Shown piece after piece: positions 1-64,000 of a stretch of DNA of 64,000 bases (position 1 is the first letter of the stretch; each line of letters opens with the position of its first letter). Under the pieces are notes generated by a model. The model saw only the letters and a program-made list of their open reading frames with translations. It was not told where the DNA came from and did not search any database. Origin of the DNA: Pseudomonas chlororaphis subsp. piscium (GTDB taxonomy: Bacteria; Pseudomonadota; Gammaproteobacteria; Pseudomonadales; Pseudomonadaceae). Made by a program: the position numbers and the translations under genes. Location: the NCBI RefSeq assembly GCF_003850345.1, contig NZ_CP027707.1:372001-436000 (forward strand), in the 5' to 3' direction.

Positions 1-60
1 CAGGCTGCGATCGGGCGCGAAGCGCCCGCGCTCCAAAGGGCTGCGTAACCCCCGCAGCCC
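1..60. repeat. Partial palindromic intergenic repeat with a strong hairpin
   Basis: The first bases read caggctgcgatcgggcg, the same family as the GC-rich palindromic repeats at 24875-24978 and 53060-53162. Positions 39-60 form a perfect stem (GGGCTGCG paired with CGCAGCCC). It lies just downstream of the minus-strand gene ending at 80, so it may also shape the 3' end of that transcript. No T-run follows, so a classical terminator is doubtful. Confidence 0.5.
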
Positions 61-79
61 ATATCGCCACACGCCGCTG

Positions 80-337
80 TTACTCCAGCACCTTCACCAC
101 ATCATCGATCAGCGCCTTACTCATCGCCTGCAAGTAATGCGACGCCCAGGCATGCCGGTCGGTGCTGCGCTCCATGGCCGCGTCTTCGGCCAGCCGCTTG
201 GCGATATGCAGCAGGTCCGAGGCGTGGGACAGGGCCTCACGGATCGGAATGCCGCTGCTGACGTGGAACAGGGGTTCGCCTGCGTGGAAAGGGCAGGGGG
301 TGAGGCCGGGGGTTTTTAGGTCTTGAAGATGAGTCAC
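80..337 (-). CDS. DUF3077 family small protein
   Basis: An 85-residue protein resembling the DUF3077 family of short Pseudomonas proteins of unknown function. The recognisable part is a central segment (about residues 20-50) with EPLFHVSSGIP followed by EALSHASDLLHIAKRLAEDA, then a C-terminal helix. It has no signal peptide or membrane segment, so it is probably cytosolic. The start is a GTG at 337, preceded by GGAGGT, and it overlaps by 4 nt the stop codon of a 30-codon leader ORF, so translation is probably coupled. Upstream lies a long structured leader that recurs at 33505-33674. Function is unknown; these genes are often multicopy in Pseudomonas. The family call is from memory of the motif. 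Confidence 0.75.
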   Translation of the reverse strand: MTHLQDLKTPGLTPCPFHAGEPLFHVSSGIPIREALSHASDLLHIAKRLAEDAAMERSTDRHAWASHYLQAMSKALIDDVVKVLE

Positions 338-426
338 TGTGCACCTCCGACGCTGGAAAGCACGTCAAGGGTGGGACTGGGGCACAGATTGGTGATGCAG
401 GTTTCAAGCGGATTGATGGCGTCCAT
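334..426 (-). CDS. 30-residue leader ORF coupled to the DUF3077 gene
   Basis: A short ORF starts at an ATG at 426, with GGAG seven bases upstream, and encodes 30 residues beginning MDAINPLETC and ending SSVGGAQ. Its TGA stop overlaps the GTG start of the DUF3077 gene (shared GTGA at 334-337), and its 3' end carries the GGAGGT that serves the next gene. This geometry points to a translated leader or coupling peptide, not a stand-alone protein. Its ATG lies 57 nt after the last stem of the conserved leader, exactly the spacing seen in the second copy at 33731. Confidence 0.55.
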   Translation of the reverse strand: MDAINPLETCITNLCPSPTLDVLSSVGGAQ

Positions 427-482
427 GATGTCGCTCCGTTTACTGAGAGGGAGCTACCACGTTCGTTACCAAGCGAAGGGGT

Positions 483-663
483 GGCAGCTGTACGCAGGTT
501 GGTAAACCGGGGTAAACGAGCCCGGCAGACCCGAAGGTCTCCCGCGCACAGCCGCCATGACAAAATGGCAGGCGCAAAAAAAGCGCCTGCACTCGTCACG
601 GGGGGCGCTGTAGCGCCGTTTACTCATCGGGTTACCAAGCCCGGTCGTTGAATTTGCAACGAC
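483..663 (-). ncRNA. Structured 5' leader motif, copy 1 (candidate cis-regulatory RNA)
   Basis: Read on the minus strand, this leader folds into several hairpins that recur in the copy at 33505-33674. They are GTCGTTG/CAACGAC at 663-644, GCAGGCGC/GCGCCTGC around seven T at 590-568, a closing stem GGCGGCTGTGCG (556-545) with CGTACAGCTGCC (494-483), and inside it AGACC-TTCG-GGTCT (540-527) and CCGGG/CCCGG (525-507). The closing stem and inner hairpins make a three-way junction. The inner stem sequences differ between the copies yet stay paired, which supports RNA structure. The leader precedes the small ORF at 426 and the DUF3077 gene. The transcription start and ligand, if any, are unknown. 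Confidence 0.6.
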
Positions 664-768
664 GGGCGAGAGGTTAGCGTGGTGCTCGGTGGGCTGCAAC
701 AGCGGGCAAAGCAAAGTGACAATTCGGGGTCTAGGAGGTTTGTTGGCGACTTTGATTTATCAGGTCAC

Positions 769-1164
769 TCAGGGTTGTTGCGCCTGAAAGCTCTGCAGAT
801 AAGCCAGCAGATTGTCGATCTTCTCCTGATCGCTCAACCCCCAGAAAATCATCCGCGTGCCAGGCACCACCGCCTTCGGATCTTCCAGATAGGCCACCAG
901 CTTGTCGCGGGTCCAGACAATGCCGGACGACTTCATCGCCTCGGAGTACTGATAGTCCGCCACGCTGCCTGCCGTGCGCCCGAAAACCCCATTGAGCTGC
1001 GGCCCAAAGGAACTGCGCACCGAAGGCCCGATATTGTGGCAGCCGCCGCAAATGCGCTTGAACAGCTTGCCACCGGCCTCGGCATCGCCCACTGCTTCTG
1101 CCTGGGCGTGGAGCGATAGCAGGCTGAGCATCAGGGCCAAGGTCAGGGCGGCGGTTCTTTTCAT
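769..1164 (-). CDS. Periplasmic monohaem class I cytochrome c
   Basis: A 131-residue secreted c-type cytochrome. The start is the ATG at 1164 (GGAG five bases upstream), giving the signal peptide MKRTAALTLALMLSLLSLHA ending near AQA. The haem site is CGGCH at about residue 40, and the Met axial ligand is in GTRMIFWG near residue 106. The order signal, CXXCH, YSEAMKSSG, Met-ligand loop and C-terminal helix matches small class I cytochromes that carry electrons in the periplasm. No partner is obvious: the nearest redox genes are the caa3-type oxidase at 3884-8894 on the other strand, which already carries its own cytochrome c domains. It may donate electrons there, but that is inference. Confidence 0.88.
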   Translation of the reverse strand: MKRTAALTLALMLSLLSLHAQAEAVGDAEAGGKLFKRICGGCHNIGPSVRSSFGPQLNGVFGRTAGSVADYQYSEAMKSSGIVWTRDKLVAYLEDPKAVVPGTRMIFWGLSDQEKIDNLLAYLQSFQAQQP

Positions 1165-1344
1165 GTTCGGCTCCGGATCGGGTGTGGCTGGTAACAAAAG
1201 TGGGGGGCTATTTGAGCATGGCGGGCACGGCGTTGGGGATGCTGTTCGGCCTGTTGTTTGAGTTGCTGAATCAGAAAGCCCTTAAAGCCAAGGTTGGGTG
1301 CTACTTAATAGAGTGTTCCGCTAGCTCATCAGGATGATTCTCTT

Positions 1345-2499
1345 ATGGCTGGCGACCCTTTCGCAGGACACCACTGCAAAGTCTGTTATGAACAAGCAAT
1401 GAAGGAAAAGAAGCGGTTCGATGCACTTTTGCGCGATGAACGCAGGCAACTCGTCAAGGCGCCACCGCTTCCTGCCGATCCCCCATCTCCTCCAGAAAAA
1501 AATCCCTCCCCCGTGCTCAGGGGCTGTGTTTTTGCCAAGTCCTGCACATTGCCGGATGGGGTTATAAATCACAGCAATCCTGGCGGATTTGTACCGGTCG
1601 AATCGTTGAAACAGTACGGCGCCTATGCAGTGCTGGGTACTGGTAGTGCAATATCCATTACCGGTACCGCTCTGCAATGGATTGGTGGTTCCAGTAACGC
1701 TGCAACCCTAGCAAGCCGCCTGGGAGGAACCTTGGCATTGGGCGTCGTCGAGGGCTGCGTAGGTGCACCTCTTCTGGTGGGGACGGTTGCGTTGCTGATG
1801 CCAGACATCACGTCAGCTGACAGTGCGTTTTACACGTCTGAGCAGTACGCACAGTTGAGCCAAGGCAACACACGGGTCCGGGTGAATGTTAAACACCTGC
1901 CAAACGGATCGGTCAGTATTTACGGGTTTTACACAGGGACGAAGAGTGAGTGGCAACGTGTGCCGGTAATCACTGCTCGGGTTCAAGGTGAACAGCTAGT
2001 GGCGGACATGGGGAACGGGATTGAAGTCATCTGGACTCCAGCAGCCGATCCCAGCGCGGTGTTGGGCATTCCTGCCTTGGAGGGGGCTGCGATGCAACCA
2101 GCAGCGTGGATCTATCCGCCGACCGAACAAGCCGACCGTATCCTGATTAATCCCGTACATCCTCCAGACTATCAAGACGCAATTATCTGGTTCCCTAACA
2201 CCGATATTCAGCCTATCTACATTTCACTGAGTGTATCGGGTAACCATCGCTACCATCTTGCACCTAAAGGGTTGGCGGCCTTTCCTGACGCCACCAAAGT
2301 CAATTCAAAAAGCAGGGTTCAGGGCGGTGGTAGCCTGCGTAGTCGTTGGAAGGATCGGAAAGGTCGAATTTACGAGTGGGACAGCCAGCATGGGGCAGTT
2401 GAAGTTTACGACAAACAGGGTAAGCACTTAGGTGAGTTTGACCCCATCACTGGCGAGCAAACCAAGCCCGCTGATCCAGGAAGAAAAGTCGAAAAATAG
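1345..2499 (+). CDS. Pyocin S-type protein with colicin E3-like 16S rRNase domain
   Basis: A 384-residue antibacterial toxin. Residues about 1-50 are a short charged, proline-rich head with HHCKVC. About 60-150 contain GCVFAKSCTLPDGVINH and a glycine-rich hydrophobic stretch. About 160-290 look like the S-type pyocin translocation domain. About 310-384 match the colicin E3/cloacin DF13 ribonuclease. In the last part GRIYEWDSQHGAVEVY keeps the catalytic Asp, His and Glu of the DSQHGxxE motif, and the Arg in DPGRKVEK fits the fourth active-site residue. Colicin E3 cleaves 16S rRNA in the decoding site. There is no receptor-binding or Ton-box region as in classical S pyocins, so release by lysis is uncertain; contact-dependent or T6SS delivery is possible. 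The start is ATG at 1345 after AGGAT. No LexA or PrtN-type site was seen upstream. Confidence 0.9.
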   Translation: MAGDPFAGHHCKVCYEQAMKEKKRFDALLRDERRQLVKAPPLPADPPSPPEKNPSPVLRGCVFAKSCTLPDGVINHSNPGGFVPVESLKQYGAYAVLGTGSAISITGTALQWIGGSSNAATLASRLGGTLALGVVEGCVGAPLLVGTVALLMPDITSADSAFYTSEQYAQLSQGNTRVRVNVKHLPNGSVSIYGFYTGTKSEWQRVPVITARVQGEQLVADMGNGIEVIWTPAADPSAVLGIPALEGAAMQPAAWIYPPTEQADRILINPVHPPDYQDAIIWFPNTDIQPIYISLSVSGNHRYHLAPKGLAAFPDATKVNSKSRVQGGGSLRSRWKDRKGRIYEWDSQHGAVEVYDKQGKHLGEFDPITGEQTKPADPGRKVEK

Positions 2500-2507
2500 A
2501 GGTGTTC

Positions 2508-2747
2508 ATGTACTTGTGTATTACCGGATTTTTACCCAATAACGCAGAAGACGACTCGCTCAAATATGAGCTTGATGTAAACGCTGCTTTTAACGATCAG
2601 ATTGTGCAGCTTCTTGGTCATGAAAGCCTTGAGGCAATGGCTGAGGGGCTATGGCCTCTGACCAACGAGCAAGTTGCGCAAATATCCGAACTGATTGGTC
2701 AAGCACTGCCAAGCGACTTGGAGATGCTGATTGGGGTAGAGGAGTAG
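2508..2747 (+). CDS. Immunity protein for the colicin E3/pyocin S6-type toxin
   Basis: A small acidic protein of 79 residues starting MYLCITGFLPNNAEDDSLKY. It begins eight bases after the toxin stop, and the last codons of the toxin contain its AGAGG ribosome site, as is usual for toxin-immunity pairs. An in-frame GTG at 2502 is possible, but spacing favours the ATG at 2508. The acidic composition suits binding to a basic rRNase domain. The MxLCxTGFLPN start resembles the pyocin S6-type immunity family, which differs from the classical ImmE3. Expected role: bind and block the cytotoxic domain of the preceding protein in the producing cell. Confidence 0.85.
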   Translation: MYLCITGFLPNNAEDDSLKYELDVNAAFNDQIVQLLGHESLEAMAEGLWPLTNEQVAQISELIGQALPSDLEMLIGVEE

Positions 2748-2749
2748 GC

Positions 2750-3136
2750 GTGTTTGAAGCTGAAGATATTTTTTTCATCTTGGTGATCGCGAGTTTTGCA
2801 TTGGCGTTTTTATTCATTGGAACGCAACTGTACTTCGCCTATTTCCGGATGAACGAAATACTCAGCAGCTTGAGCAACTCACGTGGTATCCAGTTGCGAC
2901 GCTCTGTCATGGGGAAAGATCCCTTTACTCGCTTCTTCATGCTGATCAGCGTGGGCGGCATGCTGACCTTCTACAAGCGTTCGCTGAAAGGTGGTGATCT
3001 GGATGCCGAGGACTACAAAAGCTTTCCAGGCCCGCTGCGTCGAATGATAAAGCTCTCGTACGTGGCTGCACTTTTTGGGGGAGTGCTGCTGTTTGTTCTC
3101 TGGGGGATTGGCAAGTACATGGGCTGGATAAAGTGA
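2750..3136 (+). CDS. Small membrane protein of unknown function (paralogue 1)
   Basis: A 128-residue protein started from GTG at 2750, five bases after a GAGGAG site and two bases after the immunity stop, so it is in the same operon as the toxin. It has an N-terminal membrane segment (about residues 7-28, FFILVIASFALAFLFIG), a central conserved block with MGKDPF (about 53-58) followed by a hydrophobic stretch, a basic patch PLRRMIK, and a C-terminal membrane helix ending GIGKYMGWIK. The next gene is a diverged paralogue. I do not recognise the family. Possible roles are a helper for toxin export or extra protection of the producer; neither is shown by the sequence. Confidence 0.8.
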   Translation: MFEAEDIFFILVIASFALAFLFIGTQLYFAYFRMNEILSSLSNSRGIQLRRSVMGKDPFTRFFMLISVGGMLTFYKRSLKGGDLDAEDYKSFPGPLRRMIKLSYVAALFGGVLLFVLWGIGKYMGWIK

Positions 3137-3146
3137 GCAACTAACC

Positions 3147-3524
3147 ATGCTTGATAGCTATGCCCTGAGCTGGATATCGGTGTTTGTATTGATACTGCTC
3201 TCGTTAGCCCTGTGGCTTTACACCTCCTATACAAGAATGGACGAGATGCTGAAGCATCTCTCGAATTGTCGTGCCATTCAGATCAGGAAGCCCCTGATGG
3301 GCAAAGATCCGTTTGGACGTTTGTTCATGATGGGGACCATTGCCGGGGTGCTGCTGACTCCAAAGTTATATCTGAAGGATGGGGGCGCTGATCCGGACGA
3401 CATCGCCAAATTCCCGAAGCACCTGAAGAGGGTGATAGCTATTCAATACGGGCTTTTGGTGCTTGCCGGGACTTCGATGTTTGCGCTTTGGGGAGTCGGA
3501 AAGTACATGGGATGGCTCAAGTAA
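3147..3524 (+). CDS. Small membrane protein of unknown function (paralogue 2)
   Basis: A 125-residue protein 10 bases downstream of its paralogue. Shared landmarks in order are an N-terminal membrane helix (about 8-28), YTRMDEMLKHLSNCRAIQIR, MGKDPFGRLFMM, an acidic linker (KDGGADPDDIAKFP), LKRVI and a C-terminal membrane helix ending GVGKYMGWLK. The matching layout shows a tandem duplication followed by divergence. It closes the toxin-immunity operon; a terminator lies at 3643-3670. Function unknown. Immunity for a second toxin, or a delivery accessory, would both fit the position. Confidence 0.8.
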   Translation: MLDSYALSWISVFVLILLSLALWLYTSYTRMDEMLKHLSNCRAIQIRKPLMGKDPFGRLFMMGTIAGVLLTPKLYLKDGGADPDDIAKFPKHLKRVIAIQYGLLVLAGTSMFALWGVGKYMGWLK

Positions 3525-3642
3525 CTTGCCGACATGTGCTGCTATCCAATCAGGCATCAGTTCGGCATGGGTACGGGAGAAGTACTGAAACGCATGCGGT
3601 AAGGGTCCAAAGCAGGACAGAGTGTGGCCCGGAAACAACGAA

Positions 3643-3670
3643 GCCCTCGCATCGCCCCGAGGGCTTTTTT
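3643..3670 (+). terminator. Rho-independent terminator of the toxin operon
   Basis: A 7-bp stem (GCCCTCG at 3643-3649 with CGAGGGC at 3658-3664) is followed by six T. It sits about 120 bases after the last gene of the operon. A related terminator with a longer stem lies at 10618-10650. Confidence 0.85.
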
Positions 3671-3735
3671 GTGAGTCGAAAACAGCCCCTGACCGCCCGT
3701 CCTGTATATGGGGCGCCGCCGCACGTCCGTTGGGG

Positions 3736-3750
3736 CGCACTATACTTTTC
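3736..3750 (+). promoter_or_regulatory. Candidate RpoS-type -10 element of the oxidase operon
   Basis: The sequence CTATACTTTT (3740-3749) matches the RpoS-preferred -10 consensus (KCTAYACTT). No good -35 hexamer lies at the usual distance, as is common for RpoS promoters. It would give a leader of about 130 nt before coxB. The same CTATACTTTT string stands in front of the minus-strand gene that starts at 9499. Confidence 0.45.
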
Positions 3751-3883
3751 AGAAGATTTGCCCCGGGGATAGAGGCAATGTTCCAGCAGGCTTGGGAGGA
3801 GGGTTAGACATCGGTGTGACGCTGCGGTTGGGCGACGTTGCGTTTGCATGGCCACAGAACAACCGGCACAGGATGACGAGAAA

Positions 3884-5350
3884 ATGGCGATAGCAATCAT
3901 CTTGGTTCTAGTCGTTGTCGCTTCAGTGCTGTTTCACCTGTTTGCTCCTTGGCACATGACGCCGGCTGCCTCCAACTGGGGGTCGATAGACACCACGCTG
4001 CTGATCACCCTGGTCATCACCGGCATCTTTTTCATCGCCATCACGGTATTCATGGCCATTGCCGTGATTCGGTTCCGTCACCGGGAAGGTTCCCGGGCGC
4101 ACTACCAGCCGGAAAGCAAGAAGCTGGAAGGGTGGCTGGTCATCCTCACCTCGCTGGGCATCATCGGCATGCTGGCGCCCGGCCTGGTGGTCTACAACGA
4201 TTTCGTCCAGGTGCCGCAAGAGGCTACTCAGCTCGAAGTGGTTGCCCAGCAGTGGCAGTGGGCCTTTCGCTTTCCCGGACAGGACGGAAAACTCGGCAAG
4301 GCGGATGTCAAATGGATCGATCCCGGCAACCCCTTCGGTCTTGACCGCAACGACCCTGCGGGGCAGGACGATGTGCTGATCATGAACAATGAAGTGCGCC
4401 TGCCCATCGACCGGCCGGTAAAAGTCCTGCTGCGCGCAAAGGACGTACTGCACGATTTCTATATTCCGCAGATGCGCGCGAAGATGGATATGGTGCCGGG
4501 CATGGTGTCCCACTTCTGGTTCACCCCGACCAGGCTCGGAAAGTTTGAAGTGCTGTGCGCCGAGTACTGTGGCGTGGGGCATTTCAACATGCGCGGCCAT
4601 CTGGTCGTCGAGGAGCAGGGCGCTTTCGACCAATGGTTCGCCAGCCAGCCGACCTTTGCCCAGACGCTGACCAGCGTCGCCACGCCGAGCTGGGACAGCC
4701 TGCTGGAAAAAGGCCGCCAACTGGTGGAAAGCCATGGCTGCCGCGCCTGCCATAGCCTGGATGGCAGCGCCAGCCTGGGCCCGGGCTGGAAGGACCTGTA
4801 CGGCCGCTCGGAACCGCTGGCCGATGGCACCCGCGTCCAGGTCGACGAGGCCTACCTCAAGGAGTCGATTCTCAAGCCGCAGGCCAGGCTGGTCCAAGGC
4901 TATCCGCCAGTCATGGTGGCCTATACTTTCACCGAGGATGACCTGGCCGCCGTGGTGGCCTTCATAAAGTCGCTGAGTGCCGCGGAGCAGAACGAGCAAG
5001 GCCCTGCGGGCGCACAGGATGAGCTGGCGGCGCAGGGACAACGGCTGGCCGAATCGCTGGGTTGCCTGGCCTGCCACAGCGTCGATGGCAGCCAGGGTAT
5101 CGGCCCGAGCTGGCAGGGTTTGTACGGCAAGACGGAAACCCTGGCCGATGGTTCTCAGATCAAGGTCGATGAGGGCTACCTGAAGGATTCCGTGCGCCAA
5201 CCTGGCGCTGCGATCGTCAAGGGTTATGCCGCAGTGATGCCGACCCTTACCCCCAATGACAAGGAACTGGACGCTCTGATCGCCTTCATCAAGTCGAAAG
5301 CTGCTGTCGACGCTGATGCCGGCAAGGTGGAATCGGGCAAGTCGCCGTAA
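3884..5350 (+). CDS. coxB: Cytochrome c oxidase subunit II fused to two cytochrome c domains
   Basis: Subunit II of a caa3-type terminal oxidase, about 488 residues. Two N-terminal membrane helices (about 1-20 and 35-60) anchor a periplasmic cupredoxin domain with the CuA motif CAEYCGVGHFNMRG (about residues 225-238), including the Cys, His and Met ligands. Two cytochrome c domains follow, with CRACH (about 285) and CLACH (about 395) and Met-containing loops GYPPVM and GYAAVM. Electrons pass from the haems to CuA and then to subunit I. The chosen start is the ATG at 3884; an upstream ATG at 3848 adds 12 polar residues but has no ribosome site. Two haem domains, where most family members have one or none, make this subunit long. 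Confidence 0.92.
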   Translation: MAIAIILVLVVVASVLFHLFAPWHMTPAASNWGSIDTTLLITLVITGIFFIAITVFMAIAVIRFRHREGSRAHYQPESKKLEGWLVILTSLGIIGMLAPGLVVYNDFVQVPQEATQLEVVAQQWQWAFRFPGQDGKLGKADVKWIDPGNPFGLDRNDPAGQDDVLIMNNEVRLPIDRPVKVLLRAKDVLHDFYIPQMRAKMDMVPGMVSHFWFTPTRLGKFEVLCAEYCGVGHFNMRGHLVVEEQGAFDQWFASQPTFAQTLTSVATPSWDSLLEKGRQLVESHGCRACHSLDGSASLGPGWKDLYGRSEPLADGTRVQVDEAYLKESILKPQARLVQGYPPVMVAYTFTEDDLAAVVAFIKSLSAAEQNEQGPAGAQDELAAQGQRLAESLGCLACHSVDGSQGIGPSWQGLYGKTETLADGSQIKVDEGYLKDSVRQPGAAIVKGYAAVMPTLTPNDKELDALIAFIKSKAAVDADAGKVESGKSP

Positions 5351-5390
5351 ATAGCCGGAAATGCTCCGAAACTTACCGGAGGATGACCTG

Positions 5391-7166
5391 ATGGCTTATG
5401 TCGAGCACGCAGAAACAGAAGTTTTGCACGAACCGAAGAGCTTCTTTACGCGCTATATCTGGAGCCAGGACCACAAGGTCATCGCCATCCAATATTCCTT
5501 GACGGCTATATCCGTGGGGCTCGTCGCCCTGGTGCTGTCCGGCCTGATGCGCATGCAGATCGGCTTTCCCGGCAGCCTCGGGTTCATGGATGCCAGCACC
5601 TATTACCAGGCGATGACCATGCACGGGATGATCATGGTCATCTACCTGCTGACGGCGCTGTTCCTGGGCGGCTTTGGCAACTATCTGATTCCGCTGATGG
5701 TCGGCGCCCGGGACATGGTCTTCCCCTACGTCAACATGCTGAGTTTCTGGTTCTACCTGCTCTCGGTCCTGGTGCTGCTTTCCAGCTTCTTCGTCCCGGG
5801 CGGGCCCACCGGGGCGGGCTGGACACTCTATCCGCCGCAATCCATCACACGGGGCACCCCGGGTACCGAATGGGGCATCGTGTTGATGCTGGTGTCGCTG
5901 GCGATCTTCATCGTCGCTGCCACCATGGGCGGGCTGAACTACGTGACCACGGTGCTGCAGGCCCGCACTCGCGGCATGACGCTGTTTCGCATGCCGCTGT
6001 CCGTCTGGGGCATCTTCATGGCCTCGATCCTGGCCCTGCTGGCCTTTCCGGCCTTGTTCGTCAGCGCCGTGATGATGCTGTTCGACAAGCTGCTGGGCAC
6101 GAGCTTCTTCATGCCGGCGGTGATCTCCATGGGGCAGCAGCTCGCGCATCAGGGCGGCAGCCCGATACTGTTCCAGCACCTGTTCTGGTTCTTCGGCCAT
6201 CCGGAGGTCTACATCGTCGCCCTCCCGGCGTTCGGCCTGGTCTCCGATCTGATCAGCACCCATGCGCGCAAGAACATCTTCGGTTATCGCATGATGGTCT
6301 GGGCCATTATCGCCATCGGCGTGTTGAGCTTCGTGGTCTGGGCGCACCACATGTACGTCAGCGGAATGAACCCGTACTTCGGTTTCTTTTTCGCCGCCAC
6401 CACCCTGATCATCGCCGTGCCGACCGCGCTGAAAGTCTACAACTGGGTGCTGACCCTGTGGCATGGCGACATTCACCTGACGGTGCCGATGCTGTTCGCC
6501 CTGGCCTTTATCGTCACCTTCCTGGTCGGTGGGCTCACCGGGTTGTTTCTCGGCAACGTGATTGTGGATATCCCGCTGTCGGACACTTACTTCGTGGTGG
6601 CCCACTTCCATATGGTCATGGGGGTCGCGCCGATCCTGGTGGTCTTTGGCTCCATCTATCACTGGTTTCCGAAGGTCACCGGGCGCCTGCTGAACGACAC
6701 CCTGGGCAAGCTGCATTTCTGGATAACCTTCCTGGGTACCTACTGCATCTACTTCCCCATGCACTACCTGGGGCTGCTGGGCATGCCACGCCGCTATTAC
6801 GCCTGGCAGAACTACGACTTCATCCCACAATCGGCGCAGCAACTGAATGCGTTCATCACCGTTGTCGCGCTGACGGTCGGGGTATGCCAGCTGCTGTTCC
6901 TCTTCAACCTGGCCTGGAGTGCCTTCAAAGGCAAGCCGGCGGGCCCGAACCCATGGGGGGCCGTCAGCCTGGAATGGCAGACACCGGACACCCCGCCAGT
7001 GCATGGCAACTGGGGCGCGGAGCTGCCGGTGGTGCATCGTTGGGCCTATGACTACAGCGTGCCCGGGATAGAGCAGGACTTCGTGCCACAGACGGTTTCT
7101 GCCCAGGAGCTGGAGCAGATGAGGCAGCGCGACGCAGAAGCCAGGATCGCGGGCGAAAGACCATGA
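5391..7166 (+). CDS. coxA: Cytochrome c oxidase subunit I
   Basis: Catalytic subunit of the proton-pumping oxidase, about 591 residues and 12 or more membrane helices. Visible ligands are His in TMHGMIMV (low-spin haem), GHPEVY (CuB His and cross-linked Tyr, with the Glu of A1-type enzymes), AHHMY (two CuB His) and VVAHFHMVMG (both haem ligands). The D-channel region GNYLIPLMVGARDMVFP keeps its Asp. So this is an A1 haem-copper oxidase reducing O2 to water. The start is the ATG at 5391, eight bases after GGAGG. It overlaps the next gene by 4 nt. No haem A synthase, CtaG or Sco gene is in the window, so assembly factors must come from elsewhere. Confidence 0.95.
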   Translation: MAYVEHAETEVLHEPKSFFTRYIWSQDHKVIAIQYSLTAISVGLVALVLSGLMRMQIGFPGSLGFMDASTYYQAMTMHGMIMVIYLLTALFLGGFGNYLIPLMVGARDMVFPYVNMLSFWFYLLSVLVLLSSFFVPGGPTGAGWTLYPPQSITRGTPGTEWGIVLMLVSLAIFIVAATMGGLNYVTTVLQARTRGMTLFRMPLSVWGIFMASILALLAFPALFVSAVMMLFDKLLGTSFFMPAVISMGQQLAHQGGSPILFQHLFWFFGHPEVYIVALPAFGLVSDLISTHARKNIFGYRMMVWAIIAIGVLSFVVWAHHMYVSGMNPYFGFFFAATTLIIAVPTALKVYNWVLTLWHGDIHLTVPMLFALAFIVTFLVGGLTGLFLGNVIVDIPLSDTYFVVAHFHMVMGVAPILVVFGSIYHWFPKVTGRLLNDTLGKLHFWITFLGTYCIYFPMHYLGLLGMPRRYYAWQNYDFIPQSAQQLNAFITVVALTVGVCQLLFLFNLAWSAFKGKPAGPNPWGAVSLEWQTPDTPPVHGNWGAELPVVHRWAYDYSVPGIEQDFVPQTVSAQELEQMRQRDAEARIAGERP

Positions 7167-7840
7167 ACAGGCCGCTATTGAAAAACACCGAAAGCGCCGG
7201 CGCCGGAGGCAGTTGGAGCCAGCCCCCAGCGGAAGGTCTCGATAGGGTGAAAGCCGCGAAAGTGGGCCTGCGCGTATTCCTGGGGGTGGTGACCTCGCTG
7301 TTCCTGCTGTTCCTGCTGGCCTTCATCGCACGTTCGCAAATGGCCGACTGGCAGCCGCTGACCGAGCCCCTGGCGCCGCTGGCCAGTACTCGGCAACTCT
7401 GGTTGAACACGCTCCTACTGGTGCTGGGCAGTATCAGCCTGCAGTGGGCGCGGCTGGCCGCCCGGCGGGGCGCATTGAACGGGGCCACCCTCGGCTTCAC
7501 CCTGGGCGGCGTCTTTGCGATTGCCTTTCTGGGGGGGCAACTCTGGGTCTGGAAGCAGTTTGTCGACTGGGGTTACTTCGTCTCCGCTAATCCGGCCAAC
7601 AGCTTTTTCTATCTGCTGACCGGCGTACACGGGCTGCACCTGCTGGGAGGCCTGGTGGCCTGGGGCCGAGTCGGCGCCAGGTTCCTGCGACGGGTTCCGC
7701 TATCGCAACTGCAGCCCAGCGTGGAGCTCTGCGCCATCTACTGGCACTACCTGCTGGGACTCTGGATCGTCCTCTTCGCCCTGCTGACCAGCACGCCGGA
7801 AACCTATCAAGCCATCGCCGCATTCTGCGGCCTGAGGTGA
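7163..7840 (+). CDS. Cytochrome c oxidase subunit III-like protein (first of two)
   Basis: A 225-residue membrane protein with about five helices that resembles heme-copper oxidase subunit III. The landmarks are FFYLLTGVHGLHLLGGL (about 150-166) and a final YWHYLLGLWIVLF helix (about 193-205). Its start overlaps the end of coxA (ATGA), so the two are translationally coupled. It carries an unusual polar N-terminal extension of about 35 residues. A second, more canonical subunit III follows immediately; the two are only distantly alike. Subunit III stabilises the complex and does not bind redox centres. Confidence 0.85.
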   Translation: MNRPLLKNTESAGAGGSWSQPPAEGLDRVKAAKVGLRVFLGVVTSLFLLFLLAFIARSQMADWQPLTEPLAPLASTRQLWLNTLLLVLGSISLQWARLAARRGALNGATLGFTLGGVFAIAFLGGQLWVWKQFVDWGYFVSANPANSFFYLLTGVHGLHLLGGLVAWGRVGARFLRRVPLSQLQPSVELCAIYWHYLLGLWIVLFALLTSTPETYQAIAAFCGLR

Positions 7841-7844
7841 CGCC

Positions 7845-8555
7845 ATGGCATTGCCCTCAGCAACCCCTCCGCAAGAGCCCGTCCCGACCCCACCCGATAC
7901 GCTGGTAGCGGGATGGAAGGGCATCGCCACCGATTGGGCCTCGGATCAGGATGCGTTCAAGCGAGTGCCCTGGGGCAAGGCGATGATGTGGATCTTCCTG
8001 CTCAGCGACACCTTCATCTTCACCTGCTTCCTGACCGGCTACATGTCGGTGCGCATGAGTGCCACCGCCCCCTGGCCGAACCCCAGCGAAGTGTTCGCCC
8101 TGACCATCGGTGGCGTTAAAATTCCGTTGATTCTGATCGCGATCATGACCTTCGTGCTGATCAGCAGCAGCGGCACCATGGCCATGGCCGTGAACTTCGC
8201 CTATCGCCGTGTACGCGGCAAATGCGCGGCCTTGATGCTGGCTACCGCAGCCTTCGGGGCGACCTTTGTCAGCATGCAGGCGTTCGAGTGGAGCAAGCTC
8301 ATCGCCGAAGGCGTACGCCCCTGGTCGAACCCCATGGGCGCCGCACAATTCGGTGCCAGCTTTTTCATGATTACCGGTTTCCACGGGCTGCATGTATCGG
8401 TCGGAGTCATTTACCTGAGCATCGTCGCCTTCAAGGTATTGCGCGGTGACTACGAGCGCTCCGGCAACTATCAGATCGTCGAGATAGCCGGGCTGTACTG
8501 GCACTTCGTGGACCTGGTGTGGGTATTTATCTTCGCTTTCTTCTACTTATGGTGA
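7845..8555 (+). CDS. coxC: Cytochrome c oxidase subunit III (second of two)
   Basis: A 236-residue subunit III. The first membrane segment after a polar N-terminus is KAMMWIFLLSDTFIFTCFLTG (about 45-66); family landmarks FHGLHVSVGVIYL and YWHFVDLVWVFIFAFFYLW end the protein. The start codon lies four bases after the previous stop, and the GAGGTGA overlapping that stop is the ribosome site. Two subunit III-type genes in one operon suggest either a heterodimeric subunit III or two functions. It belongs to the five-gene oxidase operon 3884-8894. Confidence 0.9.
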   Translation: MALPSATPPQEPVPTPPDTLVAGWKGIATDWASDQDAFKRVPWGKAMMWIFLLSDTFIFTCFLTGYMSVRMSATAPWPNPSEVFALTIGGVKIPLILIAIMTFVLISSSGTMAMAVNFAYRRVRGKCAALMLATAAFGATFVSMQAFEWSKLIAEGVRPWSNPMGAAQFGASFFMITGFHGLHVSVGVIYLSIVAFKVLRGDYERSGNYQIVEIAGLYWHFVDLVWVFIFAFFYLW

Positions 8556-8576
8556 GCCTGCAGAGGAGTACCGGCG

Positions 8577-8894
8577 ATGGCACATGCACAAGGTCAACAG
8601 CATCCAGTGAGCTTGTACCTGAAGATCTGGGGGCTGTTGTTCGTACTCAGTACCCTGTCCTACCTGGTCGACTACTTTCACTTCCAGGGCTACTTCAGGT
8701 GGTCGCTGATCCTGGTCCTCATGTTGTTGAAGGCTGGCCTGATCGTTTCCATCTTCATGCACATGGCGTGGGAACGCCTGGCGATGGTCTACGCCATACT
8801 CGTCCCGCCATTGTGCCTGCTGGTGCTGGTTGGCCTGATGGCAGCCGAGGCGGACTACGTGTTTTCCACCCGGGGGATCTTCCTCGGGCCATGA
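8577..8894 (+). CDS. Cytochrome c oxidase subunit IV family protein
   Basis: A 105-residue protein with three membrane helices (about 15-32, 42-62 and 72-94). The segment LIVSIFMHMAWERLAMVYAI is typical of the small bacterial subunit IV family (COX4_pro). It starts 21 bases after coxC, with GAGGAG as ribosome site, and is the last gene of the operon. Subunit IV is peripheral and helps assembly or stability. The next gene converges from the other strand 50 bases away. Confidence 0.88.
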   Translation: MAHAQGQQHPVSLYLKIWGLLFVLSTLSYLVDYFHFQGYFRWSLILVLMLLKAGLIVSIFMHMAWERLAMVYAILVPPLCLLVLVGLMAAEADYVFSTRGIFLGP

Positions 8895-8944
8895 CCGGCT
8901 TCCGCCTCCGGCGCTCAAGCGCTGCGTCCTTCTTCAATGGCGTT

Positions 8945-9499
8945 CTATATCGTTCGCTTGAACTGATGCCATTTCTGCAGCCAGGCCACTACCCAGTGAG
9001 GGGCTGCTGCGCCGGTTCCGGCGACCTGTAGCTGTGGGTGATGGCTGATGACCCGATCCAGGACTGTTTCCTGAGCGGGTTCTACATCCACGAAGAAGAT
9101 GTGCTCGCCGTCCCTTAGCGTCTTTTTCAAATTGCTGAAGTGGGCATTGGGTACCTGGATACCGAAGAAGCCGCCTTCCCAGATACAGAATCCCAGGATC
9201 ACGATCGCCAGAAAGATGAACGGCACCCAGCCTGCCGCGGACTCGGTCCAACCTGCCAGATAGGCACCGATCAGTACCAATGCCGCGAGCGGTATGCCAA
9301 TGACCGCGCCAATCTCGCCAGAGTGGACGACATCCTGCTTCATGAGTGAGTTCACATCATGCAGGTGATGCTGTTCCACATCCGCATCCCGGTCGCTGAG
9401 CACGTGAATCTGCTCGGTACTGATACCGCTGGCTTCCAGTTCGCTTTCAACGGTTTCCAGATCGTCGAGATTATCGCTGATGTAAAAGTGTCGGTTCAT
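8945..9499 (-). CDS. Conserved membrane protein, possible stress function
   Basis: A 184-residue protein with a cytosolic N-terminal region (MNRHFYISDNLDDLETVESE), two adjacent membrane helices (about 65-85 and 90-110; IGAVIGIPLAALVLIGAYLAG and WVPFIFLAIVILGFCIWEGG) and a cytosolic C-terminus. Homologues are sometimes labelled as NAD/FAD-using enzymes, but no nucleotide-binding motif is visible and I reject that label. The start at 9499 has a perfect GGAGGTGA site. A CTATACT element at 9619-9625 on the minus strand suggests RpoS control, shared with the convergent oxidase operon. Confidence 0.8.
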   Translation of the reverse strand: MNRHFYISDNLDDLETVESELEASGISTEQIHVLSDRDADVEQHHLHDVNSLMKQDVVHSGEIGAVIGIPLAALVLIGAYLAGWTESAAGWVPFIFLAIVILGFCIWEGGFFGIQVPNAHFSNLKKTLRDGEHIFFVDVEPAQETVLDRVISHHPQLQVAGTGAAAPHWVVAWLQKWHQFKRTI

Positions 9500-9616
9500 G
9501 AGTCACCTCCTACTTCATCGTCGCAGAGGCCCCCATTTTTTCTGCAGTTGTTATATGAAATTCCAGACCGTTTTCCTGTCGCTCTGGATAACACCGCACG
9601 CTTGTTGCTAGCTAAA

Positions 9617-9627
9617 AAAGTATAGCA
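9617..9627 (-). promoter_or_regulatory. Candidate RpoS-type -10 element for the 9499 gene
   Basis: On the minus strand the bases read GCTATACTTTT, close to the RpoS -10 consensus, about 120 nt before the start at 9499. No convincing -35 box is at 17 bases. The same element precedes coxB. Confidence 0.4.
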
Positions 9628-9858
9628 CCCACCTTGGCAACGCCTTGCCAGCCGGGGGCTGCGGGCACATAGGGCAATCCGAGGGGGGAATCCTTCTGTT
9701 CGAATTGGCCTGGTGAAGTGGGTATTAGCGGTTTGTTGCCCGCAGGAGATCTGGCAGCCCTTGCGCTTAAAGCCTGCCGAGCTTTTGTGCATGCCTTGCA
9801 GGGGGCAAATGATTGGCCTTCCGGAGAAATTTCATCGGCATGGGGTTGCGTCGAAATA

Positions 9859-9899
9859 CTGTATGTATGTACAGTTATTTTGACTGGAATTCTATCCAG
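9859..9899 (+). promoter_or_regulatory. Two LexA (SOS) boxes over a promoter
   Basis: Box 1, CTGTATGTATGTACAG (9859-9874), is a near-perfect LexA site of the CTGT-N8-ACAG type. Box 2, CTGGAATTCTATCCAG (9884-9899), keeps the CTG-N10-CAG frame and contains the inverted repeat ACTGGA/TCCAGT. Their centres are 25 bp apart. A TTGACT hexamer (9880-9885) between and under the boxes could be the -35. Paired LexA boxes are typical of tightly repressed SOS genes such as colicins. The site lies about 40-80 bp before the start at 9937. The rest of the gap 9500-9858 shows only the 9617-9627 element. Confidence 0.75.
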
Positions 9900-9936
9900 T
9901 TCAACTCAATGCAACATTTTTCCATGGAGAGAATTT

Positions 9937-10365
9937 ATGAAGGGAAGCTTTATCCGTCTTGTGCTTTCGCTTGGCCTTGCTGCTGGGGCTGTTGGCGCAG
10001 CTCATGCTGATAGTTCGCCTGTTGGCTTATGGCGGATGTCGACGTTCACCATTCCAGGCGGAGCTGCGGCGACTGTTCAGACGGTTTGCTTAAAAGCCGA
10101 TAACACCTGGTATTCCACAAGCGAACCCAATTGGAACGGCAACTGGTTCAAGAACGAAAAAGATGTCCATTGGTATGGAAGTATTCCCATCTCCCAGATC
10201 GGTACTATTGCGAGCATGGCGATGGGTAAGCTGGACAGCCCTACCGCCATGACAGGCAACTATGCGGAGTGGACCGCCCCCGGTACTCCGCCCCTGTCTT
10301 TCGATAGGCATTTCACTTATTCGATGGTTTTCCTACAGGCTGACTGCCCGCCACCAAAGCAATGA
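9937..10365 (+). CDS. Secreted protein of unknown function behind LexA boxes
   Basis: A 142-residue protein with a clear signal peptide (KGSFIRLVLSLGLAAGAVGA, cleavage near AHA-DS). The mature part is about 118 residues, rich in Trp, Tyr and Thr, with two Cys that could form one disulfide, and a pattern of short beta-like segments (WRMSTFTIPG, TVQTVCLKADNTW, WNGNWFKNEKDVHWYGSIP). I do not recognise the family. The start is the ATG at 9937 with GGAGAG six bases before. Two LexA-box-like sites sit just upstream, so induction by DNA damage is the best prediction. It stands alone between terminators. Possible roles include an SOS-linked secreted toxin or envelope factor; nothing in the sequence decides this. 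Confidence 0.75.
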   Translation: MKGSFIRLVLSLGLAAGAVGAAHADSSPVGLWRMSTFTIPGGAAATVQTVCLKADNTWYSTSEPNWNGNWFKNEKDVHWYGSIPISQIGTIASMAMGKLDSPTAMTGNYAEWTAPGTPPLSFDRHFTYSMVFLQADCPPPKQ

Positions 10366-10617
10366 TCAGCAAGTTTGGGAGTAGCTAAAACTGGCGGCCC
10401 CTGTAACTCTTTTGAATTGAGCTTTGGCGGTAGAGCGCGATGCCTCATTTGGGCACGTGGATCAAAATGGATGCCGGCTTACTCGTATTGCAAGATCAGT
10501 TGCCCGCTCCCGGATAGTCGGACCGATGTGCGACGGAGCCACGATTATGTTTTGTATGAGCGGCAGGTGTGGATAACTCAAGAGCCGCTAGAACAATGTA
10601 CGTCTGGTAGAAACAAC

Positions 10618-10650
10618 AAAGCCCTCGCATCGTTGCGAGGGCTTTGTTTT
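10618..10650. terminator. Strong bidirectional terminator
   Basis: A perfect 12-bp stem, AAAGCCCTCGCA (10618-10629) with TGCGAGGGCTTT (10634-10645), has a TCGT loop and then GTTTTG. It can serve the plus-strand gene ending at 10365 and the convergent wrbA. The 250 bases between 10366 and 10617 show no gene I can support. Confidence 0.8.
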
Positions 10651-10652
10651 GT

Positions 10653-10698
10653 AGGTGCCGCACCGGGAGTCGAATCCAGACACTGCTTATGCAGTGTC
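10653..10698 (-). other. Degenerate tRNA 3'-end relic and a hairpin
   Basis: On the minus strand 10678-10653 reads CTGGATTCGACTCCCGGTGC then GGCACC, closely resembling the T-arm and acceptor end of a tRNA (compare the tRNA-Thr 3' end at 17064). No anticodon or D-arm is present, so it is not a gene. Next to it, GACACTGC-TTAT-GCAGTGTC (10679-10698) is a perfect 8-bp hairpin. Such relics are often left by elements that integrate at tRNA 3' ends. Confidence 0.4.
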
Positions 10699-10724
10699 TG
10701 CCTCAGCGCTCACCTGGCGATTTG

Positions 10725-11324
10725 TTACTTGCTCAGTTTGACCGCCAGTTGTGCCACGTACTGGCCCTGGTGACGAGCGATGTCCAATTCACGGGCATCA
10801 GGCTGGCGAGAGCCGTCACCACCGGCAATGGTGGATGCGCCATAAGGCGTGCCACCGCCGACACTGGAAGTGTCGAACAAGGCTGGCGAGCTATAACCGA
10901 TGGGCACAATGATCATGCCGTGGTGAGCCAAGGTGGTCCACGTGGAGGTAATGGTCATCTCCTGGCCACCACCCGTACCCGTCGAGGTGAATACACTGGC
11001 GAGCTTGCCAACCAGCCCGCCCTTGGCCCACAGCCCGCCGGTCTGGTCGAGGAAGTTGCGCATCTGGCCCGACATGTTGCCGAAGCGGGTCGGAGTACCC
11101 AGGATGATTGCGTCGTAGTCGCCCAGCTCGCCTGGTGTGGCCACCGGAGCGCTCTGATCCACTTTCCCATGGGCAGCCTTGAAGGCTTCCGGGTCCATGG
11201 TTTCGGGTACGCGTTTGATAGTGACCTCGACCCCGGGAACGCTCCGGGCACCTTCCGACACGCTCTGGGCCATTGTTTCGATATGACCGTACATCGAATG
11301 ATAAAGAACCAATACCTTAGCCAT
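10725..11324 (-). CDS. wrbA: NAD(P)H:quinone oxidoreductase WrbA
   Basis: A 199-residue flavodoxin-fold enzyme that reduces quinones by two electrons using FMN and NAD(P)H, protecting against redox cycling. WrbA landmarks are the FMN phosphate loop [12 protein letters not shown] (residues 8-19), [20 protein letters not shown] (about 75-95), [11 protein letters not shown] (about 112-122) and GGGTPYGAS (about 160). The length matches the family. The start is the ATG at 11324 after AGAGGAAG. It is a single gene; the upstream DNA (to 11727) is AT-rich and holds two inverted repeats. Confidence 0.95.
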
Positions 11325-11474
11325 GCGTACTTCCTCTTGAGGTGTGTTTTGAGCTGACTGACTGCCTGTTAAATAGGCGATCAGATTAGTTATCCATCCC
11401 ACCGTTTCACCCTGCATCTGCGTGAGTCGTGGCGCATGATCGATCTAATTGGCTTCTGTGAATATGAGAAAATA

Positions 11475-11518
11475 TCGAACGGGATGTTCGAGAAAATTGA
11501 TCGTTGTAAAACAACGAT
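11475..11518. promoter_or_regulatory. Two inverted repeats upstream of wrbA
   Basis: TCGAAC-N5-GTTCGA (11475-11491) and ATCGTTGT-AAA-ACAACGAT (11500-11518) are perfect inverted repeats about 150-195 bp before wrbA, in DNA that is much more AT-rich than its surroundings (11590-11640 especially). They look like binding sites for dimeric regulators; the second could also fold as a hairpin. The remainder of 11325-11727 shows no gene. Confidence 0.4.
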
Positions 11519-11727
11519 AACTGATGAGGATGACTGTTCTTTTAGGGGCAGGTCATGAATGCTTTTACTTTTTGCGGCAGGAATACGTTTTTAATTAATT
11601 GAAAAGTATAAGAAATATATTTGGATTAAATAATTGATAGCACCCTTGATGGGGGCTTGGAGCGCGGCGTAGTGCTGAAGGGGATTTGAAAGCGAGGAGG
11701 GATGTCGGACAAGGCTCTATGAAAACC

Positions 11728-12522
11728 TCAGAATCGCCCACTGATACCCAACAGTGGCCCCTTCTGGACAATGTCGTAGACAAAACCGTCATGGCGATAA
11801 TTCACCCCCATGGCCCGGTAACCGGCCACCGCGGAAAAGCCGGGCAAGAACTCCCAGCCCGCCAGCGCGGCCAGGTCCCAGTCTTCCCGGGACTGCCCGG
11901 CGCCCACCATTCCCCAGGATGACAGCCAGAATCGCTCATTCACGGCATAGTGCCCACGCAGCCCCACCATGGCGTCCGCCCAGGTAGCCTGGTCGGACCC
12001 GGACAGGCCGCCAGCAGGTCCACCATGCAGGGTGATGGTGGTGCTGCTGTACCAGACGCGCACGCCGCCAGCGACGTCCAGCCGATGATTGTCATCCCCC
12101 AGCAGGGTGTAGCCTCCCCCCAGGAATCCGGAAGCCGTCTTGCTTTCCACCTCAAGCTTGGACGCCGGGGCGCCCTCTGGCAGGCGGTTGCGGGTGTCGG
12201 TGTCGATGTACATCAGGTCGGTGAGTACGCTGTATGGCCCACGCCGCGCCTCGCCCATCAGCATCACCGACATATCGACAGTGCGCGCGATGTCCGAGAA
12301 GTCGGACTTTATAAACTGGGTCCCGGTGCTACGGTGGCCCACGTGCCCACGAATCCCGGCGCCCCACAGGTAAGGGCCGCCGTTGAACTGCCAGCCATCA
12401 TCGTCTGCCGCCATGGCCACCATCGGCAGGCTGGATCCGGCGGTCGTAAAGGCGCCGAACAGCAGAGCCAGGCGGGCGTGCTGACGCCACAACGGCGAGC
12501 GAGGGTTGTCACTGTGCATCAT
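11728..12522 (-). CDS. Outer-membrane beta-barrel-like protein
   Basis: A 264-residue exported protein. A long signal region (about residues 1-38, with the hydrophobic LALLFGAFTTAGSSLPMVAM and cleavage near AMA) precedes alternating beta-strand-like segments (WQFNGGPYLWGAGIRGHVG, YSVLTDLMYIDTDTR, LDVAGGVRVWYSSTTITLHG, YAVNERFWLSSWGMVGAG) and a C-terminal Phe (LLGISGRF), the usual outer-membrane barrel signature. Function unknown. It lies 13 bases after the acid phosphatase gene and is the last of three exported-protein genes on this strand, so it probably belongs to one operon with phosphatase and MipA-like protein. Confidence 0.75.
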   Translation of the reverse strand: MMHSDNPRSPLWRQHARLALLFGAFTTAGSSLPMVAMAADDDGWQFNGGPYLWGAGIRGHVGHRSTGTQFIKSDFSDIARTVDMSVMLMGEARRGPYSVLTDLMYIDTDTRNRLPEGAPASKLEVESKTASGFLGGGYTLLGDDNHRLDVAGGVRVWYSSTTITLHGGPAGGLSGSDQATWADAMVGLRGHYAVNERFWLSSWGMVGAGQSREDWDLAALAGWEFLPGFSAVAGYRAMGVNYRHDGFVYDIVQKGPLLGISGRF

Positions 12523-12535
12523 GGTGCTTCTCCGG

Positions 12536-13363
12536 TCAGTGCTGGGTCAGTGAGAGAGCCACGCCCTCGGCCGCACAGTCTTCTGCAGGCTTCAGGCCTG
12601 CCTTTTGAGCAGCCTTGACCTCTTCCTTCGCCGCCGCGAGGTCCGCCAGGAACGCCGGATTGCCATGCAGGCTCGCCACAGTGGCGGCCCCCATGATGCG
12701 GCCAGCATCCACGTCGCTCTGCCAGTGTGCATCGCAGATGACCCGGCTCTGGCCGTATGACAGGCCACGGGTCATCAATTCGGTGGCGCGTGCAGGGTTG
12801 ATCTCAGCCAGGACCAGGCCCCAGGCCCAGCCCGCGGCGGAGTGGCCGGACGGCCAGGAACCATCCGTGCGCAGCAGTGGCTCCATGTCCTTGCGGCACG
12901 TTCCTTCGTTATGCGCCACGAATGGGCGGGTACGGTTGTAGGCATTTTTCCCGGCGTAGGTGGAACCGCCCGCATCCGTCAGGGTGCGCTGCATCAAGGT
13001 ATAAAGATGCGGTGTATTTTTCTCGGTGATCTGCGTGCCCAGCGCGCAGGAGAATGTTTTCGCCGGGCCCGGGAATGACAGCTCCGCATCCACTGCCGCG
13101 AGTTTCTCCCGGCTCGAGCCACGCAGCGCCAGCGCCGCACGCCGTGCTTCTTCATCCCGCGCCAGCGCCGCGGAGTCTGGTTTTGGCGGGGCACCGAGCA
13201 GCGCCAGGCGCACTGGCAAGTCGGCCGGGTCAAGATAGCCTGGCGCCAGCTTGAAGTGAGGGTCCGTGACTTTCGTGGCGGCATCGTCGGCAAGCACCAA
13301 CCCCGACCAAAGCACGCCGGCCAGGGATAGCGTCAGCCCCAACTGTTCATATGCTGTTTTCAT
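12536..13363 (-). CDS. Class A non-specific acid phosphatase (PAP2 superfamily)
   Basis: A 275-residue periplasmic phosphatase. A signal peptide (about 1-25, LTLSLAGVLWSGLVLA) precedes the mature enzyme. The three active-site motifs of the vanadate-dependent haloperoxidase/acid phosphatase superfamily are complete: KNAYNRTRP (K-x6-R-P, about 138), PSGH (about 171) and SRVICDAHWQSD (S-R-x5-H-x3-D, about 206). PSGH and SR-x5-H provide the phosphate pocket and nucleophile. It hydrolyses phosphomonoesters of broad range and would release phosphate outside the cytoplasm. It is 53 bases after the MipA-like gene and is probably cotranscribed. Confidence 0.92.
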   Translation of the reverse strand: MKTAYEQLGLTLSLAGVLWSGLVLADDAATKVTDPHFKLAPGYLDPADLPVRLALLGAPPKPDSAALARDEEARRAALALRGSSREKLAAVDAELSFPGPAKTFSCALGTQITEKNTPHLYTLMQRTLTDAGGSTYAGKNAYNRTRPFVAHNEGTCRKDMEPLLRTDGSWPSGHSAAGWAWGLVLAEINPARATELMTRGLSYGQSRVICDAHWQSDVDAGRIMGAATVASLHGNPAFLADLAAAKEEVKAAQKAGLKPAEDCAAEGVALSLTQH

Positions 13364-13416
13364 CGATTGCTTCCTTGTCTATCCATGTATCGGACGGCGC
13401 CGGTACCAGCGGTTTA

Positions 13417-14268
13417 TCAAAACCGGTACAAGGCGTTCAGATAGGCACCTGCACCGACCTTCTCACCTGTCAGCGGGCTGTTGCGGGCGTCGGAGACCAG
13501 GGCGTAGGTCTTGATGCCGCCTTCCAGTGCCAGCTGTGGCTGCCATTGCCAGGTGAGGCCCAGCTTCAAGGTCACGTCCCGCATCCCGCCACCGGGGTGG
13601 TATTCCTCGAACCGGGTGCGCGCGGCTTGCTGGGCCGTGACGCCGAAGCGGGCCATCATGTCGTTCTCATTGCTCCAGGTGCCGTACAGCGTCGAGTCCA
13701 GGGTCAATGTCGAAGACAGTGGGTATGCAGTGGCGACCCCGGCTTCCAGGTACGCCGTACGCCCCAGGCTTTCGCCACCGTAGTTACGGTTCTGGCTCGA
13801 TTGCAGGCCGCGAACGAACAGGCGGCCGGCCGGCAGGATCCAGTACACTTCCGCCCCGACCAGGGCAGTGCTGTCCAGGTTGCCCATTCCCTTCAAGTAG
13901 TCATCACGACCGTCCAGGGTATGAATTCTTTCCTTGCGCCCCTGGTCATAACCGATCAGCAGGGCCACCCCGAAAGGCGCCAGCCCCGGCAAGTCCCAAC
14001 GCAGCCCATCCGGGAAGGCCGCGGTAAAGGTGCCCCAGTCTTCGGTAGGCAAGATCGCTTTCAGTTTCAGCGAAGGGAACGCGGCGTAATGTGAAGAGCC
14101 TTCATACAAAGGGCCAACGGCAACTCCGCCACCTACCATCACGGATGGCGTGCCGTTTGAATCGTCAATGGCTGCGTGTGCAGGCAACGCCAGCGTTAAT
14201 GCGAGGGCTGCACCTATGATGAACATCACCGGATGTCTGAAAGAATGTGGATTATCTTCGGTTGTCAT
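13417..14268 (-). CDS. MipA/OmpV family outer-membrane protein
   Basis: A 283-residue protein with an exported N-terminus (hydrophobic MFIIGAALALTLALPAHA, cleavage after AHA). The start of the mature chain PSVMVGGGVAVGPLYEGSSHY, FPSLKLKAILP and the C-terminal YLNALYRF (terminal Phe) are typical of MipA/OmpV barrels. E. coli MipA is a scaffold between lytic transglycosylase and PBP1B; other members only form small channels, so the role here is open. The start at 14268 has AAGGAAAT eight bases upstream. First gene of the three-gene envelope group. Confidence 0.88.
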   Translation of the reverse strand: MTTEDNPHSFRHPVMFIIGAALALTLALPAHAAIDDSNGTPSVMVGGGVAVGPLYEGSSHYAAFPSLKLKAILPTEDWGTFTAAFPDGLRWDLPGLAPFGVALLIGYDQGRKERIHTLDGRDDYLKGMGNLDSTALVGAEVYWILPAGRLFVRGLQSSQNRNYGGESLGRTAYLEAGVATAYPLSSTLTLDSTLYGTWSNENDMMARFGVTAQQAARTRFEEYHPGGGMRDVTLKLGLTWQWQPQLALEGGIKTYALVSDARNSPLTGEKVGAGAYLNALYRF

Positions 14269-14414
14269 TGTTTATTTCCTTTGGTGTGAACTCTGTAGTT
14301 CAGAGCCATCCCTGGCTTAATAAGCCATATCAAACTTGCTGACCTTTGCGTTTAACTCTACTGAGGTGCCAGCCTATTAATCTGACGAACCAGCGACTAT
14401 TCGAGTGATTGAAC

Positions 14415-15449
14415 TTATAGAGCGACGGGCTGCGGCTGTGGAAAACTCCATTGGCCATTCAGTATTTCGTTACTTGGCTGATAAAGCCTGACCGTATAGT
14501 TCCAGTCGGGCGTAATAGGCAGGCAATTGGCGATCTTTCCGTCGCAACCACCGAATTGAATGACAATCGAACCATCATCACTTTTTTTGGCCGTGAGGTT
14601 ATTCAACGAATAGGCGTCATATGGGTTTTTCTGAAAGTACCCGTCGGCGTTGTAAACACTTACAGACCAGAAACTGTTGACCGGGACATGTCCAACTTTG
14701 AGACGGTAAACGGTTTTCCCATCGTTCTGCGGTATCACACCGCCGAGATAGATTGCGTCCTTGCTCGGGTTTCCGCCCCACCCCGTCGCCGTTCCGATCA
14801 GGTGGTGGATCGGATCGACCTTGCCTTTAGGGCCAAAGGACTGGTTGTAGCTGGGAATCGTCGAACCAAGAACCGCCAGGGCATCACGCATCTTTTTCTG
14901 GCTCGCCTGATCCCACTTCGGTACTGCAAATTCCCCTGGCTTGGCCTGGCTGACCTTGATTGCGTCCTGCAGCACATGTACCTGCTCAAGGTCTTCCCGA
15001 TCTGTGGGATCGAAGAACATGCGGACAGCGACAAATATATAGCGTGTGCCGATATCCTCTTTCGTCAGCGTATGGCGTCCGGCACCGTAAACGACGGCGG
15101 TTACGTAGTGATCTTCGTTGACCACTTGCATCGACAGGAACCTCTCGCCGGCCTCAGGCAATGTGATCGTGACTGGACCGGCATCGAGATCGAACACCGC
15201 TGACGAGTAAAGCGTGTCCCGATTCATTCGGATGACATCCTGAGCGTCGATGGGAACCGGTTCGCGGCTATGGACAAACCGACCAAAGCCTCCACTGCTC
15301 ACCCTTTTGCCCATGTAGAGGTCGGACTCGGCACGGACAAAATTATCGACACCCACCCGCGTCGCCGTATCAGAGGATGGCTGAGCGTTTGCGCTCGCAA
15401 AAGTTGCCAGCGTCAGGGCGACGATACAGGCCGTGGATGAGTAGGACAT
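14415..15449 (-). CDS. Exported DUF1254/DUF1214 domain protein
   Basis: A 344-residue protein with a signal peptide (about 1-22, ending SANA). The N-terminal part with FVRAESDLYMGKRVSSGGFG and DVIRMNRDTLYSSAVFDLDAG fits DUF1254, and the C-terminal part with YRLKVGHVPVNSFWSVSVYN, GYFQKNPYDAYSLNN and NCLPITPDWNYTVRLYQPS fits DUF1214. These paired domains occur in periplasmic or lipoprotein-type proteins of unknown function. The start at 15449 has AGAGG six bases before. It lies 146 bases upstream of the MipA-like gene on the same strand and could be in the same transcript. Confidence 0.85.
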   Translation of the reverse strand: MSYSSTACIVALTLATFASANAQPSSDTATRVGVDNFVRAESDLYMGKRVSSGGFGRFVHSREPVPIDAQDVIRMNRDTLYSSAVFDLDAGPVTITLPEAGERFLSMQVVNEDHYVTAVVYGAGRHTLTKEDIGTRYIFVAVRMFFDPTDREDLEQVHVLQDAIKVSQAKPGEFAVPKWDQASQKKMRDALAVLGSTIPSYNQSFGPKGKVDPIHHLIGTATGWGGNPSKDAIYLGGVIPQNDGKTVYRLKVGHVPVNSFWSVSVYNADGYFQKNPYDAYSLNNLTAKKSDDGSIVIQFGGCDGKIANCLPITPDWNYTVRLYQPSNEILNGQWSFPQPQPVAL

Positions 15450-15770
15450 TTAAACCTCTTGATCTTATAAGAAGTGATTCCATTCACCAGCTTCAGGCTT
15501 TTCTTGTGCCTGGATTGCTTGCTGCACCGCTCGCTGGTGTTGGCATTACCTTTTCAGACTCTATAAGAACGTCTTGATGGAAACTTGCCATTTGGTGCCA
15601 AAAGGCGAAGCCATTGCGTAGCGCCGTTGGCGGAGCTCGCACAGAAATGGCTGCCGAGATCAGGACGACAAGCCATATCCCGGTAGTTCCAGGCTTCGCG
15701 GGTCTCTATTGGAAGGCATAGCCCGGAGTGGGCCAGATGGTCCGGAGGGAGGGGGGAAGTGGTTAGGCGA
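15450..15770. other. Intergenic gap without a recognised element
   Basis: Between the DUF1254 gene and the AraC-type regulator gene, both on the minus strand, I see no gene, strong hairpin or clear promoter. The DUF1254 promoter should be near 15450-15560, where CTTATAAGAAG is the most A+T-rich stretch. Confidence 0.4.
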
Positions 15771-15787
15771 AGACGCTGTCTTGAATT

Positions 15788-16771
15788 TTAATAATCATGT
15801 TTCAAGGCCGAGCGGTAGCGCGACGGTAAACTCCCAGTCCAGCGTTTGAAGGCTCGAGTAAAGTGCGCTTGATCGCTGTAACCCACCATGTAGGCAATTT
15901 CGGTCGCGGTGTATTTACCGCTGGCAATGAGCTGAAGGGCTTCGCTGCGACGCGTCTCGTCGCGTAAATCTTCGAAGTCGATGCCGCAATATTTGAGACG
16001 ACGCTGTAGCGTTCGAGAAGACAGTCCGATGTTTCTGGAAATAGCAGTAAGTTTGGATTGATCCTGGTCCGATATCTGCTCGATAAGCACGCCTGCCGCT
16101 TCCGCTGTCGACCTCAAGGCTTCGGTGACTTTCCAGGCGTCATCCCGAACAGGTTGCAGGGGCGTGCCTAGCAGCTCACGGTCGAATTCGATCATGTTGT
16201 ACTGCGCGTTCATTTCGAGATTCGGCCCCAGGTATTCTTCAAGCGCCTCGTCTCCTCTTTCCCTTGGGTTTTGCAGATGCACGCGTATGGCGCCAGGCTC
16301 ACCGGACATGAGAGGGACTTTTCTAAGCAGCGCAAGAGTGCCGAGAATGACTTGCTTCGGATCAGCCCCGTGCTGCCCGGTAAATTGGTGGATCAGTTTC
16401 GTCGTACGGCCTTCGGTGACGATTTTTACTTCTCCTCCTTGATGCAGTAAGTCCGTATAGACCGACGCCACCGAACAAGCCTGAGCGAGGTTGGTTGAGT
16501 CCAATATCAACTCGCCCCAGGCACCGAGTGAACGGACTTCGATCAGGTGTCCCACACATGCGCCGCCGAAGGGGTCCTGTGCGATAGCTGCCATTTCATT
16601 GGCTATATGAAAGCAGGCCGCTCGCGGTACCCAGGCATCAGGGTTTTGAAAAACATGAGGGGAAATGCCATAACGCCGAAAGAACTCCAGCGGCGACACC
16701 CCTCGCATGCTCAGATAGGGGGCAATGTGCCGAAGAGTGCTGAGTTTGATGGACGGCGTAGCATTCGTCAT
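15788..16771 (-). CDS. AraC family transcriptional regulator (OruR/ArgR-like layout)
   Basis: A 327-residue regulator. The N-terminal about 200 residues match the arabinose-binding-like domain of the larger AraC proteins (starts IKLSTLRHIAPYLSMRGVSP). The C-terminal about 100 residues hold the two helix-turn-helix units (LTAISRNIGLSSRTLQRRLK and SGKYTATEIAYMVGYSDQ then AHFTRAFKRWTG). The start chosen is the ATG at 16771; a GTG at 16783 is in frame. It is monocistronic, and the nearby targets could be the envelope genes downstream on the same strand, but no site supports this. Confidence 0.9.
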   Translation of the reverse strand: MTNATPSIKLSTLRHIAPYLSMRGVSPLEFFRRYGISPHVFQNPDAWVPRAACFHIANEMAAIAQDPFGGACVGHLIEVRSLGAWGELILDSTNLAQACSVASVYTDLLHQGGEVKIVTEGRTTKLIHQFTGQHGADPKQVILGTLALLRKVPLMSGEPGAIRVHLQNPRERGDEALEEYLGPNLEMNAQYNMIEFDRELLGTPLQPVRDDAWKVTEALRSTAEAAGVLIEQISDQDQSKLTAISRNIGLSSRTLQRRLKYCGIDFEDLRDETRRSEALQLIASGKYTATEIAYMVGYSDQAHFTRAFKRWTGSLPSRYRSALKHDY

Positions 16772-16993
16772 AAGCGTTTGCACCTGTTTTTAAAGGCAAT
16801 GCACGTGAAGACCGTCTTAGCCCGCAGGGAAACACTAGCGCAAAACTTTTGCCAAGGTAGAGGTCGTCGCCGTCGAAAGCTTGTAGGCGCAGTTGGTGGG
16901 CTTGGCTGAGCGGCAAGCCGAATTGGAGAGTGGAGCAGTGAGGCGCGACATAAGGGGACTCCCCTTGTATCGAATTGCCTTAGCCCTAAAACG

Positions 16994-17020
16994 AAAAAAC
17001 CCGCCAGAAGGCGGGTTTTT
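16994..17020. terminator. Bidirectional terminator next to tRNA-Thr
   Basis: AACCCGCC (16998-17005) pairs with GGCGGGTT (17010-17017) around AGAA, with A-runs on one side and T-runs on the other. On the minus strand it lies directly downstream of tRNA-Thr. A second perfect stem, GGTTCCAGAGA with TCTCTGGAACC (17025-17058), lies between it and the tRNA. Confidence 0.85.
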
Positions 17021-17063
17021 CGGGGGTTCCAGAGATTTTGAAAGCCTTCTCTGGAACCTTGTA

Positions 17064-17139
<76 letters not shown>

Positions 17140-17218
17140 GTGTCAGGGCGACGATTATAGCGATTGGCAAGGTTCTGTAAACCCCTGAAATCTGACTATT
17201 TTTGCTTTGTGCCGGGCT

Positions 17219-18040
17219 CTAGCCGCGGACCAGCACTTTCTTGAGTTTTTCGATGGCGCGCCACGAGCGGCTGTTGCGCAGGGCGTGGAGTTCGGCTTCG
17301 GCGCGGTCGGCACGTTGGCGTTCGGCGATCAGGGCCTGTTCCAGGTCGGTGGCGGGGGCGACGAAGCGGTGGCCGGGGTTGAACTGGAATTCGTCGAGGT
17401 TGCATGGCGGGATGTCGAAGGCGCCCTTGAGGTTCAGGTGTTCTTCGGCCAGGTAGAAAGTGTTGATGCCATCGAACACCACCGGGTGGTAGCCGGCGCC
17501 GGTGACCAGGGTTTCCCAGGTCTGGTCGCGGTTCCACGGAGTCTCGATCAGCAGGATCCACGGCCTCCAGCGGTTGAAGTCCATGCTGCGCAGCACGGTT
17601 TCTTCGTGGCCTTCGACGTCGATCTTGAGGAAGTGGATGGGGCCGTCGACATGGGCCTCGCAGATATCGCTCAGGGTGCGCGAACTGACGATCTGGGTCT
17701 GCACCGGCATGCCGGCGTCCTTGTGCTGCTGGGCGATGGCGGGGTCGAGGGTGGACAGGCCGGTGTCGGCGATGCCGTAGAAGGTCAGGGCGTCGGCGTT
17801 GTCGCCGGCCGCGCATTGCAGGTTGCTGTCCCGGGGGCGCTCCTGGCACAGGGCGTCGTAATAGCTCGGCACCGGTTCGACGTTGATCCCGCTCCAGCCA
17901 CGGTCGTAGAAGGCGCGGGTCACGGAGTCGGCGGTGGGGTGGTTGGCGCCGACGTCGATGTAGAAGCCTTTTTCGACATGTTTGAGCGCGCGCCACAGGC
18001 GGATGTCTTCGAAATTCTGTGCATAAGAAATGAACGTCAC
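17219..18040 (-). CDS. FkbM family methyltransferase
   Basis: A 273-residue SAM-dependent methyltransferase of the FkbM type, usually methylating sugars or cell-surface polysaccharide. SAM-fold landmarks are FYIDVGANHPTADSVTRAFY (about 26-45), GWSGINVEPVPSYY (about 48-61) and PIHFLKIDVEGHEETVLRSM (about 133-152). The C-terminal about 40 residues form a short coiled coil ending ELHALRNSRSWRAIEKLKK, a tail also seen in surface-glycan enzymes. The start is a GTG at 18040. It is isolated: no glycosyltransferase genes flank it, so the substrate cannot be named. Confidence 0.88.
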   Translation of the reverse strand: MTFISYAQNFEDIRLWRALKHVEKGFYIDVGANHPTADSVTRAFYDRGWSGINVEPVPSYYDALCQERPRDSNLQCAAGDNADALTFYGIADTGLSTLDPAIAQQHKDAGMPVQTQIVSSRTLSDICEAHVDGPIHFLKIDVEGHEETVLRSMDFNRWRPWILLIETPWNRDQTWETLVTGAGYHPVVFDGINTFYLAEEHLNLKGAFDIPPCNLDEFQFNPGHRFVAPATDLEQALIAERQRADRAEAELHALRNSRSWRAIEKLKKVLVRG

Positions 18041-18394
18041 TGTCTTTTCCCGTCAGTCACAAAGGTTCTGGCTCGGACGCGCCCGCGAGCGCCTGCGTCT
18101 GTATAACAAGCGCCGCCAACCGGCGCAATTTGCTGCCTGCCAGGTGCCGGTTTTCGGCGGTTATGTCCTTTGGTATTAACGCTTATGCACAATCGATAGC
18201 GGTTGCACGGCGATTACGGCCGATTTTGTGGATCCGTTCTCAATTCGCCGCAACTGGCTGTTTTTTCGTTGATTTATTTTTATGAACAAAAAATGACCAG
18301 CTATGGATTAGGCCTGTAACAGGCACTTTCAGTGGCTTTGGCAGGAATTCATCAACAGAGTTATCCACAGGCTGGGTGGGGTGGTGGATCCAAG
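18041..18394. other. Intergenic region with DnaA-box-like sites
   Basis: No gene is supported here. The stretch 18240-18300 is AT-rich. TTATCCACA (18361-18369) is a perfect DnaA box and TTATCCACG (18395-18403) a one-mismatch box overlapping the stop codon of the next gene. A third, TGTGGATAA (18623-18631), lies inside that gene. Whether DnaA binds here is untested. Confidence 0.4.
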
Positions 18395-19606
18395 TTATCC
18401 ACGTTCCGCCAGCAGCATCAGGTTGCGTGGAGTGAGCGGTGCCGGGCAGAACAGGCCCAGTTGCACGCGGTAACCCTGCTCCTGCAAAAACAGCCCGCGA
18501 TCGAGCACCAGCCACAGCTCCAAGGGGCGGCGGAACAGGCCTCGCAGCAGCTCCAGGTTGCGCACCTGGGCCAGGCGCTGCCAGCCGGCGGCTTCCAGCG
18601 CTGGCCAGTCCTGCGCACCGACTGTGGATAAGTGCTTGAGGGCGGCCAGGTCGCGGCAGTAGTCGGCGAAGGATTTGTCCAGCCAGCTGGCGGGCAGCGA
18701 TGGGGTGGGCAGGTAGTCATCGACGCCGCGCAGTTGGCGTTGCAGCAGGTCGAAGGCCAGGCGCCGGGCCATGGAGCTGTCGCGTTGGCGGCGCACCCGG
18801 GCGCCGGCGGTGACGGTCTCGCTCAGGGGCAGGCCGAGGTCGTCGAGGGACAGTTGCAGCGCCGAGCCCTTGGCAGGACCAGACAGCGGGTGGTACTGGA
18901 CATGGCTGATGCGGTTGTAGCAGCAGGGCGCTATGGCCAGTTGGCGACAGCCGCGCGCGCTGGCCAGTTGCATCAGGCGTACATGCAGGTCGCCACAGGC
19001 GTGCAGGGCCACCGGGGTGTGTTCGGCGTTCAGGCGGTCAGCGGCGTCGGCGGCGAGTACGTCCTGCTGCAGGTGGCTGACCGGTAGCCGATGGCGTTCG
19101 CTCAGTTGCCGGCCGCTGGCGACCAGGGCCGGGTCGTATTCCAGGCAGGTCAGCTGTTGCCCGGGTTGCAGCAGGCGGCGGCCGAGGTGGCCCTTGCCCG
19201 AACACCAGTCCAGCCAGTGGCCGGGTTTCTGGGTGAACTCCAGGCAGGCGGAGAAGGCTTCGATTTGCTGCCATTTACGCCCGGGCACATCGACGTTGAG
19301 GCGCTGGCGGGCGGCTGGCACCTCGTGCGTCGGCAGCTCGGCCACGGCGCCTAGCGCAGCGGCGGTCCGCGCCAGATCGGGGAAGGGCGCGGGAGCATCG
19401 AGCAGCTCGGGGTGGTTATGGCTGGTCTCGGCGTCGTCCAGGCTGCGCTGGCGCAGCCATTGGGCGAGTTCGCGGTGCTGGGCTTCCCAGGGCAGCTGCA
19501 GCTCGGTGAAGGGGCGTGGGCGCCAGAGCTGTTGATGGTCGAGCAGGAAGCGGTCCAGGGCCTGGAAGCGGGTGAGGAGTTCGGGGCCTTGGAGGATGGA
19601 GGGCAT
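18395..19606 (-). CDS. SAM-dependent methyltransferase of the Methyltransf_32 type
   Basis: A 403-residue protein. The central Rossmann-like domain has LDWCSGKGHLGRRLL (SAM motif I, about 158), LTCLEYDPALVASG (motif II) and ALHACGDLHVRLMQLA (about 225). It is followed by a conserved CCYNRI motif (about 250), a pattern I associate with the GSTCD/Methyltransf_32 group. Flanking N- and C-terminal regions are Leu- and Gln-rich with no known domain. The start at 19606 (MPSILQGPELLTRFQALD) is chosen because the in-frame extension upstream runs into a REP element. The substrate is unknown; RNA or protein are both possible. Confidence 0.82.
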   Translation of the reverse strand: MPSILQGPELLTRFQALDRFLLDHQQLWRPRPFTELQLPWEAQHRELAQWLRQRSLDDAETSHNHPELLDAPAPFPDLARTAAALGAVAELPTHEVPAARQRLNVDVPGRKWQQIEAFSACLEFTQKPGHWLDWCSGKGHLGRRLLQPGQQLTCLEYDPALVASGRQLSERHRLPVSHLQQDVLAADAADRLNAEHTPVALHACGDLHVRLMQLASARGCRQLAIAPCCYNRISHVQYHPLSGPAKGSALQLSLDDLGLPLSETVTAGARVRRQRDSSMARRLAFDLLQRQLRGVDDYLPTPSLPASWLDKSFADYCRDLAALKHLSTVGAQDWPALEAAGWQRLAQVRNLELLRGLFRRPLELWLVLDRGLFLQEQGYRVQLGLFCPAPLTPRNLMLLAERG

Positions 19607-19630
19607 GGCGGGCGGCTCAGAGTGTGGTCG

Positions 19631-19718
19631 GTAGGAGCGAGGCTTGCCCGCGATGAGAGCGTCGCGGGTTGTCTGGTACACCGCGTTATCGTTTATCGCG
19701 GGCAAGCCTCGCTCCTAC
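19631..19718. repeat. REP pair (inverted, BIME-like)
   Basis: One REP copy (gtaggagcgaggcttgcccg, from 19631) and an inverted copy (ending gctcctac at 19718) face each other, separated by about 40 bases. This is the common P. fluorescens-type REP doublet and lies between two minus-strand genes. Confidence 0.9.
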
Positions 19719-19731
19719 AGAAGCGGTGCGT

Positions 19732-20421
19732 TCAGCGGCCTTGGCACTGCTCGACGCGCAGCCAGCGCTCCAGCAGCTTGAAGCCTTGCACCAGCACATA
19801 GGACATCAGCAGGTAGAACACCCCGGCGGCGAAGAAGATCTCCACCGGCAGGTAGGTGCGGGCGATGATGGTGCGGGCCATGCCGGTCAGTTCCAGCAGG
19901 GTCACGGTACTGGCCAGGGCGCTGGCCTTGAGCATCAGGATCACTTCGTTGCTGTAGGCCGGCAGGCCGATGCGCGCCGCCCGGGGCAGGATGATGTAGA
20001 ACAGCGCCTTGGGCTTGGACATGCCCAGCGCCCGCGCCGCTTCGATCTCGCCCGGCGGGATGGCCTGGATCGCCCCGCGCAGGATCTCGGCGATATAGGC
20101 CGCGGTGTGCAGGGTCATGGTGGCGGTGGCGCACCAGAACGGATCGCGCAGGTACGGCCACATCGCGCTGTTGCGCACCGCGTCGAACTGCGCCAGGCCG
20201 TAGTAGACCAGGAACAGCTGCACCAGCAGCGGCGTGCCGCGGAAGAAGAAAATGTAGGCATAGGGCAGGGCGCGCACGTACCACAGGCGCGACGAGCGGG
20301 CGATGCCCAGCGGAATGGCCAGCAGCAGGCCGGCGATGACCGCGATGGCCACCAGCTCCAGGGTCAGCGTGGCGCCCTGGGCCAGCTTGGGCAGCCACTT
20401 GATGATCACTTCCCAGTTCAT
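19732..20421 (-). CDS. Polar amino-acid ABC transporter permease (HisM-like)
   Basis: A 229-residue inner-membrane permease with about five helices. The EAA loop that contacts the ATPase is EIEAARALGMSKPKALFYII (about 141-160), followed by LPRAARIGLPAYSNEVI. PYAYIFFFRGTPLLVQLFLVYY (about 50-71) is typical of HisM/ArtM/OccM permeases for histidine, lysine, arginine, ornithine or opines. The start is the ATG at 20421, overlapping the HisQ-like stop by 4 nt. It is the last gene of the four-gene operon, in the order ATPase, binding protein, permease, permease. Confidence 0.92.
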   Translation of the reverse strand: MNWEVIIKWLPKLAQGATLTLELVAIAVIAGLLLAIPLGIARSSRLWYVRALPYAYIFFFRGTPLLVQLFLVYYGLAQFDAVRNSAMWPYLRDPFWCATATMTLHTAAYIAEILRGAIQAIPPGEIEAARALGMSKPKALFYIILPRAARIGLPAYSNEVILMLKASALASTVTLLELTGMARTIIARTYLPVEIFFAAGVFYLLMSYVLVQGFKLLERWLRVEQCQGR

Positions 20422-21113
20422 TGGGCGCTCCTCGCGAAGCCGCGTGCGGCGCGTTTTTCCAGGAAGTGCATGCCGGTCATGGCCAGCACGGTCAGGCCCA
20501 GGTACATGAAGGCCGCCACCATATAGAAGGTGAAGGGTTGCTTGGACACGGTCACGGCGATCTGCGAGTGCCGCATGATTTCTTCCAGGCCGATCACCGA
20601 TACCAGCGCGGTGTCCTTCATCAGGATCATGAACAGGTTGCCCAGGCCCGGCAGGGCGATGCGCCACATCTGCGGCATGATCAGCTTGGTGAAGATCCGC
20701 CATTTCGACAGGCCCAGGGCCACGCCGGCCTCACGATGGCCCTTGGGGATGGCGAGGATCGCGCCACGGAACACTTCGGTGGCGTAGGCGCCGAAGCACA
20801 GGCCGAGGGCGATGACCCCGGCGGCGAAGGCGTTGAGTTCCAGCTCCGGGTTGCCGAAGAACTCACCCAGGGCGCGCATCAGGTTGACGGTGCCGAAGTA
20901 GATCAGCAGCACCCAGAGCAGCTCGGGAACGCCGCGCACCAGGGTCGAATAGGTGCCGCCAAGCCATTGCAGCGGCTTGTACGGGGAAGTCTTGGCCAAG
21001 GCGCCGAGCAGGCCGAGCACCAGCCCCAGGCTCAGCGCGGAAAGAGCCAGCTTGACGGTCATCAGCGCGCCAGCGGCGAGCGCCGGGCCGAATCCGTAGA
21101 GATCGATATTCAT
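20418..21113 (-). CDS. Polar amino-acid ABC transporter permease (HisQ-like)
   Basis: A 231-residue permease with about five helices and the EAA loop KGHREAGVALGLSKWRIFTK (about 142-161) followed by LIMPQMWRIALPGLGNLFM. The motif YSTLVRGVPELLWVLLIYF (about 55-73) is characteristic of HisQ-type subunits. It pairs with the HisM-like permease to form the channel. It sits 77 bases after the binding-protein gene. The ribosome site is weak, so coupling within the operon is likely. Confidence 0.92.
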   Translation of the reverse strand: MNIDLYGFGPALAAGALMTVKLALSALSLGLVLGLLGALAKTSPYKPLQWLGGTYSTLVRGVPELLWVLLIYFGTVNLMRALGEFFGNPELELNAFAAGVIALGLCFGAYATEVFRGAILAIPKGHREAGVALGLSKWRIFTKLIMPQMWRIALPGLGNLFMILMKDTALVSVIGLEEIMRHSQIAVTVSKQPFTFYMVAAFMYLGLTVLAMTGMHFLEKRAARGFARSAQ

Positions 21114-21190
21114 GGATGGTTATTCAAGTCGCGGCAGGCTTTGCTAAGGACCGGCGCCCTCGGGGAGGGCGCCGGGCAGGCCAGTCAGTA

Positions 21191-21946
21191 TCAGTAGATG
21201 CTGAACGGGAAGTACTTGTCGTTGATCTTCTTGTAGGTGCCGTCAGCCACGATTTCTTTCAGGGCGGCGTTGAGCTTCTCGCGGATCGGATCGTTCTTGC
21301 GCACAGCGATGCCGATCTTGTCGCTTTCTTCAACCGGGTCGCCCTTGAACTCGTAAGGCTTGCCCGCTTCGCTTTTCAGCCACTCGTAGTTGACGTACTT
21401 GTCGGCCAAGATCGCGTCCAGGCGGCCGGAAGTCAGGTCGAGGAAGGCGTTTTCCTGGGTGTCGTAGAGCTTGATGGTGATGTCGTCGCCCAGGTTGTCT
21501 TCCAGCCAGGTACCGGCCAGGGTGGCGCGCTGCGCACCGATGATCTTGCCCTTCAGGGAAGCCTTGTCGGTCTTGAAATCGGCCTTGTCTTTAGGGGCGA
21601 TGAACTGCAGCTTGTTGGAGTAGTACGGGTCGGTGAAGTCCACCGCCTGCTTGCGCTCGTCGGTGATCGACATCGAGGAGATCAGGAAGTCGAACTTCTT
21701 GGCGTTCAGGGCCGGGATGATGCCGTCCCAGTCGGAAGTGACCACGTCGCACTCGACTTTCATCTTGGCGCACAGGGCGTCGCCGATGTCTTTGTCGAAG
21801 CCGACGACCTGGCCGCTGGCATCCTTGTTGTTGAACGGCGGGTAGGCCGCTTCGATGCCCATCTTCAGTTTGTCGGCGGCCATCGCATTGGCCGAGAACA
21901 CCAGAGTGGCGGCAGCGGCCAGGAGGAATTTCTTATAGCTCTGCAT
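21191..21946 (-). CDS. Periplasmic cationic/polar amino-acid binding protein
   Basis: A 251-residue family 3 solute-binding protein. Signal peptide about 1-22 (LLAAAATLVFSANAMA). Mature motifs LKMGIEAAYPPFNNKDASGQ (start of lobe 1), VGFDKDIGDALCAKM, DGIIPALNAKKFDFLISSMS and ITDERKQAVDFTDPYY match lysine/arginine/ornithine/histidine binding proteins (HisJ/ArgT/AotJ). Asp and Arg residues in the ligand cleft (ITDERKQAVDF) bind the alpha-amino and carboxyl groups. The exact ligand cannot be read from sequence. The start is the ATG at 21946. It lies 13 bases after the ATPase gene. Confidence 0.93.
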   Translation of the reverse strand: MQSYKKFLLAAAATLVFSANAMAADKLKMGIEAAYPPFNNKDASGQVVGFDKDIGDALCAKMKVECDVVTSDWDGIIPALNAKKFDFLISSMSITDERKQAVDFTDPYYSNKLQFIAPKDKADFKTDKASLKGKIIGAQRATLAGTWLEDNLGDDITIKLYDTQENAFLDLTSGRLDAILADKYVNYEWLKSEAGKPYEFKGDPVEESDKIGIAVRKNDPIREKLNAALKEIVADGTYKKINDKYFPFSIY

Positions 21947-21959
21947 GCGTGTTGCTCCG

Positions 21960-22733
21960 TTAGCGGTTGCTGGACATGAATTGTTTGCAGCGTGCCGAAA
22001 GCGGGTTCTCGAACACCTGCTGTGGCGATCCTTGCTCTTCCACCAGGCCCTGGTGCAGGAACACCACTTCGCTGGAGACCTGACGGGCAAAGCTCATTTC
22101 GTGGGTGACCAGCAGCATGGTCCGGCCTTCTTCGGCCAGGGCGCGGATCACGTTGAGCACTTCCTGGACCATTTCCGGGTCCAGTGCCGAGGTCGGCTCG
22201 TCGAACAGGATGACTTTGGGCTGCATCGCCAGGGTGCGGGCGATGGCGGCGCGTTGCTGCTGGCCGCCGGAGAGCTGGGCCGGGTAGGCGTGGCGCTTGT
22301 CGGCGATGCCGACCTTGGCCAGCAGCGCTTCGGCCACTTCGATGGCTTCGGCCTTGCTCTGGCCGAGCACCCGGCGCGGGGCCTCGATGATGTTGTCGAG
22401 CACGCTCATGTGCGGCCAGAGGTTGAAGTTCTGGAACACGAAGCCGATTTCGCTGCGCAGGCGGTTGATCTGCTTGCCGTCGGCGGCGACCAGTTCACCG
22501 TTCTTGGCGGACTTGAGCTTGAGTTCTTCGCCGGCCACCAGGATCTGGCCCTGGTGCGGATTTTCCAGGAGGTTGATGCAACGCAGGAAGGTGGACTTGC
22601 CGGAACCGGAGGAACCCAGGATCGAGATCACATCGCCGTCGCGTGCGGTCAGCGAGACACCCTTGAGTACCTCCAGCGAGCCGTAGCGTTTGTGCAAGTT
22701 GCGGATTTCAAGCGCGGGCGTGGCCTCAGCCAT
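21960..22733 (-). CDS. Polar amino-acid ABC transporter ATP-binding protein (HisP-like)
   Basis: A 257-residue ATPase, first gene of the operon. Walker A GSSGSGKST (about 40-48), Q-loop EIGFVFQNFNLWPHM (about 94-108), signature LSGGQQQRAAIA (about 158-169), Walker B VILFDEPTSALDPEMV (about 178-193) and switch His VTHEMSFAR (about 213). These identify the HisP/GlnQ/ArtP branch, which drives uptake of polar amino acids. The start at 22733 has GAGGA seven bases upstream. The gap to gabP (22734-23298) holds both promoters. Confidence 0.95.
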   Translation of the reverse strand: MAEATPALEIRNLHKRYGSLEVLKGVSLTARDGDVISILGSSGSGKSTFLRCINLLENPHQGQILVAGEELKLKSAKNGELVAADGKQINRLRSEIGFVFQNFNLWPHMSVLDNIIEAPRRVLGQSKAEAIEVAEALLAKVGIADKRHAYPAQLSGGQQQRAAIARTLAMQPKVILFDEPTSALDPEMVQEVLNVIRALAEEGRTMLLVTHEMSFARQVSSEVVFLHQGLVEEQGSPQQVFENPLSARCKQFMSSNR

Positions 22734-23027
22734 GTGCGGTCCTCATGAGTTCATTACGCTCCTGCTGGTAGCGGCTTTCCTGGCGAGGCGCCAACCTAGC
22801 ATAGCGTTCGAATGACAGCCAACAGCGCTTCAGGGTGTAAGCAGACGGCGTGTGACAGGTTGTCGCATCGACACAGCAGACTGTCGCCCCATCAACAACC
22901 GAACGCCCGTTTGAACCCTGTTCCCAGCGGGTGTCGCGTAAAAAAAGGCGCGATGGTGCCAGCTTTGGCCGGGTGTTGGAAGGGTAAAACGGCCAAAGGT
23001 TGCGTATCCGCCCTCTATTTGTGCGTC

Positions 23028-23042
23028 GCACACTTTTTGTGT
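23028..23042 (+). promoter_or_regulatory. Weak NtrC-like site upstream of gabP
   Basis: GCAC-N7-GTGT matches seven of the eight half-site bases of the NtrC pattern GCAC-N7-GTGC (compare the better site at 55892-55908). It lies about 150 bases before the sigma-54-like promoter, a usual enhancer distance. Confidence 0.25.
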
Positions 23043-23084
23043 GTGTTTCTGGTGCGCTGGTTCGTTCTACAAATGGGTGGTGCG

Positions 23085-23193
23085 GTAACGTTCTGGCGCA
23101 AGGCCATTAATCTCAAGGACTTGCGATCATCCGTCGGTCGCCTTCGCAGGCCGCGCCGGCTGGGAGCCTGTAACATTTTGGCGCAAATCTTGC
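23085..23193 (+). promoter_or_regulatory. Candidate sigma-54 promoter of gabP and a 17-bp direct repeat
   Basis: TTGGCGCAAATCTTGC (23178-23193) has GG and GC elements 12 bases apart (TGGCGC-N5-TTGC), close to the sigma-54 consensus TGGCAC-N5-TTGC, about 105 bases before the gabP start. The first part of it also belongs to a 17-bp direct repeat GTAAC-x-TT-x-TGGCGCAA, present at 23085-23101 and 23170-23186 with two mismatches; the upstream copy lacks the -12 element. Nothing else clear was seen in the 565-base gap 22734-23298. Confidence 0.5.
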
Positions 23194-23298
23194 GTAAGAA
23201 ATAAAGAACGCCCTGTTGGATTCTTTTTACGACTGCCCGTGTGAAAGGAAAAGCCAGACCGGGTGGACGCTTTCGCTTTCTTCGCAAAGGTAGTTTCA

Positions 23299-24696
23299 AT
23301 GAGCAGTACGCAGACCTCCAATGACCTCGAACAGGGGCTCAAACCGCGGCATGTCACCATGCTGTCGATCGCCGGGGTAATCGGCGCCGGGCTGTTCGTC
23401 GGTTCCGGCCACGCCATCGCCGAAGCCGGCCCTGCGGTGCTGCTGGCTTATGCGGCCGCGGGCACCCTGGTGGTGCTGGTGATGCGCATGCTGGCCGAAA
23501 TGGCCGTCGCCTCGCCGGACACGGGTTCTTTCTCGACCTATGCCGACCGCGCCATCGGCCACTGGGCCGGTTTCACCATCGGCTGGCTGTACTGGTGGTT
23601 CTGGGTGCTGGTGATTCCGCTGGAGGCCAACGCCGCCGCGACCATCCTGCATGCCTGGTTCCCCGACATCGCGATCTGGGCGTTCACCCTGGTGATCACC
23701 TTGCTGCTGACCGCGACCAACCTGTTCAGCGTGAAGAACTACGGTGAGTTCGAGTTCTGGTTCGCCCTGATCAAGGTCGTAGCGATCATCGGCTTCGTGG
23801 TGCTCGGCCTGCTGGCGATCTTCGGCCTGCTGCCGACCAGCAATGTCAGCGGTGTGTCGCACCTGTTCGATACCCAGGGCTTTTTGCCCAACGGCATGGG
23901 CGCGGTACTCGCCGCCATGCTGACCACCATGTTCTCGTTCATGGGCACCGAGATCGTCACCATCGCCGCCGCCGAATCGAAGAACCCGGGCCAGCAGATC
24001 AGCAAGGCCACCAACTCGGTGATCTGGCGGATCGGCCTGTTCTACCTGGTGTCGATTTTTATTGTCGTGTCGCTGGTGCCATGGAATGACCCGAGCCTGG
24101 CCCAGGTTGGTTCCTACCAGACCGTGCTCGACCGCATGGGCATCCCCAACGCCAAGCTGATCGTCGACCTGGTGGTGCTGGTGGCGGTGACCAGCTGCCT
24201 GAACTCGGCGCTCTACACTGCCTCGCGCATGCTGTTCTCCCTGGGCAAGCGTGGCGACGCCCCGGCCGCGGCCAAGCGCACCAACAGCAGCGGCACGCCT
24301 TACTGGGCGGTGATCCTGTCCACCGCAGCCGCCTTCCTCGCGGTATTCGCCAACTACGTGGCGCCAGCCGCGGTGTTCGAGTTCCTGCTGGCCAGCTCCG
24401 GCGCCATCGCCTTGCTGGTGTACCTGGTGATCGCGGTGTCGCAGTTGCGCATGCGCCAGAAGCGCACCGCAGCCGGCGAGAAGATCGCCTTCCGCATGTG
24501 GCTGTTCCCGGGCCTGACCTACGCGGTGATTGTGTTCATCGTCGGGGTGCTGACCATCATGCTGTTCCAGGAAGGGCACCGCATGGAGATCATCGCCACC
24601 GGCCTGCTGAGCATCACTGTGATCGCGGCGGGCCTGCTGGTGGCCCGTCGGCGCAAGCTGGAGAAGCAGGCGGCCGGTGTATTGAGCCGCGCCTGA
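23299..24696 (+). CDS. gabP: GABA permease
   Basis: A 465-residue APC-superfamily transporter with 12 membrane helices, importing 4-aminobutyrate with protons. It matches E. coli GabP along its whole length. Examples are GLKPRHVTMLSIAGVIGAGL (about 13-32), MLAEMAVASPDTGSFSTYAD, GWLYWWFWVLVIPLEANAAA, TMFSFMGTEIVTIAAAESKN, TSCLNSALYTASRMLFSLGK and SSGAIALLVYLVIAVSQLRM. The start is the ATG at 23299 after AAGG; an upstream in-frame ATG at 23263 lacks family similarity. It is monocistronic, ended by the terminator at 24713-24748. The sigma-54-like promoter suggests control by nitrogen or carbon/nitrogen regulators. Confidence 0.93.
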   Translation: MSSTQTSNDLEQGLKPRHVTMLSIAGVIGAGLFVGSGHAIAEAGPAVLLAYAAAGTLVVLVMRMLAEMAVASPDTGSFSTYADRAIGHWAGFTIGWLYWWFWVLVIPLEANAAATILHAWFPDIAIWAFTLVITLLLTATNLFSVKNYGEFEFWFALIKVVAIIGFVVLGLLAIFGLLPTSNVSGVSHLFDTQGFLPNGMGAVLAAMLTTMFSFMGTEIVTIAAAESKNPGQQISKATNSVIWRIGLFYLVSIFIVVSLVPWNDPSLAQVGSYQTVLDRMGIPNAKLIVDLVVLVAVTSCLNSALYTASRMLFSLGKRGDAPAAAKRTNSSGTPYWAVILSTAAAFLAVFANYVAPAAVFEFLLASSGAIALLVYLVIAVSQLRMRQKRTAAGEKIAFRMWLFPGLTYAVIVFIVGVLTIMLFQEGHRMEIIATGLLSITVIAAGLLVARRRKLEKQAAGVLSRA

Positions 24697-24712
24697 ATCT
24701 TTCCCGCTAAGC

Positions 24713-24748
24713 AAAAAGGCCGCTGTCAGCGATGACAGCGGTCTTTTT
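24713..24748 (+). terminator. Rho-independent terminator of gabP
   Basis: CCGCTGTCA (24720-24728) pairs with TGACAGCGG (24733-24741) around GCGA, followed by TCTTTTTT. Confidence 0.9.
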
Positions 24749-24769
24749 TGTGGTCTGTACCGACGCTTT

Positions 24770-24830
24770 CGCGGGCAAGCCTCGCTCCTACGGACCACCT
24801 TCATCTGTAGGAGCGAGGCTTGCCCGCGAT
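24770..24830. repeat. REP pair (inverted)
   Basis: Two head-to-head REP copies around a short spacer (ccttcatctg). The whole unit is almost identical to the one at 52960-53023, so these two are recent copies of the same doublet. Confidence 0.9.
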
Positions 24831-24874
24831 GACGATTGAATATTCAACACAGCAGTGAGAGCCATGCATGACGT

Positions 24875-24978
24875 GCTGTAGCTGCTGCCGAAGGCTGCGA
24901 AGCGGCCGTCTGCAGTACCGGTTTGCCGGGGTTGCAGCCGGTGCCCAAGCCGATCGCAGGCTGCGCCAGCGGCTACAG
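24875..24978. repeat. GC-rich palindromic repeat of a second family
   Basis: Begins ctgtagctgctgccg and ends with the inverted form cagcggctacag, with further internal palindromes (ggctgcgaagcggcc). The same terminal arms bound the repeat at 53060-53162. Confidence 0.75.
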
Positions 24979-24991
24979 ATAGTGTTGAGCC

Positions 24992-25390
24992 TTATTTCTG
25001 CATCAGCGCTTCCGAAGCGGCCAGGTAAGCGGCCTGGAACTCGGGGCTTTCGATCCAGGCCAGGGCGCCGGCCTCGTCGGTTTCGGTGGACCACTGGCGG
25101 TACTCGATCAGGGCGGCGAGGATGAAGTCCATGGCGCCTTCCTCGCCTTCCTGCTCGTAGACGATCTCCAGCAGCGGGTCTTCCAGGAATGCAGCGCACA
25201 TTGCCTGCTGGCTGGTCTTCTCGGCGTCGATCATTTTCTTGAACAGTTCGGTCAGGTCCACCGATTCGAAGTCGATGCGGTCGTCGTTCGGGTCCAGTTC
25301 CACCGGCGCGGCGTTGCGCTGGGTGCGGTTCTGCTTGGCCTTGGTTTTCGCCCGCTGGGCTCTTTTGTGTTGCTTGTTCGCAGATGCCAT
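24992..25390 (-). CDS. Conserved hypothetical protein
   Basis: A 132-residue protein beginning with a strongly basic segment (KQHKRAQRAKTKAKQNRTQR, about residues 6-25), followed by an acidic helical body (DRIDFESVDLTELFKKMIDA, AMCAAFLEDPLLEIVYEQEG). No signal peptide or membrane segment. The basic head could bind nucleic acid, but I do not recognise a known domain. The start at 25390 is chosen because the in-frame extension lacks coding character. It is on the same strand as, and downstream of, the hydrolase gene at 25495, about 100 bases apart, so the two may be cotranscribed. Confidence 0.75.
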   Translation of the reverse strand: MASANKQHKRAQRAKTKAKQNRTQRNAAPVELDPNDDRIDFESVDLTELFKKMIDAEKTSQQAMCAAFLEDPLLEIVYEQEGEEGAMDFILAALIEYRQWSTETDEAGALAWIESPEFQAAYLAASEALMQK

Positions 25391-25494
25391 GGGCGTCGTA
25401 CCTTTTGCGCAAATAGGAGGGCCAGGCATCGATACCGCGTCCGGCCTGGCTTTAAGGCGGCAGAGGATGCCAGTAAATGCGCTGTCTGGCACGC

Positions 25495-26463
25495 TCAATG
25501 GCTACCGCTGATCAGGCGCCCCGGCGCATCCGTGGGCAGCGTCGCGTGTTGCAGCCAGGCCAGGGCGATCGGCCACAGGCGGTCCTGGTAATGGCTGCGG
25601 AAAAACGCGAAGTGCCCGACTTGCTGCTCGCCGATGTCCCCGGGCTCGATGCGCCAATGGCTGCGCTGGCTGGAGGTGAAGTAGCCCAGCAGGCGCTCGA
25701 TGGCCGGCACGGTGCCGTAAGGGTCGTCGCTGATGCTGATGGCCAGCAGCTGCGCCTTGACCCGGGCGAAGGGCAGCGCCGGATCCCGGCGCGCCAGGTG
25801 GCGCCCGCTGGGCCGCCGTTGATAGTGCGCGGTGGGCGTGGCCCAGTCGCGCACCACGCCGGCGGGGGTGTCCTCCAGCCAGCCCAGGCGCTTGCCGGGG
25901 AAGTAGCCGTAAATCGCCGTCAGCAGCGGCATCACCACATGCCATTTGCCCAGCATGCGCCAGCGGCTCGCCGGGGCGTAGTCGCGCCAGTAGGCGAACT
26001 GCGCGCCCACGGTCACCACGCGACGGATCAACTGCCCGGATGCGCCCAGCCCCGCTGCGCAGCCGCCGAAGCTGTGCCCGACCACATCGATGGGTTGGCC
26101 GGGGAATTCCCGCTGCGCGCGTTGCAGCATGGCTTCGAAGTCCAGTGTGCCCCAGTCCGACCAGGACGCTTTCAGCTTGCGCATCGAGGCCGGTCGCGAC
26201 TCGCCGATGCCACGGTAGTCGTAGGTGATGACGTCGAAGCCATGGCCGAACAGGTAGTCGGCGAACCGCAAATAGTGCCGGCAGCGCACCGAAGTGGCGG
26301 CATTGATGATCACCACTGGGCGCGCGGGGTCCGGTTCGGCATGACGCCAGGTGAAGCCGCCCAGCATGAAGCCGTCGGCGGCGGGCTCGCGGAAAGCCGT
26401 GCCGGGGCTGCTGGTTGCGGTGCTGGCCGGGTGCAGGGGCGAGGGCGGGGATTGCACGGTCAT
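25495..26463 (-). CDS. Alpha/beta hydrolase
   Basis: A 322-residue cytosolic hydrolase. Landmarks are VVIINAATSVRCRHYLRFAD (oxyanion region, about 50-69), DVITYDYRGIGESRP (about 77-91) and the nucleophile elbow GHSFGG (about 127-132) with Ser as nucleophile. A late His in VGHFAFFR (about 286) and an Asp in ISISDDPYG (about 246) can complete the triad. Such proteins are esterases, lipases or acyl hydrolases; the substrate is not evident. The start is the ATG at 26463 with AGGA upstream. The gap 26464-26826 between this gene and the divergent secreted-protein gene shows no clear regulatory element. Confidence 0.85.
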   Translation of the reverse strand: MTVQSPPSPLHPASTATSSPGTAFREPAADGFMLGGFTWRHAEPDPARPVVIINAATSVRCRHYLRFADYLFGHGFDVITYDYRGIGESRPASMRKLKASWSDWGTLDFEAMLQRAQREFPGQPIDVVGHSFGGCAAGLGASGQLIRRVVTVGAQFAYWRDYAPASRWRMLGKWHVVMPLLTAIYGYFPGKRLGWLEDTPAGVVRDWATPTAHYQRRPSGRHLARRDPALPFARVKAQLLAISISDDPYGTVPAIERLLGYFTSSQRSHWRIEPGDIGEQQVGHFAFFRSHYQDRLWPIALAWLQHATLPTDAPGRLISGSH

Positions 26464-26826
26464 CGGCGCGTATTCCTTTGCGGGCGAAAAGGCGTGTCGG
26501 CTCTTTTTGGGTGCAAGCATTAATAACCGCCTTGTCCGCGCCGTGGCAACCGTCGGGATAGGCGCTGTGGCTAGGTACTTTTGGTTAAAAGCATCACACC
26601 GAATCGATCTAAACGGCCTGGCATCGGGGCGTACACTGAATATCAGGGCCTGGGAGCGATCACGGATGCATGACGCTCACGGGCTGTTCATTCGAGCATC
26701 GCTTGCCTGAGGCGTGGCTTGGTCATTCGAGAGGAAAGGGGAGGCCCGGACGCTGCCGCGCTGGGGCTGGAGACTTGAAGGTGGCGTCCCATTCAGTGGT
26801 TCGAGACGAACCCGGGAGTGCTCATC

Positions 26827-27285
26827 ATGAAGTCCTTTTTTTCGTGTGTCGTAACAGGCGTTCTCGCGGCATTCCTGTCGCTCGCGCCGTTCAGCGTGCA
26901 GTCCGCCACCCCCAGCAGCGAGCCCATCGATCCGGCGGGCGTGCAACTGCAGCCGCAACAGCAAAACGGCATCGCCTACGTCGCAGGCGGTATTGGCCTG
27001 GACGAATCGCGGGCCCTTATGCAGACCAAGGGGTACAACCTGCACATGACCTTTTCCGTCGGCCCGGGAAACCTGTACACCTCGGATGTCGACGTGGCGA
27101 TCCAGAACCCTCAAGGGCAATCGGTCCTGACCCTGAATCAGGTGGGCCCGATTGTCTTTGTGCAACTGCCGGCCGGCAAGTACCAGGTTGTCGCCACCCG
27201 TGGCGGGCGTACCGAGCGCAACACGGTGGATATGAAGGTAGCGGGCATTCGCGACCTCAACCTGCATTGGAATGAAGGTTATTGA
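26827..27285 (+). CDS. Secreted conserved protein, carboxypeptidase-regulatory-like fold
   Basis: A 152-residue exported protein. Signal peptide about 1-27 (FFSCVVTGVLAAFLSLAPFS, cleavage near VQSA). The mature part contains GIAYVAGGIGLDESRALMQT, YNLHMTFSVGPGNLYTSDVD, VAIQNPQGQSVLTLNQVGPI and LPAGKYQVVATRGGRTERNT. The LPAGKYxVxA turn is typical of beta-sandwich domains of the carboxypeptidase-regulatory kind. Function unknown; probably periplasmic. The start is the ATG at 26827 eight bases after GGAG. It lies just outside the left end of the tRNA-Phe island. Confidence 0.8.
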   Translation: MKSFFSCVVTGVLAAFLSLAPFSVQSATPSSEPIDPAGVQLQPQQQNGIAYVAGGIGLDESRALMQTKGYNLHMTFSVGPGNLYTSDVDVAIQNPQGQSVLTLNQVGPIVFVQLPAGKYQVVATRGGRTERNTVDMKVAGIRDLNLHWNEGY

Positions 27286-27317
27286 GCGAGGAGGAAGGGC
27301 GCAGACAAGTGCCAGTT

Positions 27318-27396
27318 AATCGCAGGCAATAAAAAACCCCTGAATCTTGCGATTCAGGGGTTTCGGTATTAGTGGTGCCCAGAGACGGAATCGAAC
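27318..27396. repeat. Left attachment-site repeat (duplicated tRNA-Phe 3' end plus terminator)
   Basis: 79 bases nearly identical to 34115-34193, with one mismatch (cttgcg against ctttcg in the terminator loop). It holds the tRNA terminator (stem AACCCCTGAATC with GATTCAGGGGTT, 27335-27362) and the last 24 bases of tRNA-Phe on the minus strand; similarity stops at 27396. This is the truncated distal copy expected when an element integrates into a tRNA 3' end. Confidence 0.9.
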
Positions 27397-27474
27397 AATT
27401 AGTTGTTACTTACGGAATGGGAAGCCCGCGTTACCACACTAATGTTGCTTCTAGCTATTGAGGCAGGTTGCCGA

Positions 27475-29262
27475 TCAGCTCATGTATTGTTGTAAATAAT
27501 CAGGTGCCATTCCTTTGGTTTTCGTCAGGTCAGGCCTGTCGAGGCCGCGTACAAGGAAGTATTTGAGGTACATCGGCTCCTTGGGCATCTGGCCAATCAT
27601 GTAACTATCGTTGAGGTAAAGCTCCAGCAAGTCTTCGACGTCGGGATTCAAGGCTGGTGGGTTTGGATTGAACCATTCGCTCAGCAGAGCTTTTTCAGCT
27701 TCCGTGGACAGTCCGTTTTTTATTCTTCTGGCTTCCGCATCGACCGCCTCCAGCCATCCCAACTCATTACGAAGCGCAGTCTTGTGGCTGCGAACCTGTT
27801 TCAGTGCATGGTCACGTTTTTTCGCCTGAGCTTCACTTTCGCTACCCAGCCCCAGCATTTTTTTCAATGAACCATTCTCGCCAAAGATCGGCCGTTCCAA
27901 GCGATCTTCCTCGTCACTGTAGGCGCGATATTGTCCACTATAGAGTTGCCACAAGCTGCGAAGACGACGGATATACATGCAGCGGTGTGCCAGGAAGGAC
28001 TCGGCGGAAACCTGATTGTGTCCTACCTTGGCCATATAACGTTTGGAGGATTCGATTGCGCTGATGCCATTGACATGATCACTGAGTTCAAAGAGTTGTG
28101 AGATTTTCACCCCCATGTCCGGCAACTTCTCAAACTCAGGGAAGGGCACTCCTGCTCGATACGCGGCTCGATACATGTCTTGCAGGGTCGCTTTGTGCAA
28201 CTCCAGGCTGTAAGGAACATCTGCTTTTTTTAGGCCTCCTCCGACGTCGTAACTCGTGCCTGGCACCAGTCGCTCTTCCCATCGCGGAGTGAGAGAGCCT
28301 GTGCCGATGAGACGAGAGCGGCGGGTACTACGACATTCGTGAGCTGCGACCAAATGCAGGGCTGCTTTGACTGGGCCTGGAAGGCATTCACCGTCGTCCA
28401 CCTTACTGGTCAACGGGGAAATGAAATCCCCAATGATCGAGCTTTCACTGCTTCGGTCTACAGCGTCGAACAAGCCTGCGAAGACGATCTCAAGATTCTT
28501 ACCCTTGAAGCGAGTTGTCCCCGGATCGCAGTCTTCAAAGAGTTTGTGGGCAAAAGCTCTGGCCAGTGTGGCTCCAAAATCAAAACCGAATACAGAAACA
28601 GCAACGCGTTTGATAGGGGCCTTGCTTTGTGCCTCCGCCTTGGTGATTGCATCTTCAAAGGCTTTAGATGCAGCCTCAAGACGTGTCGCTACCCCAGTCT
28701 TGAATAAGTCAGCGACTGTTTCGTTATCGCGGATGGCAGGGAAGATTTCGATGGCGGCAGGGGCTGCGGCTTTGATTACGGTTGATATGATATTTCCCGG
28801 CTTGAGATTGTTAAGCAGGTTTTTCCACCAATTTTTACCTGTCAGAATGTCCTTGCCGGCATCTACTGCGGCATCTGTGGCACTGCCTTTGGGGACGTCG
28901 GTCACGTTGTCCTTGGCCTTATTCAGGGCTCCCATAAGCCCTGCTCCCATCGGTCCTGCACCTCCTCCTGAAGAAGCATAAAAAGGTGCGCCTATTCCAG
29001 AAATATAAAACTTCTCAAATTGATTTAACGGATCGGCTGGTGGGGTTGTTCTGTCGTAAGGGTGTGCTAGAAATAACCTGGCTATATTGCTTAGTTGCTC
29101 ACTTGCCAGATCTTCCTCTAGGTTTCGTCCAAATCCATCAAAGAAGAATCCTATTTTAAACGCTGCTTCACAGGGCAATATTGCAGTTTTTTGTTCCGTG
29201 GTTTTACTGCCGCTACGAACACTAATAGCCTGTGCCTGTTCAAAATTCCTTGGCGCGCTCAT
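27475..29262 (-). CDS. DUF2235 (Tle-like) T6SS effector with altered nucleophile elbow
   Basis: A 595-residue protein. The N-terminus has FKIGFFFDGFGRNLEED (about 35-51), the DUF2235 opening usually reading FFDGTGN. The expected GxSxG elbow is VFGFDFGATLARAFAH (about 222-237), with Asp (GAT codon) in place of the nucleophile Ser. SYDVGGGLKKADVPYSLELH (about 340-359) keeps the DVGGG motif with the catalytic Asp region of Tle1-type phospholipases. A hydrophobic Ala/Gly-rich stretch (about 145-180) may touch membranes. The C-terminal about 200 residues are charged and helical. It is the last gene after vgrG, adaptor and immunity genes, so it is probably the VgrG cargo. The Asp for Ser change leaves lipase activity in doubt. 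Confidence 0.8.
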   Translation of the reverse strand: MSAPRNFEQAQAISVRSGSKTTEQKTAILPCEAAFKIGFFFDGFGRNLEEDLASEQLSNIARLFLAHPYDRTTPPADPLNQFEKFYISGIGAPFYASSGGGAGPMGAGLMGALNKAKDNVTDVPKGSATDAAVDAGKDILTGKNWWKNLLNNLKPGNIISTVIKAAAPAAIEIFPAIRDNETVADLFKTGVATRLEAASKAFEDAITKAEAQSKAPIKRVAVSVFGFDFGATLARAFAHKLFEDCDPGTTRFKGKNLEIVFAGLFDAVDRSSESSIIGDFISPLTSKVDDGECLPGPVKAALHLVAAHECRSTRRSRLIGTGSLTPRWEERLVPGTSYDVGGGLKKADVPYSLELHKATLQDMYRAAYRAGVPFPEFEKLPDMGVKISQLFELSDHVNGISAIESSKRYMAKVGHNQVSAESFLAHRCMYIRRLRSLWQLYSGQYRAYSDEEDRLERPIFGENGSLKKMLGLGSESEAQAKKRDHALKQVRSHKTALRNELGWLEAVDAEARRIKNGLSTEAEKALLSEWFNPNPPALNPDVEDLLELYLNDSYMIGQMPKEPMYLKYFLVRGLDRPDLTKTKGMAPDYLQQYMS

Positions 29263-29273
29263 TCTTGAACTCT

Positions 29274-29732
29274 TTATTCGCTACGCTCTAGTGTCTCGGG
29301 GCGGGGTGAAAATGGACTAAATAGGTCAGGGCTCCAGCCGAGACGCACTTTGTTTCCTTGGTCAAAGCGGACATGCAGGTAACGGTCGTTTTTATTTTGT
29401 TTTGGCATGGGTATTACAACTTCATGGCGCTCATCTTTTGCTCCTTGCTGTTGCTGTTCTCTTGTCATATCAAGCACCCACACTACCTTGGCAGTATCAC
29501 CTTCAAAGCGCCAACAACAGGTGATACCACCATTCCCCCCCCAGTGGTCGTTGACCCAATAGCTAAAGAGGGGGCGATCCATATAGTTTTCGGAAGTCAG
29601 CATAGCTGCGGGCATACGCTGGAGCGTATATAAATAAAAGCCTAGAAAAGGCAACGCTAACATTAAAAAAATAATGGCCAGTTTTTTGCGTCTTTGGTAG
29701 CGCTGGTCATGATTGTTAAAATGGTTTTTCAT
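29274..29732 (-). CDS. DUF3304-like putative immunity protein (copy 2)
   Basis: A 152-residue protein with one N-terminal membrane helix (LAIIFLMLALPFLGFYLYTL, about 18-37) and a periplasmic domain. Conserved blocks are PAAMLTSENYMDRPLFSYWV, WGGNGGITCCWRFEGDTAKV, VVWVLDMTREQQQQG and YLHVRFDQGNKVRLGWSPDL. The Gly-rich CC motif resembles DUF3304. It is a paralogue of the gene at 29799-30341 and lies 11 bases before the effector gene. Periplasmic exposure next to a lipase-type effector gene makes immunity the likely role. Confidence 0.75.
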   Translation of the reverse strand: MKNHFNNHDQRYQRRKKLAIIFLMLALPFLGFYLYTLQRMPAAMLTSENYMDRPLFSYWVNDHWGGNGGITCCWRFEGDTAKVVWVLDMTREQQQQGAKDERHEVVIPMPKQNKNDRYLHVRFDQGNKVRLGWSPDLFSPFSPRPETLERSE

Positions 29733-29798
29733 TTGATGTTCGTCCCCGGGAATACATGTGGCGACTGATTGTGGAACTCAGCGTTGCGCTGCTCTTTT

Positions 29799-30341
29799 TT
29801 ACTCCTTATGTTCACTGTGTTGTTCCTTGTTTGTTATGCGGTGGCTAGATGTAGATGTCGCTTGTGAGGATGTTTTGGCTGTCGCCGGTTGGCGGGATTC
29901 GAAAGGGCTAAATAGGTCGGGGCTCCATCCTAGACGAACCTTGTTTCCTGGATCAAAGCGAACATGCAAGTAGCGTTCTCCCTTAGCACGCTTGGGTATC
30001 GCAAGTTCCAACTCATGACGCTCTTCAACTGCACCTTGTAGTTGTTGTTTTCTGGTCATATCCAAGACCCATGTAATCTTTTCGGTAGAACCCTCAAAAT
30101 TGCTACAGCACATGATTCCACCCCCACCCATTGCTGAGAGGTTACCGCCCCAGAGACCATTGATCCAGAAACTATATATTGGTCTGTCCGTATAATTTTC
30201 TGAGGTCAGCATCGCTGCAGGCATGTTTAATTTAGCGTGCCCATAGAACCCTATGGCTGGTACGAGCCACGCCATTATCACAAGTGGCAGCGTTCGTCGG
30301 CGCCAACGTAGTTGGGGCAGTAAACCCTGAGTTGTCTTCAC
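29799..30341 (-). CDS. DUF3304-like putative immunity protein (copy 1)
   Basis: About 180 residues with a membrane helix near 18-36 (TLPLVIMAWLVPAIGFYG) and a periplasmic domain containing PAAMLTSENYTDRPIYSFWI, GGGGIMCCSNFEGSTEK and YLHVRFDPGNKVRLGWSPDL. It is strongly similar to the next gene but has a longer hydrophilic C-terminal tail. The start chosen is the GTG at 30341, which overlaps the DUF4123 stop (GTGA) and gives an N-terminus matching the paralogue. An ATG at 30413 would add 24 residues inside the upstream gene. Confidence 0.72.
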   Translation of the reverse strand: MKTTQGLLPQLRWRRRTLPLVIMAWLVPAIGFYGHAKLNMPAAMLTSENYTDRPIYSFWINGLWGGNLSAMGGGGIMCCSNFEGSTEKITWVLDMTRKQQLQGAVEERHELELAIPKRAKGERYLHVRFDPGNKVRLGWSPDLFSPFESRQPATAKTSSQATSTSSHRITNKEQHSEHKE

Positions 30342-31177
30342 TCGGATAGCCGTCTCATGGCGTGTCCAAGCGGTAGTTTCTTCTCTTGGACCAAAGTTTT
30401 TGCTTGTGACCATTTGGACCAGTTACCCGGAAACTCCCGATCAAAGAGGTTCAAGGTGGCGAAGAGGCTGACGTCTTCCGGCGTTTCAAGACCTTCCTTG
30501 CGGCCAGTGTCGATGGCTTTTTCTACTTGTGTCAGACGGTCGCCATGACAAGAACTGGTGAATACTTCCGGCGCCGAACGTTCTAGTTCGGTCACCAGGT
30601 TGTAGGCCAGTGGGTCCAGCTCCAAAGCCTGCCAAAGCTTGGCGTCGAGCGTGATGGGGTGATACTCCGACAGCTGTTTGTTGCAGCCGCCCTCGAAGCA
30701 TTGCCAGTCGTTGTCATCGGTTGGCAACCACCACTCTTTCAACGGGCCAAATAGCCAGGGATGCCAAGGCAGGTCTGGGCGATTGTGAAGCAGGGGCAAT
30801 ACTTCGGGGGCATAGCTGCGAATCAAAAAGACTTCTTCGACTTCATTCTTTGCCAGCAGCGCATCACTCAAATGCTCGTTCAACTGGTCGCCTGGACAAT
30901 CGGAGCTGATCCAGCCCATGAGCGCCTGGCGAACCGAAAACAATTCGTGGGTAGAAAACTCATCGAACGTAAGGTGGCTGACGTCGACCAGCCAGGGACC
31001 GTATTCGCGTAATTCAGCGAACTCGTTCTGACGCATGATGGAGCGCCGCGAAAAGTCCGATTTCAGGAAACGCGTGCGAGCCTCATCAGGAAGTAAACCT
31101 GCTTCGACAATGGCATAGCGCGGTTGTGCGTTTGATTGCGCGCTGGTCCAGGCTTGAGAGGCAGTTAGAGAGGTCAT
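30338..31177 (-). CDS. DUF4123 T6SS effector adaptor (Tap/TEC family)
   Basis: A 279-residue cytosolic adaptor. The N-terminal half has the DUF4123 pattern: RYAIVEAGLLPDEARTRF, YGPWLVDVSH, ALMGWISSDCPGDQLNEHLS and EEVFLIRSYAPEVLPLL. The C-terminal half is helical and may contact cargo. DUF4123 proteins load a specific effector onto the tip of the VgrG encoded beside them. The start is the ATG at 31177, overlapping the vgrG stop by 4 nt (ATGA), and the next gene overlaps its own stop, so the cassette is tightly coupled. Confidence 0.88.
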   Translation of the reverse strand: MTSLTASQAWTSAQSNAQPRYAIVEAGLLPDEARTRFLKSDFSRRSIMRQNEFAELREYGPWLVDVSHLTFDEFSTHELFSVRQALMGWISSDCPGDQLNEHLSDALLAKNEVEEVFLIRSYAPEVLPLLHNRPDLPWHPWLFGPLKEWWLPTDDNDWQCFEGGCNKQLSEYHPITLDAKLWQALELDPLAYNLVTELERSAPEVFTSSCHGDRLTQVEKAIDTGRKEGLETPEDVSLFATLNLFDREFPGNWSKWSQAKTLVQEKKLPLGHAMRRLSE

Positions 31178-33258
31178 GCAGGCTCCCCTGTTTGTAATGC
31201 AAGCTTTTGGCGTAATGCTTTTTTCCAGCACTCCACGCAAATACCCTTGGGCGGCGCCAGGCGCGGTATTGGCGCGTTCAAGCGACCCAGCAGCAGGCCG
31301 CCGGCCTTGTCGGCGTCGGCAAGCTTCAGCAACCCCGGAAGCAGTGCGGCAATGCCGGTTCCCACCCCCGGCGCGCCCCCGGAATTGATCTTCACATCGG
31401 CCCCGCTGATGATCACGCCACCGGCATCGAGCTTGACGAAGCTGCCACCGGCCTTGGCCGTCAGTTCGGCGCCGGCTTCCAGCACGGCTTTGCTCCCGGC
31501 CTTGTAGTGAATCTCCTGACCGGCTTCGACGAATTGCGCGGTGCCGATGTTGGCGTGCTGGGTGACGGCCACGGTGAGGTGGTCGTTGGCGCGGATTTCG
31601 CTCTTGCGGTCGAGGTGGGTGATGCGGTGTTCTTCGGCCTTGAGCTCGGTCAGGGTGTTGGCTTCGACTGTGTCGTGGCGTTCATTGCCGACGCGGATCC
31701 GCTGGTCGTGTTCGACGTTTTCGTCCCAGTCGCGCTGGGCGTGCAGGTAGATCTGCTCGGCGCCTTTCTTGTCTTCGATACGCAGTTCGTTATAGCCCTT
31801 GCCGCCCGGCGAGCTGAGGGTCTTGAAGGTGCTGCGGGTCTTGTTCGCCGGCAGGTCGTAGGGGACCACGTTTTCCTTGTGGTACAGGCAGCCGGTGACC
31901 AGGGGCTGGTCGGGGTCGCCTTCGAGGAAGGTCACCAGCACTTCCATGCCGATCCGCGGGATGGCGATGCCGCCGTAGGCCTTGCCGGCCCAGCCGCTGG
32001 CGACGCGAACCCAGCAGGAGGTGTTGTCATCGGCCTGGCCGTCGCGGTCCCAGTGGAACTGCACCTTGATCCGGCCGTACTGGTCGCAATGGATTTCTTC
32101 ACCCTTGGGCCCGGTGACCACGGCGGTCTGGCTGCCCAGGGACTTGGGTTTCGGGTGTTCCAGCGGCGGGCGATAGTGTGCGTCCCAAGGCGTGGCGAGG
32201 AAGCGGTTGCGGTAGCCCTGATGGAAATCGTCCTTGTTGCTGGTGACGTCGCTGGTGATGTTCTCGCCCAGCACTTGCGGCTGCTTGCCCTCGTGGATCA
32301 CTTCCAGCAGCAGCCACAGGTCGTTCCATTCGCTGCGCGGGTGGGCGGCCAGGGTCAGGAAGTGGCCGCTGACCAGGCTCGGCTCGTCGCCTTTGCCTTC
32401 GGCCAGCCGGTAGTCGCTGCGGTGGCGTTCCAGGGCGCGGGTTGCCAGTTGCTTGCCGCGGGCCTGCTGGGTGAACAGGCCGGGGTAGTCGTAGTCTTCC
32501 AGGTCCGGCATGACCCCGGACTTGGCCGCGCCCTCGGGCAGCAGGCGCGGTTTCTCGAAGTCGTAGTCGCGGCGGCTGACGCGGCTGGTGCGGGTTTCCA
32601 GGCGCAGGTTGAAGCGCTTGATCACCGGCTGTTCGGCGGCCATGCCGGAGTCCTGCTGGTAGTTCACCGCCGCCAGTTTGCGGAACACCGTCTGGTCGTC
32701 GCCGAATACCAGTTTGTGGCCGCTGGCCGAGTGCTGGAAGTGGAAGTGGATGCCTTCTTCTTCGCACAGGCGCTGGATGAAGTGCAGGTCGGATTCGTCG
32801 TACTGGGTGCAGTAGACCCGCTCCGGGTAGGTGGCGCCGAGCTGGAAACTGTAGGCGTCGGCCAGGATGCCGCGGGCCTCGAGGACCTGGGCGATGATCT
32901 TCGGCACGCTCAGGTGCTGGTAGATCTTCTGGTTGAAGCTGTGGCGCAGGTAGTTGAGCTGCGGGGTCAGGCTGATGCTGTAGCGGGTCAGCTTGCGCCC
33001 GGAGTCGCCCTGGGCGATGCGGTACACCAGGCCATGGATCAGGCCTTTGCCCGAGCTCTTGCCTAAACCGCCAAAGGTCAGGCAGGCCGGTCGGTGCAGC
33101 AGCTCTTCGAGCTTGAGGTCGGGACGCGCGCTGACCAGTTCGATATCAAAGCAGAAGGGTTGGTTGAGGGCTTCGCGGCCGACGAAACTGAGTACTTGAA
33201 GGTCGACCGAGGCGCCTTCGATCGTCAGGGAAATATGGGTAGCGTTAGCATCCAGCAT
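31174..33258 (-). CDS. vgrG: Type VI secretion spike protein VgrG
   Basis: About 694 residues, the trimeric puncturing spike of T6SS. The N-terminal gp27-like part runs from LSFVGREALNQPFCFDIELV through YPERVYCTQYDESDLHFIQR and LCEEEGIHFHFQHSASGHKL. The OB-fold region contains GEEIHCDQYGRIKVQFHWDR, CWVRVASGWAGKAYGGIAIP and RIGMEVLVTFLEGDPDQPLV. The C-terminal gp5-like needle has repeating segments (KSEIRANDHLTVAVTQHANI) and DUF2345-type GSKAVLEAGAELTAKAGGSF. A tail of about 55 residues with ICVECWKKALRQ follows and may dock the cargo. The start is placed at 33258 (MLDANATHISLTIEG); ATG codons at 33276 and further upstream are possible. First gene of the island operon. Confidence 0.95.
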   Translation of the reverse strand: MLDANATHISLTIEGASVDLQVLSFVGREALNQPFCFDIELVSARPDLKLEELLHRPACLTFGGLGKSSGKGLIHGLVYRIAQGDSGRKLTRYSISLTPQLNYLRHSFNQKIYQHLSVPKIIAQVLEARGILADAYSFQLGATYPERVYCTQYDESDLHFIQRLCEEEGIHFHFQHSASGHKLVFGDDQTVFRKLAAVNYQQDSGMAAEQPVIKRFNLRLETRTSRVSRRDYDFEKPRLLPEGAAKSGVMPDLEDYDYPGLFTQQARGKQLATRALERHRSDYRLAEGKGDEPSLVSGHFLTLAAHPRSEWNDLWLLLEVIHEGKQPQVLGENITSDVTSNKDDFHQGYRNRFLATPWDAHYRPPLEHPKPKSLGSQTAVVTGPKGEEIHCDQYGRIKVQFHWDRDGQADDNTSCWVRVASGWAGKAYGGIAIPRIGMEVLVTFLEGDPDQPLVTGCLYHKENVVPYDLPANKTRSTFKTLSSPGGKGYNELRIEDKKGAEQIYLHAQRDWDENVEHDQRIRVGNERHDTVEANTLTELKAEEHRITHLDRKSEIRANDHLTVAVTQHANIGTAQFVEAGQEIHYKAGSKAVLEAGAELTAKAGGSFVKLDAGGVIISGADVKINSGGAPGVGTGIAALLPGLLKLADADKAGGLLLGRLNAPIPRLAPPKGICVECWKKALRQKLALQTGEPA

Positions 33259-33504
33259 GCCGTGAAATCCATCCATTGAATAAGCAGGGGGCGGATGGTG
33301 TCGCAATCAACTAGCAGGCTCAAGTCAGCAGAGGGCTTGAATTCGCTATGGGCGAATAAATCAGATGGTTCCTACAGGTCTTTTCCGGTCCGTCTTACTG
33401 GGGTCGATAACGCCTTGTGGATAAGTACTGTCAGCGCCCTGATCGCTGTTACGTCCGGTCACTGACTGAGGATTGTGCTGAATGGGGAGGCCTGCTTACC
33501 CTGT

Positions 33505-33674
33505 GTCGGTCGCTGCCAAATCAGCGGCCGGGTGTAGGAACCCGCCTTACGATACGTACAGCTTCCGAGTAGAATCGGCCGCTTTTCGCCGCCTGTCTGT
33601 TATGGCGGCTGTACGTAGGCACGCTTTGGCGTGACCGGATCGTGTAGCCGGTTCCTACCCTGCGTACAGCTGCC
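33505..33674 (+). ncRNA. Structured 5' leader motif, copy 2
   Basis: The same hairpin series as 663-483 on the minus strand: CGCTG/CAGCG around ccaaat (33511-33526), GGCCGC/GCCGCC around TTTTC (33577-33593), a 12-bp closing stem GGCGGCTGTACG (33604-33615) with CGTACAGCTGCC (33663-33674), and inside it CACGC-TTTG-GCGTG (33620-33633) and ACCGG/CCGGT (33634-33652). Stem P2 is AGACC/GGTCT in the other copy, a full change with pairing kept. The next ATG is 57 nt downstream, as in copy 1. Located inside the island between vgrG and the right repeat. Confidence 0.6.
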
Positions 33675-33730
33675 ACCCACCTTTTAGGAGGGGCTGGTGG
33701 TAGCTCAATTTTACGCACGGAGCTACATCA

Positions 33731-33979
33731 ATGAACGGATACGTCTCGCTTCACAGCACTCCCGCTGATCATCCCGTCCTGCTTATCGACTCCAGCGTCT
33801 CACTGGTGGATTTATTGGTCTGCGCTGACTAGCGCGTTCGGGTCGCATGACCGCTCGTACGGGCTAACGAAAGTGATTTATTCCAAATAGCGGATATCGC
33901 CTCGCTGCTGCTGAGCGATCGCGTGGCGTTGTTGGACGTTGCGCAGGGTAAGGCGATGCAAGGGGATGTTGGCGGCTAA
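33731..33979 (+). pseudogene. Degenerate small cassette behind the leader
   Basis: After the structured leader an ATG at 33731 opens MNGYVSLHSTPADHPVLLID, continuing SSVSLVDLLVCAD to a TAG at 33830. The same frame continues past a TGA with ANESDLFQIADIASLLLSDR to a TAA at 33977. The pieces vaguely resemble the small acidic DUF3077-type proteins seen at 80-337. Either a 33-codon ORF is intact and the rest is decay, or the whole is a broken gene. Family assignment is weak. 33259-33504 holds only a DnaA-box-like TGTGGATAA at 33416-33424. Confidence 0.35.
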
Positions 33980-34114
33980 ATCGTCTCCAGGAGCCTCATG
34001 GGAGCTGTAACGTTGCTTGGCAGCTCTTTCGCCTGGAGTTGGCCGATGACTCGCTCAAACAGCCTGGGCGGCAGCATGAAGGCGATCTCTGAGGATTGAA
34101 AATAAGCGACACCA

Positions 34115-34193
34115 AATCGCAGGCAATAAAAAACCCCTGAATCTTTCGATTCAGGGGTTTCGGTATTAGTGGTGCCCAGAGACGGAATCGAAC
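34115..34193. repeat. Right attachment-site repeat (tRNA-Phe 3' end plus terminator)
   Basis: 79 bases shared with 27318-27396. Within it 34170-34193 is the 3' part of the intact tRNA-Phe and 34132-34159 is its terminator (AACCCCTGAATC with GATTCAGGGGTT). Similarity ends at 34193, inside the T-arm. Confidence 0.9.
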
Positions 34194-34245
34194 CGCCGAC
34201 ACGGGGATTTTCAATCCCCTGCTCTACCGACTGAGCTATCTGGGC
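34170..34245 (-). tRNA. tRNA-Phe (GAA)
   Basis: A complete 76-nt tRNA including encoded CCA. Acceptor GCCCAGA, D-arm AGCTCAGTCGGTAGAGC, anticodon arm GGGGA-TTGAAAA-TCCCC with anticodon GAA, T-arm GGTTCGATTCC. It stays intact because the island's attachment repeat restores the 3' end. Confidence 0.98.
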
Positions 34246-34348
34246 AACGGGGCGCATTAAACTGGTTTTTCGGGGGGGCGTCAAGCAAGTTTTGAAAAAA
34301 AGTTTAATTATTACCGCCGCTTACGTTCCCACCCCGATTTGCGGGCAA

Positions 34349-34621
34349 TTACTCGGACGGCGGCACGTAGCCGTCGGCCTTGGCGTATTCCTCGCCGGAG
34401 AAGAACTTATCCATCTCGCCCTGCAGGTATTTGCGGTCTTCGGCGTTCATCATGTTCAGGCGTTTTTCGTTGATCAGCAGGGTCTGGTGTTTCTGCCAGT
34501 CGGCCCAGGCCTTGGCGGACACATGCTCGAAAATCTCCTGGCCCTTGGCGCCCGGGTACGGAGGACGCTCCAGGCCCGGCAATTGTTCTTTGTACTTGCG
34601 GCACATTACGGTGCGGGTCAT
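34349..34621 (-). CDS. yggX: Fe(II)-trafficking / oxidative protection protein YggX
   Basis: A 90-residue cytosolic protein matching Ygg[21 protein letters not shown] with the conserved Cys7, [39 protein letters not shown] and [16 protein letters not shown]. The family protects Fe-S clusters and the MutY glycosylase during oxidative stress. Its start overlaps the mutY stop by 4 nt (ATGA), so the two are coupled; the mutY-yggX pair is conserved in gamma-proteobacteria. Confidence 0.96.
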
Positions 34622-35685
34622 TGCAACTCTCCTGCGTTCAATACGTCGGCCGCGCGTTTGAGCAGTTTTTTCACCGGGGCGGCAAGGCCCAGGCGCGGCG
34701 GGGTGGCGAGGTTATACCAGAGCCAGTCGGCCTCGGCCACGTGATGGGCGGCTGCCTGGACCTGCACTAGCCAGGGCTCGATGGCCAGCTGGAAGTGACT
34801 GAAGGTGTGCACCAGGCCGGGCATTGCCTGTTGCTTGCCCAGCTCCAGCGAGTGCTGCGCAGCCAGGTGTTCCAGGTCCGCCAGGTCGTCCAGCTCCGGC
34901 AGGCTCCACAGACCGCCCCACAGGCCACTGGAGGGCCGACGGTACAGCAGGATGGCGCCTTCGTGGTTGGCCAGCATCGGCATCAGCGTGCGTTTCTGCG
35001 GGACGGCCTTGCGTGGCTTGGGGATCGGGTAGCGGGTTTCCAGGCCCAGCATGTGCGCTTCGCAGCCTCTTTCCAGGGGGCACAGCAGGCAGCTGGGCTT
35101 GCTCCGGGTGCAGAGGGTGGCGCCCAGGTCCATCATCGCCTGGGTGTAGTTGTTCACCCGGGTCTGCGGAGTGAAGCGCTCGGCCGCGGCCCACAGCTGC
35201 TTGGCCACTTTGGGCTCGCCCGGGTAACCCTCTTGCGCGGTAAAGCGCGCCAACACCCGCTTGACGTTGCCGTCGAGGATCGGCGCGCGCAGGCCCATGC
35301 TGATGCTGGCGATGGCGCCGGCGGTGGACAGGCCGATGCCCGGCAGCTCGGTGAGTTTTTCCACGTCGTGGGGAAACTCGCCGCCGTACTCGGCGACCAC
35401 GATCTTCGCGGTCTTTTGCAGGTTGCGCGCGCGGGTGTAGTAACCCAGGCCGGTCCACAGGTGCAGCACTTCGTCTTCCGGCGCGGCGGCCAGGGCCTGG
35501 ACCGTCGGCAGCGAGGCCATGAACCGGTCGAAGTAGTTGAGCACGGTGCTGACCTGGGTCTGCTGCAACATGATTTCCGAGACCCATACCCGGTACGGGT
35601 TGATCTCTTGCTGCCAGGGCAGGTCATGGCGGCCATGGCGGTCGTACCAGTCCAGTACCGCCGGTGCGAACTGCTCGGCCCTCAT
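34618..35685 (-). CDS. mutY: A/G-specific adenine DNA glycosylase
   Basis: A 355-residue base-excision repair enzyme that removes A mispaired with 8-oxoG. HhH-GPD core: [20 protein letters not shown] with the catalytic Glu, [17 protein letters not shown] (helix-hairpin-helix) and [13 protein letters not shown] with the catalytic Asp. The 4Fe-4S cluster ligands are [17 protein letters not shown] (C-x6-C-x2-C-x5-C, about 195-211). The C-terminal NUDIX-like 8-oxoG recognition domain follows, including [15 protein letters not shown]. The start overlaps the asmA stop (ATGA), making asmA-mutY-yggX one coupled operon. Confidence 0.97.
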
Positions 35686-37910
35686 CGTTTGAACAGCCCT
35701 TTGAGTGCGTTTTTCAGTTCCGGGCTGACCTTGTCGCCGAGTTTTTCATCGAGCTTTTCACTGAGGCGATCGCCGGCCAGCTTGGCCGCGACCTGGCCCA
35801 GGCCGTCGCGGTCCAGGCGGCAAGCCTTGGCGCCCAGTTCCAGCGGGCCGCGGCAGCGCAGCGGCAGTTCGATGCCGACAAAACGTTCGCCGACCTGGCA
35901 GGCCGGGTCCGGCATGTCGCTCTTGTCGCCTTCGACGACGATGCCGACGCGGTAATCCATGCCCAGCACACGCAGGTCGATGTCGCCATTGCCTTTGACG
36001 CTCATGCCCGGGATGCGCACTTTCAGGTCCGGGTTGCTGGCCACGCCGTTGCGCAGGGTCAGGTTGCCCTTGAGTTCCTGGAAGGGAGTGTCCTTGCCCC
36101 GTGGCTCGCTGCTCAGGGTCTTGCGGTTCAGCGTGGCGATGCCCTGGCACACCTGCTGTTCGAGGTTGGCATTGAGCAGCACGCCGTTGTTGACGACGAA
36201 GCTGGCGTTGCCGTTGAGGCTGTCGATCAGCGCTTTCTGGCTGTTGCCGCTGCTGGTCAGGTTACTGTCGAGGGTCACCAGGCCCTTGACCGGCGGGTTC
36301 TGCCCCTGGCTTTCCAGGATGCGCTCCACCGGCACCCGGTTGATCTTGGTCTGCAGGCTCAGCTGTGGCGTCGGCTGACGCACGTCGAGGTTGCCGTTGG
36401 CTTCGAAGCTGCCGTTGTACAGCTCGCCGCGCAGGCCTTCGAGTTTCAGCAGGCCGCCCTGGCCGTTGGCCTTGAGCGTGGCGTTCTGGATCGGCAGTTT
36501 GTCCAGGGTCAGCTGTCCGAAACTCAGGTCGGCGTCCACATCCAGCTTGCTCAGGCGTTCCACCGGCAGCAGGCGCTCGGTGCTCCAGGCGCCCTTGGTC
36601 GGCGCGTCCGGCAGCGGCGAGTTGGCGGGCCCGGCGACGGCGCTGGCTTCGCTGCTCTGCACTTCGGCCTTGCGCGCCACCGCGGCGCTGTTGGCTTCGG
36701 CGGACTTCGGCGGCAGGTAGCGGTCGACGTTGAAGGTGTCGGCCTTGAGCTGGGCACGCAGGGATTGCTTGGCCAGGTCTTCGACTGCCAGACGGCCACT
36801 GAAGCTGCTGTCGTCGAGTTTCAGGTTGATGTTTTCAAGGGCGATGCTGTTCGGCGTGGCGGACAGGCGACTGACCAGCTCGACCTTGCTCAGGCTGCCT
36901 TCGGCCATGGCCGGCAGGGTCTGGCCGATGCTGTCGACGAACTTGGCCAGGTCGAACTGGGCGATAGAGATGCCGCCGTTGAGCTGCGGGGTCTTGTCCA
37001 GGTCGTGGACCTTGAGCTCGCCGAGGGCGCGCAGTTGGTTGAGCGAGAGCTTCAAACCAGTCCATTCGGCAACGTTGGCGGCTTTGTCCAGCAGCAACTG
37101 GCCCTGGGCGGCGAAGGTCAGGGTCTTGCCTTGCAGCGGATCGCCAGCGGCTTCGCCGGACAGCTTCATGTCTTCGAACTGGTAGCGCTTGAGCACGCGG
37201 TCGAAGCGCAGCTCGCCCTTCAACTCGGTGCGCACGCGCACGGCCGGCTGGGTGCTGGCGAGGAAGGCGGTGAGCTTGACCGGGGTATTGGTCGCTTCGT
37301 GGATCGGCCCGGTGCTCAGTTGGATGCTTTCGGCGGTGAACTGCTTGCCGCTCTGTTCGTCGTTGTATTCCACCCGGGCGTTGTTCACGGTCAGGCTGTC
37401 GATATCCAGGCGGATCGGCTGCGCCGGTTTTTCCGTGGTGGCCGGGGTGGTGGCGGTGGTTTCGCCGGTACTGGTGGCCGGGGTCGCGGCCTGTTTGTCC
37501 GCAGGGGCGACCTTGCCGATGTCTTCCCAGTTGCCGTGCCCGTCCTTGTTGCGGGTCAGGCGCAGGTTCAGGCCTTCGACACGCACATCGCTCATCTGCA
37601 CTTCGCGGCGCAGCAGCGGCAGCACGCGGACCGACAGGCCGAGCATTTGCAGGTCGGCGAACGGCTGGGTCGGGTTGGCCAGGGTGGCGACGCCGGCTTC
37701 ATGCAGTTCGAGGCCGAGCCAGGGGAACAGGCTCCAGCCGATATCGCCATTGAGCGTCAGCTCGATGTGGGCCTTGTCGCGGGCTATCTGGCGAATTTCT
37801 TCTTTGTAGTCGTTGGGATCAAACAGGTGAGTCAGGGCGAAGCCGAGAGCCACGATGATCAGCAACAGCCCGAGAAGTACCAGACCCAGGATTTTGCCGA
37901 ACGCTTTCAT
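35682..37910 (-). CDS. AsmA family protein
   Basis: A 742-residue inner-membrane-anchored periplasmic protein of the AsmA/bridge-like lipid transfer group. An N-terminal membrane helix (FGKILGLVLLGLLLIIVALGFA, about 4-25) is followed by FDPNDYKEEIRQIARDKAHI and LTLNGDIGWSLFPWLGLELH, the AsmA start signature. A Thr/Pro/Ala linker (about 145-170) and many repeats of beta strands follow, ending in the AsmA C-terminal region. E. coli AsmA affects outer-membrane assembly and phospholipid transport. It is first in the operon with mutY; the start at 37910 has AAGGA seven bases upstream. Confidence 0.93.
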   Translation of the reverse strand: MKAFGKILGLVLLGLLLIIVALGFALTHLFDPNDYKEEIRQIARDKAHIELTLNGDIGWSLFPWLGLELHEAGVATLANPTQPFADLQMLGLSVRVLPLLRREVQMSDVRVEGLNLRLTRNKDGHGNWEDIGKVAPADKQAATPATSTGETTATTPATTEKPAQPIRLDIDSLTVNNARVEYNDEQSGKQFTAESIQLSTGPIHEATNTPVKLTAFLASTQPAVRVRTELKGELRFDRVLKRYQFEDMKLSGEAAGDPLQGKTLTFAAQGQLLLDKAANVAEWTGLKLSLNQLRALGELKVHDLDKTPQLNGGISIAQFDLAKFVDSIGQTLPAMAEGSLSKVELVSRLSATPNSIALENINLKLDDSSFSGRLAVEDLAKQSLRAQLKADTFNVDRYLPPKSAEANSAAVARKAEVQSSEASAVAGPANSPLPDAPTKGAWSTERLLPVERLSKLDVDADLSFGQLTLDKLPIQNATLKANGQGGLLKLEGLRGELYNGSFEANGNLDVRQPTPQLSLQTKINRVPVERILESQGQNPPVKGLVTLDSNLTSSGNSQKALIDSLNGNASFVVNNGVLLNANLEQQVCQGIATLNRKTLSSEPRGKDTPFQELKGNLTLRNGVASNPDLKVRIPGMSVKGNGDIDLRVLGMDYRVGIVVEGDKSDMPDPACQVGERFVGIELPLRCRGPLELGAKACRLDRDGLGQVAAKLAGDRLSEKLDEKLGDKVSPELKNALKGLFKR

Positions 37911-37978
37911 GGGCGAGTCCTTGTAGTGTCGAATTCGAATTTAGCCGGGGAGTATAACGCCCCGGGCCTGGCCACTGG

Positions 37979-38389
37979 TCACTGATCGCTTTGGAGCACA
38001 TCCAGCGGTATCTGCAGCTTGGCCGCCAGCGCCTGGGCTTCGAGGTGCCCGGCGGGGGCCAGCAGGCGCAAGGTGGCGTCATGCCGGGCGGCCATTTTCT
38101 GTGCTTCGCTCACCAGTCGCTCGGCCACGCCACGGCGCCGGGTGATCTTGCGCACACACAATTGGGACAGGTGCCAGACGCCTTGGTGCCGTTGCAGGCG
38201 GGCGGCGCCCAGCAGGCGGTCGTTGAAGCGCCCGGCGATCAGGCTGCCGTCGCCCAGGGCGATCTCGATCAGCTCCTGGTCATCGCGCTGCGGCGCGAAC
38301 AGCCAGGGCGGGGCATCGCGGTAGATCTTCTGCAGGTCCTGCTGATCCTGATAGCTGGCTTGTTTCAGCGACTCGACAACGATGGGCAT
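37979..38389 (-). CDS. GNAT-fold PanZ/PanM-like acetyl-CoA sensor
   Basis: A 136-residue acyl-transferase-fold protein. The CoA-binding part is LSQLCVRKITRRRGVAERLV (about 74-93), with the basic R-R-x-G-V/A loop. In E. coli PanZ binds PanD and, with acetyl-CoA, promotes maturation and inhibition of aspartate decarboxylase, regulating CoA synthesis. The Pseudomonas group with FAPQRDDQELIEIALGDGSL resembles PanZ in length but may have diverged. The start at 38389 follows AGGA. It is 68 bases upstream of asmA on the same strand and may be cotranscribed with it. Confidence 0.75.
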   Translation of the reverse strand: MPIVVESLKQASYQDQQDLQKIYRDAPPWLFAPQRDDQELIEIALGDGSLIAGRFNDRLLGAARLQRHQGVWHLSQLCVRKITRRRGVAERLVSEAQKMAARHDATLRLLAPAGHLEAQALAAKLQIPLDVLQSDQ

Positions 38390-38489
38390 GGGGAATCCTG
38401 TGCAGAGCGAAGGAATGGCTGGCCATTATCGGCAGCCGCGCGCGGGCTGGCGAGGGGCTGGCATCGTCGATGGAGCCGCGCCGGCTTTT

Positions 38490-38568
38490 GTAGGAGCGAG
38501 GCTTGCCCGCGAAGCGTTCTGCCTGACACACCGCATAACGCCCATCGCCGGCAAGCCTGGCTTCTACA
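38490..38568. repeat. REP pair
   Basis: One REP copy (38490, gtaggagcgaggcttgcccg) and a diverged inverted copy (cggcaagcctggcttctac, ending near 38568). Together with the inverted repeat at 38621-38644 it fills the gap 38390-38790. Confidence 0.85.
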
Positions 38569-38620
38569 GAGGCGTTATTGCCGTCTTGCGGAGCAGATGA
38601 CGCGGAAAAGGTGATGGCAG

Positions 38621-38644
38621 TTTGCTCTTTCTGTCACGAGCAAA
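38621..38644 (+). promoter_or_regulatory. Inverted repeat upstream of the OFA transporter gene
   Basis: TTTGCTC (38621-38627) and GAGCAAA (38638-38644) form a perfect 7-bp inverted repeat with a 10-base spacer, about 150 bases before the start at 38791. It looks like an operator for a dimeric regulator. No regulator gene is adjacent. Confidence 0.35.
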
Positions 38645-38790
38645 TGGTAATCTCTCGCAGTTCATCTGCCCTTCTGCGACCAAAAGTCGCACTCTATAGA
38701 GCTTCACTCAATAAAACGGCCACGTCTGCGTGCAAAGGTCGTGAGTGAAGAGTGGCCGGCGAATAATTCCAATAATTGGGGGAAACACTC

Positions 38791-40452
38791 ATGAGCACTA
38801 GCACCGAGGCGGGCGCCATTGCCGCCCAGCCGGCGTTCTTGTCCAAAGAACGCATCATCGCCAAGCCCGGTTTCAACCGTTGGCTGGTTCCACCGGCCGC
38901 TCTGGCCATCCACCTGTGCATCGGCATGGCCTACGGCTTCTCGGTGTTCTGGTTGCCGCTGTCCAAGGCCCTGGGCGTGACCGCTCCAGTGGCCTGTGCC
39001 CCGGACATGAGCTTTATCGCTCAGGTCTTTTCGTCCCAGTGCGACTGGCCGATCTCGATGCTCGGCTGGATCTACACCCTGTTCTTCATCTTCCTCGGCT
39101 GCTCCGCGGCGATCTGGGGCGGCTGGCTGGAACACGCTGGCCCGCGCAAGGCCGGTGTGGTGTCGGCGCTGTGCTGGTGCGGCGGCCTGCTGATTTCGGC
39201 GCTGGGTATCTATACCCACCAGATCTGGCTGATGTGGCTCGGCTCCGGCGTGATCGGCGGTATCGGCCTGGGCCTGGGCTACATCTCGCCGGTGTCGACC
39301 CTGATCAAGTGGTTCCCGGACAAGCGCGGCATGGCCACCGGCATGGCGATCATGGGCTTCGGTGGTGGCGCGATGGTCGGTGCGCCGCTGGCGGCGGCAC
39401 TGATGAGCCACTTCGCTTCGCCAACCGGCGTTGGCGTCTGGCAGAGCTTCCTGGTGATGGCGGCGATCTATTTCGTGTTCATGATCGGTGGCGCGCTGTC
39501 GTACCGCGTGCCGCCGACTGGCTGGAAGCCTGAGGGCTGGACCCCACCGGCGAAAAAAGTCGCGAACGCGATGATCACCCACCGTCACGTGCATGTGAAC
39601 GTGGCCTGGAAAACCCCGCAGTTCCGTCTGGTGTGGCTGGTGCTATGCCTGAACGTTTCCGCCGGTATCGGCATCCTCGGCATGGCTTCGCCACTGTTGC
39701 AGGAAGTCTTCGCCGGCAAGCTGCTGGGCAACGAACTGGCCTTCGGTCAGCTGGATGCCTCGCAACTGGCGTCGATCGCCGCGATCGCCGCCGGCTTCAC
39801 TGGCCTGCTGAGCCTATTCAACATCGGTGGCCGCTTCTTCTGGGCCTCGTTCTCCGACTACCTGGGCCGCAAGAACACCTACTTCGTGTTCTTCGCCCTG
39901 GGTTTTGCCCTGTACGCGCTGATCCCGAATCTCGGGCACCTGGGCAACGTCGCGCTGTTCGTGGCGGCGTTCTGCATCATCCTGTCGATGTACGGCGGCG
40001 GTTTCGCCACGGTTCCGGCCTACCTGGCGGACCTGTTCGGCACCCAGATGGTGGGCGCGATCCACGGTCGCCTGCTGACCGCCTGGGCGGCGGCGGGTGT
40101 GCTTGGCCCGGTGCTGGTGAACTACCTGCGTGAGTATCAGTTGAGCATCGGCGTCGAGCGCGCCGCGGCCTACGACATCACCCTGTACATCCTCGCCGGC
40201 CTGCTGGTGCTGGGTTTCCTGTGCAACCTGCTGGTACGTCCGGTAGCCGACAAGTACTTTATGAGCGACGCCGAACTGGCCGCCGAACAGGCGCTGGGCC
40301 ATGACAAGGGCGCGGACAGCAGCACCGTGCTGGAGTGGAAAGCCTCGTCCGGCAGCGTGCCGCTGGCGGTCGCTGCCTGGCTGGTGGTGGGCATTCCGCT
40401 GGCGTGGGGCGTGTGGGTCACCCTGCAGAAGACCGCGGTGTTGTTCCACTAA
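38791..40452 (+). CDS. OFA family major facilitator transporter
   Basis: A 553-residue inner-membrane transporter with about 12-14 helices. It matches the oxalate/formate antiporter (OFA) family: LCIGMAYGFSVFWLPLSKAL (first helix), GWIYTLFFIFLGCSAAIWGG, GVIGGIGLGLGYISPVSTLI then KWFPDKRGMATGMAIMGFGG, and FNIGGRFFWASFSDYLGRKN with MYGGGFATVPAYLADLFGTQ. The C-terminus carries an extra helix (LAVAAWLVVGIPLAWGVWVT) not found in all members. The substrate is probably a small carboxylate, but no oxalate or formate genes lie nearby. The start is the ATG at 38791 after GGGGGAAA. It is monocistronic. Confidence 0.88.
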   Translation: MSTSTEAGAIAAQPAFLSKERIIAKPGFNRWLVPPAALAIHLCIGMAYGFSVFWLPLSKALGVTAPVACAPDMSFIAQVFSSQCDWPISMLGWIYTLFFIFLGCSAAIWGGWLEHAGPRKAGVVSALCWCGGLLISALGIYTHQIWLMWLGSGVIGGIGLGLGYISPVSTLIKWFPDKRGMATGMAIMGFGGGAMVGAPLAAALMSHFASPTGVGVWQSFLVMAAIYFVFMIGGALSYRVPPTGWKPEGWTPPAKKVANAMITHRHVHVNVAWKTPQFRLVWLVLCLNVSAGIGILGMASPLLQEVFAGKLLGNELAFGQLDASQLASIAAIAAGFTGLLSLFNIGGRFFWASFSDYLGRKNTYFVFFALGFALYALIPNLGHLGNVALFVAAFCIILSMYGGGFATVPAYLADLFGTQMVGAIHGRLLTAWAAAGVLGPVLVNYLREYQLSIGVERAAAYDITLYILAGLLVLGFLCNLLVRPVADKYFMSDAELAAEQALGHDKGADSSTVLEWKASSGSVPLAVAAWLVVGIPLAWGVWVTLQKTAVLFH

Positions 40453-40460
40453 GCACTTTT

Positions 40461-40484
40461 GCGCCTGGCACTGCCGCCAGGCGC
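40461..40484 (+). terminator. Stem-loop at the end of the OFA gene
   Basis: GCGCCTGGC (40461-40469) pairs with GCCAGGCGC (40476-40484). The run after it (ACAGTCTTTCC) is a poor T-tract, so termination may be partial. Confidence 0.5.
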
Positions 40485-40497
40485 ACAGTCTTTCCTG

Positions 40498-40596
40498 TAG
40501 GAGCGAGGCTTGCCCGCGATAGGGCACACGCGGTGTGCCAGACATGCCCGGTCAAGGTTCATCGCGGGCAATCGAGCGTCGACCGGCCGCTCCTAC
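40498..40596. repeat. REP pair
   Basis: A REP copy from 40498 and an inverted, interrupted copy (atcgcgggca then ccgctcctac) ending at 40596. Confidence 0.85.
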
Positions 40597-40727
40597 ATGT
40601 CATGACAGGTATGTCCCCGGCTTTATTGGGTTCAGCCCGTCAGGATCTTGTCCTGCGTGTTCCTGTTTAGCCGCCGTCCGGCCTATAATGATCGCCTTTT
40701 TCGCCCAATGATTTTGCGGAGCTGGTG

Positions 40728-41321
40728 ATGGCCGAACGTAAGGCGTCCGTCGAGCGCGACACTCTGGAAACCCAGATCAAAGCCTCGATCAACCTGGATG
40801 GCACCGGAAAGGCCCGATTCGATATCGGGGTTCCCTTCCTTGAGCACATGCTGGACCAGATCGCCCGTCACGGGCTGATCGACCTGGATATCGAAAGCAA
40901 AGGCGACCTGCATATCGACGACCACCACACTGTGGAAGACGTCGGTATCACCCTGGGCCAGGCCTTCACCAAAGCCATCGGCGACAAGAAGGGCATCCGT
41001 CGCTACGGCCACGCCTACGTGCCGCTCGATGAAGCGCTGTCGCGCGTGGTGATCGACTTCTCCGGCCGCCCTGGCCTGCAGATGCACGTGCCTTATACCC
41101 GCGCCACCGTGGGCGGCTTCGATGTCGACCTGTTCCAGGAGTTCTTCCAGGGATTCGTCAACCACGCCAACGTCACCCTGCACATCGACAACCTGCGTGG
41201 GCACAACACCCACCACCAGATCGAAACCGTGTTCAAGGCTTTCGGCCGCGCGCTGCGCATGGCCGTGGAGCTGGATGACCGCATGGCCGGGCAGATGCCT
41301 TCGACCAAGGGCGTGCTGTAA
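40728..41321 (+). CDS. hisB: Imidazoleglycerol-phosphate dehydratase
   Basis: A 197-residue monofunctional HisB catalysing the sixth step of histidine synthesis (imidazoleglycerol phosphate to imidazole-acetol phosphate). Metal-binding His motifs are [15 protein letters not shown] (about 65-79) and [18 protein letters not shown] (about 165-182); [16 protein letters not shown] holds further ligands. It lacks the phosphatase domain of the enterobacterial bifunctional HisB. The start is the ATG at 40728 six bases after GGAG. Its stop overlaps the hisH start (TAATG). Confidence 0.97.
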
Positions 41322-41959
41322 TGCAGACGGTCGCGGTTATCGATTACGGCATGGGCAACCTGCACTCGGTGGCCAAGGCCCTCGAGCACGTCGGCGCCGG
41401 CAAGGTGCTGATCACCAGCGATGCCAATGTGATTCGCGAAGCTGACCGGGTGGTATTCCCCGGCGTCGGCGCGATTCGCGACTGCATGGCGGAGATCCGT
41501 CGCCTGGGCTTCGACGCGCTGGTGCGTGAAGTCAGCCAGGACCGTCCGTTCCTCGGCATCTGCGTGGGCATGCAAGCCTTGCTCGACCACAGCGAAGAGA
41601 ACGACGGCGTCGACTGCATCGGCCTGTTCCCCGGCCAGGTGAAGTTCTTCGGCAAGGGCCTGCATGAAGACGGCGAGCACCTGAAAGTCCCGCACATGGG
41701 CTGGAACGAAGTGAAACAGGCGGTGAGCCACCCGCTGTGGCACAACATCCCGGACCTGGCGCGCTTCTACTTCGTGCACAGCTACTACATCGCCGCCGGC
41801 AACGCGCGGCAGGTGGTCGGTAGCGGTCACTACGGCGTCGATTTCGCCGCGGCGCTGGCCGAAGGCTCGCGTTTCGCCGTGCAGTTCCACCCGGAGAAAA
41901 GCCATACCCATGGCCTGCAATTGCTGCAGAACTTCGCGGCGTGGGACGGTCGCTGGTAA
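41321..41959 (+). CDS. hisH: Imidazole glycerol phosphate synthase glutaminase subunit
   Basis: A 212-residue class I glutamine amidotransferase. The catalytic Cys is in [13 protein letters not shown] (about 75-87) and the His/Glu pair in [14 protein letters not shown] (about 187-200). It hydrolyses glutamine and passes ammonia through the HisF barrel. The N-terminus [20 protein letters not shown] is typical. It overlaps hisB by one base and is followed at once by a DUF2164 gene. Confidence 0.97.
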
Positions 41960-42220
41960 ATGGCGGTCAAGAAGACCAAGGCGCCGATCCTGACCCTCAC
42001 GCCCGAGCAGGAGAGTGAGGCCAATCGCAAGATCCAGCGCTTCATGGAAGATCGCTTCGAGCTCGACCTGGGCTCGTTCGAGGCGGCCGAGATTCTTGAA
42101 CTCTTTACCCGCGAAATTGCTCCGCACTATTACAACAGGGCGATTTTCGATGTGCAGGCCCAGCTCAAAGAGCGGTTTGAAAGCATTGAAAGCGACCTGT
42201 GGGCGCTCGAGAAAAACTGA
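41960..42220 (+). CDS. DUF2164 family protein
   Basis: An 86-residue cytosolic protein: ILTLTPEQESEANRKIQRFM, EDRFELDLGSFEAAEILELF, APHYYNRAIFDVQAQLKERF. This is the DUF2164 pattern; function unknown. The start codon directly follows the hisH stop, so it is in the histidine operon, inserted between hisH and hisA. A link to histidine synthesis is possible from position only. Confidence 0.88.
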   Translation: MAVKKTKAPILTLTPEQESEANRKIQRFMEDRFELDLGSFEAAEILELFTREIAPHYYNRAIFDVQAQLKERFESIESDLWALEKN

Positions 42221-42262
42221 TTTCCGAGTGAAGCTGAACAATCGAATTTGAAGGTTTGCCAG

Positions 42263-43000
42263 ATGCTGATTATCCCCGCTATCGATCTCAAAGACGGTGC
42301 CTGTGTACGTCTGCGCCAGGGCCGTATGGAAGATTCCACGGTGTTCTCCGATGACCCGGTGAGCATGGCTGCCAAGTGGGTGGAGGGCGGCTGCCGCCGT
42401 CTGCATCTGGTCGACCTGAACGGCGCTTTCGAAGGCCAGCCGGTCAACGGTGAAGTGGTCACCGCCATCGCCAAGCGCTACCCGAACCTGCCGATCCAGA
42501 TCGGTGGCGGCATCCGCTCGCTGGAAACCATCGAGCACTACGTCAAGGCCGGCGTGAGCTACGTGATCATCGGCACCAAGGCGGTGAAAGAGCCGGAATT
42601 CGTCGCCGAAGCTTGCCGCGCCTTCCCGGGCAAGGTGATCGTCGGCCTGGACGCCAAGGACGGCTTCGTCGCCACCGACGGCTGGGCCGAGGTCAGCAGC
42701 GTGCAGGTCATCGACCTGGCCAAGCGCTTCGAAGCCGACGGCGTGTCCGCCATCGTTTATACCGACATCGCCAAAGACGGCATGATGCAGGGCTGCAACG
42801 TGCTCTTCACCGCTGCCCTGGCTGCTGCCACCAGGATCCCGGTGATCGCTTCCGGCGGTATCCACAACCTGGGCGACATCAAGGCCCTACTGGACGCCAA
42901 GGCTCCGGGGATCATCGGCGCCATCACCGGCCGTGCGATCTACGAAGGCACCCTCGACGTCGCCGAGGCGCAAGCCTTCTGCGACTCGTACCAAGGCTGA
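42263..43000 (+). CDS. hisA: ProFAR isomerase
   Basis: A 245-residue TIM-barrel isomerase converting ProFAR to PRFAR. The first catalytic Asp is in [20 protein letters not shown] and the second in [15 protein letters not shown] (about 128-142). Phosphate-binding loops are IGGGIRS (about 79-85) and ASGGI (about 202-206). The start at 42263 has GAAGG upstream; an in-frame start at 42248 would add five residues. It is 9 bases before hisF. Confidence 0.97.
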
Positions 43001-43009
43001 GGACTCACC

Positions 43010-43780
43010 ATGGCGCTGGCTAAACGCATCATCCCTTGCCTGGACGTGGACAACGGCCGGGTGGTCAAGGGCGTCAAGTTCGAGAACATCCGTGACGCCG
43101 GCGACCCGGTGGAAATCGCCCGTCGCTACGACGAGCAGGGAGCGGACGAGATTACCTTTCTCGACATCACCGCCAGCGTCGATGGCCGCGATACCACCCT
43201 GCATACCGTCGAGCGCATGGCCAGCCAAGTGTTCATCCCGCTGACCGTGGGCGGCGGCGTGCGTACCGTGCAGGACATCCGCAACCTGCTCAACGCCGGT
43301 GCGGACAAGGTCTCGATCAACACCGCGGCGGTGTTCAACCCCGAGTTCGTCGGCGAAGCGGCGCAGCATTTCGGCTCGCAGTGCATCGTCGTCGCCATCG
43401 ATGCGAAGAAGGTGTCCGGGCCGGGCGAGACCCCGCGCTGGGAGATCTTCACCCATGGCGGGCGCAAGCCTACCGGGCTGGACGCGGTGGAGTGGGCGAA
43501 GAAGATGGAAGGCCTGGGCGCCGGCGAGATCCTGCTGACCAGCATGGACCAGGACGGCATGAAGAACGGCTTCGACCTGGGTGTAACCCGCGCCATCAGC
43601 GACGCCCTGGGCATTCCGGTGATCGCCTCGGGCGGTGTCGGCAACCTGCAGCACCTGGCCGACGGCATCCTCGAAGGCCACGCCAGCGCAGTGCTGGCGG
43701 CGAGCATCTTCCACTTCGGCGAGTACACCGTGCCCGAGGCCAAGGCCTACATGGCGCACCGCGGTATCGTCGTCAGATAG
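43010..43780 (+). CDS. hisF: Imidazole glycerol phosphate synthase cyclase subunit
   Basis: A 256-residue TIM barrel that joins PRFAR and ammonia (from HisH) to give imidazoleglycerol phosphate and AICAR. Catalytic Asp residues are in [16 protein letters not shown] (about 5-20) and [11 protein letters not shown] (about 126-136). The phosphate loops TVGGGVRT and ASGGVGN are intact. Last gene of the hisB-hisH-DUF2164-hisA-hisF run; a binding-protein gene follows after 63 bases. Confidence 0.97.
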
Positions 43781-43843
43781 CCACTGGACAGCATGGCGGG
43801 CTCGCGGCACTCTTGAGCACGCCATGGATTCCGGTAGCCCGTC

Positions 43844-44599
43844 ATGTTCAAACGTCTTCTTCTTGTTCTTGCCAGCGCTTCGGTTCTCTTCGCCGCAAGC
43901 GCTCGCGCAGCGCAAACGCCGGACACCTCCCTGGTGTTGCTGACGGAAAACTTCCCCCCCTACAACATGGCCAAGAACGGCAAGAACTTCGCCCAGGGCG
44001 AGAATATCAACGGCATCGCCGTGGATATCGTCCGCGAAATGTTCAAGCGTGCCGGAATCAACTACAGCCTGACCCTGCGCTTTCCCTGGGAGCGCATCTA
44101 CAAGCTCGCCCTGGAGCAGCCGGGGTATGGCGTGTTTGTCACGGCGCGGCTGCCGGACCGGGAGCCGCTGTTCAAATGGGTCGGCCCCATCGGCCCGGAT
44201 GACTGGATCATGCTGGCCCGGGACGACAGCAAGATCACCCTGCAATCCCTGGAGCAGGCGCGCAAGTACCGGATCGGCGCCTACAAAGGCGACGCCATCG
44301 CCGAGACCCTGGCCAAGCAAGGGCTCAAGCCGCAAGTAGTGCTGAAGGACCAGGACAACGCCAGGAAGCTGGTCGGCGGCCAGATCGATCTATGGGCCAC
44401 CGGCGACCCCGCGGGGCGTTACCTGGCCAGGCAGGAAGGCGTGACCGGGCTCAAGACCGTGCTGCGCTTCCACAGCGCCCAGCTGTACCTGGCGCTGAAC
44501 AAGGAAGTGCCGGACGAGACCGTCGCCCGGCTGCAGGCGGCGCTGGACCAACTGCGCGAGGAAGGCGTGGTGGAAGAGATCATGGGGCGCTATCTGTAG
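43844..44599 (+). CDS. Periplasmic substrate-binding protein (family 3-like)
   Basis: A 251-residue secreted protein. Signal peptide about 1-22 (LLLVLASASVLFAASARA). Mature motifs LVLLTENFPPYNMAKNGKN, IAVDIVREMFKRAGINYSLT, ERIYKLALEQPGYGVFVTAR and LREEGVVEEIMGRYL match small solute-binding proteins related to amino-acid ABC transport. It has no permease or ATPase partner nearby, so it may be an orphan receptor or feed another system. The gap to hisF is 63 bases and no terminator is seen between, so read-through from the his operon is possible. Confidence 0.85.
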   Translation: MFKRLLLVLASASVLFAASARAAQTPDTSLVLLTENFPPYNMAKNGKNFAQGENINGIAVDIVREMFKRAGINYSLTLRFPWERIYKLALEQPGYGVFVTARLPDREPLFKWVGPIGPDDWIMLARDDSKITLQSLEQARKYRIGAYKGDAIAETLAKQGLKPQVVLKDQDNARKLVGGQIDLWATGDPAGRYLARQEGVTGLKTVLRFHSAQLYLALNKEVPDETVARLQAALDQLREEGVVEEIMGRYL

Positions 44600-44616
44600 G
44601 CAGACGCAACTGAATA

Positions 44617-44706
44617 TCGCGGGCAAGCCTCGCTCCTACGGATTCAGATCGTTTGCGGCAATCGAGCCAGACACCGCTTCTGTAGGAGCGAGGTTTGCCC
44701 GCGATG
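44617..44706. repeat. REP pair
   Basis: An inverted REP copy (tcgcgggcaagcctcgctcc, from 44617) and a direct copy (tgtaggagcgaggtttgccc, ending near 44706) between convergent genes. Confidence 0.9.
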
Positions 44707-44730
44707 CATTCGAACGTCCGCCGCCAATCC

Positions 44731-45534
44731 TCAGCGGTAAACCCCATCCTTGCCGTGCCCGGACATAGCCTTGTTGCTACGCACGCTAATCATCAACTCG
44801 ATATCGATCCAGTCGATGCCCTGGGCCTTGAGCCTGGGCAGTTCGCGTTCGAGTACGGCCAGGGTCTGCGGGTAGGGATGGCCGATCACCACCGCCGACC
44901 CCTGCTTGCGCGCCAGGTTGATCGCGGTCTGCAGTTGGTGGCTGATGGCGTCTTCGGTGCGTTCGTCGTCGAGGAACACATCGCGGGACACGCTGGCCAG
45001 GCCGATCTTCTGCGCTTCGGCGGCGGCCACGGTCTTGGCGCTGGTGCGGCTGTCGACAAAGAACTTGTGGCGGCGCTGCAGCTCGGCCATCAGCCAGGCC
45101 ATGGCCTGGGGCTGGGAGGTCATGCGGCTGCCCATGTGGTTGTTGATGCCGCTGGTGTAGGGCACGGCCTTGAAGGCGGCGTTGAGGCGTCTTTCCAGCT
45201 CTTCGATGGGCAGCTCGGGGTGCCAGGCGAAAGGGCCGGTGGCCGGGTCCATGGGCATGTGCAGGATGACGATCTTGCCGGCGCGATGGGCTTCGCGGGC
45301 GAACTCGGCGGCGTGGGGCGTGTCGGGCATGATCGCCGTGGTCACCGGGCCGGGCAGGGCGAGCACGCGGCGATCGCGGGGCAGGTTCTGCCCGAGGTCG
45401 TCGATGATCAGGCTCAGGTAGGCCTTGCGTGGAGCGGGCTCGGCGGCCTGGGGCGAGGTGAAGGCGAAAAGGCACAGAAGCCCGATCATGAGCCTCCACG
45501 ACAACCGTGGGTGGGGTTGGCGTTGGTTGGTCAT
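44731..45534 (-). CDS. Divergent polysaccharide deacetylase family protein
   Basis: About 267 residues with a signal peptide (LMIGLLCLFAFTSPQAA). The mature part is a NodB-like barrel of the divergent polysaccharide deacetylase family (DUF610): KAYLSLIIDDLGQNLPRDRR, ILHMPMDPATGPFAWHP, INNHMGSRMTSQPQAM and VVIGHPYPQTLAVLERELP. The active-site acids and His of true deacetylases are partly kept. It lies downstream of ctpA and envC on the same strand, and the family commonly accompanies envC, suggesting a role in cell-wall or glycan processing. The start is uncertain: ATG at 45534 or 45549. Confidence 0.88.
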   Translation of the reverse strand: MTNQRQPHPRLSWRLMIGLLCLFAFTSPQAAEPAPRKAYLSLIIDDLGQNLPRDRRVLALPGPVTTAIMPDTPHAAEFAREAHRAGKIVILHMPMDPATGPFAWHPELPIEELERRLNAAFKAVPYTSGINNHMGSRMTSQPQAMAWLMAELQRRHKFFVDSRTSAKTVAAAEAQKIGLASVSRDVFLDDERTEDAISHQLQTAINLARKQGSAVVIGHPYPQTLAVLERELPRLKAQGIDWIDIELMISVRSNKAMSGHGKDGVYR

Positions 45535-45595
45535 GGGGATTTGCAGCATAAGGTTCGGGTAAAGCCTTGGCGGGGTGTGGCGGTCATCAGGACGC

Positions 45596-45650
45596 CATCG
45601 CGAGCAAGCTTCGCTCCTACGGGGGAGGCGGCAGGCTTGCTCGCGACGGG
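45596..45650. repeat. Diverged REP pair
   Basis: tcgcgagcaagcttcgctcc and its inverted partner caggcttgctcgcga flank a short spacer. This is a variant of the main REP family (cgcgagcaagc in place of cgcgggcaagc). Confidence 0.8.
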
Positions 45651-45655
45651 TTCCA

Positions 45656-46966
45656 TCACTTGCTGCGGGTGATGCTCAAGCCCTTGAGCAGGCTGAGGGC
45701 CTGGGCCAGCTGGTAGTCATCGTCCTGCGGCATCGGCTTGGGCTTGCTGCCGGAAGCGGTCGGCTTGTCGGCGCCGCCGTTGCCATTGCCCAGGTGGCCT
45801 TGCAGGTCGGCTTCCTTGAAGTACTCGGTGTCCTGCGCTTCGTTGGTGATCTTGGCGCGGCGCACCTCGATGTCCGGCACGATGCCCTGGGCCTGGATCG
45901 AGCGGCCGTTCGGCGTGAAGTACAGCGCGGTGGTGATCTTCAGAGCACGCTCGTTGTTCAGCGGCAGCACGGTTTGCACCGAGCCCTTGCCGAAGCTGGT
46001 GGTGCCCATCAGCACCGCGCGTTTCTGGTCCTGCAGGGCGCCGGCGACGATCTCCGAAGCCGAAGCGCTGCCACCGTTGATCAGCACCACCATAGGTACC
46101 GCTTCGCTTTCGTCCTTGCCGGTGGCGGAGAAGCGCAGCTCGGAGTTGGCGATGCGGCCCTTGGTGTAGACGATCAGGCCCTTGGTGATGAAGTGGTCGA
46201 CCACTTCCACCGCCGATTGCAGCACGCCGCCCGGGTTGTTGCGCAGGTCGAGGATGATGCCGTTGAGCTTCTTGCCGTTGTCCTTGCGCAGCTTGGCCAG
46301 GGCCTTGGACACTTCCTCGCCGGTCTTGACCTGGAACTGGGTGATGCGGATGTAGCCGTAGCCCGACTCCAGCAGTTGGCTCTTCACGCTCTTCACCTGG
46401 ATGGTGGCGCGGGCCAGGGTCACGTCGAACGGCGCACCGCCGTCACGGACCAGGGTCAGGGTGATTTTCTGGCCGATCTTGCCGCGCATCTTGTCCACGG
46501 CTTCGGTCATGCTCTGGCCGCGGGTCGGCTGGCCGTTGATCTTGACGATCAGGTCGCCGGCCTGGATGCCGGCCTTGGACGCCGGGGTGTCGTCGATCGG
46601 CGACACCACCTTGATGATGCCGTCTTCGGAGCCGACTTCGATGCCCAGGCCGCCGAACTCGCCGCTGGTGCTTTCCTGCAGCTCGGCGAAGTCTTCAGGG
46701 CCCAGGTAGGCCGAATGCGGGTCGAGGTTGCTGAGCATGCCCTTGATGGCGTTTTCCAGCAGGGTCTTGTCGTCGACGGGTTCGACATAGGCGGCCTTGA
46801 TCCGGTCCATGACCTCGGCGAAGGTACGCAGCTCTTCGAGCGGTAATGGCGCCTTGGTGGTCGTGGCGGCTGCCGACTGAGCGGTTTCGGCGGCAAACGC
46901 CAGGGGCGCACCGATCACCAGAGCGATCGTCAGGGCCAGCGAGGTGAGGCGGGACAAATGCAGCAT
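45656..46966 (-). CDS. ctpA: Carboxy-terminal processing protease (S41 family)
   Basis: A 436-residue exported serine protease. Signal peptide about 1-25 (LTSLALTIALVIGAPLAFA). A PDZ domain around 80-170 (FGGLGIEVGSEDGIIKVVSP, AGIQAGDLIVKINGQP) precedes the S41 core with LDLRNNPGGVLQSAVEVVDH, the nucleophile Ser in INGGSASASEIVAGALQD and the Lys base in GTTSFGKGSVQTVLPL. It degrades periplasmic cell-wall enzymes; CtpA in P. aeruginosa needs an adaptor lipoprotein. It starts 31 bases after envC stops, so the two peptidoglycan-linked genes form an operon. Confidence 0.95.
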   Translation of the reverse strand: MLHLSRLTSLALTIALVIGAPLAFAAETAQSAAATTTKAPLPLEELRTFAEVMDRIKAAYVEPVDDKTLLENAIKGMLSNLDPHSAYLGPEDFAELQESTSGEFGGLGIEVGSEDGIIKVVSPIDDTPASKAGIQAGDLIVKINGQPTRGQSMTEAVDKMRGKIGQKITLTLVRDGGAPFDVTLARATIQVKSVKSQLLESGYGYIRITQFQVKTGEEVSKALAKLRKDNGKKLNGIILDLRNNPGGVLQSAVEVVDHFITKGLIVYTKGRIANSELRFSATGKDESEAVPMVVLINGGSASASEIVAGALQDQKRAVLMGTTSFGKGSVQTVLPLNNERALKITTALYFTPNGRSIQAQGIVPDIEVRRAKITNEAQDTEYFKEADLQGHLGNGNGGADKPTASGSKPKPMPQDDDYQLAQALSLLKGLSITRSK

Positions 46967-46997
46967 GTCGAACGAACTCCTGAATGAGATGGCGCGC

Positions 46998-48284
46998 TTA
47001 TCCTTGCGCGCGGCACCATTGTGCCGGGTCGCTTGGGCGACCCTGCTGGCGAATAGCGAAGTACAGTGCAGGCGCGCCCTGTCCGCCACTGCTACCCACA
47101 GTGGAGATGGACTCGCCGGCCTTGACCACATCGCCCGCTTCTTTAAGCAGCGTCTGGTTGTGTCCGTAGAGGCTCAAGTAGCCGTTGCCATGGTCGAGGA
47201 TCACCAGCAGGCCGGCGCCGCGCAACCAGTCGGCGAACACGACGCGGCCGCCGTGGACGGCATGCACCTGGCTGCCGGCCGAGGCGCTGATCATCACCCC
47301 GTCCCACTTGGTCCGGGCATCGTCGCCGCGGCTTTCGCCAAAGCGCGCCAGCAGTCGACCATCAACCGGCCATGGAAGTTTTCCCCGGGATGAAGCAAAA
47401 GGGCCTCCATAGGAGGCGCCTGCGCTGGAAACCAAGGGGCCGGGCGTCGCTCGGGGCGGCTTGCTCGGGCTGTCGTCGGCACTGGCCTGGGCCTCACGCA
47501 AACGCTTTTTTTCGGCTTCCTGCTGGGCGATCAGCGCTTTCTGTCGCGCTTCCTCTGCCTCTCGGGCCTGGCGGGCCAGGGTTTCCTCGATGGTTTTCAG
47601 TACCTTGCCCAGATCGGCCTGGTCCTGTTCGCGGACCTTGAGCTTGTCGCCACGGGCCTTCACGTCGTCATTGAGCTTGGCCAGGGCCACCTGGCGTTCC
47701 TTGCGGACCTTGTCGAGTTCTTCACGCTGGGTGTCGAGGCTGCTTTTCTGCACCAGCAGCTGGGCTTGCTGCAGGGAGATTTCCTTTTCGACATTGGCCA
47801 GCTGGCGCAGGGTCTCGTTGAAGTTCTTCAGCTGCTCCAGGCGGGCCTGGCTCAGGTAGTCGTAATAGGTCAGGGTGCGGGCGAATTTTTCCGGGTTCTG
47901 CTGGTTGAGCAGCAGCTTGAGGTACTCCTGACGGCCGTTCTGGTAGGCCGCGCGGGCCTGGATGGCGATCAGTCGTTGCTGTTCAATGCGCGCGCTCTGG
48001 AGTTTTTTTTTCTCCTCATCGAGACGCTGCAGCTCGGATTCGCTTTTCTTCAGCTCTTTCTGCAGGGCATCGACCTGCTTTTCCAGCTTGCCCATCTCGG
48101 TTTCGGTGCCGCGCAGGTCTTTCTGCACGCCGGATTTTTCTTCCTGCAGCTTGCCCAGCAGCTTTTTCAGCTCGGCAATATCCTGACGCGTGGCGTCCAA
48201 CTGCTGTTGGGTTTGCGCGCGCTCGTCGGCGAAGGCCGGTTGGAGCAGGCAGATCAGAGCAAGGGTAATCAGGGCGCGAAGCAT
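46998..48284 (-). CDS. envC: Murein hydrolase activator EnvC
   Basis: About 428 residues. After a signal peptide (RALITLALICLLQPAFA) comes a long coiled coil (about 25-250; for example ELKKLLGKLQEEKSGVQKDL and EKQVDALQKELKKSESELQR) and a C-terminal LytM/M23 domain starting PWPVDGRLLARFGESRGDD. The zinc ligands of active M23 enzymes are lost (KWDGVMISA, ALYFAIRQQG in place of the HxH motif), as in E. coli EnvC, which activates amidases AmiA/AmiB at the septum instead of cutting itself. The start at ATG 48284 is preferred over GTG 48299. It lies upstream of ctpA. Confidence 0.94.
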   Translation of the reverse strand: MLRALITLALICLLQPAFADERAQTQQQLDATRQDIAELKKLLGKLQEEKSGVQKDLRGTETEMGKLEKQVDALQKELKKSESELQRLDEEKKKLQSARIEQQRLIAIQARAAYQNGRQEYLKLLLNQQNPEKFARTLTYYDYLSQARLEQLKNFNETLRQLANVEKEISLQQAQLLVQKSSLDTQREELDKVRKERQVALAKLNDDVKARGDKLKVREQDQADLGKVLKTIEETLARQAREAEEARQKALIAQQEAEKKRLREAQASADDSPSKPPRATPGPLVSSAGASYGGPFASSRGKLPWPVDGRLLARFGESRGDDARTKWDGVMISASAGSQVHAVHGGRVVFADWLRGAGLLVILDHGNGYLSLYGHNQTLLKEAGDVVKAGESISTVGSSGGQGAPALYFAIRQQGRPSDPAQWCRAQG

Positions 48285-48340
48285 AGAGGCGGGCGACACC
48301 AGGGAAAGGGACAGCCTAGTATGCCCGCCCCTCGCTGCAA

Positions 48341-48375
48341 AAAAAACGCCTCAAAGCCAACTGCTTTGAGGCGTT
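48341..48375 (-). terminator. Terminator downstream of gpmI
   Basis: On the minus strand AACGCCTCAAAG pairs with CTTTGAGGCGTT (48375-48364 with 48356-48345), followed by six T. It separates gpmI from envC. Confidence 0.88.
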
Positions 48376-48420
48376 CGTCATAAAAAGCCGTTTCCGGCCC
48401 ATTATTCGGCGTTTTTGATA

Positions 48421-49950
48421 TCAGACCAGTATCGAAGTGCCAGTCATTTCCGCAGGCTGCGGCAGGCCCAGCAACTTGAGCATGGTCGGCGCCACGTCAG
48501 CCAGGACTCCGCCTTCGCGGACCTTCAGGTTGCGCTTGCCAACATAGATGAAGGGTACCGGCTCGCTGGTGTGGGCGGTGTGGGCCTGACCGGTGGAGGC
48601 GTCGGACATCTGCTCGACGTTGCCGTGGTCGGCGGTGATCAGGGCTTCGCCGCCGACCTTTTCCAGGGCCTCGACGATCCGGCCGACGCACAGGTCCAGG
48701 CATTCAACGGCCTTGACCGCCGCGTCGAACACGCCGCTGTGGCCGACCATGTCGCCGTTGGCGTAGTTGACCACGATTACGTCGTAGCGCTGGTTTTCGA
48801 TGGCCTCGACGATCCGGTCGGTGACTTCCGGCGCGCTCATCTCCGGCTGCAGGTCGTAGGTGGCGACTTTTGGCGACGGGATCAGGATGCGTTCTTCGCC
48901 CGGGAACGGCTCTTCGCGGCCGCCGGAGAAGAAAAAGGTCACGTGGGCGTATTTTTCGGTTTCGGCGATGCGCAGCTGGGTCTTGCCGTTTTTCGCCAGG
49001 TAATCGCCCAGCACGTTTTCCAGGCTGCCCGGGGCAAAGGCCGAAGGGGCCGGAATGCTCGCCGCGTATTGGGTCAGCATGACGAAACCGGCCAGTTTTG
49101 GCTGGCTGGCGCGCTCGAATTCCTTGAAACCGTCCTCGACGAACACCCGGCTCAGCTCGCGGGCGCGGTCGGCGCGGAAGTTCATGAACACCACGGCGTC
49201 GCCGTCTTCGACCTTCACCGGCTCGCCAAGGGTGGTGGCCTTGACGAATTCGTCGCTCTCGCCACGCTCGTAGGCGGCCTGCAGGCCTTCCTGAGCGGTG
49301 GCGGCGTTGAATTCGCCTTTGCCGTCGACGATCAGGTTGTAGGCCTGGGCCACGCGATCCCAGCGGTTGTCGCGGTCCATGGCGAAGTAACGGCCGATCA
49401 GGCTGGCGATGCGGCCCTTGCCCAGGGTCTTGAAGGTTTCATCCAGCAGTTCGATCGACGAGGCGGCGCTTTTCGGCGGGGTGTCGCGGCCGTCGAGGAA
49501 GGCGTGCAGGTAGATCTTCTCGGCGCCACGCTTGAAGGCCAGTTCGGCCATGGCCACCAGGTGGTCCTGGTGGCTGTGCACGCCGCCATCGGACAGCAGG
49601 CCGAGGATGTGCACGGCCTTGCCGGCGGCCACGGCTTTATCCACGGCGGCGCAAATGGTCGGATTCTCGAAGAACTCGCCATCGCGGATGGCTTTGGTGA
49701 CACGGGTGAAATCCTGGTACACCACGCGGCCGGCGCCGAGGTTCATGTGGCCGACTTCGGAGTTGCCCATCTGGCCGTCCGGCAGGCCGACATCCATGCC
49801 CGAACCCGAGATCAGGCCGTTCGGTACGCTGGCGCACAGGCGGTCGAGGACCGGCTTCTTGGCCGCATAGATAGCGTTGGATTCGTGGCTCTCGCTGTGA
49901 CCGAAGCCATCCAGAATCATCAGGACCAAAGGTTTAGGCGTGGTAGTCAT
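48421..49950 (-). CDS. gpmI: Cofactor-independent phosphoglycerate mutase
   Basis: A 509-residue two-domain Mn-dependent enzyme interconverting 3- and 2-phosphoglycerate in glycolysis. The first metal site is [20 protein letters not shown] and the nucleophile Ser is in [16 protein letters not shown] (about 60-75). The second site comprises [33 protein letters not shown] and [14 protein letters not shown]. Length and motifs are those of the family. The start is the ATG at 49950; a GTG at 49959 is in frame. It is divergent from the rhodanese gene at 50101. Confidence 0.97.
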
Positions 49951-50100
49951 AGATTCCACTCGTGGCTGGATTGGGAGATGTTGGAAAAAGGGAGTGGCAG
50001 TTTAAAGCCAAGTTCCATCGGCGTCACCGCCGGGCGGGGTTTGGCCGACCCGGAGGGCTGTGTATACTGGCCGACATTTTAACGCCCTGGAACCTCCTTG

Positions 50101-50514
50101 ATGGTTGCTCACCTGATTCAATTCGCCACTGAACACTACTTGCTCGTCGGCGCCTTCGTCATCTTGCTGGCTCTGTTGATCGCTCACGAGTTGAGCCGCG
50201 GTGGCCGCAGCCTCAGCACCCGCGAACTGACCGCGCTGGTCAACAGCGAGCAGGGCGTGGTGATCGATATCCGTCCGTCCAAGGACTTCGCCGCGGGCCA
50301 TATCGTCGGCGCGTTGAACATCCCTCAAGACAAACTGGCCGCCCGCGTGGGCGAGCTGGAAAAGCACAAGGCCAAGACCATCATTCTGGTCGACGCCCTG
50401 GGTCAGCACGCCGGCACCCATGCTCGCGAGCTGATGAAGTCCGGCTTCACCGCCGCCAAGCTGTCCGGCGGCGTTGGCAGCTGGAAAGCCGACAACCTGC
50501 CGCTGGTGAAGTGA
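50101..50514 (+). CDS. Membrane-anchored rhodanese-like protein without catalytic Cys
   Basis: A 137-residue protein with an N-terminal membrane helix (YLLVGAFVILLALLIAHELS, about 13-32) and a cytosolic rhodanese domain (STRELTALVNSEQGVVIDIR, PSKDFAAGHIVGALNIPQDK). Where active rhodaneses have the CxxGxR loop, this protein reads ILVDALGQHAGTHA, so the sulfur-carrying Cys is absent and sulfurtransferase activity is unlikely. It may act as a binding or regulatory module. It is 1 base from grxC and in the conserved rhodanese-grxC-secB cluster. Confidence 0.9.
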   Translation: MVAHLIQFATEHYLLVGAFVILLALLIAHELSRGGRSLSTRELTALVNSEQGVVIDIRPSKDFAAGHIVGALNIPQDKLAARVGELEKHKAKTIILVDALGQHAGTHARELMKSGFTAAKLSGGVGSWKADNLPLVK

Positions 50515-50515
50515 T

Positions 50516-50770
50516 ATGGCTGCCGTCGTCGTCTATTCCAGCGATTACTGCCCCTACTGCTCGCGGGCCAAGTACCTGCTCGAGAACAAAGGCGTAGCCT
50601 TCGAAGAGATCAAGGTCGACGGCAAGCCGCAGGTTCGCGCCGAAATGGCCCAGAAGGCCGGGCGCACGTCCGTGCCGCAGATCTGGATCGGCAGCACGCA
50701 TGTGGGCGGTTGTGACGATTTGTTCGCCCTGGAGCGCGCCGGCAAGCTCGACGCGCTGCTCGCGGCCTGA
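50516..50770 (+). CDS. grxC: Glutaredoxin 3
   Basis: An 84-residue thiol-disulfide oxidoreductase. The active site is DYCPYCSRA (dithiol CPYC, residues 12-15), the cis-Pro loop is TSVPQIWIG (about 53-61), and the glutathione-binding GGCDDL follows. It reduces protein and glutathione mixed disulfides using glutathione. It begins one base after the rhodanese stop and precedes secB by 55 bases, in the same transcript. Confidence 0.96.
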   Translation: MAAVVVYSSDYCPYCSRAKYLLENKGVAFEEIKVDGKPQVRAEMAQKAGRTSVPQIWIGSTHVGGCDDLFALERAGKLDALLAA

Positions 50771-50825
50771 CTGACCACCCAAGATCAGCAAACCCTACAT
50801 GACCCGAGATCAAGAAGGATCTGAG

Positions 50826-51308
50826 ATGACTGACCAACAGAACACCGCTGCGACCGAAGACGAATCCGCACCGCAATTCTCGCTGCAGCGCATCTATGTG
50901 CGTGACCTGTCTTTCGAAGCTCCGAAAAGCCCGGCGATCTTCCGCCAGCAGTGGGAGCCGAGCGTCGGCCTGGACCTGAACACCCGTCAGAAGGCGCTGG
51001 AAGAAGGTTTCCACGAAGTCGTGCTGACCCTGTCGGTCACCGTGAAGAACGGTGACGAAGTGGCGTTCATCGCCGAAGTGCAACAGGCCGGTATCTTCCT
51101 GATCAAGAACCTGGACGACGCTTCGATGAGCCACACCCTGGGCGCGTTCTGCCCGAACATCCTGTTCCCGTACGCTCGCGAAGCGCTGGACAGCCTGGTG
51201 ACCCGCGGTTCGTTCCCGGCCCTGATGCTGGCTCCGGTGAACTTCGACGCGCTGTACGCGCAAGAGCTGCAACGCCTGCAGGCGGCCGGTGAAAACACCG
51301 TTCAATAA
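50826..51308 (+). CDS. secB: Protein-export chaperone SecB
   Basis: A 160-residue chaperone that keeps precursors unfolded and hands them to SecA. Family landmarks are [60 protein letters not shown] and [20 protein letters not shown]. The start is the ATG at 50826 with AAGGA upstream, giving a length normal for the family. Ended by the unusually long stem at 51313-51368. Confidence 0.97.
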
Positions 51309-51312
51309 GAGC

Positions 51313-51368
51313 TTCGCCCGAGCATGAAAAAAGCGCCGTTAAAGGCGCTTTTTTCATGCTCGGGCGAA
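51313..51368. terminator. Terminator with a perfect 25-bp stem
   Basis: Positions 51313-51337 pair without mismatch with 51344-51368 around GTTAAA. The inner part (AAAAAAGCGCC/GGCGCTTTTTT) is a normal two-way terminator; the outer 14 bp (TTCGCCCGAGCATG) extend it. It ends secB, and on the minus strand could end trmL transcripts. Confidence 0.9.
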
Positions 51369-51376
51369 ACATTCGG

Positions 51377-51464
51377 GTAGGAGCGAGGCTTGCCCGCGAT
51401 GGGGCCGGCGCGAAACGTCTGAAGCACCGCGTTATCCTTCATCGCGAGCAAGCTTCGCTTCTAC
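51377..51464. repeat. REP pair
   Basis: A direct REP copy from 51377 (gtaggagcgaggcttgcccg) and an inverted variant copy (tcgcgagcaagcttcgcttc) ending near 51464, between convergent secB and trmL. Confidence 0.88.
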
Positions 51465-51470
51465 AGAGGC

Positions 51471-51926
51471 TTATTTGAACCCCAGCTGGCGCCAGGCTTC
51501 GTAGACGGCCACCGCCACGGTGTTGGACAGGTTCAGGCTGCGGCAGCCTTCGCGCATGGGCAGGCGCAGGCGTTGTTCGGCGGGCAGGGCCTCCAGCACT
51601 TCGGCGGGCAGGCCGCGGCTTTCCGGGCCGAACAGGAAGGCATCGCCTTCGGCGAAGCTGGCGTCGTGGAAAGGTCGCGAGCCCTTGGTGGTGAAGGCGA
51701 ACAGGCGCGGATGGCCTAGGCTTTCAAGACAGCTGGCGAGGTCGGCATGGCGTTGCAGGGTGGCATATTCGTGGTAGTCGAGGCCGGCCCGGCGCAGGCG
51801 CTTGTCGTCCATTTCGAAACCCAGTGGCTCGATCAAATGCAGGTGGCAGCCGCTATTGGCGCACAGCCTGATTACGTTGCCGGTATTCGGCGGAATTTCT
51901 GGTTGAAAAAGGATGACGTGAAACAT
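51471..51926 (-). CDS. trmL: tRNA (cytidine(34)-2'-O)-methyltransferase
   Basis: A 151-residue SPOUT methyltransferase that 2'-O-methylates the wobble base of tRNA-Leu. The trefoil-knot motifs are present: EIPPNTGNVIRLCANSGCHL (about 10-29), AFLFGPESRGLPAEVL (about 96-111) and LRLPMREGCRSLNLSNTVAV (about 120-139). The length matches TrmL. Its ATG (51926-51924) overlaps by two bases the ATG of a divergent gene (51925-51927), so the two start codons share the palindrome CATG. Confidence 0.96.
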   Translation of the reverse strand: MFHVILFQPEIPPNTGNVIRLCANSGCHLHLIEPLGFEMDDKRLRRAGLDYHEYATLQRHADLASCLESLGHPRLFAFTTKGSRPFHDASFAEGDAFLFGPESRGLPAEVLEALPAEQRLRLPMREGCRSLNLSNTVAVAVYEAWRQLGFK

Positions 51927-52365
51927 GCACGGCTCCGAAGAAAAAGACAGGCCGCATTCTACGCCTGAAGCGGACTCCAGGCCGAAGCTAATGCTGCGGG
52001 TGTTCGGCTCGCTGGCGATCTTTGGCGTGATGGTCGGGCTGATGATCGGTCGCCTGACGACCCCGGACCCCACCGAGCTGCAGGACGTGCAGGTCCAGCC
52101 CAATGCCCTGGTGGTGTGGTTCAACAACGAGCCCAAAGTCCATGGCGAGCACGTCGACGGGGCCGTGGCGCTGCTGTTCGAAGCCGAGGGGCGAGCGCAG
52201 AAGGGCCAGTTGAAGATCAACGACAAGGATGCCAACTGGCGGGTGCGGGCGGCTAAGGAAGGGTTGCTGCTGAACGTGGTCGCGGCGCGGGCGCTGCACG
52301 CCGAGTGGTCGGGCAGCGAGGTCGACGGGCGCTGGCGCCTGGAAGTCCAGCTGCGCGAGGAATAA
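51925..52365 (+). CDS. Conserved membrane-anchored protein
   Basis: A 146-residue protein with a hydrophilic N-terminus, one membrane helix (LRVFGSLAIFGVMVGLMIGR, about 24-43) and a periplasmic beta-rich domain (LQDVQVQPNALVVWFNNEPK, GAVALLFEAEGRAQKGQLKI). Function unknown. If the ATG at 51925 is used, it overlaps the trmL start head to head; an alternative ATG at 51991 would begin just before the helix. The gene is followed directly by the tandem array at 52364, which would form its 3' untranslated region. Confidence 0.75.
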   Translation: MHGSEEKDRPHSTPEADSRPKLMLRVFGSLAIFGVMVGLMIGRLTTPDPTELQDVQVQPNALVVWFNNEPKVHGEHVDGAVALLFEAEGRAQKGQLKINDKDANWRVRAAKEGLLLNVVAARALHAEWSGSEVDGRWRLEVQLREE

Positions 52366-52757
52366 AAGAGGGGATTCCCGGCCTGCCTGTACCAAGGTCC
52401 CCAAAAGCGTGAGGGCGGGGCGCTGATTGCGCCGGGCCCGGTGTAAAGAGGGGAAGCCCCGGCCTGCCTGTACCAAGGTTCCCAAAAGCGTGGGGGCAGC
52501 GCTGATTGCGCTGGGCCCGGTGTAAAGAGGGAATCCCCGGCCTGCCTGTACCAAGGTTCCCGAAACGGGTGGGGCTCGTCGCTGTGAGCGTGATGAGCCC
52601 GGGTGTTAAAGAGGGAATCCCTGGCCTGCCTGTACCAGGGTTCCCCAAACCGGGTGGAACCCGTCGCTGCGAGCGGTATGGGTTCCGGGTGTAAAGAAGG
52701 GGATTCTCGGCCTGCCTGTACCAAGGTCCCCAAAACGGGTGAGTGACTGCACTCGTG
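52364..52757 (+). repeat. Five tandem units of about 80 bp with covarying hairpins
   Basis: The conserved core GGCCTGCCTGTACCAAGG (one copy reads CAGGG) occurs at 52380, 52461, 52539, 52623 and 52709, spaced 81, 78, 84 and 86 bases, each preceded by taaagagggaatccc-like sequence. Each unit then carries a hairpin whose arms differ but pair: GGCGC/GCGCC (52419-52433), CAGCGC/GCGCTG (52497-52513), GGGCTC/GAGCCC (52572-52600), GGAACCC/GGGTTCC (52656-52686) and GAGTG/CACTC (52741-52754). The array starts at the stop codon of the upstream gene and ends before the terminator at 52825. No coding role is supported. Confidence 0.85.
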
Positions 52758-52824
52758 ATCTTGTCTTTGCAGGGGGCGTGCCAATTCTGGCTTAAACGGT
52801 TAAGCGAATTTTCAAGAAATGCTG

Positions 52825-52848
52825 AAAGCCCCGGTTTACGGGGCTTTT
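52825..52848 (+). terminator. Terminator after the tandem array
   Basis: GCCCCG (52828-52833) pairs with CGGGGC (52839-52844), flanked by AAA and TTTT. It would end a transcript that runs through the upstream gene and the repeat array. Confidence 0.85.
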
Positions 52849-52959
52849 GTCGTTCTATGGATTTGTTCTTGCCGGTAATGTCGACGGCGTCTGAGCTGAA
52901 ATCCCATGCCCGGCCACGCATTTCGGCAGTGCAGGCTCACCATTGCGGTGCACAAAAAG

Positions 52960-53023
52960 CATCGCGGGCAAGCCTCGCTCCTACAGAACACCTTCATCTG
53001 CAGGAGCGAGGCTTGCCCGCGAT
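52960..53023. repeat. REP pair (inverted)
   Basis: Two head-to-head REP copies with the spacer acaccttcatctgc, nearly identical to 24770-24830. Confidence 0.9.
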
Positions 53024-53059
53024 TGGCTCTGTCACTCGACACAGCACGAATGCCTTGCA

Positions 53060-53162
53060 CTGTAGCCACTGCCGCAGGCTGCGATCGCGACCGAAGGGCG
53101 CGCAGGATCTCAAGATCGCTGAAGGCCTTCGGCCTTATCGCAGCCTGCGGCAGCGGCTACAG
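53060..53162. repeat. GC-rich palindromic repeat of the second family
   Basis: Starts ctgtagccactgccgcagg and ends cctgcggcagcggctacagg, long inverted arms with further internal palindromes. Same family as 24875-24978. With 52960-53023 it fills the gap between the terminator and ntrC. Confidence 0.8.
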
Positions 53163-53174
53163 GCTTACAGCGGC

Positions 53175-54607
<1,433 letters not shown>

Positions 54608-54611
<4 letters not shown>

Positions 54612-55693
54612 GTCGATGGGGCTCCTTGTTCCAGTGGCAGAAAGATCGAGAACGTGGTGTGGCCGGGATGGCTGTCACACTCGATCAGGCCCTGGTGCTG
54701 GCTGATGATGTTCTGGGTAATGGCCAGGCCCAGCCCGGTACCGTCCGGACGACCGCTGACCATGGGGAAGAAGATGGTTTCCTGGAGTTCCGCGGGGATC
54801 CCCGGGCCGTTGTCGATGATCTCGATCTTGGTCACCAGGCGGTGGCGCACATGGCCGATGGTGAACTGGCGCATGGTGCGGGTACGCAGGCAGATACGGC
54901 CCAGGCGCAGCTCGTTCTGGCTGCTGATGGCCTGCATCGCGTTGCGCACGATGTTGAGCACCGCCTGGATCATCTGTTCGCGGTCGATCAATACATCGGG
55001 AATGCTTGGGTCGTAGTCGCGCACCAGGGTGATGCAGCCCTGGCTTTCGGCTTCCACCAGGCTGCTCACGCGCTCCAGCACTTCGTGCACGTTGCACAGG
55101 GCCAGCGACGGCAGCTTGTTGGAGCCGAGCATGCGGTCCACCAGGTTACGCAGGCGGTCGGCCTCTTCGATGATGACGTTGGTGTAGTCCTTGAGGTTCT
55201 CGTCCGGCAGTTCGCGGGCCAGCAGCTGGGCGGCGCCGCGAATCCCGCCGAGGGGGTTCTTGATCTCGTGGGCCAGGCCGCGCACCAGCATCTTGCTGGT
55301 TTCCTGCTTGGACAGCTGGGCCTCTTCCTTGGTGATCCGCAGCAGGCGGTCGCGGGGGTGGACTTCCAGCAACAGCAGGGTGTCGCCATTGCTCAGGATC
55401 GGCGTCACGGCGTAGTCCACGGTCAGGGTCTGGCCGGTCAGCGCGGTGAGCATGGCCTCGCGCTTGGTGAACGGGTGCGCCTGTTGCACCGCCTGGCGCA
55501 GGGAGCTCAGGGCTTCGGCCGATTCGGTGAACAGTTCGCTGATGAATTGCCCATGGCTGCGCTGGCCACTGATAGCCAGCAACATCTCCGCCGCCGGGTT
55601 CATGTACTCAAGGCGCAGGTCGGCGTTGAGCAGGATGGTCGCGGTGGTCAGGTTGTCGAGTAGCAAGCGGTGCAATTGATCGCTGATGGTCAT
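54608..55693 (-). CDS. ntrB: Nitrogen regulation sensor kinase NtrB
   Basis: A 361-residue cytosolic histidine kinase/phosphatase of NtrC, controlled by PII. A PAS domain (about 10-110; TTATILLNADLRLEYMNPAA) precedes the H-box RGLAHEIKNPLGGIRGAAQL (about 133-152), then the N-box IVRNAMQAI, and GRPDGTGLGLAITQNIIS in the ATP lid. No membrane segments, as expected. The start is the ATG at 55693 after AGGACC. Upstream lie a sigma-54-type promoter and an NtrC site, so the pair is probably autoregulated. Confidence 0.96.
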
Positions 55694-55748
55694 TAGGACC
55701 TCTTTTGGAGCATGGCGCGCGCGTGGACAGAGCGCTGTCATCGGGAAA

Positions 55749-55766
55749 ATGCAAAAACCAAACCAA
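55749..55766 (-). promoter_or_regulatory. Sigma-54 promoter of ntrBC
   Basis: On the minus strand TTGGTTTGGTTTTTGCAT has GG and GC exactly 12 bases apart, with TTGCA at the -12 side. It lies about 56 bases before ntrB. The -24 part is weaker than consensus (TTGGTTT in place of TTGGCAC). Confidence 0.55.
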
Positions 55767-55891
55767 GGCTCCGAAAAGAAGCGCCCGCGCCCTGAAACAG
55801 CCGTTTGAAGTGCTCTTTCGCAGCGTTTTGCCGGCTTGGCTGGGTACTTTCGAACCAAAATGGGCTGCGGATGAATGAAGGTGCAGCTTGA

Positions 55892-55908
55892 TGCACCAAT
55901 ATAGTGCG
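55892..55908. promoter_or_regulatory. NtrC binding site upstream of ntrB
   Basis: TGCACCAATATAGTGCG closely follows the NtrC consensus TGCACC-N4-TGGTGCA and resembles the strong E. coli glnA enhancer site. It lies about 125-155 bases upstream of the sigma-54 promoter, a normal enhancer distance. A neighbouring GGTGCA (55880-55885) forms a second inverted arrangement with the same TGCACC. Confidence 0.6.
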
Positions 55909-55963
55909 ATTTCTTTGGCGGTGCGCTAAAGAATGGCCAGGGCCAAAGGTGCAGAGCCAACGC

Positions 55964-55989
55964 AAAAAAGGCCCGCTTGCTGGCGGGCC
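55964..55989 (-). terminator. Terminator of the MHS transporter gene
   Basis: On the minus strand GGCCCGC pairs with GCGGGCC (55989-55983 with 55976-55970), followed by six T. Confidence 0.88.
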
Positions 55990-56013
55990 TGGAAGAATGC
56001 GACGGATGGCGTA

Positions 56014-57426
56014 TCAGTGGGCGGGATGTGGGTCCTTGTCGATAGCCGGCTGCGTGGTGATCGGCTCATCGTTCAGCAGCGTGGCGCGGGGTTCCCGGGC
56101 CAGTTCGTCGGCGTCCGCCTGCTCGGCGGTAGACAGGTCGGCGGCGTTGTGGCCGATGCGCTTGAGCAGCAGGAGCATGCACACCAGGGACACCAGGGCA
56201 TAGCAGGCCGAGGCGATGGCCACGCCGACAATGCTTCCGGTGTTATTGAGAATGCCCTGGGCCAGGACCGGCGTGGCGCCGCCCACCAGCAGGGAGCAGA
56301 GCTGGTAGGAAATCGACAGGCCGCTGTAGCGCACCTTGGTCGGGAAGGCGCGGGCCAGGATGCCGCCGACGGCGCCATAGAACATCGAGTGCGGCACGGT
56401 GGCCAGGCACATGCCGAGCACGGCGATCCAGTAGACGCCGGTTTCCACGGCGAAGAACATCGCCGGCATCAGGAAAAATTCCGGCAGCACCATCAGCACC
56501 ACCGCCTTGCGCATATCCATCCGGGAAACCAGCAGCGCGCCCAGGGGCTGGGTGATGAACTGCACCACCAGGGCGATGACGATCACGCTGAGAAAGCTGC
56601 TCTGGCTGTAGCCCAGCTCCTTGGTGGCCCAGGACAGGGCAAAGGTGCTCTTGAAGTAGGTGACATGGATGATCGGCAGCACGCCGGCCCCCAGCAGCAC
56701 GATCTGCCAGTGGTTGCGCAGGACCTCCAGGATCGGCAGCTTGACGGTCTTTTTCTGCTGGATCAGGCGTTTCATGTCGTCTGACTCTTCGAGCTTGAGG
56801 CGAATCACCATGCCCACCAGGACCAGTGCCGCCGAGAGCAGGAACGGAATGCGCCAGCCCCACAGCAGGAAGTCCGGCGCGGGCAGGGCGCTGAGGCCGA
56901 AGAACACCAGGGTCGCCAGCAGGTTGCCGGCCGGCGAGCCCTGTTGGGCGAACGCCGCGTAGAGGATGCCTTTGCCCTTGGGCGCGCTTTCGCTGGCGAT
57001 GAGAATGGCGCCGCCCCATTCGCCGCCCACCGCGATGCCCTGGATGATGCGCAGCACCACCAGGGCAATCGGCGCCCAGATACCGATCTGCAGGTAGCTG
57101 GGCAGCAGGCCGATGCAGGTGGTGGCCACGCCCATCATGATCAGGGTGATCACCAGGGTGGTCTTGCGCCCGATCTTGTCGCCCAGGTGGCCGAAGATGA
57201 TGCCGCCGATGGGGCGGGCGATGAAGCCGGCCCAGAGGGTCAGGAACGACAGCAGGGTGGCGGTGCCCGGGGGCAGGTCGGCGGGGAAGAACACCTTGCC
57301 GAAGACCAGCGCGGCGGCGATTCCGTAGGCGTAGAAGTCATACCATTCGATGGTGGTGCCGATGAACGAGGCGATTCCCGCCTTGCGGGCTTTCTTGTGC
57401 GCGGCAGCGTGCTGGGCGGCATTCAT
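56014..57426 (-). CDS. MHS-family major facilitator transporter
   Basis: A 470-residue proton symporter with 12 membrane helices of the metabolite:H+ symporter family (ShiA, PcaT, KgtP relatives). Family marks are GIASFIGTTIEWYDFYAYGI (N-terminus), GHLGDKIGRKTTLVITLIMM (loop 2-3 motif) and RIIQGIAVGGEWGGAILIAS (helix 5). The C-terminus is a polar tail of about 40 residues. Members import organic acids such as shikimate, dicarboxylates or aromatic acids. The start is the ATG at 57426 after AGGA. It is on the strand opposite the acyl-CoA genes, next to the LysR gene, and probably supplies their substrate. Confidence 0.9.
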   Translation of the reverse strand: MNAAQHAAAHKKARKAGIASFIGTTIEWYDFYAYGIAAALVFGKVFFPADLPPGTATLLSFLTLWAGFIARPIGGIIFGHLGDKIGRKTTLVITLIMMGVATTCIGLLPSYLQIGIWAPIALVVLRIIQGIAVGGEWGGAILIASESAPKGKGILYAAFAQQGSPAGNLLATLVFFGLSALPAPDFLLWGWRIPFLLSAALVLVGMVIRLKLEESDDMKRLIQQKKTVKLPILEVLRNHWQIVLLGAGVLPIIHVTYFKSTFALSWATKELGYSQSSFLSVIVIALVVQFITQPLGALLVSRMDMRKAVVLMVLPEFFLMPAMFFAVETGVYWIAVLGMCLATVPHSMFYGAVGGILARAFPTKVRYSGLSISYQLCSLLVGGATPVLAQGILNNTGSIVGVAIASACYALVSLVCMLLLLKRIGHNAADLSTAEQADADELAREPRATLLNDEPITTQPAIDKDPHPAH

Positions 57427-57620
57427 ATTCAATTCCTGCAGTTGTTATTGTTATTTGCGCCGCGGGAGGTCGTCTGGCGACCGCTCCGGATACTCGTTGC
57501 ACGAACAGGCGCATCACGCATTTGCAAGGTCCGACGGCACGGAGCCTATACAGGCAGGAATGAAAAAAATAATGATTAAATCTTATTGTGTGATACGGGA
57601 TTTCGTATGGTCGATGGCCC

Positions 57621-58520
57621 TCAAAGTCCCGGCGCCACGGGCTTTTGCAGGGCCTTGAGCACGGTCAGGAAACTCTCCGCGGCGGCCGATGGTTTGTCGG
57701 CATGGCGGATGGCGTGGACCTCGGATAACGCCCCGTCGCCGCTGATTTCGCAGTAGTGCACACCCTCCTTCCAGGTGCCGGCCAGGGTCTGCGGCACCAG
57801 GGCCACGCCCATTTCATACGCGACCATCGCCACCACCGTTTGCCAGAGCCGGGTTTCGTGGCGGATGCGCGGGCTGAAGCCGGCCGCCACGCAGCGCGCG
57901 ATGATCAGGTCGTGATAGTGCGGCGAGACATTGCGCGGGAACAGGATGAAGTCGTCGTTGGCCAGCTGCGCCAGGTCGATGCGCGCCTCGCCCGCCAGCC
58001 GGTGGCCCTGGGGCAGGCAGCAGAGGAAGGGCTCGGCGAGGACCGGCTCGCCGCGGATGCTCTCGGGGAAGTGGCTCCAGTGCACGAAGCCGATATCGAT
58101 CTGCCCGCGTTGCAGTGCCTGGGCCTGTTCGGCGCTGTTCATCTCCATCAGCACGATCTCGGTGTCCGGGTGATCCTGCTCGAAGGTCCGCACCGCCTGC
58201 GGCAGGCCGCGATGCAGGATCGAGTTGACGAAACCGATGCTCAGCCGGCCGACGAAACCCTGGGCCGAGCGCAGGGTCAGGCGTCGGGCCTGCTCGGCCC
58301 GCAGCAGCAGGTAACGGGCTTCGTCGAGCAGCACCTGGCCGGCGTTGGTCAGGCTTACCGACTTGTTGTTGCGGGTCAGCAACTGCACGTCCAGCTGGCT
58401 TTCGAGCTTCTTGATATCGAAGCTCAGGGCCGGTTGGGAGATGAACAGGCGAGCGGCAGCCCGGCCGAAATGCAGCTCTTCGGCGACCGCGACGAAGTAA
58501 CGAAGCTGTTTGAGATCCAT
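57621..58520 (-). CDS. LysR family transcriptional regulator
   Basis: A 299-residue regulator. The N-terminal winged helix is MDLKQLRYFVAVAEELHFGR, AAARLFISQPALSFDIKKLE, SQLDVQLLTRNNKSVSLTNA. The C-terminal effector domain includes FVGRLSIGFVNSILHRGLPQ and GVALVPQTLAGTWKEGVHYC. It is divergent from the acyl-CoA dehydrogenase gene across a 112-base AT-rich gap containing two direct copies of CTTATCG (58551-58557 and 58583-58589), a likely binding region. It probably controls the catabolic operon in response to its substrate. Confidence 0.94.
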   Translation of the reverse strand: MDLKQLRYFVAVAEELHFGRAAARLFISQPALSFDIKKLESQLDVQLLTRNNKSVSLTNAGQVLLDEARYLLLRAEQARRLTLRSAQGFVGRLSIGFVNSILHRGLPQAVRTFEQDHPDTEIVLMEMNSAEQAQALQRGQIDIGFVHWSHFPESIRGEPVLAEPFLCCLPQGHRLAGEARIDLAQLANDDFILFPRNVSPHYHDLIIARCVAAGFSPRIRHETRLWQTVVAMVAYEMGVALVPQTLAGTWKEGVHYCEISGDGALSEVHAIRHADKPSAAAESFLTVLKALQKPVAPGL

Positions 58521-58632
58521 GCTGGCGTCCTCGCTTTACGATCTGGTTTTCTTATCGTAGTTGATTGATTTTGTATTAGATACTTATCGATGGCGACTCT
58601 AGTCTCGGGGCAAAAGAGCCTGGAGAGACGCC

Positions 58633-60354
58633 ATGACTGCCTTGCCTGAACCCGCCCAAGACACCCTGAATATCCCCGATAGCCGGGGCCTGAACCTGTT
58701 CGACTGCGATGCCGGGCTGGCGGCCCTGCTCAAGGTCTACCTGCCAGCGCAGCTGTACGCCCAGTGGTTGCCGACCTTGCGCCAGCTCGGTGGGCGGGCC
58801 GGTGGCGAGCTGGATGTGCTGGCGCTCTCGGCGGACAAGAACCCGCCGCAGCTGCTGCCGCGCACCCGTCGTGGCGAAGACCTGCAAAGCATCCACAAAC
58901 ACCCGGATTTCATCGCCCTGGAGCGCGCCGCGTATGCCGAGCTGGGCCTGGCCTCCATGAGCCATTGCGCGGAGCCCGCGCTGCCGCTGGTCAAGTACGC
59001 CCTGACCTTCCTTTTCGTGCAGGCCGAGTTCGGCCTGTGCTGCCCGGTGAGCATGACCGACTCGCTGACCCGCACCCTGCGCAAGTACGGTTCGCCGGAG
59101 TTGGTGGCGCGCTACCTGCCGTCCCTGGCTTCGCGGGATTTCGACCGGTTGTTCCAGGGCGCGATGTTCATGACCGAACAGGCGGCCGGCTCCGACGTGT
59201 CGCGCACCGAAACCCGCGCGCGCCTGGAGAGCGGCGAGTGGCGGCTGTTCGGCGACAAGTGGTTCTGCTCCAACCCGGACGCCGACCTGGCCATGGTCCT
59301 GGCCCGTCCGGAAGACGCCCCGGAGGGTATGAAGGGGGTCAGCCTGTTCCTGCTGCCCAAGCTCCGCCCCGATGGCTCGCGCAACGCCTATCGGATTCTG
59401 CGGCTGAAGGACAAGCTGGGCAGCCGCTCCATGGCCAGCGGCGAAATCAGCCTGGACGGCGCCACCGCCTACCTGATCGGTGAGATCGGCCGCGGCTTCC
59501 AGCAGATGGCCGACATGATCAACATGTCGCGCCTGTCCAACGGGGTGCGGGCCGCCGGGCTGATGCGCCGCGGAGTCAACGAGGCGCTCTATGTCGCCCG
59601 CCATCGCCGGGCCTTCGGCCGCCATCTGATCGAGATGCCGTTGATGCAGCGCCAGCTGCTGAAAATGATGCTGCCCGCCGAGCAGGCCCGGTCGATGTTC
59701 ATGCAGATCGCCACGCTGCTGCCCAAGGCCGATGCCGGCGATGAGGCGGCGCGCAAGTGCGTGCGCATCCTCACCCCATTGATCAAGTTCCGCGCCTGCC
59801 GCGATGCGCGGCGGGTCACCGGGGACGCCATGGAGGTACGCGGCGGGGTTGGCTACATCGAGGAATGGAGCGATGCGCGGCTGGTGCGCGATGCCCACCT
59901 GGGCTCGATCTGGGAGGGCACCAGCAACATCGTCGCGCTGGATATCGCCCGCGCCGTGACCCGCGAGCAGGCCCTGGAACCGCTGCGGCATTACCTCGCC
60001 GGGCTGCTCGCCGAGGCCGACCTGCCGGCGGCCAGCCAACGCCTGTTCGAGACAGTCCTGCAACGGGCGGTCGCGGCCATCGAAAAGGTTGCGCAAGAGC
60101 GTCGTGACGACCAAGTGCGGCTGGCCGGCAGCGCCCTCTATCACACCGCCACTGCGATCTTCATGGCTTGGGAGGCGAGCCGCCAGGCCCCCGATTACCG
60201 GCGCCTGGCCCTGGCCCATCTGCTGCTCCAGCACAAGCTGCTGCCCCGTGACCCGCTGCGTCCGGAGCCAGCGCTCGAACCTGAGCTGCTGGCGCTCCTG
60301 GCCAATGAAGGTCCGTTGTCGAAAGCCGACGCGATGCAGCTGTTGCCGGCCTGA
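58633..60354 (+). CDS. Acyl-CoA dehydrogenase (AidB/DcaA-like)
   Basis: A 573-residue FAD enzyme that oxidises an acyl-CoA to the trans-2-enoyl-CoA. It has an extended N-terminal region like AidB and dicarboxylate-type dehydrogenases. Core motifs are GAMFMTEQAAGSDVSRTETR (FAD contact), WFCSNPDADLAMVLARPE, FQQMADMINMSRLSNGVRAA, RAFGRHLIEMPLMQRQLLKM and HLGSIWEGTSNIVALDIARA, the last holding the likely catalytic Glu (WEGTSN). The C-terminal about 120 residues are helical. First gene of a plus-strand operon; the start at 58633 follows GGAGAG. Confidence 0.9.
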   Translation: MTALPEPAQDTLNIPDSRGLNLFDCDAGLAALLKVYLPAQLYAQWLPTLRQLGGRAGGELDVLALSADKNPPQLLPRTRRGEDLQSIHKHPDFIALERAAYAELGLASMSHCAEPALPLVKYALTFLFVQAEFGLCCPVSMTDSLTRTLRKYGSPELVARYLPSLASRDFDRLFQGAMFMTEQAAGSDVSRTETRARLESGEWRLFGDKWFCSNPDADLAMVLARPEDAPEGMKGVSLFLLPKLRPDGSRNAYRILRLKDKLGSRSMASGEISLDGATAYLIGEIGRGFQQMADMINMSRLSNGVRAAGLMRRGVNEALYVARHRRAFGRHLIEMPLMQRQLLKMMLPAEQARSMFMQIATLLPKADAGDEAARKCVRILTPLIKFRACRDARRVTGDAMEVRGGVGYIEEWSDARLVRDAHLGSIWEGTSNIVALDIARAVTREQALEPLRHYLAGLLAEADLPAASQRLFETVLQRAVAAIEKVAQERRDDQVRLAGSALYHTATAIFMAWEASRQAPDYRRLALAHLLLQHKLLPRDPLRPEPALEPELLALLANEGPLSKADAMQLLPA

Positions 60355-60384
60355 ACGGCCCTGCCCATTTTTCAGAGAACTGCC

Positions 60385-61572
60385 ATGAATCATTCAAAAG
60401 GGGCCCTGGCCGGCCTGAAAGTCATCGACCTCAGCCGCGTGCTGGGCGGGCCCTACTGCTCCCAGGCCCTGGCCGACCACGGCGCCGAAGTGATCAAGCT
60501 GGAACCCTTGAGCGGCGACGAGACCCGCGGCTGGGGCCCGCCTTTCGAGGGCGCCGACGCGTCGTACTTCAGGGGCGTGAACCGCAACAAGCAGGGGATC
60601 GCCGTGGACCTGTCCCGGCCCGCGGGCATCACGCTGCTGATGCGCCTGCTGGAAGACGCCGACGTGCTGATCGAGAACTTCAAGCCCGGCACCCTGGAGC
60701 GTTGGGGCATCGGTTATGCCGAGGTGCTGAGCCAGCGTTTCCCGACACTGATCCACTGCGCGGTTTCCGGTTTTGGCAGCGACGGCCCGTTGGGCGGCTT
60801 GCCGGGTTACGACGCGGTGATCCAGGCGATGGCCGGGCTGATGAGCGTGAACGGCGAAGCCGACAGCGGCCCGTTGCGCATCGGCCTGCCGATCGTCGAT
60901 ATGGTCACCGGGTTGAATGCCCTGGCGGGGATTCTCCTGGCGCTCAACGAGCGCCATCGCAGCGGCCTCGGGCAGTCCCTCGACATCACCCTGTACGACT
61001 GCGGCGTGTCCCTGCTGCACCCGCATCTGGCCAACTATTTCGCCGCCGGCAAGACTCCACTGCGCACCGGCAACGCCCATCCGAATATCGCCCCCTATGA
61101 CAGTTACCGCACCGGCACCGAGCCGATCTTCCTGGCGGTCGGCAACGACCGGCAGTTCGCCAAATTGTGCGAGCAGCTGGACGCTGGAGCCTTGCTGGAC
61201 GACCCGCGCTTTGCCGACAACGGCTGCCGCTCGGTCAACCGCGAGGCGCTGAAACAGGCGCTGGAGGCGCGGCTCGCCGAGCACGACGGCACGCTCCTGG
61301 CGCAGCGCCTGATCCGCCTGGGCGTGCCCTGCGGCTCGATTGCCTCGATCGACAAGGTGGTCGAACACCCGCACACCCGGCATCGCGGCCTGCTGGTGGA
61401 GATCGGCGACTACCGCGGCGTCGGTTCGCCGGTGAAGCTGTCGCGGACCCCGGCCAGTTATCGCAGTGCCCCGCCGGCACTGGGGGCCAATACCCGCGAG
61501 GTCCTCGAGGGCCTGGGCCTCGACGACCAGACGATCGAAAACCTGTTCGAGCACGGCATCGTCCGCGAGTGA
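60385..61572 (+). CDS. Type III (CaiB/BaiF) CoA-transferase
   Basis: A 395-residue enzyme that moves CoA between acids. Family motifs are GLKVIDLSRVLGGPYCSQAL (N-terminus), GAEVIKLEPLSGDETRGWGP, NRNKQGIAVDLSRPAGITLL then ADVLIENFKPGTLERWGIGY, and GSDGPLGGLPGYDAVIQAMA. The nucleophile of the family is an Asp that follows this region; the matching residue is probably in GEADSGPLRIGLPIVDMVTG. It would activate the imported acid to its CoA ester, which fits the next three genes. It begins 30 bases after the dehydrogenase. Confidence 0.92.
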   Translation: MNHSKGALAGLKVIDLSRVLGGPYCSQALADHGAEVIKLEPLSGDETRGWGPPFEGADASYFRGVNRNKQGIAVDLSRPAGITLLMRLLEDADVLIENFKPGTLERWGIGYAEVLSQRFPTLIHCAVSGFGSDGPLGGLPGYDAVIQAMAGLMSVNGEADSGPLRIGLPIVDMVTGLNALAGILLALNERHRSGLGQSLDITLYDCGVSLLHPHLANYFAAGKTPLRTGNAHPNIAPYDSYRTGTEPIFLAVGNDRQFAKLCEQLDAGALLDDPRFADNGCRSVNREALKQALEARLAEHDGTLLAQRLIRLGVPCGSIASIDKVVEHPHTRHRGLLVEIGDYRGVGSPVKLSRTPASYRSAPPALGANTREVLEGLGLDDQTIENLFEHGIVRE

Positions 61573-61643
61573 AGGGCTGCGTCCAGAGCCTCGGATGGGG
61601 CTCTGGCGCACCTCTCAGGTCCCTATCTGCATCAGGAGATTCC

Positions 61644-62438
61644 ATGAGTCCCGAGTCCGTTAGTCCTCAACCCCTGGTCCTGCTGAAACAACCCGCGCCG
61701 GGCGTGGCGTTGCTGCGGCTGAACCGCCCGCAGGCCCTCAACGCGCTGAACATGGCGCTGCGCGAGGAGCTGGCCGAGCACTTTCGCCGCCTGGATGCCT
61801 GCCCCCAGACCCGGGTGGTGGTGCTCACTGGTGGCGATACGGTGTTTGCCGCCGGCGCCGACCTCAGTGAGCTGGTGAGCGCCAGCGCGCTGCAACTCTA
61901 TGCCCGGCATGCCGAGCGCCACTGGCAAGCCATCTCGGCGTGCCGCAAGCCGGTCATCGCCGCGGTCAACGGCTACGCCCTGGGCGGTGGCTGCGAGCTG
62001 GCGATGCATTGCGACCTGATAGTCGCCGGCCACTCGGCGCGTTTTGCCCAGCCGGAAATCAAGGTCGGGGTGATGCCGGGGGCGGGCGGCACCCAGCGCC
62101 TGCTGCGCGCGGTCGGCAAGTTCCAGGCGCTGCGCCTGTTGCTCACCGGTTGCCAGGTGCCGGCCGACGAGGCTTTGCGCCTGGGCCTGGTCAGCGAGGT
62201 GGTGGCGGACAGCGAGACCCTGCCGCGGGCCCTGGCCCTGGCCGCCAGCATCGCCGGCATGCCGCCGCTGGCCGTGGCGCAGATCAAGGAGGTGGTGCTG
62301 GCCGGCATGGACCTGCCGCTGGAGCAAGCACTGGTGCTGGAGCGCAAGGCGTTCCAGCTGCTGTTCGGCTCCCATGACCAGCGCGAGGGCATGCAGGCCT
62401 TTCTTGAGAAACGCAAACCGGAGTACCAGGGGAAATGA
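61644..62438 (+). CDS. Enoyl-CoA hydratase/isomerase
   Basis: A 264-residue crotonase-family enzyme hydrating trans-2-enoyl-CoA. ALLRLNRPQALNALNMALRE (about 22-41) and FAAGADLSELVSA (oxyanion loop) are followed by VNGYALGGGCELAMHCDLIV with the first catalytic Glu, and FAQPEIKVGVMPGAGGTQRL with the second. C-terminal KRKPEYQGK is usual. The start is the ATG at 61644 after CAGGAG. It overlaps the next gene by 4 nt (ATGA). Confidence 0.94.
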   Translation: MSPESVSPQPLVLLKQPAPGVALLRLNRPQALNALNMALREELAEHFRRLDACPQTRVVVLTGGDTVFAAGADLSELVSASALQLYARHAERHWQAISACRKPVIAAVNGYALGGGCELAMHCDLIVAGHSARFAQPEIKVGVMPGAGGTQRLLRAVGKFQALRLLLTGCQVPADEALRLGLVSEVVADSETLPRALALAASIAGMPPLAVAQIKEVVLAGMDLPLEQALVLERKAFQLLFGSHDQREGMQAFLEKRKPEYQGK

Positions 62439-63961
62439 CCACACAACCATTGCAACGCATCGGTCTGGTCGGCACCGGCGCCATGGGTCGGGGCATCGCC
62501 CAGGTCATGGCCATGGCCGGGCTCAAGGTGTTTTTGTTCGATGCGCGCCCGGGTGCCGCGGCCACGGCCCGGGAACAGCTGGCGACGATCTTCGCCCAGC
62601 AGATCGAGAAGGCCCGCATCACCCCGCAGGACGCCGCGGCGGCCATGCTCAACCTGGAAGTGGTCGACAGCCTGCAAGCGCTGCATGACTGCCAGCTGGT
62701 GATCGAGGCGATAGTCGAGGACCTGGAGGCCAAGCAGCAGCTGTTTCGGCAACTGGAGGAGGTGCTGGCGCCGAGCGCGATCCTGGCCAGCAATACCTCG
62801 TCGCTGTCGATCACCGCGATTGCCTCGGTGTGCCGCCATCCGGAGCGCGTCGCCGGGCTGCATTTCTTCAATCCGGTGCCGCGGATGCGTATTGTCGAGG
62901 TGATCGACGGCCTCGCCACCAGCGTCGGCGCCCGCTTGCAGGAGTTGGTCCGCGCGATCGGCTACTACCCGGCGCGGGCCAAGGATTCTCCCGGTTTTAT
63001 CGTCAACCATGCCGGGCGGGCCTTTGGCACCGAGGCGCTGCGTATCCTCAGCGAGGGCGTGGCCCCGGCGTGGCGGATCGATGCGCTGCTGCGCGACAGC
63101 GCCGGTTTCGCCATGGGGCCGTTCGAGCTGCTCGACCTGATCGGCCTGGATGTCAGCGTGCCGGTGATGGAGTCGGTCTACCGGCAGTTCTACGAGGAGC
63201 CGCGCTATCGGCCGCACCCCGTGCTGCGGCTGATGCAGGCGGGTGGGCGCCTGGGGCGCAAGAGTGGGCAGGGCTTCTACCTCTACGACGAGCCAGGCGA
63301 TACGCGGCGCCCGCCACAGGCCGTGCCCCATTGCGCGGCGCTGCCGCCGGTGTGGATCGCCGCCGACGACGAGGTCGGCCGGCTGCGCCTGCTGGATCTG
63401 CTCGAACGCCTGGGGGCCAAGGTCGAGAACGGCCTGCGACCTTCCTCCTCGGCCTTGTGCCTGGTGGCGCCGCTGGGCGATGACGCCAGCGAAGCGGCCT
63501 TGCGTCATGCCACAGACCCGTCGCGCACGGTGGCGATCGATACCCTGACCACGCTCGACAGCCAGCGCTGCCTGATGCTCAACCCGGCGACCCGCGAAGA
63601 CATGCAGCACGCCGCCCACGCGCTGTTCAGCGCCGACGGCGGCACGGTGACGCTGATCCGCGACAGTTGCGGCTTCATCGTCCAGCGCACCCTGGCGTCG
63701 ATCGTCAACCTGGCCTGCGATATCGCCCAGCAGGGCATCGCCTCGGTGGCCGATATCGACGCGGCGGTACGCCTCGGTCTTGGCTACCCGCTGGGGCCGC
63801 TGGAGTGGGGCGACCAATTGGGCCCCGAGCGCCTGCTGCAGATCCTCGAGCGCCTGCATGTGCTTACTGGCGACCCGCGTTATCGCCCCAGCGGCTGGTT
63901 GCGCCGGCGGGCCCTGCTGGGCCTGTCCCTGCGCCAGCCGGAAAACCCGATGCCGGCCTGA
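62435..63961 (+). CDS. 3-Hydroxyacyl-CoA dehydrogenase with duplicated C-terminal domain
   Basis: A 508-residue NAD enzyme of the PaaH/DcaH type. The Rossmann motif is RIGLVGTGAMGRGIAQVMAM (about 8-27), and NTSSLSITAIASVCRHPERV precedes the catalytic His of GLHFFNPVPRMRIVEVIDGL. RAKDSPGFIVNHAGRAFGTE starts the helical domain. A further partial HAD domain follows, with DSCGFIVQRTLASIVNLACD (about 408-427) and RLGLGYPLGPLEWGDQLG. This double layout and the length of about 500 are those of aromatic- or dicarboxylate-pathway enzymes. An ATG at 63997 after GAGAG suggests that another gene, possibly a thiolase, follows. Confidence 0.92.
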   Translation: MTTQPLQRIGLVGTGAMGRGIAQVMAMAGLKVFLFDARPGAAATAREQLATIFAQQIEKARITPQDAAAAMLNLEVVDSLQALHDCQLVIEAIVEDLEAKQQLFRQLEEVLAPSAILASNTSSLSITAIASVCRHPERVAGLHFFNPVPRMRIVEVIDGLATSVGARLQELVRAIGYYPARAKDSPGFIVNHAGRAFGTEALRILSEGVAPAWRIDALLRDSAGFAMGPFELLDLIGLDVSVPVMESVYRQFYEEPRYRPHPVLRLMQAGGRLGRKSGQGFYLYDEPGDTRRPPQAVPHCAALPPVWIAADDEVGRLRLLDLLERLGAKVENGLRPSSSALCLVAPLGDDASEAALRHATDPSRTVAIDTLTTLDSQRCLMLNPATREDMQHAAHALFSADGGTVTLIRDSCGFIVQRTLASIVNLACDIAQQGIASVADIDAAVRLGLGYPLGPLEWGDQLGPERLLQILERLHVLTGDPRYRPSGWLRRRALLGLSLRQPENPMPA

Positions 63962-63996
63962 GGCCTGCCGATCCCTACCTCTGCGAGAGTCTTTTC

Positions 63997-64000
63997 ATGC
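63997..64000 (+). CDS. Start of a further gene cut by the window end
   Basis: GAGAG (63985-63989) is followed eight bases later by ATGC at 63997. The position after the hydroxyacyl-CoA dehydrogenase gene makes it the likely start of the next catabolic gene. No protein can be read. Confidence 0.3.

Follow-up and report, generated by a model that had tools for sequence, protein, structure and literature searches.

In Pseudomonas aeruginosa PAO1, the small RNA (sRNA) gene nrsZ occupies the spacer between ntrC and PA5126 and is induced by NtrB/C together with RpoN, as stated in review passages on NrsZ. These passages give the transcript a length of about 226 nt, describe its processing into shorter RNAs, assign function to the first 60 nt and report activation of rhlA; a review excerpt gives ACAGGCAG as the conserved motif of NrsZ. 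In the part of an Hfq cross-linking study that deals with NrsZ, its enrichment was higher in planktonic cells, without significance. REP and REPIN sequences also place repeated hairpins in intergenic spacers of Pseudomonas. CrcZ/CrcX-type sRNAs carry repeated motifs, and CrcZ sequesters a protein through A-rich motifs. Like NrsZ, they are Pseudomonas sRNAs under a two-component system, CrcZ being the one named in a review excerpt.

The window analysed here is a stretch of 64,000 nt from the chromosome of P. chlororaphis subsp. piscium (NZ_CP027707.1, positions 372,001 to 436,000). A sequence-only reading had noticed five tandem units in it, and five copies were confirmed in 52350-52750, at spacings of 81, 78, 84 and 86 nt. 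The array is almost certainly nrsZ, the gene of the nitrogen-regulated trans-acting sRNA, on the minus strand and with five units. NrsZ is a known kind of RNA, of which this is a five-unit member, and a puzzling repeat is resolved as the counterpart of a studied Pseudomonas regulator.

Identity and structure of the array

The sequence-only reading had found no named family that fits. The Rfam model of NrsZ, RF02695, does fit: it matched the minus strand at 52353-52571 with 140.2 bits and at 52596-52766 with 94.4 bits (cut-off 76.9). The array is hit twice because the model covers three units only; the 236 positions of the model comprise three cores and, within the consensus structure, two linker hairpins. 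No Rfam family besides NrsZ was found in 52200-53000 at E ≤ 1.

Read on the minus strand, every unit has GGTACAGGCAGGCC at the centre of its stem-loop, and hairpin-forming linkers join the units (Table 1). This 14-mer from the core occurs exactly five times in the 7.07 Mb genome, always within the array and on the minus strand. The array differs from REP/REPIN sequences in that dispersed genomic copies are absent and the core is confined to one locus, which bears out the earlier rejection of a REP element. The motif ACAGGCAG is present in five of five units, its placement in the loop being a prediction. The core is made up of the loop and arms of a second hairpin, which the sequence-only reading did not name and which is more conserved than the linker hairpin; the 18-base core that was said to be the same throughout is identical in four units and has one change in the unit at 52613-52646. 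All five arm pairs described for the variable hairpins are present (at 52419/52429, 52497/52508, 52572/52595, 52656/52680 and 52741/52750). To call these arms completely different was an overstatement, as several units have a GGGCYC-type arm in common. Folding of the whole length of the minus strand gave a z-score of -2.23, with 2 of 100 shuffles as good, which is moderate only, and the best minus-strand fold mixes units.

The array shares with PAO1 NrsZ the ntrC/PA5126-position spacer, the sigma54/NtrC-type control region, the ACAGGCAG loops, the repeated stem-loops and the linker hairpins. It differs in having five units and about 395 nt, compared with about 226 nt in PAO1 and three units in the Rfam model. 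In the window, ntrC was identified by TIGR01818, and the same-strand order upstream of the array is ntrC, then ntrB. The ntrC product is likely the activator of nrsZ; the true start of ntrB is probably inside the ORF, the profile match running from residue 96. The convergent gene on the other side is a candidate homologue of PA5126 by position rather than by comparison with PAO1. A homologue of this gene lies beside an NrsZ core in all 80 named loci, which are the best 80 of 140 reached via the convergent gene; because they were ranked by the likeness of that gene, close relatives are over-represented in this set.

Table 1 Features of the nrsZ locus, in window positions
Feature	Position	Strand	Remarks
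NrsZ transcript, five units	52363..52757	-	predicted, with both ends inferred, the start from a distance of about 12 nt to the -12 element and the end from the T-tract
Unit 1 core stem-loop	52699..52731	-	loop TACAGGCAGG
Unit 2 core stem-loop	52613..52646	-	
Unit 3 core stem-loop	52529..52561	-	
Unit 4 core stem-loop	52450..52483	-	
Unit 5 core stem-loop	52370..52402	-	with the following TCTTTTATT, likely terminator
Leader hairpin	52741..52754	-	GAGTG/CACTC
Linker hairpin, units 1-2	52656..52686	-	GGAACCC/GGGTTCC; covariation support
Linker hairpin, units 2-3	52572..52600	-	GGGCTC/GAGCCC
Linker hairpin, units 3-4	52497..52513	-	CAGCGC/GCGCTG
Linker hairpin, units 4-5	52419..52433	-	GGCGC/GCGCC
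Sigma54-type -24/-12 element	52783-52768	-	TGGCACGCCCCCTGCA; sole match in 64 kb
Possible NtrC-type palindrome	52936..52952	-	TGCACCGCAATGGTGAG; about 170 bp further upstream than the sigma54-type element
ntrC, nitrogen regulator NR(I)	53175..54611	-	TIGR01818, 796 bits (cut-off 558.6)
ntrB, nitrogen sensor NR(II), ORF	54608..55960	-	NF008293, 393.6 bits (cut-off 240)
Convergent gene, PA5126 position	51925..52365	+	without family match
Hairpin GCCCCGGTTTACGGGGC then TTTT	52829..52848	+	possible terminator of the convergent gene

Promoter and upstream elements

A putative sigma54 promoter lies directly upstream of the array, as recognised by its pattern. Its sequence is one base off what we take to be the usual sigma54 consensus, the -12 half being CTGC where the consensus has TTGC. 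Shuffles of the window contain at least one match to the pattern in 34 of 100 cases, so the weight of the element comes from its recurrence in relatives and not from the lone match in the window. A sigma54-type element was found 5' of the first core in 35 of the 36 loci of the genus set (at most two mismatches); at the remaining locus, L036, inspection of the Rfam site by eye shows a single unit and the element as TGGCACGGCACCTGCA. Among the named loci (best 80 of 140), 77 have the element before the first core with at most one mismatch. The loci without a match are L116, L117 and L046, the last being interrupted by a contig end.

In 27 of 35 loci, a palindrome of the form TGCACC-N5-(GG/AA)TGCA, with at most two mismatches, precedes the first core by 120-240 nt, compared with a mononucleotide-shuffle rate of 1%. 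By its consensus, this type of palindrome is a candidate NtrC site. A sigma70 scan of 51400-53400 gave no match. Inverted repeats of the GCGGGCAAGCCTCGCTCCTAC and GCCGCAGGCTGCGATCG types, REP/REPIN-like by eye, lie at about 52955-53165 between ntrC and the nrsZ control region; the name REP for them is our presumption.

Transcript ends and the opposite strand

The last stem-loop and its T-tract probably end transcription of nrsZ. Among the 12 bases sampled beyond the core, TTTT is present in 110 of the 116 last units and in 21 of the 240 internal ones. In the window, the TAA of the gene at 51925-52365 overlaps the T-tract, the bases being common to both. In all 80 named loci (best 80 of 140) the TAA of the convergent gene is 14-18 nt from the last core 14-mer, and in 72 of them the distance is exactly 15 nt. 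A simple terminator scan of 51400-53400 listed no minus-strand terminator; it listed three plus-strand sites, including 52735-52756, where shuffles give 2.5, and the plus-strand hairpin at 52829 was not among them.

The sequence-only reading had followed the plus strand and had offered a structured 3' untranslated region of the gene at 51925-52365 as one identity for the array. The array does start at the stop codon of this gene, and past it, at 52829-52848, stands a terminator-like hairpin, and 86 of 115 loci have a motif like it; the plus strand also has the terminator-like site at 52735-52756 and folds below shuffles, with a z-score of -3.11 over a longer stretch than in the minus-strand test. 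However, three things point to the minus strand: it carries the sigma54-type element, Rfam matches in that orientation, and the last core is followed there by a T-tract. The plus-strand z-score is expected because hairpins fold on either strand, and the number of terminator-like sites in the scan is close to that in shuffles. A 3' untranslated region is thus very improbable as the identity of the array: the gene is convergent with it, though its transcript could run antisense through it. The broader proposal of a structured RNA element is supported.

Antisense transcription across nrsZ may occur. NrsZ could act in trans while read-through from the convergent gene, as an antisense RNA, titrates or cuts it; this would be an addition to the identification as nrsZ and not a replacement, and we consider it rather unlikely. 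It is favoured by the narrow range of distances from the TAA to the last core in the named loci and by the plus-strand hairpin with its T-run on the far side of the nrsZ promoter, for which the mononucleotide-shuffle rate is 1.6%. The fixed spacing may, however, reflect compactness alone, and ntrC may be the gene served by the hairpin, whose motif 74 of 115 loci also have on the opposite strand.

Distribution and number of units

With RF02695 at E ≤ 0.001, NrsZ was found in 36 of 36 genomes of the genus, the window's own included, in none of 21 others of the order and in none of 14 controls, in a search whose stricter filters lost some weak matches; the family cut-off was exceeded in 24 of 57 genomes. 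The array thus recurs in other genomes, which the sequence-only reading had proposed as a check. The 36 genus genomes have one unit per locus in 12 cases, two in 6, three in 12, four in 2 and five in 4. The 80 named loci have one unit in 1 case, two in 10, three in 51, four in 7, five in 5, six in 3, seven in 1 and eight in 2, the count of two for L046 being a minimum because of the contig end. The two sets probably overlap, since L004 and L101 lie on equally long contigs, as do L012 and L106. The closest relatives among the named loci (best 80 of 140) are Pseudomonas sp. NFIX28, with four units, and PCL1601, filed as P. chlororaphis, with five. The eight-unit arrays, L092 and L111, belong to Pseudomonas sp. 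TH31 and P. fluorescens PS862, and their linkers are mostly near-identical. A search of plasmids by near identity gave no match.

NrsZ is thus found at a fixed locus with 1 to 8 units across one genus, and its linkers show compensatory changes. Such a natural series lends itself to studying the role of the linkers and a possible link between copy number and how strongly an sRNA acts. The literature passages on NrsZ that were covered, a set that does not include the original description (Wenner et al. 2014), make no mention of variation in unit number, and the variation from 1 to 8 is not claimed here as new.

Pairing in the linkers

The four complete linkers of the window have folding z-scores of -2.2 to -3.6, and 0.4% to 3.2% of shuffles fold as well. 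Across 202 unique linkers, taken from the 103 of 116 loci with at least two units, the mean z-score is -2.71, compared with +0.55 for 240 downstream control segments. The pairing is better than in shuffled sequence, where the opposite had been named as grounds for rejecting the structure.

Covariation was assessed on first linkers, selected for an alignment with few gaps: 61 distinct linkers with a first spacing of 81-86 nt, other spacings being excluded. For L046, which is cut by a contig end, a linker other than the true first one was used. In the nine-pair hairpin, 98.4% of cells pair, compared with 94.3% in shuffles, and 19 cells have changes on both sides, compared with a shuffle mean of 2.0; neither value was reached by any of 500 shuffles, which ignore relatedness. 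When the partner was shifted by 1 to 3 columns, pairing fell to 32-42%. Two weaker counts on the same linkers and shuffles were the number of pairs with a both-side change (4 vs 1.6, reached by 8 of 500 shuffles) and the number of further pair types (11 vs 8.6, reached by 11 of 500). With a seventh outer pair included, which few rows have, the paired share falls to 89.8% on the 61 linkers; on 30 of them it was 97.8%, with 16 both-side changes. From these 30, a hand-picked subset of the 61, RNAalifold found the same hairpin unprompted, with four pairs showing both-side change. Applied to 45 of 194 distinct units, RNAalifold found the core stem and no linker hairpin, a miss ascribed to misalignment.

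Exchange of arms gave a test that is only moderately discriminating. In the window's 5x5 matrix of swapped arms, the own partner is best or tied in three of five rows. Over 188 of the 202 unique linkers (the 14 shorter than 30 nt were excluded), own arms gave -16.2 kcal/mol and swapped arms -13.1 kcal/mol, own arms beat all 60 swaps in 23 of 188, and the median rank was 0.19. On the evidence of the z-scores and of covariation the linker pairing is judged to be real; it looks selected and appears to have been kept through compensatory change, as the sequence-only reading had suggested.

A role for the linkers as insulators against mispairing of the cores was considered and is not supported by the folding of 40 arrays, drawn from the 81 with three to five units and including that of the window. 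Core pairs had a mean probability of 0.359 when the linkers were native, 0.401 when they were shuffled and 0.523 when they were all A; native linkers beat shuffled ones in 15 of 40 arrays (Wilcoxon p 0.038), in the direction opposite to the insulator idea, in a global folding that ignores co-transcriptional folding.

Divergence and copying of units

The linkers of the window have diverged, with a mean similarity of 0.66, and on average they are closer to their positional counterparts in the two nearest named relatives, L042 and L043, than to each other. Linker 1 has similarities of 0.94 and 0.88 to its counterparts in L042 and L043, and linker 2 of 0.88 and 0.86; linkers 3 and 4 are both most similar to the last linker of L042, which has four units (0.81 and 0.84). 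Elsewhere, linkers are near-identical within an array, at 0.91-0.96 in L044, L092 and L111, which indicates that units were recently amplified or homogenised there. Duplication therefore occurs, yet the array of the window is no fresh copy. The suggestion that the units had been copied with correction fits poorly with this pattern.

These similarities also bear on an alternative origin of the array, as a neutral tandem repeat that was amplified recently and whose copies gene conversion keeps alike. The near-identical linkers of L044, L092 and L111 and the copy number of 1 to 8 would agree with such an origin. The window's linkers, however, have kept their pairing while diverging and resemble their positional counterparts more than one another, loci across the genus share the core and the promoter element, and covariation on the 61 linkers disfavours neutrality. 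A neutral repeat is hardly credible.

In L014, a five-unit nrsZ array at 1523-1740 has an exact 43-nt period with no room for linker hairpins, and linkers appear dispensable in at least this one lineage. The within-array linker similarity of 1.00 calculated for L014 was discarded as an artefact of 3-nt stretches.

Proposed mode of action

Under nitrogen limitation, NtrC and sigma54 would start transcription near 52757 on the minus strand, as the promoter element and the P. aeruginosa system suggest. The transcript of about 395 nt would present five near-identical stem-loops, each with ACAGGCAG in its loop, separated by variable paired linker hairpins, and the last stem-loop with its T-tract would probably stop transcription. 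The P. aeruginosa system suggests by analogy that the RNA is processed into shorter fragments and that a fragment with a single stem-loop can act on a target mRNA; contact would likely be through pairing by ACAGGCAG. NrsZ may be an expandable RNA concatemer. In this view, each transcript would yield active pieces in a dose given by its number of units, which is 1 to 8 between species. Selection would keep the linker hairpins, perhaps to signal where the RNA is cut, and, with a terminator tail found almost only on the last unit, inner units could be gained or lost without harm to the ends. We offer this model tentatively, as one that may well prove wrong.

A seed-complement scan of the genome gave no clear NrsZ target. 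The motif ACAGGCAG occurs 259 times in the genome, compared with 115 for the reversed control, which is too many for a target search. The loop sequence TACAGGCAGG occurs 25 times (control 5), of which 5 are in nrsZ; at 2 of the 20 sites outside nrsZ an ORF start lies within -40 to +70 of the complement, a count made without a control.

Other structured RNAs in the window

Two C4 antisense RNAs were observed elsewhere in the window. At the first locus (477-677, minus strand, and 1345-2499, plus strand), a C4 antisense RNA and its a1/b1 target element occur with an isrK match, in the vicinity of a gene for an S-type pyocin with Pyocin_S and Cytotoxic domains. The second C4 antisense RNA, with an a1/b1 pair, is at 33496-33680 on the plus strand and adjoins the minus-strand gene at 31174-33306, which encodes a VgrG-like baseplate hub protein (Phage_GPD, Gp5 trimerisation and Phage_base_V). 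The presence of two C4 copies in 64 kb of Pseudomonas chromosome may merit attention.
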